Assembly: GCA_030425385.1 (NCBI GenBank)
Contig: JAUIAH010000011.1
Location: 124,001 to 188,000 of the forward strand
From: Verrucomicrobiia bacterium
GTDB taxonomy: Bacteria; Verrucomicrobiota; Verrucomicrobiia; Verrucomicrobiales; DEV007
Reading direction: 5' to 3'
Length of the DNA stretch: 64,000 nt
The number at the start of each line of letters is the position of its first letter. Within the stretch, counting starts at the first letter, position 1. The position numbers and the translations under genes are program-made. Below the pieces are notes generated by a model. It had not been told where the DNA came from and made no database searches. It saw nothing but the letters and a program-made list of their open reading frames with translations. Of the stretch, positions 1 through 64,000 are shown one piece after another.

Positions 1-1998
1 GCCACAGCCAGCCTGGCCTTGGCCGACCATCATGGAGACAAAGACGTCTCTCTGGCAGAACAGCTAGACAAACACCTAGCAGGCATCGCGCAATCCGATG
101 AAGCCAAACGCTACGAACCGCGCATGGCCCTGCAAGCGATGACATCGGCGGCCAGCACTCCTGGAGCGAAACAACGTGATGCCTATGTGAAACTGCTCTT
201 AGAGCGGCTGGCGAGCGGCGACACGGCACAAGCCGGGAAAGCCTGGATCCTCGCCCAATTGGAGAACGTGGGAGGCGCGGAATCGGTGCCCGCGCTCAAG
301 AAGATGATGGGCTCCCCCTTTCATCACCTCCGCGAGCGTGCTCGTCGTGCCCTAGAACAGAATCCCTCCAAAGAAGCGGGCGAAGCCCTGCGTGCCTTGG
401 CCAAAGATGAGCAGGACCGCCGTCTCAAGCGTGCCTTGATTCATTCTCTGGGACAACGTCAGGACACCGAAGCAGTGGGCATGATCAGCGAATGGTTAGA
501 CTCAAAGGACACCGAACTCCGTCACGCCGCGATCGACGCCCTTGGTAAGATCGCATCGGACGCCGCGGTGATGGCATTGATGAAGAGTATCGGGGACAAG
601 CAAGCGGTCGCCGATGCTCTCCTTGAGGCCGCAAGCCAGAATCACGCGCAGGCCGCCTCCATTCTGCAAACCTTGCAGCGTCCTGAAATGCCCGCTTCCG
701 TGCAAGCAGCAGCTCTCAGAGAAGCCGTCGCGTTGAACCCAGGCGAAACGGATGACCAGGTGCTGCTCGCCCTGCAATCGCCTGCCGCGCCTGTCCGTCA
801 GGCTGCTATCAATGCTTGCCGTCAGTTGAACGATGCGAGTGTGCTCACCAACGTCTTAGCCGTGAAACTGCCAGAGTTAGCTGCGGAAGAACAGCAGATG
901 GCGTTGGCTGTGCTCGGGGACTCGGGTGATACCACGGTGGTCACCCAACTGGCACCGCTCCTCCATCACGACCGCGTGGAGCCAGTATCGATTATTACGG
1001 TGCTAGGGAAGCTTGGCGGTCTAGATGCGGCCCACCACCTGATGGATCTGATCGCGACGAGCACGGACGACGATCTGAAAGAAGTCGCTCGCGACGCTTT
1101 GGCAATGATGCCAGGAACCGCCGTGCAAGCCTCCCTGATGACCGCCAGTCAGAAAGGTGACATCGACCGGCGTCGCGATGCGTTGGCAGCACTCGGAAGT
1201 CGTGGGGACCGGGACGTGGTGCCCTTTCTATTCTCACAGATCAATCAAGGCCCCAAAGCGATTCGCCACGCCAGCCTGGATGCGTTGGGTCAACTCGCAA
1301 CCGACGATGATCTTCCCAAACTCCTCAGCCTGGCGAAGGATGGCGATGAGCGCGTGACGAAAGCGATTCAATTGGCCTGCCGTCGCGCCCAAGACCCTGA
1401 CAAAGCAGCTGGCACACTCGTCAATGCGATGAACGGCCTGAGCGTCGACGTGAAGAAGGCACTGATCCCCTCCCTTCGGGTCCTCGGTGGTGAACACGCT
1501 CTGGCTAGCGTACGCGGTTTCCTCCAGGACAAGGACCTCGGGGATACTGCTCTGAAAGCGCTCACCAGTTGGTCGGGCCCTGAGGGTGCCGCGGCTCTGC
1601 TAGAGCTCGCCAGCTCGACGGACATTGCCGCCAATCAACAGGTCCTGGCATTGCGCGGGATCGGTCGTTTGATCAGCGATCGCGAAAGTGGCATGAATCG
1701 AGACGAGCGCACGCAATTGGCCCTCAAAGCGATGGCCTTGGCCAAGCGCCCAAGTGAGAAACGCCTGTTCCTGCCGGTATTAGGACAACTAGGAACGCCG
1801 GAGGCACTCAAAGCCCTCAGCGAGCTACATCAGGACAAGGAGCTCGGCGAAGAAGCCGTGCTCGCCACCCTCACAGCCGTCAAGGGAATGCGCGGCCGTC
1901 GAGCGGCCCGTTTGCGTCAAGACCTCCTTAAGGACATCATCCGTGCCGACGTCTCGGAAGCGGTCACCAAGGAAGCAACGGAACTCCTAGAGCGCTAG
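1..1998 (+). CDS. HEAT-repeat secreted protein (5' end outside window)
   Basis: The frame is open to the left edge. The residues just before the TTG at 19 read ATASLALA and are followed by DHHGD, which looks like the end of a Sec signal peptide with cleavage after ALA, so the true start lies upstream and TTG-19 is not the start. The remaining ~660 residues are almost entirely tandem alpha-helical repeats of the HEAT/PBS-lyase type (pattern LRHAAIDALGKI near residue 170, IRHASLDALGQL near residue 415). Such proteins are usually scaffolds without catalysis; the partner is unknown. It ends 10 nt before the next gene, suggesting co-transcription. The fold is clear, the role is not. Confidence 0.85.
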   Translation, partial: ATASLALADHHGDKDVSLAEQLDKHLAGIAQSDEAKRYEPRMALQAMTSAASTPGAKQRDAYVKLLLERLASGDTAQAGKAWILAQLENVGGAESVPALKKMMGSPFHHLRERARRALEQNPSKEAGEALRALAKDEQDRRLKRALIHSLGQRQDTEAVGMISEWLDSKDTELRHAAIDALGKIASDAAVMALMKSIGDKQAVADALLEAASQNHAQAASILQTLQRPEMPASVQAAALREAVALNPGETDDQVLLALQSPAAPVRQAAINACRQLNDASVLTNVLAVKLPELAAEEQQMALAVLGDSGDTTVVTQLAPLLHHDRVEPVSIITVLGKLGGLDAAHHLMDLIATSTDDDLKEVARDALAMMPGTAVQASLMTASQKGDIDRRRDALAALGSRGDRDVVPFLFSQINQGPKAIRHASLDALGQLATDDDLPKLLSLAKDGDERVTKAIQLACRRAQDPDKAAGTLVNAMNGLSVDVKKALIPSLRVLGGEHALASVRGFLQDKDLGDTALKALTSWSGPEGAAALLELASSTDIAANQQVLALRGIGRLISDRESGMNRDERTQLALKAMALAKRPSEKRLFLPVLGQLGTPEALKALSELHQDKELGEEAVLATLTAVKGMRGRRAARLRQDLLKDIIRADVSEAVTKEATELLER

Positions 1999-2008
1999 CA
2001 GAACACTC

Positions 2009-2320
2009 ATGAGCACCATTCAAACGGTCGATGCCCTCGCAGCCTCCGCAAATGCCGGGGGCGAGGTTCCTGAAGGGCTGTCTGCGCCGGTGAAAGCCCT
2101 TTGGCTCACCAAGGCGGATCGCTGGCATGAGGCCCATGACATCTCGCAAGATTTGGGCAGTAAGTTAGGCGACTGGATTCATGGTCTCCTCCATCTCATC
2201 GAAGGCGATCTCGGCAACTCTGCCTACTGGTATCATCGTGCGGGACAGCCCCAACCGTCTGCGCATGAGATCGATGCCGAATGGGCAAAGATTGCCCAGG
2301 TAGCCTTGGACAGCGCCTGA
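2009..2320 (+). CDS. Small hypothetical protein (103 aa)
   Basis: ATG 10 nt after the HEAT-repeat gene, with no clear Shine-Dalgarno. It is acidic, has no signal peptide and no membrane segment, and contains a conserved-looking core WHEAHDI...HGLLHLIEGD..NSAYWYHRAG with several His, Trp and Tyr residues in the middle of the protein. I do not recognise a named family. The close spacing with its upstream neighbour and the 21-nt gap to the lipoprotein gene after it suggest a three-gene unit. Coding is supported by the length relative to the gap and by codon use like that of its neighbours. Confidence 0.7.
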   Translation: MSTIQTVDALAASANAGGEVPEGLSAPVKALWLTKADRWHEAHDISQDLGSKLGDWIHGLLHLIEGDLGNSAYWYHRAGQPQPSAHEIDAEWAKIAQVALDSA

Positions 2321-2341
2321 GCGCAGCGCTAGCGTTCTTCC

Positions 2342-3238
2342 ATGCGCGTCCGTTTCTTTCTCCCAGCTTTCGCCATTTCGTTAGCCCTCCCCTTCTCGTC
2401 TTGCTCCAAACAAGACGAGGCGCGGGAGGGACAGGGATCTGCGCCCGTTCCGGAGGAGAATGGTGTGTCGCAACTCGCCTACCAGGAATCCGTCCGGGCA
2501 GGCATGGACGATCTCAAGCTCGCCATGGCCTTCGACGATGAGAACGGAGAACGCCAGCAGTGGGATGGGGCCATCACCTTGGTGAAAGATCGTTTCGCCA
2601 CCGTGCGCCACACCACTTCTCAGAGCAAAGAGGTGCATCTGCGGCGCTGGGCCAATGTGCACATCGCGGAGATCCCAGCATCAGGAGAACCGCGCGCCAA
2701 CCGAACCGAGGACAGCCCGCTCACAGAACAAGTTCTCATCGCTGAACGCATCCCTTCGGGTTGGAAACATCGCTTTTCTAACAACATCACCGATGAGGAT
2801 ATGCTCAAGCAGTTGGAGGAACTCGACCGGGTGGAAGCGGCGGTTCATCAATTCTACGCGGGGAAATCCCTGGAGATCGGCGAGTCGTGGCAGGTTCCTG
2901 CCTCCGCAATGGCCCGCTGGTTTGGCGACCAGGTGGACGGCCACGCTGGCGACATCAATGTGAGAGTGGATCGCAAAGAGACCCTTCAGGATCACGATTG
3001 CGTGGTCTTGGCAGTCACGGTCAAGACCTCGGGAAACATGCGTGACCCCGATGGTCAAGCCATGGCGATGCAACTGGAGGCCGAAGGCGAGATCTGGCGG
3101 GCCCCCGCGCTCCAGGAAGATTTGAAAGTTGATCTCCTAGGCACCGTCGAGCTCAAGGCAGCCGTGGAGGCGCGCGCGATTGAGATGACATTATCCGGGC
3201 CAATCGCCATTGTTGAAGAGCGGCGGCTCCGTGGCTGA
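2342..3238 (+). CDS. Putative lipoprotein, unknown function
   Basis: The N-terminus (residues 1-22) is Arg-containing, then hydrophobic (FFLPAFAISLALPF), and ends SSC-SKQ, an acceptable lipobox with Cys22 as the probable lipidated residue. The rest is a 276-residue hydrophilic domain without membrane segments; I recognise no enzyme motif. It lies 21 nt after the small hypothetical gene and 66 nt before pyruvate carboxylase. Probable location is the cell envelope facing the periplasm; function unknown. Confidence 0.75.
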   Translation: MRVRFFLPAFAISLALPFSSCSKQDEAREGQGSAPVPEENGVSQLAYQESVRAGMDDLKLAMAFDDENGERQQWDGAITLVKDRFATVRHTTSQSKEVHLRRWANVHIAEIPASGEPRANRTEDSPLTEQVLIAERIPSGWKHRFSNNITDEDMLKQLEELDRVEAAVHQFYAGKSLEIGESWQVPASAMARWFGDQVDGHAGDINVRVDRKETLQDHDCVVLAVTVKTSGNMRDPDGQAMAMQLEAEGEIWRAPALQEDLKVDLLGTVELKAAVEARAIEMTLSGPIAIVEERRLRG

Positions 3239-3304
3239 TCGCCCCTGCGAACAAGGTCCGAAATTCCTTGCCCAATCTCGGCCCCCTCGCAGAATGCGGC
3301 AACT

Positions 3305-6300
3305 ATGAGCTGCAAGCCCATCCGCAAACTTCTCGTCGCCAATCGTAGTGAGATCGCCACCCGCGTCTTTCGGGCGGCGAACGAACTCGGCCTTCGTACC
3401 GTCGCGATCTACGCGCATGAAGACCGATTCTCCATGCACCGCTTCAAAGCGGATGAGTCTTATTTGCTCAATCCGGACAAGGGTCCTGTTGGGGCGTATC
3501 TCGACATTGAGGGCATCATCACGTTGGCCAAGGAGAAAGGGGTTGATGCCATTCACCCCGGCTATGGATTCCTGGCTGAGAATGCCGATTTCGCCCGCGC
3601 TTGTAAGGAAGCTGGAATCATCTTTGTTGGACCCAGGGCGGAGATCATTGATCTCATGGGAGACAAGGTCGCAGCGCGCGCTGCTGCCCACAAGGCGGGC
3701 TTGCCCACCCTCCCTGGCACGGAGGATCCCGTTTCCGATCGCGGTGAAGCTCTGAAAGTCGCCAAGGAGATTGGATTCCCTCTGATCATCAAGGCAGCCT
3801 TTGGAGGAGGCGGCCGGGGGATGCGGGTGGTGCAAGAACCAGGGCTGCTCGACGAATTGTTAGATGAAGCACAGAATGAGGCCAAGCGCGCCTTTGGCAA
3901 TGATTCTGTCTTTCTTGAGCGCTTCATCGGTCGCGCCAAACACATTGAAGTGCAGGTGTTAGGCGATCAGCAAGGCAATGCCATGCATTTGCACGAGCGC
4001 GATTGCTCGGTGCAGCGTCGCCACCAGAAAGTGGTGGAGATCGCGCCCTCCGTGGGCCTGGACGAAAGCCTCCGCAAGGATCTTTGTGAGGCAGCCGTCG
4101 AGCTGGTGAAGGGCATCGGTTATGACAATGCGGGGACCGTGGAATTCCTCGTCGATGTCGATGCGAACAAGTGGTATTTCATCGAAATGAATCCCCGGAT
4201 TCAGGTGGAACACACCGTGACAGAAGAGATCACGAATACGGACATTGTCCGTTCACAGATTCTCATCTCGCAAGGCAAGGCGCTCAGCGACCCTGAGCTG
4301 ACCCTTCCCGCCCAGGAAGATGTGCCCCGCAACGGCTTCGCCGTGCAATGCCGCATCACGACCGAGGACCCAGAGCAGGACTTCCGTCCTGACATTGGCC
4401 AAATCATCACTTATCGATCCGCTGCCGGCTTGGGAGTTCGACTGGACAGTGGCCTCGGCACCACCGGGAGTGTGGTCACGCCCTACTACGATTCGCTCCT
4501 CGTCAAGGTCACCACGCATGCCCCCACCTTTGAAATCGCCCTGCAACGGATGGATCGCGCCTTGCGGGAATTCCGCATTCGTGGGGTGAAGACGAACATA
4601 CCATTCGTGGAGAATGTCATCGCCAATGAGACCTTTCGGGTCGGCGAGGCCACCACGAAACTCATTGATACGACACCCAGTCTCTTCCGTTTCCGGGCGC
4701 GCCGCGACCGCGCCACCAAGCTCCTGCGCTACCTGGGCGATGTCATTGTGAATGGGAATCCACACGCCAAAGGGCATCGTTTGGAAGAGCCTCTCACGCC
4801 TGCCGTGGAGGTGCCCTATCAACACGCCACACCACCAGAGGCAGGCACTCGTCAGCGATTGTTAGAGCTGGGTCCTGAGAAATTCTGTCAGTGGGTCCTC
4901 GATGAGAAACCCCTATTCATCACCGATACAACGTTTCGCGACGCGCATCAGTCACTCTTCGCGACACGGGTGCGCACCTACGACATGCTCGGCGTGGCCG
5001 CAGCAGTAGCGCATCGCACCCCAAACCTCTTCTCTATGGAGATGTGGGGCGGTGCCACCTTTGACTCCGCCATGCGATTCTTGCGGGAGGATCCCTGGGA
5101 ACGCCTGACTCAGTTGCGCAAAGAGATTCCTAACATCTGCTTCCAGATGCTCTTCCGCGGATCCAATGCGGTCGGCTACTCCAACTATCCTGACAATGTG
5201 GTTGCAGGGTTCGTCAAAGAAGCCTCTCAAGCCGGGATGGATATCTTTCGGATCTTCGACTCGCTCAACTACCTCCCCAATCTCAAGGCCGCGATGGAAG
5301 CCGTGCATGACACGCCGTCTTTGTGTGAGGGCACCATTTGTTACACGGGCAATATCCTCGACCCCGATCGCGACAAGTACTCTCTCCAGTACTACGTCGA
5401 CCTCGCCAAAGAACTTGTACAGATGGGTGCCCATCTTCTTTGCATCAAGGACATGGCGGGCCTGTGCCGCCCTTATGCCGCCTACAAATTGGTCAAGACC
5501 TTGAAAGAGGAAGTCGGGGTTCCCATTCACTTTCACACCCACGACACTTCCGGCATCAATGCCGCCTCGATTCTTCAGGCTTCTGATGCCGGAGTCGACA
5601 TCGCCGATGCTGCGATCGCTGCGTTTTCGGGAGGCACCAGCCAACCCAATCTCAACTCCATTGTCGCCGCCCTGCAGAACACGGATCGCGACACTGGGCT
5701 GGATCTTGAGGCCCTGAACGAGTATTCCGACTATTGGGAGCATGTCAGGACTTTCTACAAGCCGTTTGACACCTCTCCTCCGCACGGCTCCGCCGAGGTC
5801 TACCTCCACGAGATGCCTGGTGGACAGTTCACCAACTTGAAAGAGCAAGCCAACAGCATGGGCATCGGTCATCGCTGGCCAGAGATCGCCCGCACCTACG
5901 CGGAGGTGAATGCACTGTTTGGTGATATCGTGAAGGTTACCCCATCGAGCAAAGTGGTCGGCGATCTCACCATGTTCCTCATCACCCGCGGTGTGAAGGT
6001 GGAGGACGTCGTCAATCTCCCGCCGGGCACGCCATTCCCAGAATCGGTCATCGACATGTTGGCAGGTGGTTTGGGGCAACCCATGGGTGGCTGGCCCGCC
6101 GATGTCCAGAAAGTCATCCTGGGCGACAAACCGGCGACGACCGAGCGCCCTGGCGCGCTGGCTGCACCCGTCGATTTGGACGAAACAACGGCAACGGTAG
6201 AGAAACTGCTAGGACATGAACCCAGCAGCTTGGAAATCAACAGCTACCTCATGTATCCGCAGGTCTACGAAGAATATGTAGGATTCTGCAAGGCACACGG

Positions 6301-6754
6301 TGATGTCTCGGTTCTCCCGTCACCCGCCTTCTTCTATGGCCTCTGTCGAGATGAAGAAATCGTCGTCCACATCCAAGAAGGGAAAACACTGATCATCCGT
6401 TTCCTCCACCAGACGGAGCCTAACAAGGATGGTGAACGCACCCTTGTCTTCGAACTCAACGGCGTCGCCCGTCATGTCACGGTGTTAGACAAGAGCATTC
6501 GCACTGAGAAGAAGGCTAGACCCAAGGCCGATACCGGCAATGATAGTCAGGTGGGAGCACCCATGCCCGGATTGGTTGCCTCACTCGCGGTTTCCGTGGG
6601 GCACAAGGTTTCTGAAGGCGATCCCCTCCTCACTCTCGAAGCGATGAAGATGTTCACCACGATCACGGCTCCCAAGAGCGGGACCGTAGCAGACCTCCAA
6701 GTGGATGCAGGCGACACCGTCGAAAGCGGCGACCTTCTCCTATCACTTTCCTAG
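3305..6754 (+). CDS. pyc: Pyruvate carboxylase
   Basis: A single-chain (alpha4-type) pyruvate carboxylase of 1149 residues, the normal length, converting pyruvate, bicarbonate and ATP to oxaloacetate to refill the TCA cycle. Order: biotin carboxylase/ATP-grasp (about 1-450, with glycine loop FGGGGRGMR and MNPRIQVEHTVTEE), HMGL-like carboxyltransferase (about 525-800, starting TDTTFRDAHQS, with the metal-site stretch HFHTHDTSG), conserved carboxylase domain, and biotinyl domain at the C-terminus with EAMKM, the biotinylated lysine being Lys1115. Its stop overlaps by one base the GTG that could start the next gene. No Shine-Dalgarno is evident before the ATG. Confidence 0.97.
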   Translation: MSCKPIRKLLVANRSEIATRVFRAANELGLRTVAIYAHEDRFSMHRFKADESYLLNPDKGPVGAYLDIEGIITLAKEKGVDAIHPGYGFLAENADFARACKEAGIIFVGPRAEIIDLMGDKVAARAAAHKAGLPTLPGTEDPVSDRGEALKVAKEIGFPLIIKAAFGGGGRGMRVVQEPGLLDELLDEAQNEAKRAFGNDSVFLERFIGRAKHIEVQVLGDQQGNAMHLHERDCSVQRRHQKVVEIAPSVGLDESLRKDLCEAAVELVKGIGYDNAGTVEFLVDVDANKWYFIEMNPRIQVEHTVTEEITNTDIVRSQILISQGKALSDPELTLPAQEDVPRNGFAVQCRITTEDPEQDFRPDIGQIITYRSAAGLGVRLDSGLGTTGSVVTPYYDSLLVKVTTHAPTFEIALQRMDRALREFRIRGVKTNIPFVENVIANETFRVGEATTKLIDTTPSLFRFRARRDRATKLLRYLGDVIVNGNPHAKGHRLEEPLTPAVEVPYQHATPPEAGTRQRLLELGPEKFCQWVLDEKPLFITDTTFRDAHQSLFATRVRTYDMLGVAAAVAHRTPNLFSMEMWGGATFDSAMRFLREDPWERLTQLRKEIPNICFQMLFRGSNAVGYSNYPDNVVAGFVKEASQAGMDIFRIFDSLNYLPNLKAAMEAVHDTPSLCEGTICYTGNILDPDRDKYSLQYYVDLAKELVQMGAHLLCIKDMAGLCRPYAAYKLVKTLKEEVGVPIHFHTHDTSGINAASILQASDAGVDIADAAIAAFSGGTSQPNLNSIVAALQNTDRDTGLDLEALNEYSDYWEHVRTFYKPFDTSPPHGSAEVYLHEMPGGQFTNLKEQANSMGIGHRWPEIARTYAEVNALFGDIVKVTPSSKVVGDLTMFLITRGVKVEDVVNLPPGTPFPESVIDMLAGGLGQPMGGWPADVQKVILGDKPATTERPGALAAPVDLDETTATVEKLLGHEPSSLEINSYLMYPQVYEEYVGFCKAHGDVSVLPSPAFFYGLCRDEEIVVHIQEGKTLIIRFLHQTEPNKDGERTLVFELNGVARHVTVLDKSIRTEKKARPKADTGNDSQVGAPMPGLVASLAVSVGHKVSEGDPLLTLEAMKMFTTITAPKSGTVADLQVDAGDTVESGDLLLSLS

Positions 6755-7839
6755 TGTCCACCATGGCTTGGCTCATTGATCCTGACGCCGTCGCCGCGGC
6801 GTGTTCGGATATTCCATCTCCAGGGCTGCTCGTCTTTCCAGATCTTGTCGAGCAGAACATCGCTCACATGGTCGATGAAGCGAGCGGACCCGAACGCTTG
6901 TGCCCTCATCTGAAGACGACCAAGTGCGCCGAGGTCGTGGAGGCCTTGCTTGCCGCTGGGGTGTCACAGTTCAAATGCGCGACCCTATCAGAGATGCGTC
7001 TGGCCTTGCAAACAGGCGCGAAAGACATCATCCTATCGCTGCAACCTGTGGGCCCAGCCATCGAAGGCCTCGCCCGCTTGGCAGCCGATTTCCCTGACGC
7101 TCGGCTGGCTACCATCGTCGATTCTCCTGACATCGTTCCCATTCTCAATGACCGGCTCCCAGGAGTCGATCTCTTCATCGATATTGACGTCGGCATGGGC
7201 CGGACGGGAATGGTCCCCGGGGATCGGGCTCTCTCCCTCAGAGCGCAGATCAAACGCTTCGCCGGGTGGCACGTGTATGACGGCCATCTCCGCCAAGCCG
7301 ATGCTGGCGAACGTCGGCAAGCGACTGAAGAGGCCTGGCGTCCTTTCTGGGAGATGGATAGCGCTTCCGACACGGTGGTCATCGCGGGCGGCACGCCAAC
7401 CTTTCCCTTTCATGCCAAAGACCCACGCGTTCAGTGTAGCCCCGGCACCTGTGTCTTCTGGGATGCCGGCTACGCAAAGATGATGTCCGATGAGACAGCC
7501 TTCCAGTGGGCGGCCTGCGTGATCACGCGAATCATCAGCCAGGATGGCAATCGCCTGACACTGGATCTCGGCCACAAAGCCGTCGCTTCGGAGAGCCCGC
7601 TTGCCCAACGGGTGGTCTTCCCCTCGCTCCCTGACGCGACGTTTACCGGCCACAGCGAGGAACATCTGGTCCTCACCTCTCCTTCGGCCACTCGCTTTCG
7701 CATTGGTGACGCTTTGTTAGGAATCCCATGGCATATCTGCCCCACGGTCGCATTACACGACCGTGCCACCACGATTGTCGATGGACAGCCAACCGGACAC
7801 TGGCCCATCGCTGCCCGTGGTCGATTCGGTTGCTCGTGA
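6754..7839 (+). CDS. D-threonine aldolase-like PLP enzyme (alanine racemase N-terminal fold)
   Basis: A fold-type III PLP protein of the DSD1/D-threonine aldolase family. The PLP lysine is in PHLKTTK (Lys54 counted from the GTG). IDIDVGMGRTG follows in the barrel and a second domain with HICPTVALH near the C-terminus fits the metal-binding end of the family. Known members cleave D-threonine or D-serine-type substrates using PLP and a divalent metal; the exact substrate here cannot be read. The start is either GTG 6754, overlapping the pyc stop, or ATG 6763. Coupling to pyc suggests amino-acid/pyruvate metabolism, but this is only context. Confidence 0.88.
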   Translation: MSTMAWLIDPDAVAAACSDIPSPGLLVFPDLVEQNIAHMVDEASGPERLCPHLKTTKCAEVVEALLAAGVSQFKCATLSEMRLALQTGAKDIILSLQPVGPAIEGLARLAADFPDARLATIVDSPDIVPILNDRLPGVDLFIDIDVGMGRTGMVPGDRALSLRAQIKRFAGWHVYDGHLRQADAGERRQATEEAWRPFWEMDSASDTVVIAGGTPTFPFHAKDPRVQCSPGTCVFWDAGYAKMMSDETAFQWAACVITRIISQDGNRLTLDLGHKAVASESPLAQRVVFPSLPDATFTGHSEEHLVLTSPSATRFRIGDALLGIPWHICPTVALHDRATTIVDGQPTGHWPIAARGRFGCS

Positions 7840-7949
7840 TCGCCAGCTACGGAGCTGTCCCCTTCTGCCGAGCAAGGTGCCCAAAGAGAGATGCATGATC
7901 TCCATTGAAACACTTGCCCATTGCTCCGACCTCCTGCTAAAGAGAACCC

Positions 7950-9518
7950 ATGAGACAACTCCATCTCCTTCTGATCGCCGCTGCCTCCGTGCCTGCCGTT
8001 TCCGCTGAGGTCCGTGTGCCCAACATCTTTGGCTCACACATGGTTCTCCAACAGCAGCAAGCCAACAAGGTTTGGGGCTGGGCTGACGCCGGCAAGACGA
8101 TCAAGGTGTCGATTGCCGATCAACACAAAGAGGCCACGGTAGCCGAAGACGGCACATGGAGTGTGCACCTGGATCCCATGGAGGTTGGCGGACCCCACCA
8201 GTTATCGATCAACGGTGACGGGAAGCTCTCCTTCGAGAATGTCATGGTGGGAGAAGTCTGGATCTGCTCCGGCCAATCCAACATGCAATGGCCTATCAAT
8301 CGCACCAATGACGCCGATTTGGCGGTGATGACGGCTCACTACCCGAACATCCGCTTCATCAGCGTCCCTCAAGTCGGCACCGATGAGCCCCAGGACAATT
8401 TCAATGGTTCGTGGACCACGTGCACGCCGGAATCGACGGCCGATTTCTCAGCAGTCGGCTACTACTTCGGTCGTCAACTGCATCAATCACTCGGTGTGCC
8501 CGTGGGATTGATCGACAACGCCTGGGGTGGTTCCGCTTGTGAGGCGTGGATCAATCGCAAGGTGTTAGACCAAGACAAGCGCTTTCAGGCTCTCATGGAT
8601 CAATGGCGCGGGATTGAAGAGAATGTGAAATCTGGCCGTGCACGAGAAGCTTACGAGAAACAACTCGCCGCCTGGGAGAAAGAAGCCGCCGAGGCGAAAG
8701 CAGCAGGCAAGACCCAACCTCGCAAGCCACGCTTCAATGACGGCGGCATGCGTGGGAATCATCGGCCTGCAAACATCTACAACGGCGTGCTCCACCCCAC
8801 CATCGGCTATGGCATCAAGGGCGTCATCTGGTACCAGGGCGAATCCAATGCCAGCCGGGCCTATCAGTATCGCGATCTCTTTCCGTTGATGATTCAGAAT
8901 TGGCGCGACGAATTCGAGCAGGGCGATTTCCCATTCTATTGGGTGCAGCTCGCCGATTTCCGAGCCGAGAAAGCGGAACCAGCCGAAAGTGATTGGGCCG
9001 AGCTCCGCGAGGCGCAAACCATGACGATGAGCAAACTGCCCAATACCGGGGAAGCTGTCATCATCGACATTGGTGAAGCGAACGACATCCACCCCACGAA
9101 CAAGCTCGACGTGGGCAAGCGCTTGGCACGCTGGGCACTAGCCAACGACTACGGCTTTGACGACCTCGCCTATCACAGTCCTATTTATCAATCCATGGAA
9201 GTGAAAGACGATCACATCCTGGTCACTTTCGATCATGTGGGCAAAGGGTTAGACACGGTTGACGTCAACGAGCCTCTTGGGTTCACCATTGCCGGAGACG
9301 ACAAGGTCTTCCACCACGCCAAGGCGACCATTCTCGGCCAAGGCAAGGATCGCAATCAAATCAAGGTATGGTCAGACAAAGTGGCCAAGCCCGTCTCCGT
9401 CCGCTACGCCTGGGCGGACAATCCCATCTGCAATGTCCGCAATTTCGATGGCCTCCCACTAACACCCTTCCGCACCGATGATTGGCCCGGCGTAACCGCC
9501 GAGAAGAAATCACGCTGA
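7950..9518 (+). CDS. Sialate O-acetylesterase, secreted
   Basis: A SASA-family SGNH-type esterase of 522 residues that removes O-acetyl groups from sialic acids or other acetylated sugars. Residues 1-19 are a signal peptide (hydrophobic core LHLLLIAAASVPAVSA, cleavage before EVRVP). The nucleophile motif CSGQSNMQW carries Ser110; the second active-site block NDIHPTNK carries Asp379 and His381; VIWYQGESN is the conserved Gly/Asn block. An insertion of charged residues (about 205-260) looks like a surface helix pair. It probably acts in the periplasm or outside the cell in breakdown of host or algal glycans. The 110-nt upstream gap holds no clear promoter. Confidence 0.95.
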   Translation: MRQLHLLLIAAASVPAVSAEVRVPNIFGSHMVLQQQQANKVWGWADAGKTIKVSIADQHKEATVAEDGTWSVHLDPMEVGGPHQLSINGDGKLSFENVMVGEVWICSGQSNMQWPINRTNDADLAVMTAHYPNIRFISVPQVGTDEPQDNFNGSWTTCTPESTADFSAVGYYFGRQLHQSLGVPVGLIDNAWGGSACEAWINRKVLDQDKRFQALMDQWRGIEENVKSGRAREAYEKQLAAWEKEAAEAKAAGKTQPRKPRFNDGGMRGNHRPANIYNGVLHPTIGYGIKGVIWYQGESNASRAYQYRDLFPLMIQNWRDEFEQGDFPFYWVQLADFRAEKAEPAESDWAELREAQTMTMSKLPNTGEAVIIDIGEANDIHPTNKLDVGKRLARWALANDYGFDDLAYHSPIYQSMEVKDDHILVTFDHVGKGLDTVDVNEPLGFTIAGDDKVFHHAKATILGQGKDRNQIKVWSDKVAKPVSVRYAWADNPICNVRNFDGLPLTPFRTDDWPGVTAEKKSR

Positions 9519-9528
9519 GGGATCGGAA

Positions 9529-9912
9529 TCAACTCCCGTGCACACGCGCCACATAGGCACCGCAAAGTTTCTGCAGGTGACGCACCTCATGATAGAGGAG
9601 ATGCAGGCGGCTGTGTAGCTGCTGCGCCTGCGCCTCATCATCTGGGTCGTATCCGTAGGGAAATTGCTCGGCCGCATCGTGGATCTCTAACAGGAGCGTA
9701 TCCAGCTGCGAACTCGCCTCCGGTTCACCCATGGGCAGTTCGGCCAAGATACGGTGCCAACGCTGCCGGTAGTAAGTCTGGTCCTGCAGCCAGAAGAGGA
9801 GATGCTTGGCGAGCGCCTCGCGCTGATCGACCAAGTGCACGACGAGATCCGATAGAGGAACGGCTCGGCGACGGCTCGGAGACGAAGATGGGGAAGAAGG
9901 AGGAGTGAGCAT
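9529..9912 (-). CDS. Hypothetical cytoplasmic protein (127 aa)
   Basis: Begins with a Ser/Pro-rich disordered stretch (about residues 3-14), followed by helical, Leu/His/Gln-rich sequence (LSDLVVHLVDQREALAKHL, then LHLLYHEVRHLQKLC near the C-terminus) likely to form a helical bundle or coiled coil. There is no signal peptide and no recognised motif. It converges with the esterase gene (10-nt gap). Other frames here give similarly short ORFs, but this one has the best amino-acid composition. Function unknown. Confidence 0.6.
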   Translation of the reverse strand: MLTPPSSPSSSPSRRRAVPLSDLVVHLVDQREALAKHLLFWLQDQTYYRQRWHRILAELPMGEPEASSQLDTLLLEIHDAAEQFPYGYDPDDEAQAQQLHSRLHLLYHEVRHLQKLCGAYVARVHGS

Positions 9913-9964
9913 GGGAGAACGGCAAACGGCCGCCTCATGCTACCTCAAATCTATGGAAGTTCTA

Positions 9965-9982
9965 GTAATTTATAGAAATTAC
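9965..9982. other. A+T-rich inverted repeat
   Basis: GTAATTT, four bases, then AAATTAC form a perfect 7-bp inverted repeat in the 75-nt gap between two minus-strand genes. The patch is much richer in A+T than its surroundings. It may be a weak stem, an operator or part of a promoter for the 127-residue gene; it lacks the G+C stem expected of a strong terminator. Confidence 0.35.
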
Positions 9983-9987
9983 AGAAA

Positions 9988-10296
9988 CTAGGCCGATGCC
10001 AGTCCTCGCGAGGCCTCTTCCGAATCCATGGAAAAGTCCGAAACGCCGGAACGGCGGATGCCTTGCAAGGTTTTCTGGCTGCCAAACCGATTCGTCGGCG
10101 CGTTGATCTGTCTGGTCACATACTTCGTCAGAAAGGGCACGGTCGCCACCAGCCCAACGCTCAAGAGCGTCAACGAGGCAATTTCCCGCGCGGGTCGGCT
10201 CAACCGATCCGCCACCACCATCCCTGCGGCCATCCCCACAGCCAAGGAGCCAAGCGAGCGCACATCCACGGACTCCTGTTTATCTAATGAACTCAT
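9988..10296 (-). CDS. Small membrane protein
   Basis: I place the start at the ATG at 10296 (MSSLDKQES), giving 102 residues; the frame stays open upstream but that part is non-coding-like and would overlap rpsN. Two hydrophobic segments, LGSLAVGMAAGMVVA (about 15-29) and IASLTLLSVGLVATVPFL (about 39-56), suggest a two-helix membrane protein with a basic, disordered C-terminal tail. Family not recognised. It is divergent from rpsN across a repeat-bearing intergenic region. Confidence 0.6.
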   Translation of the reverse strand: MSSLDKQESVDVRSLGSLAVGMAAGMVVADRLSRPAREIASLTLLSVGLVATVPFLTKYVTRQINAPTNRFGSQKTLQGIRRSGVSDFSMDSEEASRGLASA

Positions 10297-10311
10297 GTTG
10301 GTAGTATAAGA

Positions 10312-10382
10312 AGTTTCGAGGCATTCGAAACCCCGAAGTTGGGGTTTTATCGTTCGAAACCCGCGATTTCCCTTTCGAAACC
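10312..10382. promoter_or_regulatory. TTCGAAACC repeat array in divergent intergenic region
   Basis: Three direct copies of TTCGAAACC lie at 10324, 10353 and 10374 (spacings 29 and 21 bp), and an inverted GTTTCGA lies just before the first (about 10312), forming an inverted pair around a short spacer. TTCGAA itself is palindromic. The array sits between the minus-strand membrane-protein gene and rpsN. A repeated palindromic core in a 127-bp divergent gap is typical of a transcription-factor binding region; the regulator is unknown. Confidence 0.5.
10328..10347. other. Stem-loop AAACCCC/GGGGTTT
   Basis: Perfect 7-bp stem with loop GAAGTT, followed on the plus strand by one more T and then AT. 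It overlaps the first TTCGAAACC repeat. It could act as a small terminator for either direction or as part of an rpsN leader; no full T-run is present. Confidence 0.4.
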
Positions 10383-10423
10383 ACTTGCCACACGGGTGAT
10401 CTTGTGGAGATTGCGCGCCTGCT

Positions 10424-10693
10424 ATGGCCAAGAAAAGTTGGATCGAACGAAACAAACGCAAAGCACGCACCGTCGAACGCTTCCGCGAGAAGCGCGCCGA
10501 ACTCAAAGCGGCGAATGACCACATGGGGCTCCAGATGCTGCCACGAGACGCCAGCCCGACGCGCGTGGTCAACCGTTGCCTCGTCACCGGTCGTCGGCGG
10601 GCTTACATCCGTCGATTCAAGCTTTCGCGGATCGCTTTCCGCGAACTTGCCTCTCATGGCCTGATTCCCGGTGTGACAAAGTCGAGCTGGTAG
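10424..10693 (+). CDS. rpsN: 30S ribosomal protein S14, zinc-free type
   Basis: 89 residues starting [10 protein letters not shown] and ending [11 protein letters not shown], with the S14 core [27 protein letters not shown]. It lacks the two CxxC pairs of the short zinc-binding S14, so it belongs to the zinc-independent class, whose Bacillus member is of similar length. It helps assemble the 30S head. It stands outside any ribosomal protein operon, which is common for zinc-independent paralogues, but whether another S14 exists in this genome cannot be seen. The upstream TTCGAAACC repeats may control it. Confidence 0.95.
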
Positions 10694-10722
10694 GCTAGTT
10701 TCAGGGAGTTCATCTCCCGTCT

Positions 10723-10974
10723 ATGCCCCTCTACGAATACATCAACGACGATTCCGAGAAGAGTTGCGGGATCTGTCGCCGCGGGTTTGAGCTGCATCGT
10801 CCGCTTAGCCGACCGCCTCTCGAAGTCTGCCCTCTCTGCAAGGGTAAGGTGAAGAAGCTCATCACTCAGGTGAACACGCCCAAGATCACTAAGCCGCTTT
10901 CGGTGAGCGATGCCAAGAGCGCCGGTTTCACCATTCTTGAGAAGCGTGACCAAGGGGTCTACGAAAAGCTCTAG
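10723..10974 (+). CDS. FmdB-family zinc-ribbon protein
   Basis: 83 residues starting MPLYEY, the usual FmdB/CxxC_CXXC_SSSS start. Two cysteine pairs (CGIC near residue 16 and CPLC near residue 38) form the expected zinc ribbon; the first is displaced slightly by an insertion relative to the usual pattern. The C-terminal half (KPLSVSDAKSAGFTILEKRD) is typical of verrucomicrobial members. Molecular role is unknown in the family. It lies 30 nt after rpsN and 3 nt before the DUF971 gene, so probably the same transcript. Confidence 0.85.
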   Translation: MPLYEYINDDSEKSCGICRRGFELHRPLSRPPLEVCPLCKGKVKKLITQVNTPKITKPLSVSDAKSAGFTILEKRDQGVYEKL

Positions 10975-10977
10975 AGC

Positions 10978-11283
10978 ATGCTAGCCCCGGACGACCTCCA
11001 GCTGATCGGAGACCAGGTGGCCGTGCGCTGGTCCGATGGCAGCGAGGATTATTACCCCATGGAGTTCCTTCGTGCCCACTCGCCGAGTGCTGAGAACAAA
11101 GGCGAACGCGATCTCACCGGGCAGATTCATGGCGGAACCACGCAGAAAGACTTCCCAGGTGTCCGCGTCACAGGCTGGCATCCTGTAGGTGGATACGCCA
11201 TTCAGTTCGAGTTCAGTGACGGACACCGGACGGGCCTTTACGGATTCGACTACCTCAAGGCCCTCGCTTCTGAGGCCCCCTAA
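10978..11283 (+). CDS. DUF971 protein (gamma-butyrobetaine hydroxylase N-terminal-like)
   Basis: 101 residues matching the stand-alone DUF971 domain: VRWSDGSEDYYPMEFLRAHSP, then VRVTGWHPVGGYAIQFEFSDGH and TGLYGFDYLKAL. This small beta domain is known from the N-terminus of gamma-butyrobetaine dioxygenase and from single-domain bacterial proteins often linked to Fe-S or Mrp functions. Its own activity is not established. It begins 3 nt after the FmdB-like stop, indicating translational coupling. Confidence 0.88.
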   Translation: MLAPDDLQLIGDQVAVRWSDGSEDYYPMEFLRAHSPSAENKGERDLTGQIHGGTTQKDFPGVRVTGWHPVGGYAIQFEFSDGHRTGLYGFDYLKALASEAP

Positions 11284-11345
11284 GCGTTCATTTCCGTGCC
11301 AAAGGAGATGCAACCCGATCAAACCCGGATTGATTCTAATGCATC

Positions 11346-11885
11346 ATGAAACGAATCCCACTCATCCTCTCCAGTCTTACGCTCTTCACGTTCACGCAAT
11401 GTGAGAAACAAGAAATGCCCGATGCTGACACGAGTCCGCCGAAGGAGGTCTCCAAGGAGGTGGATCAAGACATGGCATCCAAACTCAAGGACATGAGAGA
11501 TACCGCTGCAGAGAAAGCGGGGCAGGCGTGGGATGCTACCAAAGAGAAATCTTCTGAAGTTGCGGGTGCCGTGAAGGAGAAATCGGCAGAGGTTGCTGAA
11601 GTCGTGAAGGACAAGGCAACGCACGCTGGCGAGGTGATGAAAGAGAAAGCTACGGAAGCCAAAGACAAAGCTGCCGAGATTTCCGAGACTGTGAAAGACA
11701 AGTCCGGCGAGGTTTGGAAAGCCACCAAGGAGAAAGCCGCTGAAGCTGGCGAGGTGGTGAAAGAGAAATCCGCACAAGCATTGGAAGTGGCCAAGGAGAA
11801 GGGCGCCCAAGCGAAAGAGAAAGCCGCTCAAGCGGCTGAAGCGGCCAAAGCCAAGGCGCAAGAACTCCTCGATAACGAGGGCTAA
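11346..11885 (+). CDS. Lipoprotein with LEA/apolipoprotein-like amphipathic repeats
   Basis: A hydrophobic leader (residues 1-18, IPLILSSLTLFTFTQ) ends at Cys19 in FTQC, a weak lipobox. From about residue 45 to the end the protein is one long Lys/Glu/Ala helix built from roughly 11-residue units such as EVVKEKSAQAL and KEKATEAKDKA. This is the pattern of group-3 LEA proteins and apolipoprotein-like amphipathic helices: no Pro, no aromatic core, alternating charge. Such proteins protect membranes or proteins during drying or freezing, or act as surface spacers. Lipid anchoring would place it on a membrane. Function is inferred from composition only. Confidence 0.75.
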   Translation: MKRIPLILSSLTLFTFTQCEKQEMPDADTSPPKEVSKEVDQDMASKLKDMRDTAAEKAGQAWDATKEKSSEVAGAVKEKSAEVAEVVKDKATHAGEVMKEKATEAKDKAAEISETVKDKSGEVWKATKEKAAEAGEVVKEKSAQALEVAKEKGAQAKEKAAQAAEAAKAKAQELLDNEG

Positions 11886-11906
11886 CACCATCACGCCAGC
11901 ACTCTG

Positions 11907-13142
11907 ATGCCTCTTACGAAAACGCTCCATCTAGCGCTTTCGCCCATAGAGGCTGCTGCGAGGCTTCGGCATCTGCCAGGCTTCATCTATTTCGATAGCG
12001 CCGCCCCGTCAGCGGGCGGCGCTGTGTCTCTTCTCTCGGCGAATCCGCTTGAGATCCATGTGGGCCATCTCCAACAAGACATCCATCACCTCAGGGATTG
12101 CCTCGCCCGCCACCAAGAGGTGGTCGCGGATTGTGGCTTTCCGTTAGGAGGGCTCTTCGGCTACGTCGGATACGACGGTCACTATGTCTTTGGTGAATAC
12201 GATTCTTTGTTAGTCTATCATCACGAAGATGACTGCTGGGAGATTGCGGGAACGCCTAATTTCCTCGCCGAACTCGATTCTCCCCTACCCGAGCCCTTCT
12301 CCACGCCTAGCCATCTCTCCTTTCAGGCTCAGACCAGCCGCGAAAACTACCTCTTCCAGGTCCGGCAAGCTCAGGAGTGGATTGCTGCAGGCGATATCTA
12401 TCAAGTCAATCTCACGCAGCAATTCTGTGCTGAACGGCAACCCGAGCACGATCCCTTTCCAATCTACGAGCGGCTTCGCACCATTTCCCCCGCCGCTTAC
12501 AGTGCATTTCTTAATCTCAACGGCCGCCAAATCCTTTCATCATCACCGGAGTGTTTCCTTCGCATGAGTGGTCGAGGCATCACCACTCGCCCTATCAAAG
12601 GAACGCGCCCTCGCTTTGGAGATCCCCTCTTGGATGAACAATCCGCCTACGACCTGATCACATCTCCCAAGGAGATTGCGGAACTCGTCATGATCACTGA
12701 TCTCGAACGCAATGATCTCGGCCGCATCTGCACCTTTGGTAGTGTTCGCGTCGACGAACTACTCAAGCTTGAACGCTATGCCCAGGTCTTTCACCTCGTT
12801 TCCACCGTTTCTGGCGAACTACGCGAAGAGGTCGATCACGTGGAAGCTTTGCGTCTGTGTTCTCCCGGCGGCTCCATCACCGGTGCCCCGAAGAAGCGGG
12901 CCATGGAAATCATTCAAGCGTTAGAGCCAGTGCCCCGCGGCATCTATACGGGTGCCATCGGTTACTTGGGATGGAACGGTGAGAGCCAATTCAACATTGC
13001 CATCCGTACCCTGATTGGAGAATCTGACCACTGGCACTTTCACGTCGGAGCAGGCATCGTCTCCGACTCCGATCCCATGGCGGAATACGAGGAAACCCTT
13101 CACAAAGCGGCCGGAATCTTCCGCGCGTGCGATCTGCACTAA
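11907..13142 (+). CDS. pabB: Aminodeoxychorismate synthase component I
   Basis: A 411-residue chorismate-binding enzyme that makes 4-amino-4-deoxychorismate for folate with ammonia from a glutaminase partner. PIKGTRPR carries Lys231, the nucleophilic lysine characteristic of PabB; anthranilate synthase TrpE has Ala in the same place, so PabB is favoured. Other family blocks are SAYDLITSPKEIAELVMITDLERNDLGR, SPGGSITGAPKKRA and YEETLHKAAGI (long blocks quoted in part). No PabA/TrpG glutaminase is nearby, so the partner must be elsewhere. The gene converges with and overlaps the next gene by 4 nt. Confidence 0.92.
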   Translation: MPLTKTLHLALSPIEAAARLRHLPGFIYFDSAAPSAGGAVSLLSANPLEIHVGHLQQDIHHLRDCLARHQEVVADCGFPLGGLFGYVGYDGHYVFGEYDSLLVYHHEDDCWEIAGTPNFLAELDSPLPEPFSTPSHLSFQAQTSRENYLFQVRQAQEWIAAGDIYQVNLTQQFCAERQPEHDPFPIYERLRTISPAAYSAFLNLNGRQILSSSPECFLRMSGRGITTRPIKGTRPRFGDPLLDEQSAYDLITSPKEIAELVMITDLERNDLGRICTFGSVRVDELLKLERYAQVFHLVSTVSGELREEVDHVEALRLCSPGGSITGAPKKRAMEIIQALEPVPRGIYTGAIGYLGWNGESQFNIAIRTLIGESDHWHFHVGAGIVSDSDPMAEYEETLHKAAGIFRACDLH

Positions 13143-16100
13143 TTCTCCGGCGTCTCACTGACCCGCTCAACCACCAACCGCGCAAAGGGAGCATTGCCAT
13201 CCTCAACGGCAACCGCAACCTCTTCGCGATCCCGCACATTAGGCGTGACGATATGGTGATCGCCATCGACGTCTACGGCAGACCAGGCGATCATATCAGC
13301 AGACCATTCCACTGAAAAGCGCACATCATGCATCGCGGGACGGCGTAAGAACGTGAACGTCTTGGAGCCATCCGGGAGAGCTTTAAACGTGAGGAAATCT
13401 GTCTTCTCCGAGGGACGCCACGGATGCGAACCAAACACGTATTCCAAGAGATTGGGCAAGGCATCCCCATCAGGATCCTCCAATGCGCCACCATCTCCTG
13501 AATCTGCCATGAAATAATGCTGCTGCCAGTCCTCGTAAGAGCCGAAGCCCCCATGGCCAGGATAGCCGCCGGGATCGAGACTTGCCACCCAATGAATCGC
13601 ATCCGCAGGGTCTGCATCCTCAGTCAACGGCTGAAAGACTAAGGATTGACCATCACCATCAGCGGCTTCCGGCCAAGGCTCTTTATCGTTATAGCGAAAG
13701 TCTAATAGTATTTCGCCATCTGCATTGACCAATACCAGAGACTCGCCACCATCCGCCAATTTGCTGTCTCTCTCAAACTCACCAACTACCAGAGCAGCCG
13801 TATCCACACCATAACGCGCCTCGAAAGCGGCCTGATTACGCACGAGAAGGACACGCTCCCCCGGCGCCAACGACCTCGGCGGAAAGATGAATCGAATCCC
13901 ACGCGTGAACTGCGCGCCTCCGAGTTCGACGGCACCTTCTCGCATATTACGAAGCTCAAGAAACTCGAAATCGTTGCGCGCATCAGCCACGGCCCATTCT
14001 CCCTCATGCTGCGGCGGCAAGGGGCGATAATGAATCTCACTGATCGCCAAATCCCCCGGAGCGAGCTCTGGCTCCAGATAGAAATAATGCTCTGTGAGGG
14101 CGGACCACCGACCAAATTCATCCAAGGTGCGCGCTTTCAATAGTGCTGAAGCCTTTAATTCGATGCTATCTCCCGCCTTGCGTGCTGTTGCCGCCGGCCC
14201 GCCCGGCGATATCTGCCGCTGCAATTCCATGCGCGGCGCCAGGAGGAAATCATCACCGCCATCAGGGCTATTCAAACCTTGAATGGCCAGCATATTGGAA
14301 CCCACTCTTAAATAGGGACGCGCCCGATCAGTCACATCAAAAGCCTCCTCGAAGACCGCATCCGCATCTGCCCGCACGTTCACCGCGGCCGACCGGGCCG
14401 AGACAAAGTCAGGAGCATTCGCCGAGGCTACTTCCGCGCCGTTGATATAGGCCACAAATCCATCATCGTAACGCATGCGCAGAATCAATGCTTCCATATT
14501 CTCCAGGGCAGCTTGCGAAGGAATGCCAAACGGCACTCGACAGAATAACGTCGATCCGCCCGTCGATTGAAAGATGGACCCCACATCAGTCTGAAAGAAA
14601 TCTTCGAAATGATCGTCCTCCATGTCGAATCCCAATCCCACTCGCCCATTCCACCAGAAAGACGCACTGCTCTTTCCAGCCAACAAGCGCCAATTAAAGT
14701 TCGGGCTGAATCCACCATTGGTCGGGTTGGGGATCAACCACTGGCAAGGCGTTCCTTCAGAAAGGGCTTCGATCGTCTCAATCTCTGGGAACTCTGCAGG
14801 GTCTGAACCATCAATGGTGTAATAGATTTCCGAATCTCCAACCGATTCGGTTGAGATTGCAATCCGCTCCCCTTCCGCCAGATAGCCTCCATGCTTCTCA
14901 AGCACAGGCGCCATGGGAATGGGATAGATATCACGAGTTCTAAATCCATTGAGCATTTCTTCAGGGCGCTCGACCATGAACGTATCCCGTAACCATTCGA
15001 CTTCTGGGAGCCAATCGTCATCCCTCGTGAATAGCCGTCCATTGCTCGCGGTGTTCCCCCAACGTGCCGATTCGGCAATGATCGGTGCTCGCAATGTTTC
15101 AATCATCGCTTGCAGGCGCGCCTGTGCTTTCTGCGGCGAGAGCAGCCCTCCATTAAAGAGATGACGATTCAACCGGTCCGCAAACTCACGTTGGAAAGGG
15201 CCGTAACGGATCAGGGCATCATAGGGAGCCACGGGTGACCCTGGATCATTGGCTCGAGAAAGATCGAAATCCAGCCTTCGCTGAGCCGTGTCACCAAAGA
15301 TATTATAGAGGAGATGGAGGCCCATGCTCATCTCTGCATCCCAGGAAAAGAAATGAAATCGCCCGTCGCCACCACCGCGCGTATGGCTCCCCGCATACCA
15401 ATTCTTATTCCCAAAGACGGTCACATCTCGAAAACGTGAAATCCCATCCTGCTCGACCGATACATAGATCGGACCAACCCAATCGAAATCTCCCGACCAC
15501 ATCCGCACAATAATCGAATCGATATAGGTCTCAAGATTGACCAGACTCTGCATCCGCTCAAATCCCGCTCCATCTGCCACGCGTGCGTCCGCAATGCTTT
15601 GCAAGGATTCCCACCGCTCCGCATCTCCGCTCACGACCGAATACGTCTCGTCGGCAAATTCAGGATGGTGCACGACATCCCAGTCCGACTTCTTCCCTCC
15701 CAAATGATCACTGAAATACGTCGCATTGGGACGTTCATGCATGTCATAGATCCCCCAATAGACACCATTCAAATACACATGAACATATTTCCCAATGGGA
15801 CTCAATAGCCCCATCTCATTCTCGGTCTTTCGGATAAATTGATCGCGGAGCAAGGTGCCGTGCGCTGGCAAATCGAAGTCTGTCCCACCAAATGCATCAG
15901 CAAGCGACCAACTATCGTGCCCGCCTCCGCGAAGGACCAATTGCTCAAACTGGTGAACATTGGATTCAGGATAAAGCTGATGCTCCAATTCCCCGCTCCC
16001 ACCACTGTACTCTTCACGGAAATATAATCGAAAGGGTTTCTTCGGATGAGAGCGGGCGTTGCCACCATGAATCCGCAAACCTGCAGCGATATGAAAGACA

Positions 16101-17095
16101 TCCTCTGGATCGTTCGCAGAGAAATATTCCAGTGAAATGGGCACCTCGGCTCCTCTCCCCGAACGTTCATATTGACTGTAGATGCCGTTGCGACCAAAGA
16201 GTCGCGCACTCTCCGCAACAATCGACAAGGCAGGGAGCGCTCGCAGGGCCTCTTCCATTTCTTCCTCGTAGGCAGGGTTCTCTGTCACACGAGCATCCAT
16301 GGTGGCCTGAGTCTTCACGTCCCTGACAAAGAGATACGTTTGCGTGTCGATATTGCTACTAGCAAAGCCGTCTTTAGACGCCAGCGCCCGAACGATGGTC
16401 GTCTCAGAGATTTGGATTGGCTCAGTATACTCCATTGCAGATGCCTCCGTCGGTTCGGTGCCATCGATGGTGTATCGGATCACTGCACTCTCGGTCATGG
16501 AGGTGATTTCTAATTCGAAAGGCTCTTCGTAATAGCCGCGATCCAACGAGAACTGCGTATCTCTGACAAACCCTTGAAAGGCGACGCCGTTGACACTCCC
16601 CGGAGTCGGATTCAATAGGTAGCCTTGCTGATCTCCTTCCACTCCTGAGGCGCCGTAGGAAACATCAGAACGCTGGTTAGGAAACTCCGGCGCATACCGT
16701 GACAAGGCAGTCCCGTCCGGTGAATAAAGGGCCAGATACTCGCCAGATTCCTCTAACGAAAAGTTCGTATGCAACGCACTTCCAGCCACGCGACGATCTT
16801 TTCCAGAGGCAAAGACGGTGAGATAGCTGCCAGGTGAAATCGATAGATTTGGGAAAGTCCATTTGTTCGCCAGCGCGGGATCGTCCGTCAATGCATAGCC
16901 GCCCAACTCGATGGGAACGTCCGTCGGATTGTGCAGTTCAATCCAGTCGGAAGCCTCTCCGTCTTCATCGAGTAATCCCTGCTGATTGGACGCCAGGAAT
17001 TCATTGATCACGGGCTCACCTCGGGCCACCTCCGTCACGACAATGAGAAAACACAGCGCCATCGAGGCGGAAGAAAGGACAGGGGTCATAGGCAC
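13139..17095 (-). CDS. Secreted multidomain protein with lamin-tail, CotH-kinase and chitobiase-C-like domains
   Basis: 1318 residues. A signal peptide (about 1-27, ending ARGEP) precedes a lamin-tail domain (PVINEFLASN, DWIELHNP), a chitobiase/hexosaminidase C-terminal-like beta domain (IRYTIDGTEPTE, about 190-265), a CotH domain (about 300-620, with RIHGGNARSHPKKPFRLYF and LNGVYWGIYDMHERP), a second TIDGSDPAE repeat, a jelly-roll-like region, a second lamin-tail domain (LAISEIHYRP, FEFLELRN) and a C-terminal DPDGDALPNLLEYVFG block common in large verrucomicrobial secreted proteins. CotH of spores is a protein kinase, but activity here is unproven. Likely an outer-surface or secreted protein of carbohydrate or matrix function. 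Confidence 0.88.
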   Translation of the reverse strand: MPMTPVLSSASMALCFLIVVTEVARGEPVINEFLASNQQGLLDEDGEASDWIELHNPTDVPIELGGYALTDDPALANKWTFPNLSISPGSYLTVFASGKDRRVAGSALHTNFSLEESGEYLALYSPDGTALSRYAPEFPNQRSDVSYGASGVEGDQQGYLLNPTPGSVNGVAFQGFVRDTQFSLDRGYYEEPFELEITSMTESAVIRYTIDGTEPTEASAMEYTEPIQISETTIVRALASKDGFASSNIDTQTYLFVRDVKTQATMDARVTENPAYEEEMEEALRALPALSIVAESARLFGRNGIYSQYERSGRGAEVPISLEYFSANDPEDVFHIAAGLRIHGGNARSHPKKPFRLYFREEYSGGSGELEHQLYPESNVHQFEQLVLRGGGHDSWSLADAFGGTDFDLPAHGTLLRDQFIRKTENEMGLLSPIGKYVHVYLNGVYWGIYDMHERPNATYFSDHLGGKKSDWDVVHHPEFADETYSVVSGDAERWESLQSIADARVADGAGFERMQSLVNLETYIDSIIVRMWSGDFDWVGPIYVSVEQDGISRFRDVTVFGNKNWYAGSHTRGGGDGRFHFFSWDAEMSMGLHLLYNIFGDTAQRRLDFDLSRANDPGSPVAPYDALIRYGPFQREFADRLNRHLFNGGLLSPQKAQARLQAMIETLRAPIIAESARWGNTASNGRLFTRDDDWLPEVEWLRDTFMVERPEEMLNGFRTRDIYPIPMAPVLEKHGGYLAEGERIAISTESVGDSEIYYTIDGSDPAEFPEIETIEALSEGTPCQWLIPNPTNGGFSPNFNWRLLAGKSSASFWWNGRVGLGFDMEDDHFEDFFQTDVGSIFQSTGGSTLFCRVPFGIPSQAALENMEALILRMRYDDGFVAYINGAEVASANAPDFVSARSAAVNVRADADAVFEEAFDVTDRARPYLRVGSNMLAIQGLNSPDGGDDFLLAPRMELQRQISPGGPAATARKAGDSIELKASALLKARTLDEFGRWSALTEHYFYLEPELAPGDLAISEIHYRPLPPQHEGEWAVADARNDFEFLELRNMREGAVELGGAQFTRGIRFIFPPRSLAPGERVLLVRNQAAFEARYGVDTAALVVGEFERDSKLADGGESLVLVNADGEILLDFRYNDKEPWPEAADGDGQSLVFQPLTEDADPADAIHWVASLDPGGYPGHGGFGSYEDWQQHYFMADSGDGGALEDPDGDALPNLLEYVFGSHPWRPSEKTDFLTFKALPDGSKTFTFLRRPAMHDVRFSVEWSADMIAWSAVDVDGDHHIVTPNVRDREEVAVAVEDGNAPFARLVVERVSETPEN

Positions 17096-17235
17096 TGAAG
17101 GTTTTGCAAAGTTTAGAGTTCAGCACACCGAAGTCAAATGAGCCCCCTTCTCCCTCAAACGCGACCCCCCACTTGACGAAGGCGTTAGGCCACAGTGTTC
17201 CGGGATAGTTGACGTAACCCCTGTGACGTGAATGA

Positions 17236-20200
17236 TTGCCGCGCGTGAGTGAGTCTCCCAAGTCGGTCATCATCGAGCCGTCGGGTTCAGGGCCGAGTCC
17301 CCTGGTCCTTGTGGTGCTGCCGCGCATTGTCGACCTCGTCATTCAGCAAGATCGGGACCTCGCTCCGGCATTCTTTTCCCAGCACCGGTCCAGCTACGCC
17401 TTGAGACGCGAACGCCTCCTAGAGATTGTGGATCTCGATGAAATCGGTCTCGATGACAAGGTGGAGCTCCCTCCGGAGGTGGTGCTGGTTTCCCAACCTC
17501 GACAGCGACGGATCGTCGGTCGCGAGCAAACGCCTGAATGGCGTCAATGGCGCCTCGCCGCATCTGCTCTCGCCATCCTCAGATTCGATGAAGCCCGGGC
17601 AAACGGCACGCTCACGACGAGTCGCGTGCATGAACGCATCGAGACTATCGGCCATGACACTTTCGCCGAAATCGAAGCCGTCTTGCGGCGCGAACTTCGC
17701 TTGTTTGAAGATGACGATTTGGTGAGGGTCTACGCCGAGTTCGTCACGCTGCACTCGGGACTGAGCACCTTCGCGCCACACGCTCTCGACGTCTTCTTCC
17801 CATCCCTCGCCGGTCGCCATCACCTGATTGCCGAGCGGATGTTTGCCGACGTTCACTGGAAGGCGATCCTTGAAGAAGTGCGCCCTCGAGACGCGGCTCT
17901 TCCAATCGTCCCAACACAATCGGAACACGAAGCGGCTGCCGCGGAAGACGAGGCTCTGGAAAGCCCGCTCCCACCGCTTCGCCCCAATGCGAGACGATTC
18001 GAGTCGCTCATGAAATGGGGTGAGTCCACTCTAGACCGTGGCAACGCCGTTGTCAGTGCCATCCTGTTTCGACGGGCAGGCCGGCTCGCGCCCGATCAGC
18101 AACGCGCGGAACGTGCGGAACAAAGTTCTCACAATGTCATTCAAGGCCTGGTTTCGCGTTTACAGAAGGCGCTTGCTTTTGATGAGCAGCAAGCCCAGGC
18201 CTGGAGCCTATCACTTGCCGATCTTTTCCGGCATTCTTCACGTGGTTTCTGGAATACGAACAAGCGTTTGCTCTACGATTTGCAGAAAGTTTGCGTCGCC
18301 TACGAGCGCCCTAGTTCCACCATCGATCTCTTTGGATACCTCCGTAGCTTTGGACGCCGCCCACTCAAGCGCCCCCTTCCCAATCAGCGAGAAGTGCTCA
18401 TGTCGAAGCAATTGCGGAGTGCCACTTCTCGTCTCGCCAAAGCTCGCCTCACATCCTCTCAACGTGCGACGCTCTCGAAGCTCTTGCGCGAGGCTGCCGA
18501 CTCCGCTGAGGCACAGCTTCGGCGCCACTTGCGCATCCGCATCGCCCGCTCTCTCAATGCCAAGGGCCTGCAGCCTGAGAATATCCCTGAGAAGGTGGCG
18601 CGCAGCAAACTGATTGAAGAACTGTTAGACGTGATTGTGAGTCGTGGTCACCTCAACATGGGCGATGTCAGAGACGCCATATCACGGAGTCAACTCAAGC
18701 TCTCTGATCTCCGCGCTCGCGAACTCTGGGAAGGCGACGCCATTCTCCGCGCAGACCGCCGTTTGAGTCGTTTGCTAGATGGCGTCTATCGAAGTGGCGA
18801 ATTCTACTTACGAGGGCTGCAATGGCTGAGTTCTCTGGGCTTTGGCCGCTCTCAAGGCCGGTTCCTCATCAAGTTTCTTGTGGTTCCATTCGTAGGTGCC
18901 TACATGATCTTGGAGATGTTCGACAAGCTGTGGAAAGTGTTTTCCGGATCCCCCTCGATCCTCTCCTACCGCACTTCCATTCCCGAAGGATGGTTTCCAG
19001 AGCCCCTGAATTCGGCGAGTTTCTCAAATCTCTGGCCGGCTGTCCTCTTGTTAGGCGCCTTCATCACCGGCCTGCTCTATGCACCTGCCTTTCGCCAGTC
19101 CGTCTGGCTGGTCACGCAAACGACCTTTCGATTACTCAAGCATGTCGTGATCGATGGGCCCCGCTGGATCTTGAGTCTCAAATGGGCTCGCTGGATCCTC
19201 CGCAGCCGCCTGGCCAAAGCTGTCCGACGTTACGTCGCAGCACCGATGATCCCTGCTGTGGTGATCTACCTCATCGCCACCCTCGCCCTCGATTTCAATC
19301 GCTACACGGCAGTGGGAACCTTTGTCGTCATCTTTGCAGCCATCAACTTCTTCCTCAATTCTAGTGCCGGTCGGCGCTTTGAGGAATATGTGGGGGCCTG
19401 GGCAGCCCGCACCTGGTATCAATTCCGTGTTCAAGTCATCCGGTCACTCTTCGACGCGATCATGGGGTTCTTTCGGCAGTTGTTAGAGTTCACAGAACGT
19501 GTCCTTTACGCGATCGACGAATGGCTGCTCTTCAAGACCGGTGAGAATCGATTCACCTTCTGGATCAAGGCCTGTCTCGGAGCCATTTGGTCGGTGGTCG
19601 CCTATGTGATTCGAGCCGTGGTAACCCTGCTCGTGGAGCCACAGATCAACCCGATCAAGCATTTCCCAGTCGTCACCGTCTCTCACAAACTCCTTCTTCC
19701 CACCCAGCCCTTTCTCGCCAAATCACTGGCGCCTGCTTTGGGCAATCCCATGGCGTTGACCGTGGCCGGTTTCATTGTCATGGTTCTGCCAGGGGTCGCT
19801 GGATTTCTTGTGTGGGAACTGAAGTCAAACTGGCGTCTCTACCGTGGCAACCGCGACGCGACCCTCAAGCCTGCCGCTGTCGGTCCTCACGGCGAAAGCT
19901 TTTCGCGCCTTCTCAAGCCTGGCTTCCACTCGGGCATGGTGGGGAAGCTCTATGGAAAGATGCGCCGGACAGAACGACAGGTGAGCGATTGGCAGCGACG
20001 CCAAACCCTCGCCACCGTTCAGCACAAACTCCATCATGTGGAAGTCGCGGTGCGTCATTTCATCGAACGCGAGTTCTTTGGTCTCCTCCGGCACTACCCC
20101 GAGACCAAAAGTCTTCATCTGGAAGTCTCCGAAGTGCGCCTCCTCCCCAACGCCATTCGCGTCCGCCTAATCCTTGGTGGCCAAGACTTCTGGAAACACA

Positions 20201-20691
20201 GTGCGCCCCTGCACCTTCTCTACCAAGCTCGACGCGATTGGCTCGTCGCCAAGTTTGTCTCCACCGGATGGCTGGACAAGCTCGCGCGTCGACAACAGGA
20301 AATCATTATCACGGCCCTGGCAGGTGTTTATAAACTGAGCGGCGTTGATCTGGTCGATGAACAATTGAAGGATAAACTGAATCACCCCACTCTTCTCTAT
20401 CACCTACGCTTTAATGACATTGAAGTTTGGCCTGGGGATCAGCCATCCATGCCCGTGACCTATCCACTGCGTAGCTGGGGGATGCTTCGCCCTCAACCTG
20501 CTACCCTAGCAAAGTCGCTTCGTTTCCCCGCCGTTCCGATCAAACAACTCGTCTATGCCGAGCAAGACATTCCTTGGCATGCCTGGGTGGATCACTGGGA
20601 AGAACGCCCGGAATCATCCGAAGATCGTACCGTGTTGGATGCCGCGCTCCATTGGCTTCCACCCACACGGCATGACTGGTCAGGCATCTGA
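17236..20691 (+). CDS. Large membrane protein of unknown function (1151 aa)
   Basis: Not recognised. The start is uncertain: TTG 17236 or GTG 17245. Residues 1-540 are soluble, basic and helical (Arg-rich, many Leu heptads). About six membrane segments follow: near 542 (FLIKFLVVPFVGAYMILEMF), 600 (LWPAVLLLGAFITGLLY), 670, 697, 780 (ACLGAIWSVVAYVIRAVVTLLV) and 840 (LTVAGFIVMVLPGVAGFLVW). Residues from about 865 form a second soluble domain. There is no signal peptide at the N-terminus. Monocistronic, flanked by a divergent gene on the left and a convergent gene (5-nt gap) on the right. The topology suggests a scaffold or transporter-like protein; no function can be assigned. Confidence 0.85.
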   Translation: MPRVSESPKSVIIEPSGSGPSPLVLVVLPRIVDLVIQQDRDLAPAFFSQHRSSYALRRERLLEIVDLDEIGLDDKVELPPEVVLVSQPRQRRIVGREQTPEWRQWRLAASALAILRFDEARANGTLTTSRVHERIETIGHDTFAEIEAVLRRELRLFEDDDLVRVYAEFVTLHSGLSTFAPHALDVFFPSLAGRHHLIAERMFADVHWKAILEEVRPRDAALPIVPTQSEHEAAAAEDEALESPLPPLRPNARRFESLMKWGESTLDRGNAVVSAILFRRAGRLAPDQQRAERAEQSSHNVIQGLVSRLQKALAFDEQQAQAWSLSLADLFRHSSRGFWNTNKRLLYDLQKVCVAYERPSSTIDLFGYLRSFGRRPLKRPLPNQREVLMSKQLRSATSRLAKARLTSSQRATLSKLLREAADSAEAQLRRHLRIRIARSLNAKGLQPENIPEKVARSKLIEELLDVIVSRGHLNMGDVRDAISRSQLKLSDLRARELWEGDAILRADRRLSRLLDGVYRSGEFYLRGLQWLSSLGFGRSQGRFLIKFLVVPFVGAYMILEMFDKLWKVFSGSPSILSYRTSIPEGWFPEPLNSASFSNLWPAVLLLGAFITGLLYAPAFRQSVWLVTQTTFRLLKHVVIDGPRWILSLKWARWILRSRLAKAVRRYVAAPMIPAVVIYLIATLALDFNRYTAVGTFVVIFAAINFFLNSSAGRRFEEYVGAWAARTWYQFRVQVIRSLFDAIMGFFRQLLEFTERVLYAIDEWLLFKTGENRFTFWIKACLGAIWSVVAYVIRAVVTLLVEPQINPIKHFPVVTVSHKLLLPTQPFLAKSLAPALGNPMALTVAGFIVMVLPGVAGFLVWELKSNWRLYRGNRDATLKPAAVGPHGESFSRLLKPGFHSGMVGKLYGKMRRTERQVSDWQRRQTLATVQHKLHHVEVAVRHFIEREFFGLLRHYPETKSLHLEVSEVRLLPNAIRVRLILGGQDFWKHSAPLHLLYQARRDWLVAKFVSTGWLDKLARRQQEIIITALAGVYKLSGVDLVDEQLKDKLNHPTLLYHLRFNDIEVWPGDQPSMPVTYPLRSWGMLRPQPATLAKSLRFPAVPIKQLVYAEQDIPWHAWVDHWEERPESSEDRTVLDAALHWLPPTRHDWSGI

Positions 20692-20696
20692 TCGCC

Positions 20697-23600
20697 TCAA
20701 ATCCCGGGCCACTTGGTGCATTCAGACGTATCCCCGGCTTTCGCGTTTCCGTTCGACGCATTCTCCAAGGATTCCGCAATTCCAATGAAACAATCGTAGA
20801 TCTGCTCGCCGACTTTCTTGCCATATTTCCGGGCCCTCTTTGCGATCTTTAGCGTGAATCCATAGTTGGAAGCAGCCACATTGCCGGAAGGATCCGTGTA
20901 ATTCACGGGATCATTCTTCGCATAGCGATAGAGATTACTGTCTCCCCCGTCGTATCCCAGCGGATCTTCTGACAGAAAGCGACCGAGCACCGGATCAAAG
21001 TAGCGAGCCCGGTGATAGTAGAAACCCGTCACCTCGTCGAATAAGCGCCCCGTGAATCGTAGCGTTCCTGCATCCCCAGGATTGGTTTCCGTAAGATTCA
21101 CCACGTTGCCAAAGGCATCGTAGTCCATTCGCGCCAACACCGTGCCTACATCATCCAGCACTTGTCGCACGGAATCCTGATGATCCGTCAGAAACCAATG
21201 TATTCCTGTATCAGCCGTCCATTTCCCATAGAAACGATCCATCGTATCCGGGTCGTGCAGATACATGGCGGTCGGCGTCGGATCTACTCCTGTGAATTCG
21301 AAATACGGCATTTCTTCGATTCCGTAATACGTCCAGGTCGTCGTGCCATTCACTGTTCGGCCAATCTGCAAATCCCGGTAGTCATATTGATAGCCCACGG
21401 TCTCGGTGGCCGCCGCCCCCACGGACGGACGACGTTCCACGGATACCAGGCGATTACGATAGTCCCATGCAAGGTCCATGATTTCTCCCGTCACGGTATC
21501 ACGACGCTGAATGAGATTTCCTTCGTGGTCCCAATCGTATTCGAAATCCCCCGCCTCTGAAATCCGATTTCCCACGGTCACGGTGTGACTCGTTCGGTTG
21601 CCATTGAGATCCACAGAATACATCTCATCGGCACGTTGAGAATGCGAGACAGCCGTCAATTGCCCTTGCGCTCCATACTGATACGTCGCGAGATTGAAGC
21701 CGTCATCTTCAGAGGCCACATGGCGTTCCGCATTCCGCGTGTAAGTCCATAATCCCTGCGTAGGCAAGGTCACCCCCAATGCATCTTCATGATGAATGGT
21801 CAGCGGTTGTCCCGTCAGATCCCAGGTGAAACCGGTCGCGCCAATGAAATGGTGATCCCCTCCAAAGCGATGCTTATATCGGCGCCACTCATTGGGCAAT
21901 CCACCCAAGACGCGCTCGATCTCCAAACGCGCGCTCACATCGTTGCCGGGAGTGATCCATTTGATCAGGCCCACATTGCCTCGGGAATCCCGAGCATACT
22001 CAAAGTGCGCTGATGCATGTGAGACCTTAATGAGTTCCGTAACATTGGCATAGAAGTAACTCACTGCCTGCTTGCTCATTCCGGGAAAGGTCACGTCGAG
22101 TCCTGTCACATTCACGTTCCCTAAACTGCGAAAGTCGTATCGCAGATCTCCATCGATCACGGCGGCCAATCGTTGGAAACGATTGTATTCAAAGACGATT
22201 TCTCGGATCACGGAATCGTCATTGGGATCATGCCACCGCTCTGCCGTCATGCGATTCAAGCCATCGTATTCAAATGTCCGCTTCCGCCCATTACGATCCA
22301 CTGATTGGATCCGATTCCCAGCGAGATCATAGAGATGGGTGATGGATCGTCCGTGAGCATCCGTGTAGGACAGCAAGCGATCATTGGCGTCATAGGTCAT
22401 GACACTCATATTCCCAAGAGGATCGGTGACACTAATCCGATTGCCATCCGCATCGTAAGTGTAGGCAGTCGTGGCCCCACCGATCGACTCCTCCGTCAAT
22501 TGGCCTTCTGCATTGAACTGATAGTCTCGTTCCATCCCGCCACGACTCGTGCTCGACTTCAATTCGCCGTTCTCTAACTCAACCACAGTCGAGTTTCCAT
22601 AAGGATCCATCTCTTCGACGAGACGCCCGGCAGCGTCAAACTTATACGTTGTTTGACCACCATAGGTATTGATAAATTGCTCTGGGAGTCCACTGGCAGC
22701 ATCATAGATCAGCTGAGACGCCTGCCCATCTTGCGAAAGGATCTCGTCGATCTGCCCAAAGGCTCCTCCATAACGATAGGCGGTGAACACTCCTTCAGCA
22801 TTCGTCTGAGAGGCCACGGATCCAAAGTCGTCATAAGTGTAGAGGATCTCGTCGTTACCACCCACATTATGGATGATCACTTGGTTCTTATCATTGTAAG
22901 TATAGACATCTCCATGAAGATTCGGTCCAGTCCGCTTTGTGATCTTATTGGCATCGTTGTATTCCCAATCCGTGCGATTTCCAAGGGGCGGATTCATTCG
23001 CGTTGGATTGCCATTGGAATCATATTGGTAAGTCGTCGTGTGCCCACGTGGATCCGTGATAGCGGTTTCCAGATCGGGATGCTCCGGGTCCTCATACGCA
23101 TAGGTGGTCACTCCTCCGAGCGAATCCTCCTCACTGATCACATTTCCACGCGCATTATACTGAATGGTCGTGATATCGCCGCGATAATTCGAAAGCGTCC
23201 CCATGAACCCGCCGAGATCCCACGTTTGTTCACTACGGTTGCCATTCTCATCAATAATGGCGGCCAATCGCCCCTCCGCATCATACTCATACTGAACACC
23301 TGTCCGTCCCAAAGGATCAATGATCTCATCGAGATAGTGTGCGGGGTCGGCATGATAAGTCAGCGTAACCTCCACGCCAGAGGGGTCTGTCACGGAGATC
23401 AGCTCACCTAAACCATTGTATCCATACTCCCAGGTCATGCCTCCAGGATCCGAGATCCCAATGATCCGCCCGGAGGCATCCCGTTCGAAATCCACGGAAA
23501 CACCGCTGCTGTGTGCCACGCCATCCTTCGTGAAGATCAATTGATTGCCATGATCATCATTCACCGCGACCAGGCCGTCTTGCTCGTGGTAAGTGTAGCG

Positions 23601-26600
23601 CAAACCTTCCTTGGTGGTGAGAATGAAGACGTCAGGGTTGTAAGCCAGTCCAAATAAGGACAACACCGCATCGCCGTTATCCGCCTGACTCAAGAAACCC
23701 GCATCTCCCTCTGGTACGCTCAAGTGTTCATAAACGCCTGGATCAGGCTCGAACACAGCGCGATAGGATGCTCCCAGAAACGTATTCTGCGCCAACTCCA
23801 ATCTGAAGGTGAATCCAATCCGGCGTCCATCGGGCGCATTCAGATACACACGCGTCCCGTCACGATACGCATTCGTGGCAAAGATCGCCCCATGATCCGG
23901 GACGGTCTCATTGACCTCGGGAGATGCATAACCAATCCGCCACCCATACCCGAAGTCTCCTGAAGTATCCGTATCAAAGCTGTCATACACGCGTTTGATC
24001 TCAATCGGGATGCCTGCCAGGGGTACCACCATATCGGTGAATTCCGTTCGCAAACGTCCTAATTTGGCATTGCCACCCACATTGATGACCACTCCTTCCG
24101 TCCATCCAAGACCCAAATCATTCCACGCAGTCACCTTCATTACGTATTGATCATTAGGCAGCAAGGTGGGATCAAGCGTGGTCAAGAGGGATCCGGTTGG
24201 CATCGCCTCTGATCCCTCCGCGAGTCGCGTCAATGCAGCGTCATCGATATCCGCAAGATCGTCGAGATTAAGATCACTGGATTTCCCAATCTCCACATAC
24301 CACTCGCGAAGCGGATGAAGCGATTGGATACTCCCAACAAGATCCGTGAGATAGGTGATGTCAGCATTCGGTTCAGGAGCCGTGAGCTCGATCTGTGGAA
24401 AGAGATCAGCGCCACTCACGCGCACGCCGATCGTGTGCCCACTATAGGCGGTCACTCCCCCTGAACTAGCAGAAACCCGCACGAAATAGATGCCGTCCGC
24501 CAAACTATCGGCAGGAATCGTCGCCACAGCTCCCTGCTCCACCGGCCCATTTCCCTGCGCAAGAAGCTGATAATCGGCGTCGGGAACACTCATGGCATAG
24601 GGATCGATCGCATCCACCGGAGCGAGGTGACATTGCCAGGCATCGACCTGAATGCCAGTAATCCTCGCGATCAAGGACGTATCCCCTTCGACTATCTTGC
24701 CAGCGCCCGGGCTCTCTATCACAATGGTAGGTGCACCTGCTTCGCGCTCTTGCAGCGAGGGCGACCCTGGTACATCTGGCAGGGAGCCATCAGCATTGCG
24801 GATGGCGATCGTCAGGGATTGCTCGGTCGTCTGGCCTGCGGCGTCGGTCGCCGTTGCCGAGATGACCAGGTCCCCTGGATAGGGAGGTGTGATCGTGGCG
24901 CGGCCGTCACCATCAAGCGCGACAACGGCACCATTTACCGTCATGGAAACCGTCGGTATCCCAAGATCATCCACGCCGCTGACCTGTACCACGATAGGAT
25001 CACCAGCATTGGCGGTGCCGGACTCGGTGGTCACATACACTCTCGGCGGCAGATCACGTCCCAGCCGCCCGAAGTCCACGCCCGCGACATTCTCTTGTTC
25101 GCCAATCGTGACCACATGGAAGTGATTACTTGTGGGGCGATAATGGATGGCTTCCGTTCCCACCCATTCAAATCCGGGAATGCGTCCCGCATTGTTGAGG
25201 CTAATCAGCCGTATCACTTGAACCGGATCGTGCAGATCGAAGCGATCGAGATCGATCCCGATATTGCCGTACTCGCCAATGATGCCAACGAAATGCAAAT
25301 CGTCAGCGGTGGCTCCCACATACAATTCGGCCATCTCTCCGGCATCCTGATTGGCTCCCAGAGTCACTATTTGGAAATCATATCCAGGCCCATTGATGAT
25401 CTGTTCATCTTCGAACTTGAGAGTGACGGCGGATTGATTGGATATCGTCACGAATTCCGTCGTGCTCATGACACCCGCTGGCGGTGTAGCCGCACGTTGG
25501 CCAATCGGTTTGAGAAGAATCTCGGGATCCACCACTTGAGCACTTTTGAATACATCAATGAAAGGTATTTCCCAGGGATCCGCCAGGATGCCATAGGGCT
25601 CGGGAAAGGATCCCTCTCCCGAGTGCTCAAAGGAAACCACAGTATCTGGCAGTCCATCCGGCGTCTCTGGAAATCCCCCAGGAAAAGTCTGAATCCAGCC
25701 GAGTGGCAACTCTTGACGCACATGATAGGTGCCCGGCGCGATATTCGGAAATTCAAAGTGGCCATTCGCGTCCGCTTCTTGAGTGGGTTCTGTCGCGTCT
25801 CGCATGCCGTTGAAGTTGAGATCAAGAAAGAGCACCGCTCCGGGTACCGCCGGATCACCGGCCACTGATCCATCCTCGTTCTCATCGCGAGAAACGCGCC
25901 CTGCAATACTACCCCCCATGACATTGGGCACCAAGGGATCCGTTCCCATCGTCAAGACCTCAAGCCCATCATCATAAGTGTCATTGTCCGTGTCTTTGAC
26001 GTCCGCATTCGTGCCTAACAGAACAATCTCCTCGACATCCGAAAGGCCATCGCGATCAGAATCGATCGCTGGCAACCCTCGGGCTCGAAAGAAGGCGCGA
26101 TCCAGGCTGACATCAGTGTCAGGGAATGGGATCAGCGCTTCGAAGAGTTCTCCCGTGCCCACGATGGGATCGCCTAGTGGATCCCACGTGACCAAGTCCA
26201 GGCTTTGATCGATCTCGATGGGAATCCCTGGTTGGCTCTGCCACTCAATCCACGAGCCATCCGTGAAATCAATGCCGGTAAATCCAAGATGGGAATCACC
26301 GTCCAAGGGATCGGTTCCAAAGCCATATTCCGACAACGTCGAGTAACCGTCTCCATCCAGATCAAGATCCCAAACTTCCGGAGTCAGCCCGTAGAATTGG
26401 AGCCAATAGGGAATCGCAGCGGCCGTGGCATTTGTCTCGCGAGGCTCCTCCGCGGGAAAGAGAAATGGCAAGACTTCCGGCAAACGCGATCGGAAGTTCT
26501 CTGGGGTATCCGATTGGCCTGCAGCATAGCGATAGCGCAGATCGTCGTCCACGACGTAGCGGCCAGTTGGTTTGCTCACAAGGTTATCCCGGATACCGCG

Positions 26601-27887
26601 AATGGTGGAGAACTGATTGGTACCACTATCAATGTAGAGGCGATGCTCTCGCTTCACTTCCATCCGCATGGCGCTCAAGAATCGCGCTTTGTTACTCATT
26701 GAAAGCGCCCCTACTCGACCGAACACATTGGGATAATCCCACCCCAAATAAAGTGCTAACAATCCCCCTAATTCATATCCAATAGCTCCTGTATTCTCCG
26801 GTCCTGACAGAATCCGATAGTTTGCCTGGAGGTGCGGAAGGAGCTCCAACCAAAGGAATTCAGCGAACACCTCAGCGATGCCGGTTTGGTTCGATGCCTT
26901 CTCTCCCAGCGGCACATAATGTTTCCACCGATCAACGAGCGATAGCGCGTCCACACCGACAACGATCGCTTCATGCATCTGTCCGGAGGCGATCAAGGCA
27001 CTGATCACCGTTCCATCTGGATCCAGTGCTTCCTGTGGATTGCTCGCATTGCCATCGACCGTCTGATCCTCCTCGAAGAGTCCCTGGCCATCCATGAAGA
27101 GGATCACGGGATAGTAACGGTCTGAGTGCTCTTCATAGCCTCGAGGCAAGAGGACTCGATAGGGCCTCGTCTCTTGCAAGATCGTGGAATCCAATGTCAG
27201 AGGCATCCCCTCGGCATCATCCCGCTGCGGTGAACTCACATGGCTTGCCGGCAGATAACCAAAGAGCTCTCCTCCCTGCACAAAGATAGCATCGAGCTTG
27301 GTGGCAAAGGTAGGATCATCCTCTGGCATGCCTCCGAGGGACGCGGGCTCACGTTCTGTTCCGGTGGCATTGGTGAAGAAGAACTCCACCTCGCGATGCG
27401 ATTCGCCGAAAGACGTGATTTCCCACCATTCGCCATTCTGAGCCAGTGAGAGTGTGGCAAATGCAGCGCCTTCGTCATGACGCCAATGCAGTTGAGGAGT
27501 CTCCAGCGCCCCCCGATAGTGCACCGCCTTGGTCGACGGCTCCAAAGCCACCGTCGAGGTGTTCCCCGTGATTGGGTCGGTCAAGGGTGTGCCATTGGTA
27601 GGATTTCCTACCGTGGAAGAGAAGACATTCCGTTGATAGAAGCGATAGGTGTAGGTTCGATTCACCGGCAACCGCACATCAATTTCCCAAATGCCCTCAG
27701 CGACCTGTACCAACTGAATGGCCTTGGTGATGTCATCACCGCCCAGCTCTTCAAGATCGCCTAAGACAAAGACCGCACCGGCCACCGTCGCCTCATGCCG
27801 AAACCGCACAGTCTCGTGGGTAAAGGCCTCCGCGTGAATGACGGCAGCCAGGAGAATGAGAAAAACAGGAACACGCGACAAATACAT
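20697..27887 (-). CDS. Giant Rhs/YD-repeat surface protein with degenerate esterase domain
   Basis: 2396 residues. A signal peptide (to HAEA) is followed by a starch-binding-like beta domain (about 22-120), an enterochelin-esterase-type alpha/beta-hydrolase domain (about 215-485), DSDRDGLSD calcium-type repeats, an SdrD-B-like domain (VPGAVLFLDLNFNGMRD), Ig-like domains, then about 1000 residues of YD repeats (LTYHADPAHY, TYAYEDPEH, WEYNDANKITKRTGP) and the Rhs core end (FTGRLFDEVTGFYYHRARYF, YRYAKNDPVNYTDPSGN). A C-terminal tip of about 60 residues follows. The hydrolase nucleophile motif GxSxG reads GYELG with Glu372, and the usual HN..W histidine region reads SDTPENF, so the domain is probably inactive. 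Rhs proteins build a shell around a C-terminal cargo; this one has no immunity gene downstream. Confidence 0.9.
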   Translation of the reverse strand: MYLSRVPVFLILLAAVIHAEAFTHETVRFRHEATVAGAVFVLGDLEELGGDDITKAIQLVQVAEGIWEIDVRLPVNRTYTYRFYQRNVFSSTVGNPTNGTPLTDPITGNTSTVALEPSTKAVHYRGALETPQLHWRHDEGAAFATLSLAQNGEWWEITSFGESHREVEFFFTNATGTEREPASLGGMPEDDPTFATKLDAIFVQGGELFGYLPASHVSSPQRDDAEGMPLTLDSTILQETRPYRVLLPRGYEEHSDRYYPVILFMDGQGLFEEDQTVDGNASNPQEALDPDGTVISALIASGQMHEAIVVGVDALSLVDRWKHYVPLGEKASNQTGIAEVFAEFLWLELLPHLQANYRILSGPENTGAIGYELGGLLALYLGWDYPNVFGRVGALSMSNKARFLSAMRMEVKREHRLYIDSGTNQFSTIRGIRDNLVSKPTGRYVVDDDLRYRYAAGQSDTPENFRSRLPEVLPFLFPAEEPRETNATAAAIPYWLQFYGLTPEVWDLDLDGDGYSTLSEYGFGTDPLDGDSHLGFTGIDFTDGSWIEWQSQPGIPIEIDQSLDLVTWDPLGDPIVGTGELFEALIPFPDTDVSLDRAFFRARGLPAIDSDRDGLSDVEEIVLLGTNADVKDTDNDTYDDGLEVLTMGTDPLVPNVMGGSIAGRVSRDENEDGSVAGDPAVPGAVLFLDLNFNGMRDATEPTQEADANGHFEFPNIAPGTYHVRQELPLGWIQTFPGGFPETPDGLPDTVVSFEHSGEGSFPEPYGILADPWEIPFIDVFKSAQVVDPEILLKPIGQRAATPPAGVMSTTEFVTISNQSAVTLKFEDEQIINGPGYDFQIVTLGANQDAGEMAELYVGATADDLHFVGIIGEYGNIGIDLDRFDLHDPVQVIRLISLNNAGRIPGFEWVGTEAIHYRPTSNHFHVVTIGEQENVAGVDFGRLGRDLPPRVYVTTESGTANAGDPIVVQVSGVDDLGIPTVSMTVNGAVVALDGDGRATITPPYPGDLVISATATDAAGQTTEQSLTIAIRNADGSLPDVPGSPSLQEREAGAPTIVIESPGAGKIVEGDTSLIARITGIQVDAWQCHLAPVDAIDPYAMSVPDADYQLLAQGNGPVEQGAVATIPADSLADGIYFVRVSASSGGVTAYSGHTIGVRVSGADLFPQIELTAPEPNADITYLTDLVGSIQSLHPLREWYVEIGKSSDLNLDDLADIDDAALTRLAEGSEAMPTGSLLTTLDPTLLPNDQYVMKVTAWNDLGLGWTEGVVINVGGNAKLGRLRTEFTDMVVPLAGIPIEIKRVYDSFDTDTSGDFGYGWRIGYASPEVNETVPDHGAIFATNAYRDGTRVYLNAPDGRRIGFTFRLELAQNTFLGASYRAVFEPDPGVYEHLSVPEGDAGFLSQADNGDAVLSLFGLAYNPDVFILTTKEGLRYTYHEQDGLVAVNDDHGNQLIFTKDGVAHSSGVSVDFERDASGRIIGISDPGGMTWEYGYNGLGELISVTDPSGVEVTLTYHADPAHYLDEIIDPLGRTGVQYEYDAEGRLAAIIDENGNRSEQTWDLGGFMGTLSNYRGDITTIQYNARGNVISEEDSLGGVTTYAYEDPEHPDLETAITDPRGHTTTYQYDSNGNPTRMNPPLGNRTDWEYNDANKITKRTGPNLHGDVYTYNDKNQVIIHNVGGNDEILYTYDDFGSVASQTNAEGVFTAYRYGGAFGQIDEILSQDGQASQLIYDAASGLPEQFINTYGGQTTYKFDAAGRLVEEMDPYGNSTVVELENGELKSSTSRGGMERDYQFNAEGQLTEESIGGATTAYTYDADGNRISVTDPLGNMSVMTYDANDRLLSYTDAHGRSITHLYDLAGNRIQSVDRNGRKRTFEYDGLNRMTAERWHDPNDDSVIREIVFEYNRFQRLAAVIDGDLRYDFRSLGNVNVTGLDVTFPGMSKQAVSYFYANVTELIKVSHASAHFEYARDSRGNVGLIKWITPGNDVSARLEIERVLGGLPNEWRRYKHRFGGDHHFIGATGFTWDLTGQPLTIHHEDALGVTLPTQGLWTYTRNAERHVASEDDGFNLATYQYGAQGQLTAVSHSQRADEMYSVDLNGNRTSHTVTVGNRISEAGDFEYDWDHEGNLIQRRDTVTGEIMDLAWDYRNRLVSVERRPSVGAAATETVGYQYDYRDLQIGRTVNGTTTWTYYGIEEMPYFEFTGVDPTPTAMYLHDPDTMDRFYGKWTADTGIHWFLTDHQDSVRQVLDDVGTVLARMDYDAFGNVVNLTETNPGDAGTLRFTGRLFDEVTGFYYHRARYFDPVLGRFLSEDPLGYDGGDSNLYRYAKNDPVNYTDPSGNVAASNYGFTLKIAKRARKYGKKVGEQIYDCFIGIAESLENASNGNAKAGDTSECTKWPGI

Positions 27888-27978
27888 GTCACGGATACCG
27901 CCCCTGCTTGGATTCCTTACGCCGCTTACTCAAGAAACTCGAGATTTCTTCGTTCGACCGTTGCTCCCTCGAAAGCAG

Positions 27979-28008
27979 AAACGCCGCCCTCAGCAAAGGG
28001 CGGCGTTT
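27979..28008 (-). terminator. Rho-independent-type terminator of the gsp operon
   Basis: AAACGCCGCCCT, six-base loop CAGCAA, AGGGCGGCGTTT: a perfect 12-bp, G+C-rich stem ending in three U on the minus strand, 33 bp beyond the gspG stop. It is the strongest hairpin I see in the window and separates the secretion operon from the Rhs gene. Confidence 0.85.
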
Positions 28009-28040
28009 CGCAAGAAATCAGCTGAGAATCGCCAAGCGAC

Positions 28041-28613
28041 CTACTGCCAGTTGGAGATCCAGGTATCCTCGTCTTCCTCTTGATCCGGCCGAGGCGTGGC
28101 CTCTGTCCAGATATCGAACGTGGTCTTGTTGAACGTTTGGTTGTTCTCGTCCCCACGCACGTAGTTGTAGGGCTGACGCCACGGATCCATCACATAGAAA
28201 TCCTCATGGACAAAACTGGACTTCTTGGAGCCAGCGAAGAGGGCATCTAGAATGACTTTGCCATCCTTGCCGACCTCCCCGGTAGAGGCCGTTGGTTGCA
28301 CACCATCGATCATATTCGTGCCATCACCCGACAGGGCTTGGTAGAGCATCTTGGCTTGATCAATGGGGTCCAGACTACCGCCCACGGGACGCGGGTAGTT
28401 TCCGTACTCCAACTTATACTGTTCCAGCCCCTCTTGGAGCGCTTGAATCTGTCCTTGCGCTTTCTTGCGCTTTGATTGCCTCGCGGCTCCCGAGGCCACC
28501 TGAGAGACCAAAGCCGCGAGCACGGCGATGATCATGATGACGACCAAGAGTTCGATCATCGTGAAGGCACGACGACCTTTGGAGGTGCGTTGTCTTTGTA
28601 TCTGAGCGATCAT
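28041..28613 (-). CDS. gspG: Type II secretion major pseudopilin
   Basis: 190 residues with a prepilin leader: basic MIAQIQRQRTSKGRRA, then FTMIELLVVIMIIAVLAALV with the cleavage point before Phe and the conserved Glu at +5. The residue before the cleavage point is Ala rather than the usual Gly, which prepilin peptidases tolerate. The C-terminal part (YGNYPRPVGG, FYVMDPWRQPYNYV) is the GspG globular domain. The pseudopilin forms the piston of the type II secretion system. It is the last gene of the operon, 34 nt after gspF. No prepilin peptidase gene is in the window. Confidence 0.93.
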   Translation of the reverse strand: MIAQIQRQRTSKGRRAFTMIELLVVIMIIAVLAALVSQVASGAARQSKRKKAQGQIQALQEGLEQYKLEYGNYPRPVGGSLDPIDQAKMLYQALSGDGTNMIDGVQPTASTGEVGKDGKVILDALFAGSKKSSFVHEDFYVMDPWRQPYNYVRGDENNQTFNKTTFDIWTEATPRPDQEEDEDTWISNWQ

Positions 28614-28647
28614 AGGCGAATAACAATAACGTTTCGGTTAGTAGGTT

Positions 28648-29889
28648 TTAGCCTGCGTTCAGGGTCGAGATAATCTTCACGAGGGGCAAGAAGAGCGCCA
28701 AGACAATGGTGCCCACCACGAGAGCAAGCATGACGATCATGATCGGCTCTAGCATCGATGTCAATGCGGCCACGGCGTTGTCCACCTCATCATCATACAC
28801 GTCGGCGATCTTCAGAAGCATCTCTGGCAACTGACCAGTTTCTTCACCAACGTCCACCATACTGATCACCATGGGCGGGAACACCTTACTGGCTTCTAGC
28901 GGAGCCACGATGGATTCCCCCTCCTTCACACTCTCGTGCACGCGATCAATGGCGTTGGAAATGACCACGTTCCCTGCGGTGTCTCGCGTGATGTTGAGGG
29001 CTTGGAGAATCGGCACACCCGAGGTGACCAAGGTTCCCAGTGTCCGGCTGAAACGGGAGATAGCACTCTTCCGCTGCACGTTCCCAAACAGAGGCATCTT
29101 CAGTTTGAAACTATCAATCGCATAACGACCTTTCTTCGTCGACGCGACAAACTTGTAGATGAGGAAAAGGGTGATCGCCCCCAAGAGGACTACCCACCAA
29201 TACTGCGCAAACTTGGAGCTAAAGCCCGTGACCATCTCGGTCAGCATGGGGAGCTTTTGCCCATCTAGCATTTCGTCAAAGATCTGTTTGAACTTCGGCA
29301 CGATGAACAACATCAAGAACGCCATGATGGCCACGGCGATGAACATGACGATGGTCGGGTAGACCATGGCTGAGACGATCTTGTTCTTCAGCTTCTGCGC
29401 CTTCTCTTGATATTCCGCCAGACGATTGAGGACGACTTCCAAGACACCACCCAACTCACCGGCTTTCACCATGTTGATGTAAAGCTTGTTAAAGATCTTC
29501 GGATGCGCGGCAAGGCTCTCTGAGAAGGTCGAACCCGACTGCACAGAATCTGCCAGCGTGTTGATCGTGCTCTTGAGAACAGGATTCGGTTCCTGCTTAC
29601 CAAGGACAGTGAGGCTCCGCAGCAAAGGCAACCCAGAATCAATCAGCGTAGCCAACTGACGCGTGAAGATCATCAGGGTCTTCGTCTTGATGCTGCCACC
29701 CGTCTTGACCTTAACTTTCTTAGCTTTCCTCTTTCCTTTGGCGGCTCCGACGCCCTCTTCCACCACCTGGGTCGGGTAGAGGCCGTTTCCTTTGAGCATC
29801 TCAATAGCTTGGGCGTTCGAGTCGGCCGCAAGGACCCCGGTGGACTCGTTGCCTTGCCCGTCGATCGCAGTGTAATTAAAGTTAGGCAT
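28648..29889 (-). CDS. gspF: Type II secretion/type IV pilus inner-membrane platform protein
   Basis: 413 residues of the PilC/GspF family: the start MPNFNYTAIDGQG, two repeated T2SSF domains (FTRQLATLIDSGLPLLRSL at about 75 and FSRTLGTLVTSGVPILQAL at about 280) and three membrane helices (about 170, 220 and 385). It is the platform that links the cytoplasmic ATPase to pseudopilin extrusion. A basic insertion (KGKRKAKKVKVKTGG, about 50-65) follows the N-terminal domain. It lies downstream of gspE with a 78-nt gap. Confidence 0.95.
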   Translation of the reverse strand: MPNFNYTAIDGQGNESTGVLAADSNAQAIEMLKGNGLYPTQVVEEGVGAAKGKRKAKKVKVKTGGSIKTKTLMIFTRQLATLIDSGLPLLRSLTVLGKQEPNPVLKSTINTLADSVQSGSTFSESLAAHPKIFNKLYINMVKAGELGGVLEVVLNRLAEYQEKAQKLKNKIVSAMVYPTIVMFIAVAIMAFLMLFIVPKFKQIFDEMLDGQKLPMLTEMVTGFSSKFAQYWWVVLLGAITLFLIYKFVASTKKGRYAIDSFKLKMPLFGNVQRKSAISRFSRTLGTLVTSGVPILQALNITRDTAGNVVISNAIDRVHESVKEGESIVAPLEASKVFPPMVISMVDVGEETGQLPEMLLKIADVYDDEVDNAVAALTSMLEPIMIVMLALVVGTIVLALFLPLVKIISTLNAG

Positions 29890-29967
29890 GGGTGCGTGTC
29901 AGGTTGGTTGGCGTTAAGTTTTTAGAAATTAACTTGGAGGTATGCGAGTGCAAGGGAAGAGCGTTTC

Positions 29968-31632
29968 TTAGGTATATTTAAGGACCTCCTCAATGGTCGT
30001 AAGCCCCTCATAGATGTTACGGAGACCGTCTTGACGGAGAGGACGCATGCCCATCTCCTGCGCTTTCTGACGCAAGATAACGGTCGGCGCCCGTTCGGTG
30101 ATCATGTCCCGCAGGGTGTCATTCACTTCAAAGAGTTCGTAGAGACCTTTCCGACCACGGTAACCCGTGTGGCCACAGCGGTCACAACCACCGCCCGTAT
30201 AGAACGACTTATCGCCCAGCTCATGCGGCGAAAGGCCTAACTGGGAAAGAATCGCTTCATTGGGTTCGTAGGCCTGACGGCAATCGGAACAGATGGTCCG
30301 TAAGAGACGTTGGGCGAGCACCGCAAGGAGACTTGCCGAAAGGAGAAACGGCTCCGTTCCCATGTCGAGCAAGCGCGTGACCGCACCCGGCGCATCATTG
30401 GTATGCAACGTCGATAGCACCAAGTGCCCCGTGAGCGATGCCTGCACGGCGATCTGAACCGTCTCGCCATCACGCATCTCTCCCACCATGATCCGGTCGG
30501 GGTCTTGTCGCAGGAAGGCGCGAAGGATTCTCGCAAACGTCACGCCAATGGCTTCGTTGGCGGGCACCTGGACGATCCCATCCATGTCATATTCGACAGG
30601 ATCCTCCGCCGTCAGAAGCTTGGAATCAATCGTATTGATCTTCCGCAACGCGGCGTAAAGTGTGGTCGTCTTTCCGGCACCGGTTGGACCCGTGACGATA
30701 AAGATTCCGTTAGGTTTAAAGATCGTTTCTTCGATAAACCCGTAGATCTCTTCGGGAAGGCCGAGGTTCTCCAATTCTAGATTGACGGAGGAGCGGTCTA
30801 ACACACGCAGCACCACACTTTCACCATACACGGTGGGAAGTGTCGACACCCGCAAGTCACAAGGCGTGGTCCCGATCATCTTCTGAATGCGACCATCCTG
30901 GGGAAGACGACGTTCAGCGATGTTGAGGTTCGACATCACCTTGACGCGAGAAATGATCGCATTGGCGAGGTGCCCCGGTGGCGGCGCCATCTCATAGAGC
31001 GCTCCGTCAACCCGGTAACGAATCTTGAAGTCGTCCTCAAACGGCTCGAAGTGGATGTCCGAGGCCCGCTCCTTGATGGCCTGGAGCAAGACGAGGTCAA
31101 CGTAACGGATGATGGGAGCCGCATTAGCTTCTTTCTCAAGATCCTCATCGGTCTGGGCTTCACTACCAGCGTCGCCAAACTCTAACAAGACATCACCCAT
31201 CTCCTGCTCGCCATATACCTTATCGAGCAGGTATTGGACACGGTAGACATCGCCCACGACGGGGACGATCTCTTGCTGCACGGCGAACCGGAGATCATCC
31301 ATGTTCTGCGCGTTGAGCGGGTCGACGAAAGCCACCTGTAAGCCTGCATCCCCGATGGAGACCGGCAGGGCCCCATGAAGGTGAGCCACTTCGGCAGTGA
31401 TGATCTTGGTCAGTGCTTCTGGCGGTTCCCATCCCGAAAGATCCATGTATTCCGCACCGATCTCGTTTGCGACCGCCTGATAAAACTGATTCCGATCCAT
31501 GACGCCGAAGTCTTGGACCGCATCAAGGATGTCCTTGCCGCTCGAGGAGACGCTATTGAGCATATCCTCGGCTTGATTGTTATCAATGTATCCTTGGGTC
31601 TGCAGGAGATCGAGGACGTTCTGGGTATTCAT
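29968..31632 (-). CDS. gspE: Type II secretion ATPase
   Basis: 554 residues with an N-terminal MshEN-like domain (about 1-150), the N2 domain (ASDIHFEP, IRYRVDGAL), Walker A GPTGAGKTTT at about 314, Asp box, Walker B (IMVGEMRDGET), the His box (LVLSTLHTND) and a four-cysteine zinc motif (CSDC...CDRCGHTG) near 450-490. All catalytic motifs are present. It powers pseudopilus assembly from the cytoplasmic side. It is one of two complete ATPases in the same operon. Confidence 0.95.
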   Translation of the reverse strand: MNTQNVLDLLQTQGYIDNNQAEDMLNSVSSSGKDILDAVQDFGVMDRNQFYQAVANEIGAEYMDLSGWEPPEALTKIITAEVAHLHGALPVSIGDAGLQVAFVDPLNAQNMDDLRFAVQQEIVPVVGDVYRVQYLLDKVYGEQEMGDVLLEFGDAGSEAQTDEDLEKEANAAPIIRYVDLVLLQAIKERASDIHFEPFEDDFKIRYRVDGALYEMAPPPGHLANAIISRVKVMSNLNIAERRLPQDGRIQKMIGTTPCDLRVSTLPTVYGESVVLRVLDRSSVNLELENLGLPEEIYGFIEETIFKPNGIFIVTGPTGAGKTTTLYAALRKINTIDSKLLTAEDPVEYDMDGIVQVPANEAIGVTFARILRAFLRQDPDRIMVGEMRDGETVQIAVQASLTGHLVLSTLHTNDAPGAVTRLLDMGTEPFLLSASLLAVLAQRLLRTICSDCRQAYEPNEAILSQLGLSPHELGDKSFYTGGGCDRCGHTGYRGRKGLYELFEVNDTLRDMITERAPTVILRQKAQEMGMRPLRQDGLRNIYEGLTTIEEVLKYT

Positions 31633-31687
31633 AGGAGAAGAGAAAGTTTCTTAGTGAGAATGTGAGCGAGTATTGATGGTGGGTAGG

Positions 31688-33358
31688 TTAGTCACTATCA
31701 CCCATGGTGACGCGAATGACTTCCTGACCAGAGGTGATCCCGGCCAGCATCTTGCGCACCCCATCTTCTCGCAGAGTCCGCATTCCCAACTCCCGCGCGC
31801 GACGGCGCAGTTGCACCGTGGTGAGATTCTCTACGATCAAGCTCCGCACTTCATCGTCGATCTTGAAGATCTCGTAAATGCCTTGGCGCCCCTTATAGCC
31901 AGTCATCTTACAGACATCGCATCCTTCACCCGCCATGGTGGTTGCTTCGGCCAACCGGGTGGGATCGATATTAAGCATGCGAGCTTCCTTCTCCGGGAGA
32001 GGTGCTGGCTGCTTACACTTGCCACAAATGGTCCGCACCAACCGTTGCGCCATGATGGCCCGAACGGAGCTAGCGGTGAGGAAAGGCTTGATCCCCATGT
32101 CAGCGAGACGGGCCACAGCACCGGGAGCATCATTGGTATGCAGGGTAGAGAACACCAAGTGCCCAGTCAGACTCGCATTGATCGCAATCGTCGCCGTCTC
32201 CTCATCGCGGATCTCTCCTAACATGATGATGTTCGGAGCTTGCCGCAACATGGCGCGGAGAGCCCCCGCAAAGGTCATGCCGATATCCGCCTTCACCTGG
32301 ACCTGATTGATCCCGCTAAGCTGATACTCGACCGGATCCTCCACGGTGATGATCTTGCGGTCCGGCTTATTGATGTAATTGAGACAGGCGTAAAGCGTAG
32401 TCGTCTTTCCTGAACCCGTGGGACCCGTCACCAGAATGATCCCATCAGGCAGGCCTAACAAACCCTCCATGATCTCTTGGTCATCACTGAAGAAGCCGAG
32501 CTGCGGCAACCCTAACAGGAGGCTCGATTTATCGAGGATCCGCATGACTATGCTCTCCCCGTGATTGGTGGGAACGCTAGAGACGCGAAGATCGAGCGAT
32601 TTGTCGCCCAGTTTCACATTGATCCGGCCATCCTGAGGAACGCGCTTTTCGGAGATGCTCATCGTCCCCGTCATGATCTTGAGACGACTGACAATCGGCG
32701 CGAGGAGTTTGAGAGGATGTTCCTCTGTCACGTGTAGAGCGCCATCAATCCGGCAACGGACGCGGAGGCTCTTCTCCATCGGCTCAATGTGAATGTCACT
32801 CGTGCGGCTCTTGAACGCATCCGTGAGCATGCTAGAGACGAGCTTGATGATAGGCGCATCATCTTCTGTCGCGCCTCCACCGTCGGCAGTGGTCGACACG
32901 AGATCGGAAGCGTCAAACGCCTGATCCGCCTTGCTCGGCGCCCCGTAGAACTCTTCGAGGCAACGCTGGATTTGATCCTCGGCCCCACACTGAAATTCCA
33001 CCTCGTGATTGAGGACGTGGGGAATGGCATCGAGCGAATCGAAATCAGAGGGATCCGCAATGGCGATGAGCAAGCGGTCGTCTTCGAACCCGAGCGGCAC
33101 GCAGTGATACTTGATGGCGACCGTATCCGGTACCGCTGCGATGATAGCGGGATCCACGTGAATGGCCGCAAGATCAATGAAGACCATCCCGTTCTGTTCC
33201 GCCAGATACTGCGCAATCGCGTCTGAGGTCACTTGGTTGTCTTCTACCAGATGGTCGATGACACTTCCAGGTTTTGACCGGGCATTGGCGACGGCCTCGT
33301 CACTTACGAGACCGGCTTGAGTAATGACGTCGAGGACTGCTTCTTCGTTGTGGAACAC
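31688..33358 (-). CDS. Second GspE/PilB-type ATPase
   Basis: 556 residues with the same architecture as the following ATPase: N-terminal MshEN-like domain, DIHIEP, Walker A GPTGSGKTTT at about 311, Walker B IMLGEIRDEET, LVFSTLHTND and the C4 zinc motif (CGKCKQ...CDVCKMTG). The start is GTG 33358. The two proteins share the catalytic half closely and differ in the first 150 residues, as expected of paralogues that may form separate hexamers or handle extension in different systems. It is probably the first gene of the gsp operon. Whether it is a PilB or a second GspE cannot be decided here. Confidence 0.92.
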   Translation of the reverse strand: MFHNEEAVLDVITQAGLVSDEAVANARSKPGSVIDHLVEDNQVTSDAIAQYLAEQNGMVFIDLAAIHVDPAIIAAVPDTVAIKYHCVPLGFEDDRLLIAIADPSDFDSLDAIPHVLNHEVEFQCGAEDQIQRCLEEFYGAPSKADQAFDASDLVSTTADGGGATEDDAPIIKLVSSMLTDAFKSRTSDIHIEPMEKSLRVRCRIDGALHVTEEHPLKLLAPIVSRLKIMTGTMSISEKRVPQDGRINVKLGDKSLDLRVSSVPTNHGESIVMRILDKSSLLLGLPQLGFFSDDQEIMEGLLGLPDGIILVTGPTGSGKTTTLYACLNYINKPDRKIITVEDPVEYQLSGINQVQVKADIGMTFAGALRAMLRQAPNIIMLGEIRDEETATIAINASLTGHLVFSTLHTNDAPGAVARLADMGIKPFLTASSVRAIMAQRLVRTICGKCKQPAPLPEKEARMLNIDPTRLAEATTMAGEGCDVCKMTGYKGRQGIYEIFKIDDEVRSLIVENLTTVQLRRRARELGMRTLREDGVRKMLAGITSGQEVIRVTMGDSD

Positions 33359-33462
33359 GCTATTTTAAAGGGCTAACGGTGATGTTGGGCGTAGACTGGG
33401 GAAATCGCCTAACCATGTCAACGCCTTCATCGGACCTTTTTCAAGCGGCGAAGTGCACGGTG

Positions 33463-33843
33463 TCACCGGTATTCACCTGTCTGATAAAGTTCCTTTTTCT
33501 CAGGCGGGATGAGGATGAGGATTTCTTCAGGCTTGGCTGCTCGGCGAGAGCTGTTACGGAGCACCTGCTCCATGTAGTCGACATCATGTTGCAGGTGCTG
33601 CAGCCGTAATTCCTTCTGCCGAAGAGCTGTTTTTACAACCTCTAACCGATTGGCCTCCAATGCAATCATTTCATCGAGTTCACGCGCTTTTTTTAGCTCA
33701 GGATACAACCCAACGGCGGAGCCGGCGAGGACAACAAGAATGATGGCAAGGACGAGGTAGTCTCCAAGTCTCTGGAAGCGCCGCGCTTTGCGCTGAGCTC
33801 TCGCATAGAGACTGAAACGATCCTGATCCACAGGATCGTTCAT
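33463..33843 (-). CDS. FtsB/DivIC-like septum protein
   Basis: 126 residues: a short basic cytoplasmic part (to about 27), one membrane helix (YLVLAIILVVLAGSAVGLY, about 29-47), a coiled coil (about 50-100: ELDEMIALEANRLEVVKTALRQ and following) and a short periplasmic tail. This is the FtsB/DivIC septum formation initiator layout; those proteins bridge early and late cell-division proteins with FtsL and FtsQ. It lies 5 nt after eno, an arrangement also seen in many proteobacteria, which supports the call. Confidence 0.8.
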   Translation of the reverse strand: MNDPVDQDRFSLYARAQRKARRFQRLGDYLVLAIILVVLAGSAVGLYPELKKARELDEMIALEANRLEVVKTALRQKELRLQHLQHDVDYMEQVLRNSSRRAAKPEEILILIPPEKKELYQTGEYR

Positions 33844-33848
33844 ACCTC

Positions 33849-35168
<1,320 letters not shown>

Positions 35169-35231
35169 TTAGTGGCGATTCGCCAGCCTGTCCAGACCTT
35201 TTCCCTTGAGGAGCGGATTGGCTCGGTCTTG

Positions 35232-36068
35232 TCACGGGAGGCGTTTGCCAGGCGTCATGGGAAGTGCGGCGAAAGCCTTTTCCTGCGCATACTTCGATTC
35301 GGAGGGATCGATGTGGTATCCTTGATAGAGCACGAGGCTATCGATGATAAGGCCAGGATGACTGGCTGAGATCTGCCAAATCACATCTACATAGCCTTGG
35401 TCATTAAGATCGCTCTCTTTCACCTCCAGAGCCGGACCGAAGTCGATCACTTTCCATTCGCGATCACTGAGATCCCAAGCGGCATTGTTATGGCGTCGCC
35501 ACCAGGACGAGTTCAATGGACGCCCTTTCTCGTAGTCGTTGACATGAATCGCGCCCACCCCTGTCGCGGTCGTGTGGGCGGCCGTCGAGGCGCCGTTTCT
35601 GTCAGGCCGATGGGATTCCCGCCAATAAGCCAGCCGAAGGAAGAGTTCATACACGCCTGCTTCCCGGAAACGAAACCGATACGCGGCGATGGTTCCTAGA
35701 GGAGGTTCCTGATGGGGCAAATAGACGGCGTTTCGCGCTGCCTCCTCTGGCGTTTGCTCACCGCTTCCAGTATTGAACAACGCCTTTCCACCCGATGCCG
35801 CTTTGGGCATGGACACGCCATCGGGCAGGCGAGCCCCGAACACTTCATAGTGCAAACTGGGCCCGCGGAGATCCACCGGATCAAAGGCAGGATGCTCCTT
35901 GCTCGCCCTCGTGATGATGCGAGCCGCTTCGCCTTCCACCTTCACATAGGCACGCTCCCGCCGGGGATCTGACGCCGCCTCCACTAACAAAGCATCCGCA
36001 CCGCCTGCATGCGCGATCAGGTGCGGCACGAACATCGCCGCCACACTCAGTGTCTTCCAAGCACGCAT
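35232..36068 (-). CDS. Secreted protein of unknown function (278 aa)
   Basis: I start it at ATG 36068 (MRAWKTLSVAAMFVPHLIAHAGG), which gives a signal peptide and lies 17 nt after the ndk stop; the open frame continues upstream but overlaps ndk. The mature part has FRFREAGVYELFLRLAYW and VIWQISASHPGLIIDSLVLYQG, the look of a carbohydrate-binding beta-sandwich of the type often found in PVC-group secreted proteins. No catalytic motif is evident. Confidence 0.78.
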   Translation of the reverse strand: MRAWKTLSVAAMFVPHLIAHAGGADALLVEAASDPRRERAYVKVEGEAARIITRASKEHPAFDPVDLRGPSLHYEVFGARLPDGVSMPKAASGGKALFNTGSGEQTPEEAARNAVYLPHQEPPLGTIAAYRFRFREAGVYELFLRLAYWRESHRPDRNGASTAAHTTATGVGAIHVNDYEKGRPLNSSWWRRHNNAAWDLSDREWKVIDFGPALEVKESDLNDQGYVDVIWQISASHPGLIIDSLVLYQGYHIDPSESKYAQEKAFAALPMTPGKRLP

Positions 36069-36085
36069 GAGTCGATGCCGGAACG

Positions 36086-36511
36086 TTAGTAGTCTAACAA
36101 TTCGCCCTCGTTGAAGAAACGCTTCAACTCTGCAGCTGCGCTCTCCGGGGAATCCGAGGCATGGGCGCAATTGATCATCATGTCTTCTCCCAGGTCACCG
36201 CGAATGGTCCCCTTCTCTGCCTTGGTAGAATCGGTCGGTCCGAGCAGGTCACGCACGCGGCTGATGGCGTCTTCCCCTTCCAAGGCCACGGCGATGACTG
36301 GTGCCGATTGCATGAATTCTACAATGGTGGGAAAGAATGGCTTGTCCGCAAGGTGGGCGTAGTGTTCCGCGAGGATCTCGTTGGAAAGCTTCATCATCTT
36401 GGCACCCCGGATCTTGAAACCGGCGTCCTCGAAGCGTTTCATCACTTCACCGCAGCGACCTTTGGAAACGGTGTCAGGCTTGAGAAGGATCAAAGATGTC
36501 TGGTGACTCAT
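36086..36511 (-). CDS. ndk: Nucleoside diphosphate kinase
   Basis: 141 residues. Transfers the gamma-phosphate between nucleoside tri- and diphosphates through a phosphohistidine. The active site NCAHASDS carries His117; LILLKPDTV at the start and LLGPTDSTKAEKGTIRGD (nucleotide-binding loop) are typical. Cytoplasmic, probably monocistronic or with the secreted protein gene 17 nt downstream. Confidence 0.97.
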   Translation of the reverse strand: MSHQTSLILLKPDTVSKGRCGEVMKRFEDAGFKIRGAKMMKLSNEILAEHYAHLADKPFFPTIVEFMQSAPVIAVALEGEDAISRVRDLLGPTDSTKAEKGTIRGDLGEDMMINCAHASDSPESAAAELKRFFNEGELLDY

Positions 36512-36563
36512 AGGTCGGGGAAGAAAGCGGGCTTAAGGCCTTTGCCAAGAGGAAATTAAACGT

Positions 36564-38801
36564 TCAATGAAGGGCTCGACGCCCCTGTCCCACCAGGGTC
36601 CACACGGGCCGCGTGATCATCTTCCAGAAGAAATCAATCTCTCCAGAGACCTGTGCAAACACCTTCCCTGGATCCTCCGCCACGCGATCTTCCGCGAGGA
36701 GCTGTTCGATGGCGTAAAGGTTGACGAGTTGTGAACGCGTTAGGAGAACAACATCACAGAATTGGTAGTCAGCCTCAGCGCTCTCTTCAATGTCCCAGGT
36801 TGGAAACGGATTCTCTTGAGTGGCATCCTCGAACACCACGAGCTTGCAGCGAGTGCGCTTCTGATCGCGAGATTCTCGCGCCCGCGCGGCCACATTCGCT
36901 ACCTTACTTTTCCAATAGCCTTCATCATCAAAGGGCTCGAAGGCAAAGTGAACCTCGCTCTGCTGAAAGCGCCAACGGAGATCGGCTTTCGCTGAGAGCG
37001 GATCGTCACCATTCAAGGTGTCCTGCGCGATCGCTGGGAACAGATCCCCCGCCCGGACCACCAGCCGACGCAAGCGATCCTGACAAAGCACCACACGGTC
37101 ATTCTGCGCCCATTCCGCGCGATGGTCTCGCAATCGTTTAACTACCCAGGGAGGTGAGGGCACTGCTTCTGCCTTCACCCTCACGGCTTGCGTCTCCTCA
37201 AGCTGAGGATTTGGTTTCGCGACTTCGTTAGAAACGCTTTCCTCATCCTTGGAAGATCGCCCATGAAGGATCAATTCACTCCGGACGCGGACCCGCTCCG
37301 TGTTGGAGGATGGCTTGGTTGGCAAATAATCCTTCTTGTCGGAGGCCCGCGCGCGCAGGCTTGAGAGGAAGGAGCGGAACTCAGGTGTGAGATCTGGCTT
37401 GGCGGTTGCCGGATGCATTGGCTTGGGATCGCCAGGGGCGGACGTCGCTGAGGACGGCACATCAGAGCGCGACTGAATCAAGTCACGCAGATCGTGCATG
37501 GCTTCCGCCCACTGCCCACCTTTCCCGTTCGTCTCCTGCGGGCTCTCAGCACGCACAGGGGTCGGCTTCACCACGGCAATCTCTTCCTCATTTCCTGCAG
37601 AGGGATCCACCATCGGCTTAGGATGCACTTTCACTGGGCTGGCATGCGCTCCCCATCCGGCGGCGGCGGCTCGCATGAGCTTGCGTGGCCCTAGCAAACG
37701 ATCCTCTGGATGCTTGCTCTTCACCTCACCTAACACGACGCGCAAGCGCACATCATTGGCATCCTCTCCTTGAGCGCGCGCCGATAGAAAGGCGCTCCAC
37801 TGCTCACGCGGGACACCCTCTAACAAGCACACGTGAGACGTCAATCGATCTCGTACCGCCTCGGGCAATCCCTTTTCGAAAGTCTCTTTCCAATGATCCT
37901 CATTGATGCTCAAGACAGCCGCCGCCCCTGGCACCAAGCGACCGAGTTCTGCTAACATCCGCGCCAACCGCAAGGCAGTCGATTCCTCACGGTAGAACCA
38001 ATCAAGGTCGTCAAAGATCAAGACGAGCGGCTTCCGCGATGCCAGTAGACGGCCTAACAAGGACAACATCCGTCGCGCTTCCGCCTCGTTGCCATTAGGA
38101 ACCAACGCTCCCTCCGAGTACAAATAGTCGCCCTGCTTGCGCCGCTTTTCTGATGGAGATGTCTCCCCCGAGGACAGGTCGGCATAGCGAAAGAGTATTT
38201 CCATCGTTTCCGTCAGTTCATCCCGATCCAGCCCCAACTTCTTTGCATAGAGATCTGCGAGTAGGGGGAGGACATTCTGAAACTCGGAACGGAACCAGCG
38301 AACACTCTCATTGTCTCGGTGATGATGAGCAAACAACTCGTTGCTGTGGTCTCGCAGCCACGTAGAGGCGACCGCGGGCGATTCGCAGAGAATCCTGCCT
38401 TCTGAAATCAACTGACTCGTCCCATCAGCAAAGAGCGCGGCAGCCGCAGCCGTGAGCACACTGTGATCGGCGCCCCGCTCCCGAACTTCATGGGTCCGCG
38501 TAACCACTTGGCGCAGCCAATTCTCCCAGCACATATCGTCTGGATCACCCATGTCCAGCGGCACAAAGACACCACTCTCACTTTTCTCGCTAGCGAGCCG
38601 TGCGAGGAAATGGCTCTTCCCCGCACCAGCCTGTTTAGACAGAAGTAAGGCTGTCACCGTCGCAGGTCGGGCCAGACGCTTGGCCTGGTTGGCCGAAGCC
38701 AAACTCGCTACCAACGCCTCGAGTTCGTTCGCATAGAGATCAGGATAGGTGGGTTCCGTGGCAAGGACGCCGGAGAAGACATCGTCAACAAAGGGATTCA
38801 C
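36564..38801 (-). CDS. Large orphan P-loop ATPase
   Basis: 745 residues. Walker A KQAGAGKSHFL near residue 57 and Walker B LVLIFDDLDWF near 260 define an N-terminal AAA/STAND-like ATPase domain (about 1-380). A low-complexity linker rich in Pro, Ser and Lys (about 385-540) follows, then a C-terminal domain of about 190 residues (YWKSKVANVAARARESRDQK, CKLVVFEDA) whose alpha/beta pattern could be nuclease- or receiver-like, but I cannot assign it. No signal peptide or membrane segments. It is a single gene between ndk and the sigma-factor locus; function unknown. Confidence 0.8.
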   Translation of the reverse strand: MNPFVDDVFSGVLATEPTYPDLYANELEALVASLASANQAKRLARPATVTALLLSKQAGAGKSHFLARLASEKSESGVFVPLDMGDPDDMCWENWLRQVVTRTHEVRERGADHSVLTAAAAALFADGTSQLISEGRILCESPAVASTWLRDHSNELFAHHHRDNESVRWFRSEFQNVLPLLADLYAKKLGLDRDELTETMEILFRYADLSSGETSPSEKRRKQGDYLYSEGALVPNGNEAEARRMLSLLGRLLASRKPLVLIFDDLDWFYREESTALRLARMLAELGRLVPGAAAVLSINEDHWKETFEKGLPEAVRDRLTSHVCLLEGVPREQWSAFLSARAQGEDANDVRLRVVLGEVKSKHPEDRLLGPRKLMRAAAAGWGAHASPVKVHPKPMVDPSAGNEEEIAVVKPTPVRAESPQETNGKGGQWAEAMHDLRDLIQSRSDVPSSATSAPGDPKPMHPATAKPDLTPEFRSFLSSLRARASDKKDYLPTKPSSNTERVRVRSELILHGRSSKDEESVSNEVAKPNPQLEETQAVRVKAEAVPSPPWVVKRLRDHRAEWAQNDRVVLCQDRLRRLVVRAGDLFPAIAQDTLNGDDPLSAKADLRWRFQQSEVHFAFEPFDDEGYWKSKVANVAARARESRDQKRTRCKLVVFEDATQENPFPTWDIEESAEADYQFCDVVLLTRSQLVNLYAIEQLLAEDRVAEDPGKVFAQVSGEIDFFWKMITRPVWTLVGQGRRALH

Positions 38802-38918
38802 GACTAGATTGGGGATGGAGATGGCTACTCAACACGCGAGTGGGGAGACGGCGAGCGGCTTCAATGCGTGAGATAGATCGCACACCTGAATCCAAGAAAC
38901 AAGAAACCGTTCCGGAAG

Positions 38919-38946
38919 TTGTCAATTTTAATAATTTCAATAGATA
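38919..38946 (+). promoter_or_regulatory. Possible sigma-70-type promoter for the sigma-factor gene
   Basis: TTGTCA, 16 bp of A+T-rich sequence, then TAGATA, in the 207-bp divergent gap 62 bp before ATG 39009. Spacing and the -35 box fit; the -10 box is only partly consensus. Confidence 0.35.
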
Positions 38947-39008
38947 GAAGCGAGGAGATTCCCTACAAATTTCTCGGCGGATCACGTCACCTCGCGGGGT
39001 CTTAGGGT

Positions 39009-41369
39009 ATGGACAGCCACGATTTGCTTCAGCGATTCGTCCAAGACGACGATCAACAGGCGTTTGAGGACCTGGTCCGCGTCCATCTTCCGATGGTGCA
39101 TCAGGTGGCCCGGCGCCACGTCGGCAATCATCACCTCGCCGAGGACGTGTCTCAACGGGTTTTCCAGATCTTTGCCACCAAGGCCCCACGGCTGCAACGC
39201 CATCCAGCACTCCATGCCTGGCTCTTCCGAGCCACTCTCTTTGAAGCAGCGAAAGCACGCCGCCGTGAGACTACTCGGCAGCGCCAGCTCTCGGCTTGGA
39301 AGGAAACGCAATCGACCACGACCATGCCTGAAGTCCCCTCCTCCGATGAGCGTCTCCGCGCCGTGGAAACAGGACTCCAAGCCCTCCCGCCCCGAGAACG
39401 CGATCTTCTCCTGAGGCGATTCTATCAAGGTCAATCGCATCTCGACATCTCCACCACGCTCGGCATCACCGAGAACGCGAGCCAGAAACGGGTGGCCCGC
39501 GCGGTGGACAAGCTTCGCAATTACCTGACCCGTCGAGGCGCCGCGGTCTCGATCGCCAGCATCACCAGTGCCTTGGGACGTGGGACCGCGCATGGGCTCG
39601 ACCCAGGCCTGGTCGAACGCGTCACCACGAAGGCCCTCGCTGGTGCTCCGGTTTCCTCTGTACCTTGTGGGTGGCTGGTTCTGAATCTGAAGACCGCTGT
39701 TGTGGCAATCGCGATTGGCTTTGCGCTTCCTTGGGGCAGCCATTGGGTGCGTGCGCGGCTCCATCCCCTCTCAGCACCGACGTCTCCATCGAACGCAGCG
39801 TCCTCTCCCACTGCGAATCCCGTGCCAAGCGTTCTCCTCCTTGGCAGCGTGATCGATCCTGCCGAAAGAATGCGCCGCATTCTCGAAATCGACGATTCTC
39901 AACAACGTCATCTTGAGATCGGCTATCTTGTTAGGCATCTCACGAGGGCGGAGATCCCACCAGCGCTCCATGTCCTGACAGAACGTGAGCCGGAAGATGC
40001 TGAACATTTGAAGGTCTTTATCGAGCACTGGGCTTACTCCCAGCCACAGGCAGCCCTAGCATTCATCGACACTCGCCTACCCAGCTACAGGGCCCGTTAT
40101 CTTGAAGCCCTGATGAGTGGGTGGACGGCGAGCCGCCCCGAGTCCGCCTGGCAATTTGCCTTCGATCTTACAGAAGACGATCCCCATCGCGAGCAGGTCT
40201 TGGATCGCTGGGTGCAGGATCAAAGTTTCAAGGATCCCGCTGCCACTCTCGCAACGCTTCTAACGACACCCGAACGCCTGCGGGACCATCACCTCAAACA
40301 AGTCTTTGCGCATTGGCCCCATTCGGGACGGGAGAAGGCTTTCCGCACCATCGCTTCCCTTCCTCGTCATGACTGGGCTCTCCAAGCTGCCAAAGCTTTC
40401 ATTGGCCGTGCCTTTCTCACTCCTGACCAATCCTTCATTGAAGACATAGACGCGCTCTTGCCAGCCGCTGTCAGAGATGAAATGCGCGCCAAAGCCGCCG
40501 GGCGATGGCTCGCAAGCGATCCCGCAAAGGCGAGCGCCTACCTTGCGGAGCATTTGGAAGGAGACGAGTTCCTCTCTATCGCTGACGAAACGATTAACAA
40601 GGTCTTCAAGGAGCACTACGTCGAGCTCCTCACATGCTTCCAAACACATCTCCCACCAGGGAAGCGCGACCACTATGCGGGAGAACTCTTCACCCGTTGG
40701 CTCGCTTTCGATGGCAGCGAAGCCCTGGCGAATCTCGATCGTCTCACGGATTCCCAATTGGAGATGATGGCGGGCGAGCTGGGAATGTATCGTGCGCAGC
40801 GCACACCCAAAGATGTCTATGCGGCAGGACAAGCTCTCCCCGAAAAGGCACGACTCTCCTACTACAGCGCTAGTGTTTGCCGGTTGGCAGAACTGGATCT
40901 TCCTCAAGCGCTCGATCTTCTTCAGCAGCTGGACGATCCCGCCATCCTCAACGCATCCTTTGCCGAAGTGGCCACGGAATACGCAGCCCATGATCCCGAA
41001 GCCGCCCTGACATGGTCACTGAACACCGCCCCCTCCGAAGCCCAACTTCAGATCGTGGAGGAGGTTGTCCAGGAATGGGCGCAGCACGACCTCGATGCCG
41101 CGCACGCTTGGTATCAACGTCAGACTGACCTTCAATTGCGCGATCACGGCGCAGCGGGCTTGAGTGACTCGCTGAAGCGACTGGACGGTGCCGCCGCGAC
41201 TGAATGGGCCCTCAGCATCCGGGATCACGATCTTCGAAATCGCACTCTCCAAGCGGCCGTCCAGCAGTGGGCCAAAGACGATGTCGTCGCCCTTTCTCAA
41301 TGGGCCGCCGAACAGCCTGAATCCATTCGAAACAAAGTCATGATCATGCTCCCCGATCTTACTCCATGA
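39009..41369 (+). CDS. ECF-type sigma factor fused to a transmembrane helix and a helical repeat domain
   Basis: 786 residues. Residues about 10-85 are sigma region 2 (DLVRVHLPMVHQVARRHV, then AEDVSQRVFQIFA) and about 115-170 region 4 (ALPPRERDLLLRRFYQGQ, ISTTLGITENASQKRVARAV). A hydrophobic helix follows at about 220-243 (VVAIAIGFALPWG), and the remaining ~540 residues are 30-40-residue helical repeats with a W....DP..A..W/L motif (RWVQDQSFKDPAATLATLL, EYAAHDPEAALTWSL, EWAQHDLDAAHAWY). The layout suggests a cytoplasmic sigma part tethered to the inner membrane with the repeats outside. ECF factors with long C-terminal extensions are known in Planctomycetes and Verrucomicrobia. The next gene overlaps by 4 nt. 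Confidence 0.9.
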   Translation: MDSHDLLQRFVQDDDQQAFEDLVRVHLPMVHQVARRHVGNHHLAEDVSQRVFQIFATKAPRLQRHPALHAWLFRATLFEAAKARRRETTRQRQLSAWKETQSTTTMPEVPSSDERLRAVETGLQALPPRERDLLLRRFYQGQSHLDISTTLGITENASQKRVARAVDKLRNYLTRRGAAVSIASITSALGRGTAHGLDPGLVERVTTKALAGAPVSSVPCGWLVLNLKTAVVAIAIGFALPWGSHWVRARLHPLSAPTSPSNAASSPTANPVPSVLLLGSVIDPAERMRRILEIDDSQQRHLEIGYLVRHLTRAEIPPALHVLTEREPEDAEHLKVFIEHWAYSQPQAALAFIDTRLPSYRARYLEALMSGWTASRPESAWQFAFDLTEDDPHREQVLDRWVQDQSFKDPAATLATLLTTPERLRDHHLKQVFAHWPHSGREKAFRTIASLPRHDWALQAAKAFIGRAFLTPDQSFIEDIDALLPAAVRDEMRAKAAGRWLASDPAKASAYLAEHLEGDEFLSIADETINKVFKEHYVELLTCFQTHLPPGKRDHYAGELFTRWLAFDGSEALANLDRLTDSQLEMMAGELGMYRAQRTPKDVYAAGQALPEKARLSYYSASVCRLAELDLPQALDLLQQLDDPAILNASFAEVATEYAAHDPEAALTWSLNTAPSEAQLQIVEEVVQEWAQHDLDAAHAWYQRQTDLQLRDHGAAGLSDSLKRLDGAAATEWALSIRDHDLRNRTLQAAVQQWAKDDVVALSQWAAEQPESIRNKVMIMLPDLTP

Positions 41370-42586
41370 ACCGCGACATCCTCTGCCTCCTCTGCCTCAC
41401 TCTGTTAGGGGTTCTCCTCGGCTGGACCACTATCCCCATCACAGAAGGGCCATCCGATTCCAACTCGGCGTCGTCTTTCTCTTTATCATCCGCCCTAGAG
41501 CGCCACTCTTCACACGTGGCCAATCCAGATGATGATGCCGCACGACAAGCCTATCACATTCCTAGCGAAGAATTCGAAAGCACCCTCGCCCGCTACGTTG
41601 CCAACGAACGATGGAAGGCGGCCTCCATCCTCCTGACCCGCTGGGGAGAAACGCATCCGATCGACGCCATTGAGGCCTCGCTGGCTATTCATTGGCCTGA
41701 GCAAGGCATGCAGTTTCGCTACCATCCCAACGGTCAAAGCTTCTTCCATCAATCGTTTATTCTCAATCCGACGCCAAAGATCTTTGATCGATGGCTGCAG
41801 AGGGATCCTGACAACGCCATGGCTACCTTACTTGATTACAATGCTGCCAATCGCAATGTCTATTCCCTCACCTCCGCACTCGAGCCCTATGCGGAGAAAC
41901 ATCCCGCCAAGGCTTATCGACTAGCAAAGAAACACTACTCGCTTGAAGGGCCGATTAAACTCTCCCGTTTTCACATGGTCGGGGATAGCGCCTTACTTAG
42001 AACCCTCTTCTACCAATGGGCACAAACGGAGCCTCGAGCCGCCTTCGAGGAAGCGCTTACTTACTCCAATCGCGAACTCCAATCTGAACTTCTCGGCCAA
42101 ATTTATAGAGGCTGGTCCAACCATGATCCCCAAGAAGTCGCGGCATGGGCAGAAAGCCTCCCTGCGAATGCACCTACGAAGACGCTCGAACGCGAACGCG
42201 CCCTGAAACTCGCAGAGGTCGCTCCCTTGAGCGCCCTCCCTCATTTCGTGCATACGCCTCACGGCAGCTTTGGCAGAAATCTAGCAGAAGCCTATGCGAC
42301 GAAAGAGGGTAGACTCACGTTCGCAGCCCTCAATCAGCTAACAGACCCACCTACTCGGCGTTTCTTCACTGCCCACGCAGTCGCCACGCTTGCAGATCAG
42401 ATGCTCGGGGCTGATCTCGGAGAAATGGTGCTCGAACTTCCTGCGGACGTTCAGCAGCCCGCTCTCGAGAAACTGGCGTCCCACTGGAAACAGGACGAAC
42501 CGCAAGCAGCTCAGGCCTTCGCCCAGAGGATCCCACACCCCCTCTCGCGCAAGGTGTATGAGCGCGCCTTGGACAAGCCGCGCTGA
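41366..42586 (+). CDS. Membrane-anchored repeat protein, partner of the sigma factor
   Basis: 406 residues, ATG overlapping the stop of the sigma-factor gene (ATGA), so translationally coupled. An N-terminal hydrophobic segment (ILCLLCLTLLGVLLGW, about 5-20) is a signal anchor or signal peptide. The rest holds the same kind of helical units as the sigma factor's C-terminal half: RWLQRDPDNAMATLL, QWAQTEPRAAFEEAL, GWSNHDPQEVAAWAE, HWKQDEPQAAQAF. It probably lies in the periplasm and may interact with the sigma factor's repeat domain. No catalytic motif. Confidence 0.85.
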   Translation: MNRDILCLLCLTLLGVLLGWTTIPITEGPSDSNSASSFSLSSALERHSSHVANPDDDAARQAYHIPSEEFESTLARYVANERWKAASILLTRWGETHPIDAIEASLAIHWPEQGMQFRYHPNGQSFFHQSFILNPTPKIFDRWLQRDPDNAMATLLDYNAANRNVYSLTSALEPYAEKHPAKAYRLAKKHYSLEGPIKLSRFHMVGDSALLRTLFYQWAQTEPRAAFEEALTYSNRELQSELLGQIYRGWSNHDPQEVAAWAESLPANAPTKTLERERALKLAEVAPLSALPHFVHTPHGSFGRNLAEAYATKEGRLTFAALNQLTDPPTRRFFTAHAVATLADQMLGADLGEMVLELPADVQQPALEKLASHWKQDEPQAAQAFAQRIPHPLSRKVYERALDKPR

Positions 42587-43756
42587 TCACCATCCACCCA
42601 TGGTTTCGTAGGCCGCTCCGCGGAGATACTCGGTCTCTGGCAAGGTGGCAATGACAGGGTGATCGGCACGCTGTGAATACGTTGCGATGCGTCGCAGTGT
42701 CTTCTTCGCATCGACAGCGGCGCCAGCGATCATTTCTTGAAACACCTTGCCATCCACGTGATGCGAGCACGTGAATGTGGCGAGGACGCCCCCTTTTTCT
42801 AACAGTTTCATGGCTCGCAAATGAATCTCTTTGTAGCCTCGTAAGGCTCCCGCAAGCCCACCCTTGTTGCGCGTGAATGACGGCGGATCCAAGACAATAA
42901 GGTCATAAGTGGCCTTCTCAGATTCACGCTGGCGGAGAGCATCGAAAGCATTGGCGACCGTGAACTCAACTTCAAGCCCATTCCGATCAGCATTGGCACA
43001 AGCGGCCGCTACCGCACTCTCACTGATCTCAATCGCTTCTACGCGAGCAGCCCCGGCTTTCTTCGCCGCGAGCGCAAAGCCACCGTGATGGGAAAACACA
43101 TCGAGCACCCGTTTCCCCTTGGCCATAGCCGCCACAGCCTGATGATTGGCAAGTTGATCGAGATAGAGGCCCGTCTTCTGCCCTTCTAGCACATCAATCT
43201 GGTGACGAAGGCCATCGATTTCCAAAGTGAACGGAGAGGGCTGGTCACCCCAGAGCACGCCTTTCACGAGTTCCATGCCCTCGGCCGTGCGGATGGGACT
43301 ATCATTGCGCTCGACAATGCTCTTCGGCTCGCAAACGTCACGAAGCGCTTCCACCAGCGCGTCTTTGCGCTGATCCATGGCAAGCGTGAGCGTTTGCACG
43401 ACCAAATGGTCTCCGTAGCGGTCCACGATCACGCCGGGCAAGCCATCGCTTTCGCTCCAGACAAGGCGCAAGGCGGCTGGATCGAGAGCCAAGGTCTGGC
43501 GATAATCAAGGGCGCGCTCTAACCGACGCCGAAAGAAATCGGCATCCAATGCTTGCCGTTGCCTCGAGAACCGACGCACGACGATCTGTGAATGCGGATT
43601 GTAGATCCCGGAACCGAGCGGGCGATCTTTGAAGTCTTTCAAGCTCACCACATCACCTGGAGAGGGATCGCCAAAGACTTTCTTGATCTCACTTGCATAC
43701 ACCCACTCGTGTCCGTGATAGATCCGGGCACGAGGCTTCACAACGACGCCAGCCAT
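42587..43756 (-). CDS. rlmI: RlmI-like 23S rRNA cytosine-5 methyltransferase
   Basis: 389 residues: N-terminal PUA domain (VVVKPRARIYHGHEWVYASE), central domain, and a class I SAM methyltransferase with VLDVFSHHGGFALAAKKAGA (SAM loop) and LIVLDPPSFTRNKGG (catalytic DPPSF), then TCSHHVD with the catalytic cysteine. E. coli RlmI modifies C1962 of 23S rRNA; the orthology of this copy is likely but not certain. It lies 10 nt after the lysine aminomutase gene on the same strand. Confidence 0.9.
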   Translation of the reverse strand: MAGVVVKPRARIYHGHEWVYASEIKKVFGDPSPGDVVSLKDFKDRPLGSGIYNPHSQIVVRRFSRQRQALDADFFRRRLERALDYRQTLALDPAALRLVWSESDGLPGVIVDRYGDHLVVQTLTLAMDQRKDALVEALRDVCEPKSIVERNDSPIRTAEGMELVKGVLWGDQPSPFTLEIDGLRHQIDVLEGQKTGLYLDQLANHQAVAAMAKGKRVLDVFSHHGGFALAAKKAGAARVEAIEISESAVAAACANADRNGLEVEFTVANAFDALRQRESEKATYDLIVLDPPSFTRNKGGLAGALRGYKEIHLRAMKLLEKGGVLATFTCSHHVDGKVFQEMIAGAAVDAKKTLRRIATYSQRADHPVIATLPETEYLRGAAYETMGGW

Positions 43757-43765
43757 AGTTGTCTG

Positions 43766-44950
43766 TTAGGAAAGAGTCGCCGCGGGTTCGAGTGGAGCCG
43801 CCACGGGCATTTGCGGCTCGGGATATTCGAACACCTTGCCCTCGTAGTTTCGAAGGATCACCCGCTCTTCATTGCGGTCGATGACATAATCGGGATTCAC
43901 GGGAACTTTGCCGCCGCCTCCGGGGGCGTCGATGACGAACTGGGGGATCGAGTAGCCGGTGGTGTGCCCGCGCAAACCCTCAATGATCTCGATCCCCTTG
44001 CTCACGGGTGCGCGCAAGTGCGAGGATCCTTGAATGAGGTCGCATTGATAGAGATAGTAGGGACGCACGCGACACATCAAGAGCTTATGGATGAGCACGC
44101 GCATCGTCTCAACATTGTCATTCACGCCACGGAGCAGCACGCTTTGGTTCCCCATGGGGACGCCGTGATTGGCCAGGCGCTCGAGCCCCTCCTTCACTTC
44201 CGTGGTCAACTCACGCGGGTGATTGACATGAATACTCAGAAAGAGAGGATGGTACTTTTGCAGCATCTGACAGAATGCGGGAGTGATGCGCTGCGGGAGA
44301 AAGATGGGCACGCGCGAGCCGATACGAATGAATTCAATGTGAGGAATACGATGCAAACGCTGGAGGATCTTCTCCAGCTTGGAATCAGAGAACAGCAAGG
44401 GATCGCCGCCTGACAAAAGCACGTCGCGGACCTCGGGATGGGTCTCCAGATAGTGGAAGGCGGCTTCGTAGTCCGTCTCTAACTCTTGTTCCCCCGCCCC
44501 ACTGACCACGCGGCTCCGCGTGCAGTAGCGGCAGTAGGCCGCGCAGCGATCGGTCACGAGAAAGAGAACGCGGTCGGGATAGCGATGGACGAGACCCGGG
44601 ACAGGCATGTGAGCATCTTCCCCGCAGGGATCTGCCATATCCGTGTCCGCATACCACGTCTCCTCGATGCGGGGGATGATCTGACGCCGAATCGGGTCCT
44701 CGGGATCAACCGGATCGATCAGATTGAAGAAGTGTGGCGTGATGGAGAGCGCCAATTTCGTCCCGCTGAGTAGGATGCCGCTCCGCTCTTCCTCGCAAAG
44801 CGTCAAGTGTTCCTCGATCTGTGCTAGCGAGTGGATCCGATGCTTCAATTGCCAGACGTGCGAGTCCCACGCTTCCGGCGGGTCCTCGGCCCAGTAGCCG
44901 GGGGCGTGAGATTGGAAGGTCTTGCTGAGGTCATTCCATTGGCGGCGCAT
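43766..44950 (-). CDS. kamA: Lysine 2,3-aminomutase (KamA family radical SAM)
   Basis: 394 residues. The radical SAM cluster motif CAAYCRYC uses Cys136, Cys140 and Cys143; the PLP lysine is Lys348 in DAPGGGGK; the substrate-binding aspartates of the clostridial enzyme are matched by Asp304 (CDLIQGSS) and Asp341. The long C-terminus with NEERVILRNYEGKVFEYPEP favours KamA over the shorter EpmB. It converts L-lysine to beta-lysine, used as a compatible solute or for EF-P. No ablB acetyltransferase is adjacent, though a GNAT gene lies about 5 kb away. Divergent from a winged-helix regulator. Confidence 0.92.
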   Translation of the reverse strand: MRRQWNDLSKTFQSHAPGYWAEDPPEAWDSHVWQLKHRIHSLAQIEEHLTLCEEERSGILLSGTKLALSITPHFFNLIDPVDPEDPIRRQIIPRIEETWYADTDMADPCGEDAHMPVPGLVHRYPDRVLFLVTDRCAAYCRYCTRSRVVSGAGEQELETDYEAAFHYLETHPEVRDVLLSGGDPLLFSDSKLEKILQRLHRIPHIEFIRIGSRVPIFLPQRITPAFCQMLQKYHPLFLSIHVNHPRELTTEVKEGLERLANHGVPMGNQSVLLRGVNDNVETMRVLIHKLLMCRVRPYYLYQCDLIQGSSHLRAPVSKGIEIIEGLRGHTTGYSIPQFVIDAPGGGGKVPVNPDYVIDRNEERVILRNYEGKVFEYPEPQMPVAAPLEPAATLS

Positions 44951-45101
44951 GTCTTCTATCAGTGGGCTTGGGGTAACGTTGGCGGAAGTCTAGGGATGGG
45001 GGCATTGATGTCAAACGAGCCCGCTTTCACCATTGACGGGACTCAGGGGGAATGATTCGATCCCCGATCTCCTTTCACACGATCTCACCCCTACAAGCCT
45101 G

Positions 45102-45764
45102 ATGTTTCTCCGAGAGCTTCGCAAGATTGCGCGACCGCATTGGTTCGACATTCTCTTTCTCATCAAGCGTTCGACGGGCCTTTCCGTATCCGAGTTGGCC
45201 AAGGAGATGGGCATGAGCTACATGGGGGTGAAGCAGCACTGCGATGAGCTTGAGAACATGGGCATGCTAGACACCTGGCGTCGCCCACGCGAGGAAGGCG
45301 AAAGCGGTCGGCCGGAGAAGGCCTACCGCCTGACTCACAAGGGAAACCTCCTCTTCCCCAGCTTCGAGAATGAGTTCACCACGAGCCTCCTAGACTCCAT
45401 GAAGGAGGCCTACGGGAGCAATGCGCCTGAGAAACTCATCTTCGCTTACCTGAGCAACAAAGTGCGTTACTATCAACATCACATCAAAGGTGACACTTTG
45501 TTAGAACGCGCCACATCCTTTGCCATAGTTCGCAATCGGGAGGGCTTTCTCTGCGTGTGCTCGCACGATCACGAGCCCTCCGAACCCTTGCAGATCATCG
45601 AGTATCACAATCCTATGCGAGCGATCTACGCAAAGTATCCTGCCACCGCGCGCATGGAGGAGAACATGATCGCTCAAGTGCTGCAATGCTCTATCAGTTG
45701 CACCCACGAAGCCGTCTCTGGACTGACACGCAGCGTCTTCACGCTCCGGCCGACTCCCTCTTAA
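45102..45764 (+). CDS. Winged-helix transcriptional regulator with C-terminal Cys/His cluster
   Basis: I choose ATG 45102 (MFLRELRKIARPHW), giving 220 residues; an in-frame TTG at 45033 is less likely. Residues about 8-85 are a winged helix (LSVSELAKEMGMSYMGVKQHC, recognition helix; GRPEKAYRLTHKG, wing). The C-terminal half carries LCVCSHDHEP and QCSISCTHE, a Cys/His set that could bind a metal, an Fe-S cluster or haem, as in SufR-like regulators, which have the same layout. It is divergent from kamA across 151 bp, so it may regulate that operon. Confidence 0.85.
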   Translation: MFLRELRKIARPHWFDILFLIKRSTGLSVSELAKEMGMSYMGVKQHCDELENMGMLDTWRRPREEGESGRPEKAYRLTHKGNLLFPSFENEFTTSLLDSMKEAYGSNAPEKLIFAYLSNKVRYYQHHIKGDTLLERATSFAIVRNREGFLCVCSHDHEPSEPLQIIEYHNPMRAIYAKYPATARMEENMIAQVLQCSISCTHEAVSGLTRSVFTLRPTPS

Positions 45765-46459
45765 AGAATCGATTCGCCCCGCTCCAGCTGCGCCTGCCAT
45801 TGGCGCAGTTTCTCCAAGCGATCCTCCGTCAAGGGATGCGATCCCGTGTAGCGATGCCAGGGGCGCTCGGGGTTGTCGGGCCAGTCGCGGATGCCTTCGA
45901 AGAACTCCAGGGCGCCTTCCGTCGTTCCGTAGGTGAGGTGAATCAGTTGCAAGCCGAAGCGGTCGGCCTCTTCCTCTTGGGAGCGGGAGAAACCACTCTC
46001 CGCCGTGCACACGGCGGCATCGATCGGAGAGAACTGATCGCCCCCCGTCACCAGCGAAGCCGCTAACGACACGGTCAAGGTGCGGCCGAGACGTTTGGGA
46101 ATATGGCGCTCCTGATGATGCCCTAACTCATGCGCCAAGACCATCGCCAGCCCGAGTTCTGATGTCACCATCTCAAGCAAGGCCGGCGTCACCCCAATGC
46201 CGCCACCTGGGGTGGCCACCGCATTCGGCACATCGAAATCGAGGAAGAACAATCGGTAGTCGAGATCACGCAGAGTTGCCGACTCCTGCTTGAGCAGTTT
46301 CGCCAAGATCTCCTCGGCCTTGGCGAATGCCTGGCGATGATCCGTTGCCACCTCGCCTGCATGCGCCTCATGGGATCCTGCTAGGCGCTTTTCCCAGCGG
46401 TCTGGCAGGATTCCGCCTAACCAAACCCCCAGCCACCCCAACAGGAAATAGCCTGCCAC
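45761..46459 (-). pseudogene. Truncated duplicate of the M48 peptidase gene
   Basis: A 697-bp near-copy (45763-46459) of the gene at 48090-48893, about 20 base differences by eye and only about 4-5 amino-acid changes (for example HEAHAG for HEALAG, DAAVC for DAAVR). It keeps HELGHH and the EEEAD ligand but lacks the first 35 residues, including most of the membrane segment; its open frame begins at a GTG equal to Val36. Homology stops abruptly at 46459. It converges with the regulator gene (4-nt overlap). The mostly synonymous differences suggest slow decay, recent gene conversion or residual expression. Confidence 0.75.
45763..46459. repeat. 697-bp direct repeat, copy 1
   Basis: Matches 48092-48788 at a constant offset of 2329 bp without gaps, roughly 97% identical by eye. 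The two copies bracket the ATPase gene. The left boundary falls at the M48 stop, and the right boundary is sharp (GCCTGCCAC then TGCTGGG here, GAAGAAG in copy 2). Confidence 0.9.
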
Positions 46460-46530
46460 TGCTGGGGGCTGTGATGGCCTTGGCTATTGGCGGTTACTGG
46501 ATCGGTAAGCGATCATTCGTTGGGATGTAG
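46460..46530 (+). other. Possible remnant of a membrane-protein gene end
   Basis: Directly after the broken M48 copy, one plus-strand frame reads LLGAVMALAIGGYWIGKRS and stops at 46530, which looks like the last membrane helix and basic tail of a lost gene. It has no start of its own. It may be the scar of a deletion or rearrangement. Confidence 0.35.
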
Positions 46531-46566
46531 GCGCATTCCCTGAGATCGGGATCTCCTTCAAAGTTT

Positions 46567-46612
46567 ACAAGTCGTCACTTGTATAGTCATGACTTGTAAA
46601 GTCGTGACTTGT
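46567..46612. repeat. 15-bp-spaced ACTTGT palindromic repeat array
   Basis: ACAAGT (46567) and ACTTGT (46577) form an inverted pair, followed by ACTTGT at 46592 and 46607, each preceded by AGTC-RTG so that the units read AAGTCRTGACTT-like near-palindromes at a 15-bp period. The array ends 15 bp before ATG 46628. It looks like an operator with three adjacent half-sites; no -35/-10 can be assigned securely. Confidence 0.7.
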
Positions 46613-46627
46613 GAGTAGGCTTTCTGG

Positions 46628-48028
46628 ATGCCTGAGAATGCCTTCGTCGGTCGCGAACGTGAATTAGCCTTTCTGGAAGAGGCTTTCACGCGCGAGGGGA
46701 GTGCTTTTGTCCCTGTCTACGGGCGGCGGCGGATTGGAAAGACGACGCTCATCCTCAAGTTCCTGCGCGAGAAGCTGGCGGTGTTCTACCTTGGCCAGCA
46801 AGTGCCTCCAGCGCTTCAACTGCGAGCGTTCCTACGGGCGGTGGCGGAAACCTTGAAGCTGGATTGGCTGCGGAGCGTGGAGATCTCGGATTGGCAGGCG
46901 GCATTCCGTCTTGTCGGGGAGCACTGGCCCAAGGACGAGCCGATGGTGTTGGTCTTGGACGAGTTTCAATGGATCGTGGAGGGATCGCCGGAGATTCCCT
47001 CGGTCATCCAAGGCTTGTGGGATCACGAATGGGCGCCTCGCGGCAATGTGTTTCTCATCCTCTGCGGATCCTACATCGGTTTCATGGAACGGGAGGTGTT
47101 GGGAAGGAAGAGCCCGCTCTTTGGCAGACGGACGGGGCAGATCAAATTGAATCCCTTTCACTTTCGCGAAGCCGCGCAATTCCATCCCCATTGGAGTCGC
47201 CAAGATCAGGCCAAGGCGTGGTTCCTCTGCGGCGGTGTGCCCTACTATCTGAACCAACTGTCCGAGCGGGTATCGATCGCTACTAACATTCGGCGGCAGT
47301 TTCTCGATCCGTCCTCGCCGCTGTTTCGGGAGCCTCACTTTCTCCTTCGCGAAGAACTTCGGGACCTTGAGAACTACCAAGGGATTCTCTTGGGCCTTGC
47401 TGAGGGATCGGGTTCTGTGAGTGATCTGGCCACCCTAACACAACTGCCCGGTCGTAGTTTGCCCTACTACCTGGATCAGTTAATCCAACTCGGGTATGTG
47501 GCGAAAGTCCAGCCGCTCACGCGTCGAGGAAGGTTGCGGCGCGTCCGCTATCAAATTGCCGATCCGCTCCTGCGTTTCTGGTTCCGCTTTGTCAGTCGAC
47601 ACGAAAGTGGCCTAACACTCATGGGTGCTGATGCCCTTGCAGATCAACACATCATTCCGCAACTCGAGAGCTACTTTGGGCACTGCTTTGAGCATCTCTG
47701 TCAGGAGGCGTTGCCCTTTCTCTACGCGGAAGAAGGAACGCACACGCCCTATGAGATCGGGAGCTACTATGACAAACACACGCAGATCGATGTCGTGGGT
47801 ATCCGGGAAGACGGTTGGATCGATCTCGGGGAGTGCAAATGGTGCCACATTCCTTCGGCACCGACGTTGTGGCGTGAACTTGCCAGGAAACGGCAGGGTT
47901 ATCCAAATCCTGACAATGAAACCATTCAGATGCGCCTCTTTCTACGGCACTCGTTGAGCAAACGCGTTGCCGTGCCGAGTGAGATCATGGTTCACGATCT
48001 CGAATCTCTCTACGGAGATCCCGCTTAG
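46628..48028 (+). CDS. ATP-binding protein with C-terminal PD-(D/E)xK-like (DUF234) domain
   Basis: 466 residues. N-terminal archaeal-type AAA ATPase: FVGRERELAFLE, Walker A GRRRIGKTTL (about 32-41), Walker B MVLVLDEFQW (about 107-116), GSYIGFMERE sensor region, a winged-helix part (about 255-300, LATLTQLPGRSLPYYLDQL) and a C-terminal DUF234 domain in which QIDVVG (about 387) and LGECKW (about 400) supply the D...ExK pattern of restriction-endonuclease-like folds. Such proteins are common in archaea and scattered bacteria, often as lone genes; no function is settled. It is bracketed by the duplicated M48 sequence and has its own repeat-bearing promoter region, suggesting it moved in as a unit. 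Confidence 0.9.
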   Translation: MPENAFVGRERELAFLEEAFTREGSAFVPVYGRRRIGKTTLILKFLREKLAVFYLGQQVPPALQLRAFLRAVAETLKLDWLRSVEISDWQAAFRLVGEHWPKDEPMVLVLDEFQWIVEGSPEIPSVIQGLWDHEWAPRGNVFLILCGSYIGFMEREVLGRKSPLFGRRTGQIKLNPFHFREAAQFHPHWSRQDQAKAWFLCGGVPYYLNQLSERVSIATNIRRQFLDPSSPLFREPHFLLREELRDLENYQGILLGLAEGSGSVSDLATLTQLPGRSLPYYLDQLIQLGYVAKVQPLTRRGRLRRVRYQIADPLLRFWFRFVSRHESGLTLMGADALADQHIIPQLESYFGHCFEHLCQEALPFLYAEEGTHTPYEIGSYYDKHTQIDVVGIREDGWIDLGECKWCHIPSAPTLWRELARKRQGYPNPDNETIQMRLFLRHSLSKRVAVPSEIMVHDLESLYGDPA

Positions 48029-48089
48029 TTTTCCGATGATGGTCCTCGCGATGGGAGCTAGACTGACCTTACAAGCCACGAACTTCGGT

Positions 48090-48893
48090 TCAAAGAATCG
48101 ATTCGCCTCGTTTCAATTGCGCCTGCCATTGGCGCAGTTTCTCCAAGCGATCCTCCGTCAAGGGATGCGACCCCGTGTAACGATGCCACGGGCGCTCGGG
48201 GTTGTCAGGCCAGTCGCGGATGCCTTCGAAGAACTCTAGGGCGCCTTCCGTCGTCCCGTAGGTGAGGTGAATCAGTTGCAAGCCGAAGCGGTCGGCCTCT
48301 TCCTCTTGGGAGCGGGAGAAACCACTCTCCGCCGTGCGGACAGCGGCATCGAGCGGAGAGAACTGATCGCCCCCCGTCACCAGTGAAGCCGCTAACGACA
48401 CGGTCAAGGTGCGGCCGAGGCGTTTGGGAATATGCCGCTCCTGATGATGCCCTAACTCATGCGCCAAGACCATCGCCAGCCCGAGTTCTGATGTCACCAT
48501 CTCAAGCAAAGCCGGCGTCACCCCAATGCCGCCACCTGGGGTGGCCACCGCATTCGGCACATCGAAATCGAGGAAGAACAATCGGTAGTCGAGATCACGC
48601 AGAGTTGCCGACTCCTGCTTGAGCAGTTTCGCCAAGATCTCCTCGGCCTTGGCGAATGCCTGGCGATGATCCGTTGCCACCTCGCCTGCAAGCGCCTCAT
48701 GGGATCCTGCTAGGCGCTTTTCCCAGCGGTCTGGCAGGATTCCGCCTAACCAAACCCCCAGCCACCCCAACAGGAAATAGCCTGCCACGAAGAAGATCGC
48801 GATGCCCGCGAAGGTCTTGAAGACCAGCGCCAAATCCCGTTTCCCCCGAGAGATGTCCGCGGTCTCACGCGGCTGTCTGGGCACCAGCTTCAT
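48090..48893 (-). CDS. M48-family membrane metalloprotease
   Basis: 267 residues from ATG 48893 (MKLVPRQ); the frame continues upstream, but this start overlaps the upstream gene's stop by 29 nt and places a membrane helix at about 27-50. The zinc site is HELGHH (His145, Glu146, His149) with EEEAD near 197-201 as the third ligand. YTGSHPLTEDRLEKLR near the end is typical of M48 proteins. It probably degrades damaged membrane or periplasmic proteins. It follows two YbjQ-like genes in an apparent operon. Confidence 0.9.
   Translation of the reverse strand: MKLVPRQPRETADISRGKRDLALVFKTFAGIAIFFVAGYFLLGWLGVWLGGILPDRWEKRLAGSHEALAGEVATDHRQAFAKAEEILAKLLKQESATLRDLDYRLFFLDFDVPNAVATPGGGIGVTPALLEMVTSELGLAMVLAHELGHHQERHIPKRLGRTLTVSLAASLVTGGDQFSPLDAAVRTAESGFSRSQEEEADRFGLQLIHLTYGTTEGALEFFEGIRDWPDNPERPWHRYTGSHPLTEDRLEKLRQWQAQLKRGESIL
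48092..48788. repeat. 697-bp direct repeat, copy 2
   Basis: The copy inside the intact M48 gene, matching 45763-46459. It begins 63 bp after the ATPase stop. Because this copy continues into an intact 5' end and a plausible operon, it is probably the parent sequence. Confidence 0.9.
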
Positions 48894-49323
48894 AGCGGAT
48901 CGCGGTGGCGTAGGCGAGCACTTCAATGCTGCCTACCATCTTCCCAGAACGTCCCACAATACAGGCCGTTTCCAATCGGGTGTTGAGAAAGAGGTCTGCC
49001 TCGGTTGCCGATTCCTTCATGCGCAAGAGCGCTTCGCGGCGAGCGCGATCGATGAGCGAAGCGTAAGAATGCATTTCCCCACCGAAGAACATGCGAATGC
49101 TAGAGAGAAATTTCTTGTAGTAGTCCACCGCGATCACCGCGCTTCCCTGCGCCACCCACACCTCAGCCACGGGACGCGCATGCGGCACCTTTTCCATGGT
49201 CAGGGCAGGTTGACGAGCCGTCTCTCCCTCTCGCCGATGGATGCGACTGTAGTGACGGGACTCCGCCCATTTCCCAAACCCATAGCCAAGTGCTAGGAGG
49301 ATGAGGAAGATGATCAGTTCCAT
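48865..49323 (-). CDS. Membrane-anchored YbjQ/UPF0145-like protein
   Basis: 152 residues. An N-terminal helix (MELIIFLILLALGYGFGKW) precedes a YbjQ-like domain (SSIRMFFGGEMHSYASLIDRA, then ALLRMKESATEAD, IEVLAYATAIRY). YbjQ proteins are small decamer-forming folds of unknown role once called heavy-metal binding. Compared with the neighbouring YbjQ it has a membrane anchor and diverged early strands. The 29-nt overlap with the M48 gene and 9-nt gap to the other YbjQ gene suggest one operon. Confidence 0.85.
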   Translation of the reverse strand: MELIIFLILLALGYGFGKWAESRHYSRIHRREGETARQPALTMEKVPHARPVAEVWVAQGSAVIAVDYYKKFLSSIRMFFGGEMHSYASLIDRARREALLRMKESATEADLFLNTRLETACIVGRSGKMVGSIEVLAYATAIRYEAGAQTAA

Positions 49324-49332
49324 GAGGTCTCC

Positions 49333-49680
49333 TCAGGCGAGGGTCACGGCCGTGCCGTATGCGAGGATCTCCGAAGCGCCCTGCGCCACCGACGAAGTGG
49401 TGAAGCGCACATTGACGACCGCGTTGGCACCCAGTTCGCGAGCCTGATCCAGCATCCGCACCGTTGCCTGATTCCGCGACTCTTGAAGGAGTTCCGTGTA
49501 GCCTTTCAGCTCGCCGCCGAAGATATTCTTCAGCCCGGCCATGAGGTCCCGGCCCACATGCTTCGCTCGGATGGTGCTGCCTTGGACAAGACCATACACG
49601 TGCTGAATTTGCCGGCCAGGAACCGTCTCCACATTGGTGAGAACGATGCCTCCCGTATCAAGATGTTTGAAATCGACCAT
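49333..49680 (-). CDS. YbjQ/UPF0145 family protein
   Basis: 115 residues from ATG 49680 (MVDFKHLDTGG). The family core is clear: VETVPGRQIQHVYGLVQGSTIRAKHVGRD (in part), GLKNIFGGELKGYTELL, ARELGANAVVNVRF and EILAYGTAV at the end. The open frame continues upstream in sequence without coding features, so I use the internal ATG. First gene of the YbjQ-YbjQ-M48 unit. Confidence 0.9.
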   Translation of the reverse strand: MVDFKHLDTGGIVLTNVETVPGRQIQHVYGLVQGSTIRAKHVGRDLMAGLKNIFGGELKGYTELLQESRNQATVRMLDQARELGANAVVNVRFTTSSVAQGASEILAYGTAVTLA

Positions 49681-49737
49681 GGTGCCTCTACTGGGTGACT
49701 GCAGAGTGGGGTAACCCATTCCAACGCAATCGTCAAG

Positions 49738-50247
49738 ATGCCTATCGCTCTCCACGTCCGTCCCTTCTCTGAAACCGATTGGCCTTCTGTGTGGGCCATT
49801 CTTGAACCCATCTTTCGCGTCGGCGAGACCTATCCGGTTTCACCTAACATTACCGAAAGCGAGGCGCATCACTATTGGATCGAGAGCGTGGCCCACACCT
49901 ACGTGGCCGAGAGTGATGACGCGCCGCTGGGAACCTACTACTTAAAGCCTAACAGCGCCGCACTCGGCGCTCACGTGGCAAATGCGGGCTACGCGGTTTC
50001 GGATCAGGCGCGGCGTCTCGGTGTCGGGCGCGCGATGGGCGAGCACTCCCTGCAAGAGGCTCGGCGTCACGGCTATCTGGCCATGCAATTCAATCTGATA
50101 GTGTCCACAAACACCGCATCGATCGCTCTGTGGAAATCGTTAGGATTTCACATCGTAGGCACCCTGCCCCGCTCCTTCCACCATAAGGCGGAAGGATACG
50201 TGGACGCCCATGTCATGTATCAGTGGATTGGAGATCAGGAGGCCTGA
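49738..50247 (+). CDS. GNAT-family N-acetyltransferase
   Basis: 169 residues with the acetyl-CoA fold: VRPFSETDWPSVWAIL at the start, YAVSDQARRLGVGRAMGEH (acetyl-CoA loop R-x-G-V-G-R-A) and NTASIALWKSLGFHIVGTLP in motif B. Substrate unknown; the family has protein, amino-acid and drug acetylators. The 3' end overlaps the convergent kinase gene by 35 nt, which is unusual but both frames are well supported. Confidence 0.9.
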   Translation: MPIALHVRPFSETDWPSVWAILEPIFRVGETYPVSPNITESEAHHYWIESVAHTYVAESDDAPLGTYYLKPNSAALGAHVANAGYAVSDQARRLGVGRAMGEHSLQEARRHGYLAMQFNLIVSTNTASIALWKSLGFHIVGTLPRSFHHKAEGYVDAHVMYQWIGDQEA

Positions 50248-51520
50248 TCGGCAGGCTCACTCGAAAGCGGGCACCGCCCCAGGGAGAACGTTCCACCTCG
50301 ATGCGTCCACCATGCTGATCGATGATCCGCTTGGTGATGGCCAGCCCCAAGCCGGTTCCCCCCGTGCGTCGATCCCGACTCGGATCCAGTCGCGTGAACG
50401 GCTCAAAGATCTTGGCGCGATCCGCTTCTGAAATGCCTTCACCGTCATCATCCACGACTAACTGAAAGGCTTGCGCATCTTCTGACAACGTCACCAGGAC
50501 TCTCCCTTTAGCGTGCCGCATCGCATTCATCAGGAGATTCTCTAACACTCGCGGAAAGTAACGCAGACTCCCCACCAGCAGCCAGCTCGTGCGCCCCGCG
50601 GGGCGGGTGGCCACTTCCATGTCAAGTTCAGGCCGGAAAGGCCGCACCTTGTGCAAGGCATTCACGGCGAGCTCCTTGACATCGAAAGATTGCATCTCCA
50701 GTGGCTTGGCCCGCTCCTCCACCCTCAGAAAAGTGAGCAATTCCTGCAACAATGCGTCCATGTCCGCGAGGTCTTCGTTGAGGGAGTCGATGCGTCCCTG
50801 GCGCTCCTCTTCCGTCTTTGCCTCTCCCAGCATTTCTAGCGCAAACCCAATACGCGCCGTCGGCGTACGCATCTCATGCGAGACCGCCTGAATGAGTTCC
50901 CGCTGCTGTCCTAACAATTCCTGAATGCGATCTGCCATCAAGTTGAGGCGCTGACTGAGACGCCCCATGGCATCCTTGGAACGGATGTCGATCCGTGCAC
51001 TCAAGTCGCCGTCCGCGATCTTCGCAATGGTATCCTCTTGCACCCGGAGCTTCTTCACTAGCGGCCGTACAATGAAGATCCCCGCCAAACCGATGATCAC
51101 TAACATCTGAATCAGTCCGCGGGCCATGTAGCGCTCTTCTTCACGCATGTAGGACCGTACCAAGCGGTCATCTGCCTGGATCATCACCCCGAACGGCAGA
51201 TCGCCCAGTTCAATGAACAACCGCTTGGCTCCCGGCTCATCGGGTCGATCCGCGATCAATGCTAACATGTTATCATTGGTAATCAACTCGATGGGCAAGC
51301 CACTGTCGTCTTTGATCTTCTGAAGGGTCTGCGCGGCCTCTTCTTCTCCCATGCCCTCGATCTGCTTACCCAGATCCACCGCCAATTCGTGCAGTTGCTG
51401 GATCGTCTTTGGCTTGTAGAAACGCTCCGCCCACAGCTCTGCAAGTCGTTGGAAAGCGATGATGGATGCCACGATCGCCAGGAAGATGACGACGACGATG
51501 CGCAGATAGAAGCGCGTCAT
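50213..51520 (-). CDS. Sensor histidine kinase
   Basis: 435 residues: membrane helix 1 (about 6-23), periplasmic sensor (about 24-132), helix 2 (about 136-153), HAMP (about 154-206), HisKA with SHEMRTP and phospho-acceptor His215, and HATPase_c with VDDDGEGISEADRAKIFEPF and GTGLGLAITKRI (N, G1, G2 boxes). The architecture resembles RstB-type envelope stress kinases, including a pattern of short periplasmic domain. It overlaps the response regulator gene by 4 nt. Signal unknown. Confidence 0.95.
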   Translation of the reverse strand: MTRFYLRIVVVIFLAIVASIIAFQRLAELWAERFYKPKTIQQLHELAVDLGKQIEGMGEEEAAQTLQKIKDDSGLPIELITNDNMLALIADRPDEPGAKRLFIELGDLPFGVMIQADDRLVRSYMREEERYMARGLIQMLVIIGLAGIFIVRPLVKKLRVQEDTIAKIADGDLSARIDIRSKDAMGRLSQRLNLMADRIQELLGQQRELIQAVSHEMRTPTARIGFALEMLGEAKTEEERQGRIDSLNEDLADMDALLQELLTFLRVEERAKPLEMQSFDVKELAVNALHKVRPFRPELDMEVATRPAGRTSWLLVGSLRYFPRVLENLLMNAMRHAKGRVLVTLSEDAQAFQLVVDDDGEGISEADRAKIFEPFTRLDPSRDRRTGGTGLGLAITKRIIDQHGGRIEVERSPWGGARFRVSLPIRPPDLQSTDT

Positions 51521-52230
51521 GGCACCAGACGGTATCCCACGCTCCGGATCGATTTGATGCGCTGCGGCTGTTTCCCGTCGTCCCCTAACTTCTTGCGCAA
51601 TCGCGTGATGCGCAGGTCCGCTGAACGATCCAGCCCATCGTATTCCATCCCAATGACATCCCGAAAGATCTCATCCCGTGTCACCGTCTCACCTGGGCGT
51701 TGTGCTAGATACCATAGCAAATCAAACTCCGCCGTAGTCAGGTGCAAGGGCTTCCCATGCAACACCACGCTACGCTCTCGTTCATCGATCTCCAGCTCTC
51801 CCAAGACCACACTGCTTGAGGCGCCAGTTGATTTCTCCCCCCGGACGGACACCCGCCGCAAGAGCGTGCGCAATCGGGTCAGCAGCAATCGCGGACGCAC
51901 CGGCTTGCTCATGTAATCATCCGCCCCCATTTCCAGCCCAATCACTTCATCCACTTCCTCACTGCGTGCCGTAAGCATCATGATGGGGCCCTCGTAGGCC
52001 GGACGCACGGCTTTGCACACCTCAAAACCATCCATCCCTGGCAACATCACATCCAGAATGACCAGGTCCGGCACCTCCGAGACAATGCGCCTAGAGGCCA
52101 CATCGCCACGCGATTCCACCTCCACTCGAAAACCTTCTCCCTCAAGATACTCCTTCACCAACGCCGCCAACTTGAGGTCGTCCTCCACCAGAAGGAGGCG
52201 GGCCGGATCACTATCATCGCCATTCATCAC
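51517..52230 (-). CDS. OmpR-family response regulator
   Basis: 237 residues: receiver domain with Asp60 as the phosphorylation site (LVILDVMLPGMDG), acidic pocket VEDD, switch Thr in MLTARS and Lys in MSKPVRP, then a winged-helix Trans_reg_C domain (LTTAEFDLLWYLAQRPGETV, RLRKKLGDDGKQP). It receives phosphate from the kinase encoded by the overlapping next gene. Confidence 0.96.
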   Translation of the reverse strand: MMNGDDSDPARLLLVEDDLKLAALVKEYLEGEGFRVEVESRGDVASRRIVSEVPDLVILDVMLPGMDGFEVCKAVRPAYEGPIMMLTARSEEVDEVIGLEMGADDYMSKPVRPRLLLTRLRTLLRRVSVRGEKSTGASSSVVLGELEIDERERSVVLHGKPLHLTTAEFDLLWYLAQRPGETVTRDEIFRDVIGMEYDGLDRSADLRITRLRKKLGDDGKQPQRIKSIRSVGYRLVP

Positions 52231-52292
52231 CCTTGGATCCTAACCCATGTCCCCAGCCCTGTCCGCCTGGAAATTGTTGCCGAATGTTGCGC

Positions 52293-53681
52293 CTATTCGC
52301 GCCCTAGCAGGAATCGCAAAGCGCCATCTAATTGAGGAAAGCGAAAGGGGTAATTCAGACGCTGCAAGCGACTGGGAGCCAAGTGCAGGTCGGCTAACAA
52401 GGTTTCTTCCGCCATTTCTTTGCCGAGAGCCAGGTGCAACGCCTTCGCCGGGACCGGGATAAAGGCTGGTCGTCGTAAGACCCCAGCCAGAGTTTGCGTG
52501 AAGGCGGCATTGGTCACGACCTCAGGAGCAACCGCATTGATCACCCCCTCATAGCGCTCATCCACCAAGGCACGACTCATCACATCGACCAAATCAGGCA
52601 GACCAATCCAGGTGAACCGCTGCTTTCCAGACCCCAAACGCCCCGCAACTCCAAAGCGAAACGCAGGTAGCATCTTCGCTAGAGCCCCTCCACTGGGTGA
52701 CAAGACCACTCCGATCCGCAAGCGCGTCACGCGGATCCCGGCAGCTTCCGCTATCTGAGTGCCCGCCTCCCACACTTCGCACACCTCAGAAAGAAATCCC
52801 GCACCCTTTGGCGACTCTTCAGTCTGTGCGGCATCCGTTCCCTGGGCGTAGTAGTTCGCCCCAGAGGCACTGACCAACGCCTTCGGCGGGCGCTCCAAGG
52901 CCGCCAGTTTCTCGCAAAGCAAGGCCGTTCCCCGTCGCCGACTCTCCAAGATGCGTTTCTTGCGCGCCGCCGTCCATCGCCCCCCAGCCACATTCTCTCC
53001 GGCCAGATGCACAGCCGCATCCACGCGTGCCTGCGGGGCCAGATCCATTTCCCCTTTCTGCGGATCCCAGCGCACGTCACTATCCCGCTTGGGATGGCGT
53101 GTCACACGCCTCACCTCGTGTCCGCGCATGCGCAGATACGTTTCCAGCGCCCGCCCGATCATGCCCGTTCCCCCCGTGATCAAGATGGTCATGGGCGCAC
53201 TCGCACTCGGCTCCTCCGCGCGACGCTCCAAATCCATCTGCGTCACCGCGTGGCGATAGCGAAAGGTCCTCTCCAACTTCCGTTTCACCCACCAGCCAGC
53301 CGCAACATTACCTAACATGCCCATAGGCAATCGGTAGGCAATGGCATCTCGCAACAGACTCTTCCCCTCACCAAGATCCTTGAATTCATGCCGATGCTCC
53401 CATTGCGCAAATGGCCCTTTCACTTGCACATCGGTGAATCCTTCCCCTGGATGACAATCCCGATGCTCCGCCACCCAGGTCGTTGCGACCGGACCCGCCT
53501 TGAGCTGCAAGACAGCCCGCGCACCATCGTGGATCGCGTCCGGTTCTTCTATCACTCGCACCTTATCCCAGGGAGGTACGAGACGTTGAAAGGCACCCGG
53601 CGCGAAATGCCACGCCTCAAGATCACATGCTCCGACAGGCACGGGCACTTCTTTCTCGAATCGTAGGGGAGCTGAACTCAT
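52293..53681 (-). CDS. SRPBCC-SDR39U1 fusion (TIGR01777-type epimerase-like protein)
   Basis: 462 residues. The first ~150 form an SRPBCC/START-like domain (FQRLVPPWDKV, QWEHRHEFKDL), then a TIGR01777 SDR from about 165: ILITGGTGMIGRALETYLRMRGHEV (nucleotide fold, quoted in part), AVHLAGENVAGGRWTAARKKRI, SGANYYAQ and FTWIGLPDLVDVM. Family function is not established; E. coli YfcH is a relative and plant relatives act in chloroplast division. The fusion is known in several bacteria. It lies 54 nt from the DadA-like gene on the same strand. Confidence 0.9.
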   Translation of the reverse strand: MSSAPLRFEKEVPVPVGACDLEAWHFAPGAFQRLVPPWDKVRVIEEPDAIHDGARAVLQLKAGPVATTWVAEHRDCHPGEGFTDVQVKGPFAQWEHRHEFKDLGEGKSLLRDAIAYRLPMGMLGNVAAGWWVKRKLERTFRYRHAVTQMDLERRAEEPSASAPMTILITGGTGMIGRALETYLRMRGHEVRRVTRHPKRDSDVRWDPQKGEMDLAPQARVDAAVHLAGENVAGGRWTAARKKRILESRRRGTALLCEKLAALERPPKALVSASGANYYAQGTDAAQTEESPKGAGFLSEVCEVWEAGTQIAEAAGIRVTRLRIGVVLSPSGGALAKMLPAFRFGVAGRLGSGKQRFTWIGLPDLVDVMSRALVDERYEGVINAVAPEVVTNAAFTQTLAGVLRRPAFIPVPAKALHLALGKEMAEETLLADLHLAPSRLQRLNYPFRFPQLDGALRFLLGRE

Positions 53682-53735
53682 GACTGTGAGAGTCTCGCAC
53701 GGCCCCCACCAGGGAGCAAATCTCCGGCCCTAGCT

Positions 53736-54998
53736 TTAACCGTAACGCCCTGGCTCTAACAAACACAAATCAATTCCTGGATCCTCACCTGTGAGCAAGG
53801 AGGCGATCACCGCCCCAGATACAGGACCCAGACTCAGCCCCAGCATGGCGTGCCCTGCCGCCACGCACGTGTTGGTCAATCCCGGACACCATCCAAGATA
53901 GGGAAGGCCATCGGGCGTGCAGGGCCGCAGCCCAGTCCACACAGGCTGCCCTTCGAAATCGCCAGGGCCAAAGGCCGGGAAATACGTTGGCATGGCCTGG
54001 GTGATCCCGCGGAGCTTCGCCGCGTGCACCACACCTTCTCGTCCTCCAATCTCCATCGTCCCTCCCACGCGAAGCGTTTCTCCCATGGGCGTCACCGCCA
54101 CACGCGCCTCCATCAGGAGCGAACAGATTGAGGGCAATTGCGGTGGCTTTGTGAGGGTCATGCTATAGCCTTTCCCCGCCTGCATCGGCAATCGGACCCC
54201 TAGTTGTCGTCCCAAGACACTGCTCCATACCCCTCCCGCTAAGACAAAGGCATCCCCCTCCCAGTGACGCGTTCCATCACTCACTGCCCGCAGCCGCTTG
54301 CCCTCACGTTCGACTCGAGTGACATCGATACCCCACTGCACAGTCGCACCCATTTCGGTTAGCTTGCGCAGCAGTTCCTGACGAAACACCGCAGGGTTCA
54401 AATGACAGTCCTGACGGAAATACACAGCACCCGCCACATCCATCTCCACCGCCGGATCCAGCGCAGCCACCGCCCGCGCATCGAGCGTCTCCGCCGCAAT
54501 CCCCAAACCGCGCCCTTCCTCCACGAGCGCCGATTCATGCGCCAGCATCTCCGAAGTCTTACAAAGCGCCAACAGCCCTCGCTGTTCCAGACCGAAGTCA
54601 AGCCCGTGCGTTTCTGACAACCGCACGAACCAATCTCGACTGGCCAAGCTGAGATCTCGGAGGATCGGCTTGGCAGCCTCCACCCGATCCGGCCGACACG
54701 CCTGCGCAAATCGCCACGCCCATTGCCACAAACGCGGATTCGCACTTGGTCTGATGGAGAACGGACTCTCACGCTTAAACATCCAGCGCAATCCTTGCCC
54801 AATCACGCCCGGTGCCGCCAAAGGGATGAAATGGCTGGGAACGACCATGCCCGCATTCCCAGTCGAACAGTTCGGCGCTTGCGCTGATCGTTGATCCAGG
54901 ACGGTGACCTCGCGCCCCGCACGGGCGAGAAAGTAGGCGCAACTCAGGCCGATGACCCCGCCGCCCACCACCACCACGTGGTTCACGGAATCACTCAT
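53736..54998 (-). CDS. DadA-like FAD-dependent D-amino-acid dehydrogenase
   Basis: 420 residues with an N-terminal FAD dinucleotide fold (VVVVGGGVIGLSCAYFLARAG), the STGNAGMVVPSH loop of the DadA group, and a C-terminal LRPCTPDGLPYLGWCPG, AGHAMLGLSLGPVSG block that closes the FAD site. Oxidises a D-amino acid (or related imino acid) to the 2-oxo acid. Substrate not determined. Its start overlaps the rnhB stop by 4 nt. Confidence 0.9.
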   Translation of the reverse strand: MSDSVNHVVVVGGGVIGLSCAYFLARAGREVTVLDQRSAQAPNCSTGNAGMVVPSHFIPLAAPGVIGQGLRWMFKRESPFSIRPSANPRLWQWAWRFAQACRPDRVEAAKPILRDLSLASRDWFVRLSETHGLDFGLEQRGLLALCKTSEMLAHESALVEEGRGLGIAAETLDARAVAALDPAVEMDVAGAVYFRQDCHLNPAVFRQELLRKLTEMGATVQWGIDVTRVEREGKRLRAVSDGTRHWEGDAFVLAGGVWSSVLGRQLGVRLPMQAGKGYSMTLTKPPQLPSICSLLMEARVAVTPMGETLRVGGTMEIGGREGVVHAAKLRGITQAMPTYFPAFGPGDFEGQPVWTGLRPCTPDGLPYLGWCPGLTNTCVAAGHAMLGLSLGPVSGAVIASLLTGEDPGIDLCLLEPGRYG

Positions 54999-55630
54999 GC
55001 GTCTTCCGCTTCGCCAAAGTCAAACGCCGACTGGGCCACCGGGGCAAACGAGCGTCGATGAATGGGACACGGCCCCTGCATCTGCAGCACCGCGAGATGC
55101 GCCTTCGTCGGATACCCCTTGTGTTTCTCGAATCCATATTCCGGAAACTTCTCGGCCATTTCCAGCATGTGTCGATCCCGTTCCACCTTCGCAATGATGC
55201 TCGCTGCCGCGATCGACAGACTGAGCGAATCCCCTTTCACCACCGCTTGCTGAGGATAAGGGAACCTGGGGACCGGCAAACCATCGATCAATACCATGTC
55301 GGGTTGCTTCCCCAGCGCGGCAACGGCTCGCGCCATGGAGGCGTGGGTTGCTTTCAAGATATTCACCCGATCAATCTCTTCAGGCCCCGCCGCATCGCAG
55401 GCCCAGCGAATGGCCGGATCGGAAGTCAATTCGGCATAGAGAACGTCGCGCTTCTTCGGCGATAACTTCTTCGAATCCGTCAGCACCGCGTGCTCGAACG
55501 TCGTGGGGAGAACCACCGCAGCGGTGACTACCGGCCCCGCCAAGGGACCGCGACCCGCCTCATCGACGCCTACCACAACCTCATGGCCACCCTCCCAGAG
55601 AGCTTTCTCCAGGTCCAAGGTACAGGCCAT
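54995..55630 (-). CDS. rnhB: Ribonuclease HII
   Basis: 211 residues. Cleaves RNA in RNA-DNA hybrids and ribonucleotides in DNA. The catalytic pair Asp23-Glu24 lies in VGVDEAGRGPLAGPVV; TDSKKLSPKKR and the third Asp in VLIDGLPVP follow, with SIIAKVERDRHM as a further family block. Lies 43 nt downstream of rplS, a common arrangement in bacteria that supports both calls. Confidence 0.97.
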   Translation of the reverse strand: MACTLDLEKALWEGGHEVVVGVDEAGRGPLAGPVVTAAVVLPTTFEHAVLTDSKKLSPKKRDVLYAELTSDPAIRWACDAAGPEEIDRVNILKATHASMARAVAALGKQPDMVLIDGLPVPRFPYPQQAVVKGDSLSLSIAAASIIAKVERDRHMLEMAEKFPEYGFEKHKGYPTKAHLAVLQMQGPCPIHRRSFAPVAQSAFDFGEAEDA

Positions 55631-55673
55631 GACGGGCCGAGGAAGGACAGTGCGCCAGCCAGAAAACTACACG

Positions 55674-56027
55674 TTACACGCGATCCGCAGCTTTCACGGA
55701 CATCGCCTGCTTGCCTACCCGTCCACGCAGGTAGTTCAAACGCGCGCGACGCACCTTGCCACGATTCGTCACATCGATCTTCGCAATACGAGGCGTGTGA
55801 ACTGGAAACACCCGCTCGACACCCTCCCCGTAGGAAATCTTGCGTACGGTGAAGGACTCGTTCAGGCCCTGACCTTTCTTCCCGATCACGATGCCAGCAA
55901 AGATCTGGATACGCTCTTTGCCGCCCTCGACCACGCGCGTGTGCACCTTCACGGTATCCCCAACGTTGAAGTCGGTGACGTTCTCCTTGAGTTGCTCGGA
56001 TTCGATCTTCTGGATGATGCTGCTCAT
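55674..56027 (-). CDS. rplS: 50S ribosomal protein L19
   Basis: 117 residues: [54 protein letters not shown] and the basic end [17 protein letters not shown] (in part) are all diagnostic. L19 sits at the 30S-50S interface. No Shine-Dalgarno is visible before ATG 56027. Confidence 0.98.
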
Positions 56028-56215
56028 GGTCTAAAAAAGGTGGGCGTTCGAGAGTAGAAGGGGGCGGGAGCACTACCCGCTCCACTCTAAAAAGCAAAGA
56101 ATTTCTGTCGATTCCGTCTCAGAAATCAAATTGTTCAGACACGCGAAAAACCATTTGCACCCATTCCACCCCTCCCCTAGTCTGCGCCCGCCTCAAGGGC
56201 AGCTGAAACGCTACT

Positions 56216-56292
<77 letters not shown>

Positions 56293-56849
56293 CTAAAACC
56301 CCTCGTTTTAAAGCGTCTTGTCCTTAGTTTGCCCAATAATTGCCCTTCCCAATCTTGGGTGTCTCCGTCTGGCTCACCGTGTCCTCCACCACCTATTCAG
56401 GTTTGCCGTTGCACCAACATTGGGAGACGACTGCTCCAAACCAGTGCGAGCTGTCCAGCCTTCCCTGCGAACGCTTGACAGCATTGTTCTCTGACCTGAC
56501 GGATTCACGAATCAGGGGGTTCTCCAGACCGCGTTGGTGTAGTGAAGTTCTCTGGAATCGGAAATGGAGGACGTGGCCCCAACCAGGCGCAAGAATGGCG
56601 GCCGGAGTCGTTCAACATCACGCCGTGATTAGACTCTGACGCCGCCTTCTTAAATGGCTAAGGTCCCTGCACCTGTATCGGCGGTAGACAGGCTAGAAAA
56701 CCGTCAATCCATCCATCAATCCGATGAGCCTGATTCCAACTGTCTCGGACCACGCCAATCAGGCAGGGAAGCGCCATGAGAGTTCGTTCGTAATGTAGTT
56801 CATCCGCTCCGCCCCGCCATCCAAACTTGAGGTGGTCCCATCGCTTAGG
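56293..56849. other. 557-bp gene-free stretch after tRNA-Asp
   Basis: No convincing coding region. The 99-residue plus-strand ORF at 56340-56639 has Cys/Trp/Pro-rich, non-coding-like composition. A weak hairpin AAAAC-CCCTC-GTTTT (56295-56309) just after the tRNA could end its transcript. I see no integrase, terminal inverted repeat or second copy of the tRNA 3' end. Confidence 0.6.
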
Positions 56850-59291
56850 TCACCTCGGTTCTACCCGCACACGGAAGTACTGAGCGCCACTTTGAGCACC
56901 TGTTGGGACGATGATCCGCACGCGCTCCACGGACGGCCAGGTGCGCGTGACCATGTCTTGATAGGTGGACAGTAGTCTCCACGTCCGAAGGTCATCACTC
57001 GCCTCCACTACATGACCAACACCCGCCAGATAACGGCGCTTGTTGAAGAAGAACAGCACCGCTCCATCCGTCGCTTTCACCTGCGTGATCACAGTTTGCG
57101 TGTTCGCCACACTCGGGGAGAAGCCAAAGTAGAACTCCTCCAGGTTGTTGAGCGCATCATTGTCAGGATTCTCCTCAGGCGCACGGTCCGCTTCCGACGC
57201 GTTGGGATCGAATGCCCTCGGGTCCGCTTTGAACACCGCATACGTTCCCCAGTTCACATTCACCTTCACGCCCCCCTGGTTCCCCTTGTAGCCATCGATC
57301 GCAATCTGATACGCTTGCCCCGCCACCGCATCGAAGTAGACTCGACTTTGACGAATGTCAGGTGCCGCATCATCGTTCTCCGCCACCAGCGTCAGATTCG
57401 CCAGATCCGTGCCCGTGTAAACCGCCAGTACCGTGTCCGGCATCTCGCTCCCTAACGTATCCACTGTCGTCGGCCCGGGGTTTGTCGCCGTCCAGGTGTA
57501 CCAGACCGTGCTCACCCCGGCCTGCCCTGCATGCTCTGGCTCATCCGTTTCCGCAGTCGCTCCCCGGTTCGTTCCCTTTTCCGCAACCTTGAAGCCAGAT
57601 CCTAGATCCTTGCGGTCCGCAAAGTCGTTATTCGGCGTTCCCGCTGCACCCATGCTCACCGATAACGTGATCTCGCCTTGCTCACCAGCTACCGCATCCA
57701 CCGCGATGAGATACACCGTGTCTTTCACCGCCGTGAAGCTCAGCTGGCTCGCCGTCGCCCCTCCCGGCGCATCGTCATTCACCGCCACTTCCGTCAGCCC
57801 ATCCAGCACCGTCCCGGTGTAGACGCCTAACAAGGTATCAATCTTCGAGCCGAAGGTGTCCACCCTCACCTCCCCATCCGCAGGCGCCGTCCACGTCCAC
57901 CACACTGAGACGGCAGGCTCGCGCCCCGCACGATCCGGTTCATTCGGTTCACTCGTCGCATGCTCGTTGTCCGCCACTTTCGTGATCGCCGTGCCATTGC
58001 CCAAATCTTGCCGATCGGCAAATTCATCGTTCGGTGGGGGCACATCAAATCCTGTCAAATTCACCACCACTTCGTCTGTCTCACCGTTCTTTCCGTCCAC
58101 CGCGAGATAATAGGTCGTCCCTGCCTTCGCTTCGAAGCGGACTTTCCCATAGTCATTCTGCGAGTCTAGATCGTCGTTCTCGGCCACCAGCGTCAACTGA
58201 TCCACCGCGCTTCCCGTGTAAACCGCCAGCACCGTGTCCACGAGGCTTCCCTTCGTCGTGATCACGACGCCCGTTTCTTCCGGCGGCGTCCATTTCCACC
58301 ACACCGACGCCTGGGCCGTTTCACCCGCGTGCGCAGGCTCCCCCGTCTCTGCCGTCGCCGCGAAGGACTCGGTAAAGTCTTGCGCGGGCAAACCAGAAAT
58401 CGTCCTCGCATCGATAAAGGCATCGTTCGTCGGCGGTGGCGCAGGCGCAAATGAGAGGGTGAAGTCCCCCATCCCTTCGTCAAAGCCGTCCACCACGATC
58501 GAATACGTCGTGAACGCCGTGGCATTGAAGGTCACTTTGCTAAAACGTGAGTCCACACTCACATCATCATTGCCTCGAATGGATTGAAAGAACTGCGGAT
58601 CGTCCCCTTCAAAGATCTCAATCACCGTATCGAAGTCCGCCACCGTAGAGAAAGCCACGGGCCCATCCGCCGCTGGCGTCCAGGTGTACCAGACCGTCGC
58701 TGTGGGAAACTGATCCGCGATCGTTAGGGGATCTTGACCCGGCGTGGCGATGGCCCCAAAGGTCGTCCCGGACACCTGCCCCGTGTCCGAGTCTCCCAAG
58801 TTCTCTGCCGCACTGAAGAAATCATCATTCGGAATGGCCACCTCTTCCAGCTTAAGCTTCACCGCGCCAGCCGCTCCCAGATACCCATCCACCACCATGT
58901 GGTACACCGTATCTTTCTTGGCTTCTAACAGAACCCGACTCTGATCCACCCCAATCCCGGCATGCTCGTTCGCCACTACCTCAGTCAATTGATCCACCGC
59001 CGTACCCGTGTTGACTCCTAACACCGTGTCGATCGCGCTCCCAAAGGTATCGACCCGGAAAGATCCATCCTTCGGTGCCGTCCATTTCCACCAAAGGGAA
59101 TGCGTCGGCTCCTGATTCGCATGGTAAGGCTCCAACGACTCTGCCGTGGCATTCATCGTGTCCGCATCCTTGATGATTGATGTTGCCGACCCCAGATCCT
59201 CCGCGTCAGCGAAGTCATCATTGGCTGACGCCAACGATAACAGTGTGGGGAGGGTGAATAGGGAGAGGAGTGTGACTTGGAAAACTCTCAT
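56850..59291 (-). CDS. Secreted protein with five PPC-like repeats
   Basis: Start set at ATG 59291 (MRVFQVTLLSLFTLPTLLSL-ASA), giving 813 residues and a signal peptide; an in-frame ATG farther upstream (59345) overlaps the upstream gene. Five repeats of about 125 residues each begin with NDDFADAEDLG, NDDFFSAAENLG, NDAFIDARTISG, NDEFADRQDLG and NNDFADRKDLG and contain WWKWTAP or WYTWTP and DTVLGVYTG motifs, the pattern of bacterial pre-peptidase C-terminal-type beta sandwiches. The C-terminus has PDNDALNNLEEFYFG, a block shared with other secreted proteins here. Probably surface or secreted, binding carbohydrate or protein; no catalytic site. Confidence 0.87.
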   Translation of the reverse strand: MRVFQVTLLSLFTLPTLLSLASANDDFADAEDLGSATSIIKDADTMNATAESLEPYHANQEPTHSLWWKWTAPKDGSFRVDTFGSAIDTVLGVNTGTAVDQLTEVVANEHAGIGVDQSRVLLEAKKDTVYHMVVDGYLGAAGAVKLKLEEVAIPNDDFFSAAENLGDSDTGQVSGTTFGAIATPGQDPLTIADQFPTATVWYTWTPAADGPVAFSTVADFDTVIEIFEGDDPQFFQSIRGNDDVSVDSRFSKVTFNATAFTTYSIVVDGFDEGMGDFTLSFAPAPPPTNDAFIDARTISGLPAQDFTESFAATAETGEPAHAGETAQASVWWKWTPPEETGVVITTKGSLVDTVLAVYTGSAVDQLTLVAENDDLDSQNDYGKVRFEAKAGTTYYLAVDGKNGETDEVVVNLTGFDVPPPNDEFADRQDLGNGTAITKVADNEHATSEPNEPDRAGREPAVSVWWTWTAPADGEVRVDTFGSKIDTLLGVYTGTVLDGLTEVAVNDDAPGGATASQLSFTAVKDTVYLIAVDAVAGEQGEITLSVSMGAAGTPNNDFADRKDLGSGFKVAEKGTNRGATAETDEPEHAGQAGVSTVWYTWTATNPGPTTVDTLGSEMPDTVLAVYTGTDLANLTLVAENDDAAPDIRQSRVYFDAVAGQAYQIAIDGYKGNQGGVKVNVNWGTYAVFKADPRAFDPNASEADRAPEENPDNDALNNLEEFYFGFSPSVANTQTVITQVKATDGAVLFFFNKRRYLAGVGHVVEASDDLRTWRLLSTYQDMVTRTWPSVERVRIIVPTGAQSGAQYFRVRVEPR

Positions 59292-59296
59292 TCCAT

Positions 59297-59338
59297 TCAC
59301 ACTCATCACACAGCGCGCAGCGCTCACACTCATCACAC
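59297..59338. repeat. Two 15-bp direct repeats
   Basis: TCACACTCATCACAC occurs at 59297-59311 and 59324-59338, separated by 12 bp (AGCGCGCAGCGC). They lie in the 5' region of the PPC-repeat gene and overlap the end of the preceding gene; their presence explains the extra in-frame ATGs there. Probably a local duplication. Confidence 0.6.
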
Positions 59339-60375
59339 TACTCATGCGAAACTCCGTTTCGGATGAGTCTCACCCGCATGAGACGCGATGGCGTCTGCGC
59401 GATCGGCGTGTTCAGCTTCCAAACCGTTGTCCCCTCTTCCACCGACAGCTCTTCCACCGCCCCAGGAGCCGGGCGCCACACACCGCCGCCGCGATGCCAT
59501 TCTAGCAAATACATCACATCCGTCGCCGCCAGCGCTCGCTTGAAGGTCAACGCTGGATGCCCATCAATGACCTTCGGTTGCGGCAGATTCCCCAAGGCTT
59601 GCACGCCATCCGACGACACGGTCATCGGTCCCATATCAAACGCATAACGCGCTAACGCACTCACCCCGAGTCCACCGGGATCACTCACCGCAAAGGCTTC
59701 CAGAGGCACCGCCTTCGTCTCGGGGAAATGCGCCTCCCGCCACTTAGCAAACGAGTCTAACGTCCCGTCGTCCTCCGAGAGTTCCTTCGGTGTCGTTCCG
59801 GCCAGAAACTCTGCCAAGTTATTCACCCCATCCCCATCACTGTCCAGCGAGGCGTCATCGCCCTGTTTATCAAGCCCATACGCATCCTCCCACCAGTCCG
59901 GCATGCCATCACCATCACTGTCCACAATCTCCGTCATCACGTGCAGGTCTAACCGATACGTCGACAGCCGATCCTTCTGTCGCATCGAAAGCGTCTTCTC
60001 CCCCACACCCGTGGCCAGTTCCTCATCAAACTGGGGTTGGCCCACCGTCACCGTCGACTCCGAAATCCCCAACGGCACGACGTCCTCACCCGTTTCCACC
60101 CCGAGAGAACGCGCCTCATGCGGAATGCGTAACTGGTAGGAATACTTCCCCTCCGCCAACGGCTCTAGTTGAGCCTTCAACGTCAATGGCTTCCCGTCCG
60201 CCCGTTTGATCTCAAACTCCAGCTCACCGGAAGTCAGCAAATGCTCATGCGGTCCCGATCCTGTCATCACCTTGCCGTACAGAATCGTCTCCGGCTCAGG
60301 CAAGGAGGCTCCCAAGCAAACGCTTCCCAAGGCAAACCATCCGGCCATCATGTTTATCGTCTTCATGCTCATCAT
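59338..60375 (-). CDS. Secreted protein with thrombospondin-type-3-like calcium repeats
   Basis: 345 residues: signal peptide (INMMAGWFALGSVCLGAS), a beta-rich N-terminal domain, two DSDGDGMPDWWEDAYG / DSDGDGVNNLAEFLAG calcium-type motifs (about 150-195), and a C-terminal FKRALAATDVMYLLEWHRGG, LMRVRLI block common in verrucomicrobial secreted proteins. The start may be ATG 60375 or the internal ATG 60366. It lies directly upstream of the PPC-repeat gene and downstream of a larger secreted-protein gene, so the three form a likely operon. Confidence 0.83.
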   Translation of the reverse strand: MMSMKTINMMAGWFALGSVCLGASLPEPETILYGKVMTGSGPHEHLLTSGELEFEIKRADGKPLTLKAQLEPLAEGKYSYQLRIPHEARSLGVETGEDVVPLGISESTVTVGQPQFDEELATGVGEKTLSMRQKDRLSTYRLDLHVMTEIVDSDGDGMPDWWEDAYGLDKQGDDASLDSDGDGVNNLAEFLAGTTPKELSEDDGTLDSFAKWREAHFPETKAVPLEAFAVSDPGGLGVSALARYAFDMGPMTVSSDGVQALGNLPQPKVIDGHPALTFKRALAATDVMYLLEWHRGGGVWRPAPGAVEELSVEEGTTVWKLNTPIAQTPSRLMRVRLIRNGVSHE

Positions 60376-60400
60376 TCGTGTCTATTCGTGTGCATTCGTG
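60374..60400. repeat. ATTCGTG repeats at 10-bp period
   Basis: ATTCGTG occurs at 60374, 60384 and 60394, exactly one helical turn apart, filling the 27-nt gap between two minus-strand genes and reaching into the start region of the downstream one. On the minus strand it reads CACGAAT units. No hairpin and no Shine-Dalgarno are present. Confidence 0.75.
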
Positions 60401-60402
60401 GT

Positions 60403-63400
60403 CTAATTCCCTGAGAAGCCAAACGTCTTAAAGACTAGATAAATGTCCTTCACGCTCGCCTGGAAATCGGTTAGCCCCTTACTCGCATCCGCGTTAAACG
60501 TCTGCCCGGGAATGATCAATAACCACCGCGTGTTCCAAACGGACCGACCTACCAACCGCGATTGGAAATTGATCTCATCATCCGTCGGCGCACTCGGACT
60601 GGTCGTGGGATAGGCCCGGAAACTCGAGAACTTCCGTATATCGCCCATGCCCCCGTCCAGCGTGTCCTTCGCCGCAAACCAGTTCTCCACGCCGAGCGGA
60701 GAACGCCCTAACACATGCGGCACGGGCACTTTCTGATCCACCACATTCCACGCCCGCACTTGCAGATCGCGACTCGTCGGGATCGTCATCAGATCCATCC
60801 CAGCGGGCACGAGGTAGACCCGCGGTGCCGTGGAGAGCTTCGAGGTGTCGTAGTTCTCAAACCACACGCCTGTGGCGTTCACTCTGGTGGCGTAAAGCGT
60901 CGGATCAAAGGCGTGGTCTTTCGGTCCTAACGGCTTGCCAAAGACATTTTTCCCTGCGCGCACTTCGGTGCTAAACGGAATCATCAATCCTGGCTGGGCC
61001 GTTCCCGGCGCGGCAAACGGCCGGCAGAAACGCCGGAACTCCGGTTCCTGCCACAGATCCGCCTTCTGATACTTGGCAATCTCCGCCGCCCAGGCCGCGT
61101 CATCCGCGGTGCCCTTCTTGATCCGGAAAAGTTCTTCCCGCAGCGAGATCTTACTATCCTCGGACTGCGCATTGTTGATCCCCAACTGGCCCCACAAGAC
61201 CTTGAAATTGTCTCGCATCTTCGCTAGGGCATCGGCCAAACCGCCACTGCCCGCCACCGGCCCGCCATCGCCCATTTCGCCTAACACACGTGCTGAAACA
61301 ATGTCCTCTAATAAGCTTGTCGCCGAACCGGCATCCGCCGTGTCCAGGTTCGTCTCATAATCATACGCTTTCGCCGCCATATAAGCATAACGCGCCGCCA
61401 GATCGAAGGCCGAGCGATACTTGGAAAGCGCATCATTGCGGAAGACCCGGAAGGCCATATCCTGATAACGGATATCCTGCACGGTGCCGGCTGCGATCTT
61501 GTTGAACATCGCCCGCTCGTCTAACAAGGCTTGGCCTTCGACTAACTTCGCGCGATAAGCATCGGAGATCTGGCGCAACGCTTCCAGTGCCTCAAAGACC
61601 TGCAGGCGGAACACCGGCTCGTCGCCGAGCATGTTCTCTAAATCCGTTAGCCCCGCCTGAATATCGAGTTTAAAACCCTCTTTCTCAATCAAAAGTGCTG
61701 TCTTCGCTTCTTTCGAATCGATTTCGGTCCCAAGGAATTCGGCAGTCGATTCGGCAGCAAACGCCACGCCTTGAGTGATGTAACTAGCAAGCCGCTGAGC
61801 AGCAGCCACCGGTGACTTCGCTGCCTTGAGAAAGTCACCACCATTGGAGAAGCCTGCGATGAGCGTATCTGGAATACCATCGAGAATCGTGTCCGAGAAA
61901 TCATTCGCAATCTCGACCGCGAGGTTGAGCCCATTCGCTGTCACGGTCAGCCCAGCAATGGCTTCATTCAGCTGCTTCGTCTCAACCAATTCATCATTGA
62001 GTAGCGCCACTGTTTGCACTGCCACGCCATGCTCAGCCTGCAAGAGGTCCGTATTACTAACAATCTCTCCAATCAAAGCATTGTACTGACCAATCGCTAC
62101 ATTCACCGCAGCTTCCGCTTGCACCATATCGGAAACCATTGACTGCAACTCTCCTGGAGACTGACGAAGTCCCCAATGACTCGGTTTCTGGAAGGAATAA
62201 CCTGAAGCCGTGATAGGCATATCCAATTCGAGAATCCCATTATCTACCAAGGTCACATTAATATTGGCATTGAGTTTCGCGGCTCGCGTCGCAGCGTCGG
62301 AACCAATGATATCATTGATGAAATACTGCTTAAACGCGTTTGAGAACTCCTTCTTTGCACTTGCTGTGAGTTCGTCCACATTAACCACCGACGGCTGGTT
62401 CGGCGCTTGAAAACTCAGCACTTGCTGCTCAAAGCCGTTCCAGAATTTCTTGAAGGTGTAATTCTCGTCCAGCGGCTTCGGCACCGTTTCATTGTTCACG
62501 TCATTCACATCCACATACATGTGGAAGAACAGATCCGGTCCGTTGTAGCCCGCTGGATACGCCTTGCCGGAGCCAATGTTTCCGGCATGTGGTGTCCCGA
62601 AGATCTCAATCAGGCGATTTCGGAAGTCCATGTCTTGCTCGACGACTTCATTGGAGAACGAATCCGCCGTGTCCTGCTGCTGACGTACTGCCGCCTGGTG
62701 TTCGCTCGCGGCATCGAAGATCGTCATCGCATTCTCCAGCGCCGCTTCCGCACGTTCATAGATCTGTTCGAAATGACTCGCCCCAGGAATGCCAGGCCCA
62801 CCTGCATAAGCGACCGGATCGATGTCAAAGGGCACCATGGTCGAGGCCAGGCCTAACGGATTCAGTCCGTTGTTGGCATCCTGATACGTCTTCTCGATCA
62901 AAGCGTAGCCCGCCGCGATTTGTCCCAAGGCTGCCACCGAGGTCCGATCGACACGCTTCAGAGCCGCCTCACCCGTCTTTGAGGAAACGGGCTCGATGTC
63001 GTCGAAACGACTGTTCGAATTGGCATCGGTGAAGGTCTCGCCTTCATCCCACTTGCCATTGCGATTGGCATCGACAAACACCTCGGCCTCCACACGTGGC
63101 TTCTTATCGCCATCACTGTCCTCAAAGGTCACATGCGCATAACTGTCAGGGATGACCTTGCCCGCGGCATCGCGTTCTGGGGTCCGATCGATCGTTGGAA
63201 TGAGTGAATTCGCCACCGCCCAGTCGAAGACCGCCGCTTGGCCCGCACGCCGTGCCCAACCCTGGACGCCCCAGCCGAGACTCTGATCCTCGTCGGCATA
63301 GCCTTGCCATTGGCCATCGGGATCCGCCGTCCAGCGCTCACGGTAGGTGAGATTGACAATATCCGCCCCCGCCTTCGCCCGCTGCGCCGCGGCTTGGGCA

Positions 63401-64000
63401 AACTTCCGCTCGTCGTAGAAGTCTACAGGAATGACCACGTCTAACAGATTGTAGAATTCACTGCGTGCCTGCCAATTGAAGCGATCATTGCGCAAGAGCG
63501 CGTAATGCTTCTTCAGCGCCGTGGTGTAGTGGCCCCAGGTATCGCCGTGACCCTGTGGGTAGTTCTTCCGCGCGTCATTCTCGTCGATAAAGCCGTCCAG
63601 ATTCTCATCATTCAGATTGTAAGTCTGGGTGTAGGCCACCTCGCCCAGGTCCTTGGTGAAGTTCCAGAAGAGGCGGTTGTAAACGGGTCGCCCAAAGCTA
63701 TCCGGTATCCCACGAAGCAGGGAAAGTTCTTCATCCAAAGGTGACGCCGTTTGATTGTAAAAGGACCAGAGAGAAGACGCGGCATTGCCATAGTCGGCAC
63801 TCTCAGACCCAAAGCCAATCGTCCCGTCTTGGGCATCCGCATACGACTCATTGCCTAACAACATGTAGAGATCTTGCAAACGCGTCGCCGCCAGCATCAC
63901 GGCTTGATTGATTCCCTCGGTCACCGTGACCGCGGTGTTGTTCACCGCCAGGTTCAAGGCTCGCTCTAACAAGGTCTCGTAAAGTTCGATCAGGCCCACA
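60403..64000 (-). CDS. Very large secreted/surface protein (5' end outside window)
   Basis: 1198+ residues, open to the right edge; the GTG at 63999 is not a supported start. Visible blocks: LQDLYMLLGNESYADAQD, RGIPDSFGRPVYNRLFWNF, YPQGHGDTWGHYTTALK, then a calcium-type insert DANRNGKWDEGETFTDANSN (about 315-335), and long coiled-coil or helical stretches. Large PVC-group extracellular proteins with such blocks are known to me only as hypothetical; no function is assigned. It heads the likely three-gene run of secreted proteins. Confidence 0.8.
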   Translation of the reverse strand, partial: VGLIELYETLLERALNLAVNNTAVTVTEGINQAVMLAATRLQDLYMLLGNESYADAQDGTIGFGSESADYGNAASSLWSFYNQTASPLDEELSLLRGIPDSFGRPVYNRLFWNFTKDLGEVAYTQTYNLNDENLDGFIDENDARKNYPQGHGDTWGHYTTALKKHYALLRNDRFNWQARSEFYNLLDVVIPVDFYDERKFAQAAAQRAKAGADIVNLTYRERWTADPDGQWQGYADEDQSLGWGVQGWARRAGQAAVFDWAVANSLIPTIDRTPERDAAGKVIPDSYAHVTFEDSDGDKKPRVEAEVFVDANRNGKWDEGETFTDANSNSRFDDIEPVSSKTGEAALKRVDRTSVAALGQIAAGYALIEKTYQDANNGLNPLGLASTMVPFDIDPVAYAGGPGIPGASHFEQIYERAEAALENAMTIFDAASEHQAAVRQQQDTADSFSNEVVEQDMDFRNRLIEIFGTPHAGNIGSGKAYPAGYNGPDLFFHMYVDVNDVNNETVPKPLDENYTFKKFWNGFEQQVLSFQAPNQPSVVNVDELTASAKKEFSNAFKQYFINDIIGSDAATRAAKLNANINVTLVDNGILELDMPITASGYSFQKPSHWGLRQSPGELQSMVSDMVQAEAAVNVAIGQYNALIGEIVSNTDLLQAEHGVAVQTVALLNDELVETKQLNEAIAGLTVTANGLNLAVEIANDFSDTILDGIPDTLIAGFSNGGDFLKAAKSPVAAAQRLASYITQGVAFAAESTAEFLGTEIDSKEAKTALLIEKEGFKLDIQAGLTDLENMLGDEPVFRLQVFEALEALRQISDAYRAKLVEGQALLDERAMFNKIAAGTVQDIRYQDMAFRVFRNDALSKYRSAFDLAARYAYMAAKAYDYETNLDTADAGSATSLLEDIVSARVLGEMGDGGPVAGSGGLADALAKMRDNFKVLWGQLGINNAQSEDSKISLREELFRIKKGTADDAAWAAEIAKYQKADLWQEPEFRRFCRPFAAPGTAQPGLMIPFSTEVRAGKNVFGKPLGPKDHAFDPTLYATRVNATGVWFENYDTSKLSTAPRVYLVPAGMDLMTIPTSRDLQVRAWNVVDQKVPVPHVLGRSPLGVENWFAAKDTLDGGMGDIRKFSSFRAYPTTSPSAPTDDEINFQSRLVGRSVWNTRWLLIIPGQTFNADASKGLTDFQASVKDIYLVFKTFGFSGN

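Follow-up and report, generated by a model that had tools for sequence, protein, structure and literature searches.

Most ECF sigma factors are restrained by a separate anti-sigma factor. The gene described here, from a 64,000-nt stretch of Verrucomicrobiia DNA (the window), raises the question of whether a single polypeptide could instead sense outside the membrane and act as a sigma factor inside it. The ORF (39009-41369, forward strand, ATG start) encodes 786 residues, with the same boundaries as in an earlier, sequence-only reading, which had described a complete ECF sigma factor running through one hydrophobic helix into about 540 residues of helical repeats, and had proposed that, should the topology hold, it works without a separate anti-sigma factor, perhaps being freed by proteolysis. 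That reading mentioned neither the adjacent partner gene nor the roughly 24 paralogues that lie elsewhere in the genome. The features of the locus are collected in Table 1.

Table 1. Features of the one-piece sigma locus, with positions in the window and the basis of each assignment.
Feature	Position	Strand	Basis
Possible degenerate autoregulatory promoter, -35-like CGGCGGATC	38967..39003 (approximate)	+	PWM; element defined on relatives
ECF sigma domain, regions 2 and 4 (residues 1-180)	39009..39548	+	Pfam; structural matches SigW, SigE, AlgU
Linker, about 45 residues (~181-221)	39549..39671	+	23-paralogue alignment; Pfam
Single predicted transmembrane helix (residues 222-240)	39672..39728	+	Hydrophobicity; position kept in 119/129 homologues
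Alpha-solenoid sensor, DPxxAxxW helical repeats of ~32-36 residues each (residues 284-780), predicted extracytoplasmic	39858..41348	+	AlphaFold; Foldseek/VIA-align; repeat spacing
Partner: membrane anchor (residues ~2-21) and homologous alpha-solenoid	41366..42586	+	AlphaFold; profile-profile

The sigma domain is complete, as had been claimed. Pfam placed Sigma70_r2 at residues 22-88 (3.5e-9) and Sigma70_r4_2 at residues 117-169 (1.4e-10), both above cut-off, and recognized no further domain in the 786-aa protein. Having regions 2 and 4 but lacking regions 1 and 3, it is an ECF (group 4) sigma factor. The NCBIfam matches are generic ECF models, with TIGR02937 above cut-off; at 53.3 bits, against a curated cut-off of 124.55, the protein is not a member of TIGR02989 (Sig-70_gvs1), the Rhodopirellula/Verrucomicrobium family. 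An AlphaFold model, for which an alignment of 22 full-length homologues served as input, contains a confident sigma domain.

The sole hydrophobic segment of the protein lies at residues 222-240, where the best 19-mer has a mean Kyte-Doolittle value of 1.97 (runner-up 1.03). By itself, this helix could be due to chance, since shuffling residues 176-786 reached its hydrophobicity in 2155 of 20000 trials (10.8%). Comparison across the family places it beyond chance, because in 119 of 129 distinct homologues the 19-mer with the highest hydrophobicity in the entire protein falls at residues 196-301, compared with 24.1 expected for a uniform distribution. The position of the helix is conserved and the residues there are not, as seen in the homologue comparison and the paralogue alignment. 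The single helix of the sequence-only reading is thus upheld.

Relatives in the same sigma clade carry recognizable domains after this helix: TonB_C in 4 of 58 named clade members (the three identified being L101, L104 and L114), CBM6 and CBM35 in L143, and CarboxypepD_reg and AhpC/TSA in L108. TonB_C, CBM6/CBM35 and CarboxypepD_reg are domains with periplasmic or surface functions; in a chain that crosses the membrane once and has its sigma domain in the cytoplasm, this would put the C-terminus on the outer side. The C-terminus of the window protein is very probably extracytoplasmic, judging from these sequence comparisons, and the mean net charge in the family (+5.7 for the N-parts, -10.0 for the C-parts) agrees with the predicted arrangement, proposed earlier, of sigma inside and sensor outside. 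The immediate flanks do not clearly obey the positive-inside rule; in the window protein, the helix is followed by PWGSHWVRAR. These indecisive flank charges, together with the shuffling result, would fit a wholly cytoplasmic protein, with the solenoid as a cytoplasmic scaffold and the hydrophobic segment as a helix that is buried or lies at the membrane periphery, perhaps like the WD40-fused ECFs that occur in planctomycetes (PMC8567305). Such an arrangement is very improbable, because the helix keeps its position despite sequence drift, relatives place TonB_C, CBM and CarboxypepD_reg domains after the same helix, and the homologous solenoid encoded by the adjacent gene bears an N-terminal anchor.

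Residues 284-780 were modelled as an all-helical alpha-solenoid with a mean pLDDT of 81.9 (mostly >90 at 284-410 and 570-780, and 64-80 at 430-540), preceded by a low-confidence stretch at residues 193-281. The helical repeats reported earlier are thus present, although the repeat arm is nearer 500 residues than 540, because the solenoid begins only at residue 284. Sequence searches for the solenoid in Pfam, NCBIfam and the PDB gave no match. Structure-search matches to PPR and importin proteins (Z up to 12.7, rmsd mostly 15-20 Å) were rejected as unrelated helical repeats that have only a common arrangement.

The sigma gene and the adjacent partner gene share 4 bp, ATGA, in which the stop of the first and the start of the second overlap. 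The partner protein was also modelled by AlphaFold as an alpha-solenoid, and its repeats are homologous to those fused to the sigma domain (profile-profile E 2.2e-42). Taking as partner a same-strand following gene with an N-terminal hydrophobic anchor within 120 nt, such a gene was found next downstream at 17/24 loci of the same genome, 14/24 related loci and 27/61 named loci, versus 39/309 control ORFs, which are a rough yardstick only, as they include some partner genes and spurious ORFs. The commonest spacing is the 4-bp overlap (15 cases). Many of the anchored products bear a sensor that matches the fused one. Outside Verrucomicrobiales, partners at the named loci often show no match to these repeats.

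We infer that the fused and partner solenoids sense jointly. It is also possible, though we hold it with some doubt, that the partner is the real sensor or an inhibitor, which binds the fused solenoid outside and, as RseB does for RseA, shields it against attack by the first protease; this is compatible with our main explanation and differs in which of the two proteins senses. The overlapping genes, the homologous repeats and the conserved pairing would suit such a role, but 7 of the 24 cassettes of the same genome have no detected partner gene, and the cytoplasmic tail of the partner is only about 4 residues long (MNRD), so that it cannot bind the sigma domain inside.

Pfam detected neither a zinc-finger nor a FecR domain, nor any other anti-sigma domain, in the window protein (up to E=1), and none was recognized in the adjacent gene (41366-42586) either. 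A DUF4880 match of the partner protein (Pfam, E 0.95) was dismissed as chance. The linker carries the family motif RRGxxxS..L...L....P..L.......AL and contains no conserved Cys or His in the alignment of 23 paralogues. With no anti-sigma domain recognized, silencing of the sigma domain before release would fall to membrane tethering by itself or to the short, conserved linker, with the partner as a further candidate. The proposal of a sigma factor without a separate anti-sigma is supported in that none is recognizable by Pfam, but a partnerless account is incomplete, given the anchored protein with homologous repeats whose gene adjoins the sigma gene and overlaps it by 4 bp.

We consider it likely that the window gene encodes a one-piece, membrane-anchored ECF sigma factor, of which the outer solenoid senses and the sigma domain is freed by proteolysis. 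The cytoplasmic sigma domain would be tethered to the inner membrane by helix 222-240, with the alpha-solenoid outside that membrane as the sensor, probably together with the partner solenoid as co-receptor or guard. Candidate signals are a ligand, or a misfolded or cell-envelope protein. Upon the signal, the outer domain would be trimmed, and an RseP-like protease would then cut within the membrane. The freed sigma-linker fragment would join RNA polymerase and switch on its target genes, which for many family members probably include their own cassette.

Release by proteolysis would parallel IutY of Pseudomonas putida (ECF243), in which Prc and RseP cleave and thereby free the sigma domain (PMC5411451). 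S2P/RseP-like and Prc-like protease genes were found in the genome, a presence that is not specific, since such genes are near-universal in bacteria. Alternatively, the sigma domain could be active while membrane-bound, as in one-component regulators of the ToxR/CadC type, with the solenoid altering its exposure or dimerization and no cleavage taking place. The lack of a recognized anti-sigma domain and a linker of only about 45 residues are in keeping with this, and the dedicated second membrane solenoid would suit a receptor complex. However, a sigma factor must recycle with RNA polymerase, which is difficult if it is tethered, and the experimentally studied one-piece sigma factor IutY is freed by proteolysis (PMC5411451); we regard a tethered activator as unlikely.

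The one-piece membrane sigma architecture favoured here is already known in kind from IutY and ECF52. Like the window protein, with its predicted topology, IutY has, in a single chain, an ECF sigma domain in the cytosol, one transmembrane segment and a regulatory domain in the periplasm. It differs in its length (374 aa), its CSS-type (FecR-like) periplasmic anti-sigma domain and its outer-membrane receptor IutA (PMC5411451), whereas the window protein has no FecR-type domain (Pfam up to E=1), and has instead an alpha-solenoid of about 500 residues, accompanied by a second solenoid protein that is itself anchored. ECF52 (SCO4117 of Streptomyces coelicolor), ECF48 and ECF53 are also one-piece sigma factors, release having been proposed for ECF52 (PMC5826349, PMC8999054). 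They too join a sigma domain, a transmembrane helix and an outer C-terminal domain, which in ECF52 is carbohydrate-binding, as in the relative L143. They differ in containing a zinc-finger (ZAS) anti-sigma domain and in being limited to Actinobacteria (PMC5826349, PMC8999054), whereas the window protein gave no zinc-finger match (Pfam up to E=1) and its clade was found in Verrucomicrobiota, with two members in Phycisphaerae.

The WD40 ECFs of Tuwongella and other planctomycetes likewise belong to the PVC group and have long C-terminal repeats and many paralogues, and some planctomycete ECFs occur in Triton- and SDS-soluble fractions. Their repeats form beta-propellers, and an overlapping partner gene is not described in the available part of the source (PMC8567305); the window protein has no WD40 match in Pfam and its model is all-helical. 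SigW-RsiW and SigE-RseA resemble the present system in the sigma fold and in two-step proteolysis, as proposed here, but consist of two proteins rather than one.

Relatives were sought with an 8-row sigma alignment as the working query; a search of the genome contigs with the window protein alone gave no match. The genome (8.0 Mb, 95.5% complete) contains 113 sigma-70 matches. A profile of sigma domain, linker and helix gave scores of at least 148 bits for 25 of its genes, with open frames of at least 372 aa, compared with at most 116 bits for its plain ECFs. Among 57 sampled genomes of the class, 11 contain high-scoring one-piece genes, this one included, the other ten having 1 to 9 each. The named relatives are nearly all Verrucomicrobiota (Verrucomicrobiales, Opitutales, Limisphaerales, Pedosphaera), apart from the two Phycisphaerae. 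In a FastTree tree of sigma domains, a branch with SH-like support of 99 separates the one-piece proteins from plain ECFs. Copies from this genome are intermixed on the tree with copies from other genomes. The duplications are therefore old, and the idea that the 25 copies arose by recent tandem duplication was rejected.

Several individual genes stand out. One of the 25 copies (L017:1569-3836) has an in-frame TAA within the sigma domain, the result either of gene decay or of an error in the assembly. L060:9770-12382 falls on the plain-ECF side of the tree and nevertheless has the helix and a DPxxAxxW solenoid, through independent fusion or a domain swap. L157:463-2250, in the same genome, encodes another type of membrane-linked sigma factor, an ECF of 596 aa that has several hydrophobic segments and a tail containing CxxC. 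The TonB_C-ending proteins L101:1586-2938, L104:5447-6817 and L114:1692-3110 (Opitutales/Verrucomicrobia; Pfam E 3e-7 to 4e-17) are sigma factors fused to a TonB-like energy-transduction domain, and L143:3947-5839 is a Phycisphaerales one-piece sigma factor in which the CBM6 and CBM35 carbohydrate-binding modules follow the membrane helix.

A TGTC element was first noticed upstream of the one-piece genes of this genome, and then tested on the related and named sets. TGTC[CG]G occurs upstream of 11/25 genes in this genome (1.8 expected), 15/38 relatives (2.8 expected) and 21/65 named genes (4.9 expected), the last two sets having some genomes in common and being not fully independent; in each set, the count was equalled in none of 300 shuffles. 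The aligned sites read TGTCSGRTT with a CGG block about 20 nt further on, mostly lie 25-60 nt ahead of the start codon, and give a family promoter of the form TGTCGGATT-N11-GCGG. At p<=0.05, the element is present at 9/25 one-piece genes versus 0/23 plain ECFs of the same genome. Classical GGAAC-N-CGT and TTGACA patterns were not enriched upstream.

The window gene has a degenerate version, CGGCGGATC, 34 nt before the start codon (PWM p=0.10 for the -35 block), with a CGG at the consensus spacing of the family. Genome-wide, the strict element occurs at 16 sites, 3 of them at one-piece sigma genes; this equals the 16 sites in the control, so a wider regulon was not found. The sequence pattern suggests that many family members may be autoregulated through the upstream element, which does not define their regulon.

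As far as could be checked, what is new is a verrucomicrobial clade with a solenoid sensor, an overlapping homologous partner, high copy number and a common upstream element. The papers retrieved on sigma factors in Verrucomicrobia and on membrane sigma factors did not describe this clade, for which an ECF group number may exist already. We tentatively propose a class of signalling proteins in Verrucomicrobiota, comprising dozens of one-piece sigma factors with co-encoded second sensors, no anti-sigma domain, a common autoregulatory promoter and exchangeable outer domains (solenoid, TonB_C or carbohydrate-binding); here, two homologous solenoids would form one receptor. In this way the cell may sense its environment without the separate inhibitor protein that is usually involved. 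IutY, the experimentally studied membrane one-piece case, has been described as unique. The present clade offers a self-contained module from sensor to transcription, and its approximately 25 copies, with a swappable outer domain, a coupled sensor and a promoter element, would make anti-sigma-free wiring of signal to promoter directly testable.

Elsewhere in the window, the divergent neighbour of the sigma gene (36564-38801) encodes a 745-aa AAA/NACHT-like ATPase with Pfam AAA_16 at cut-off, and a protein of 2396 aa, encoded at positions 20697-27887, combines RHS repeats with an esterase domain at its N-terminus.
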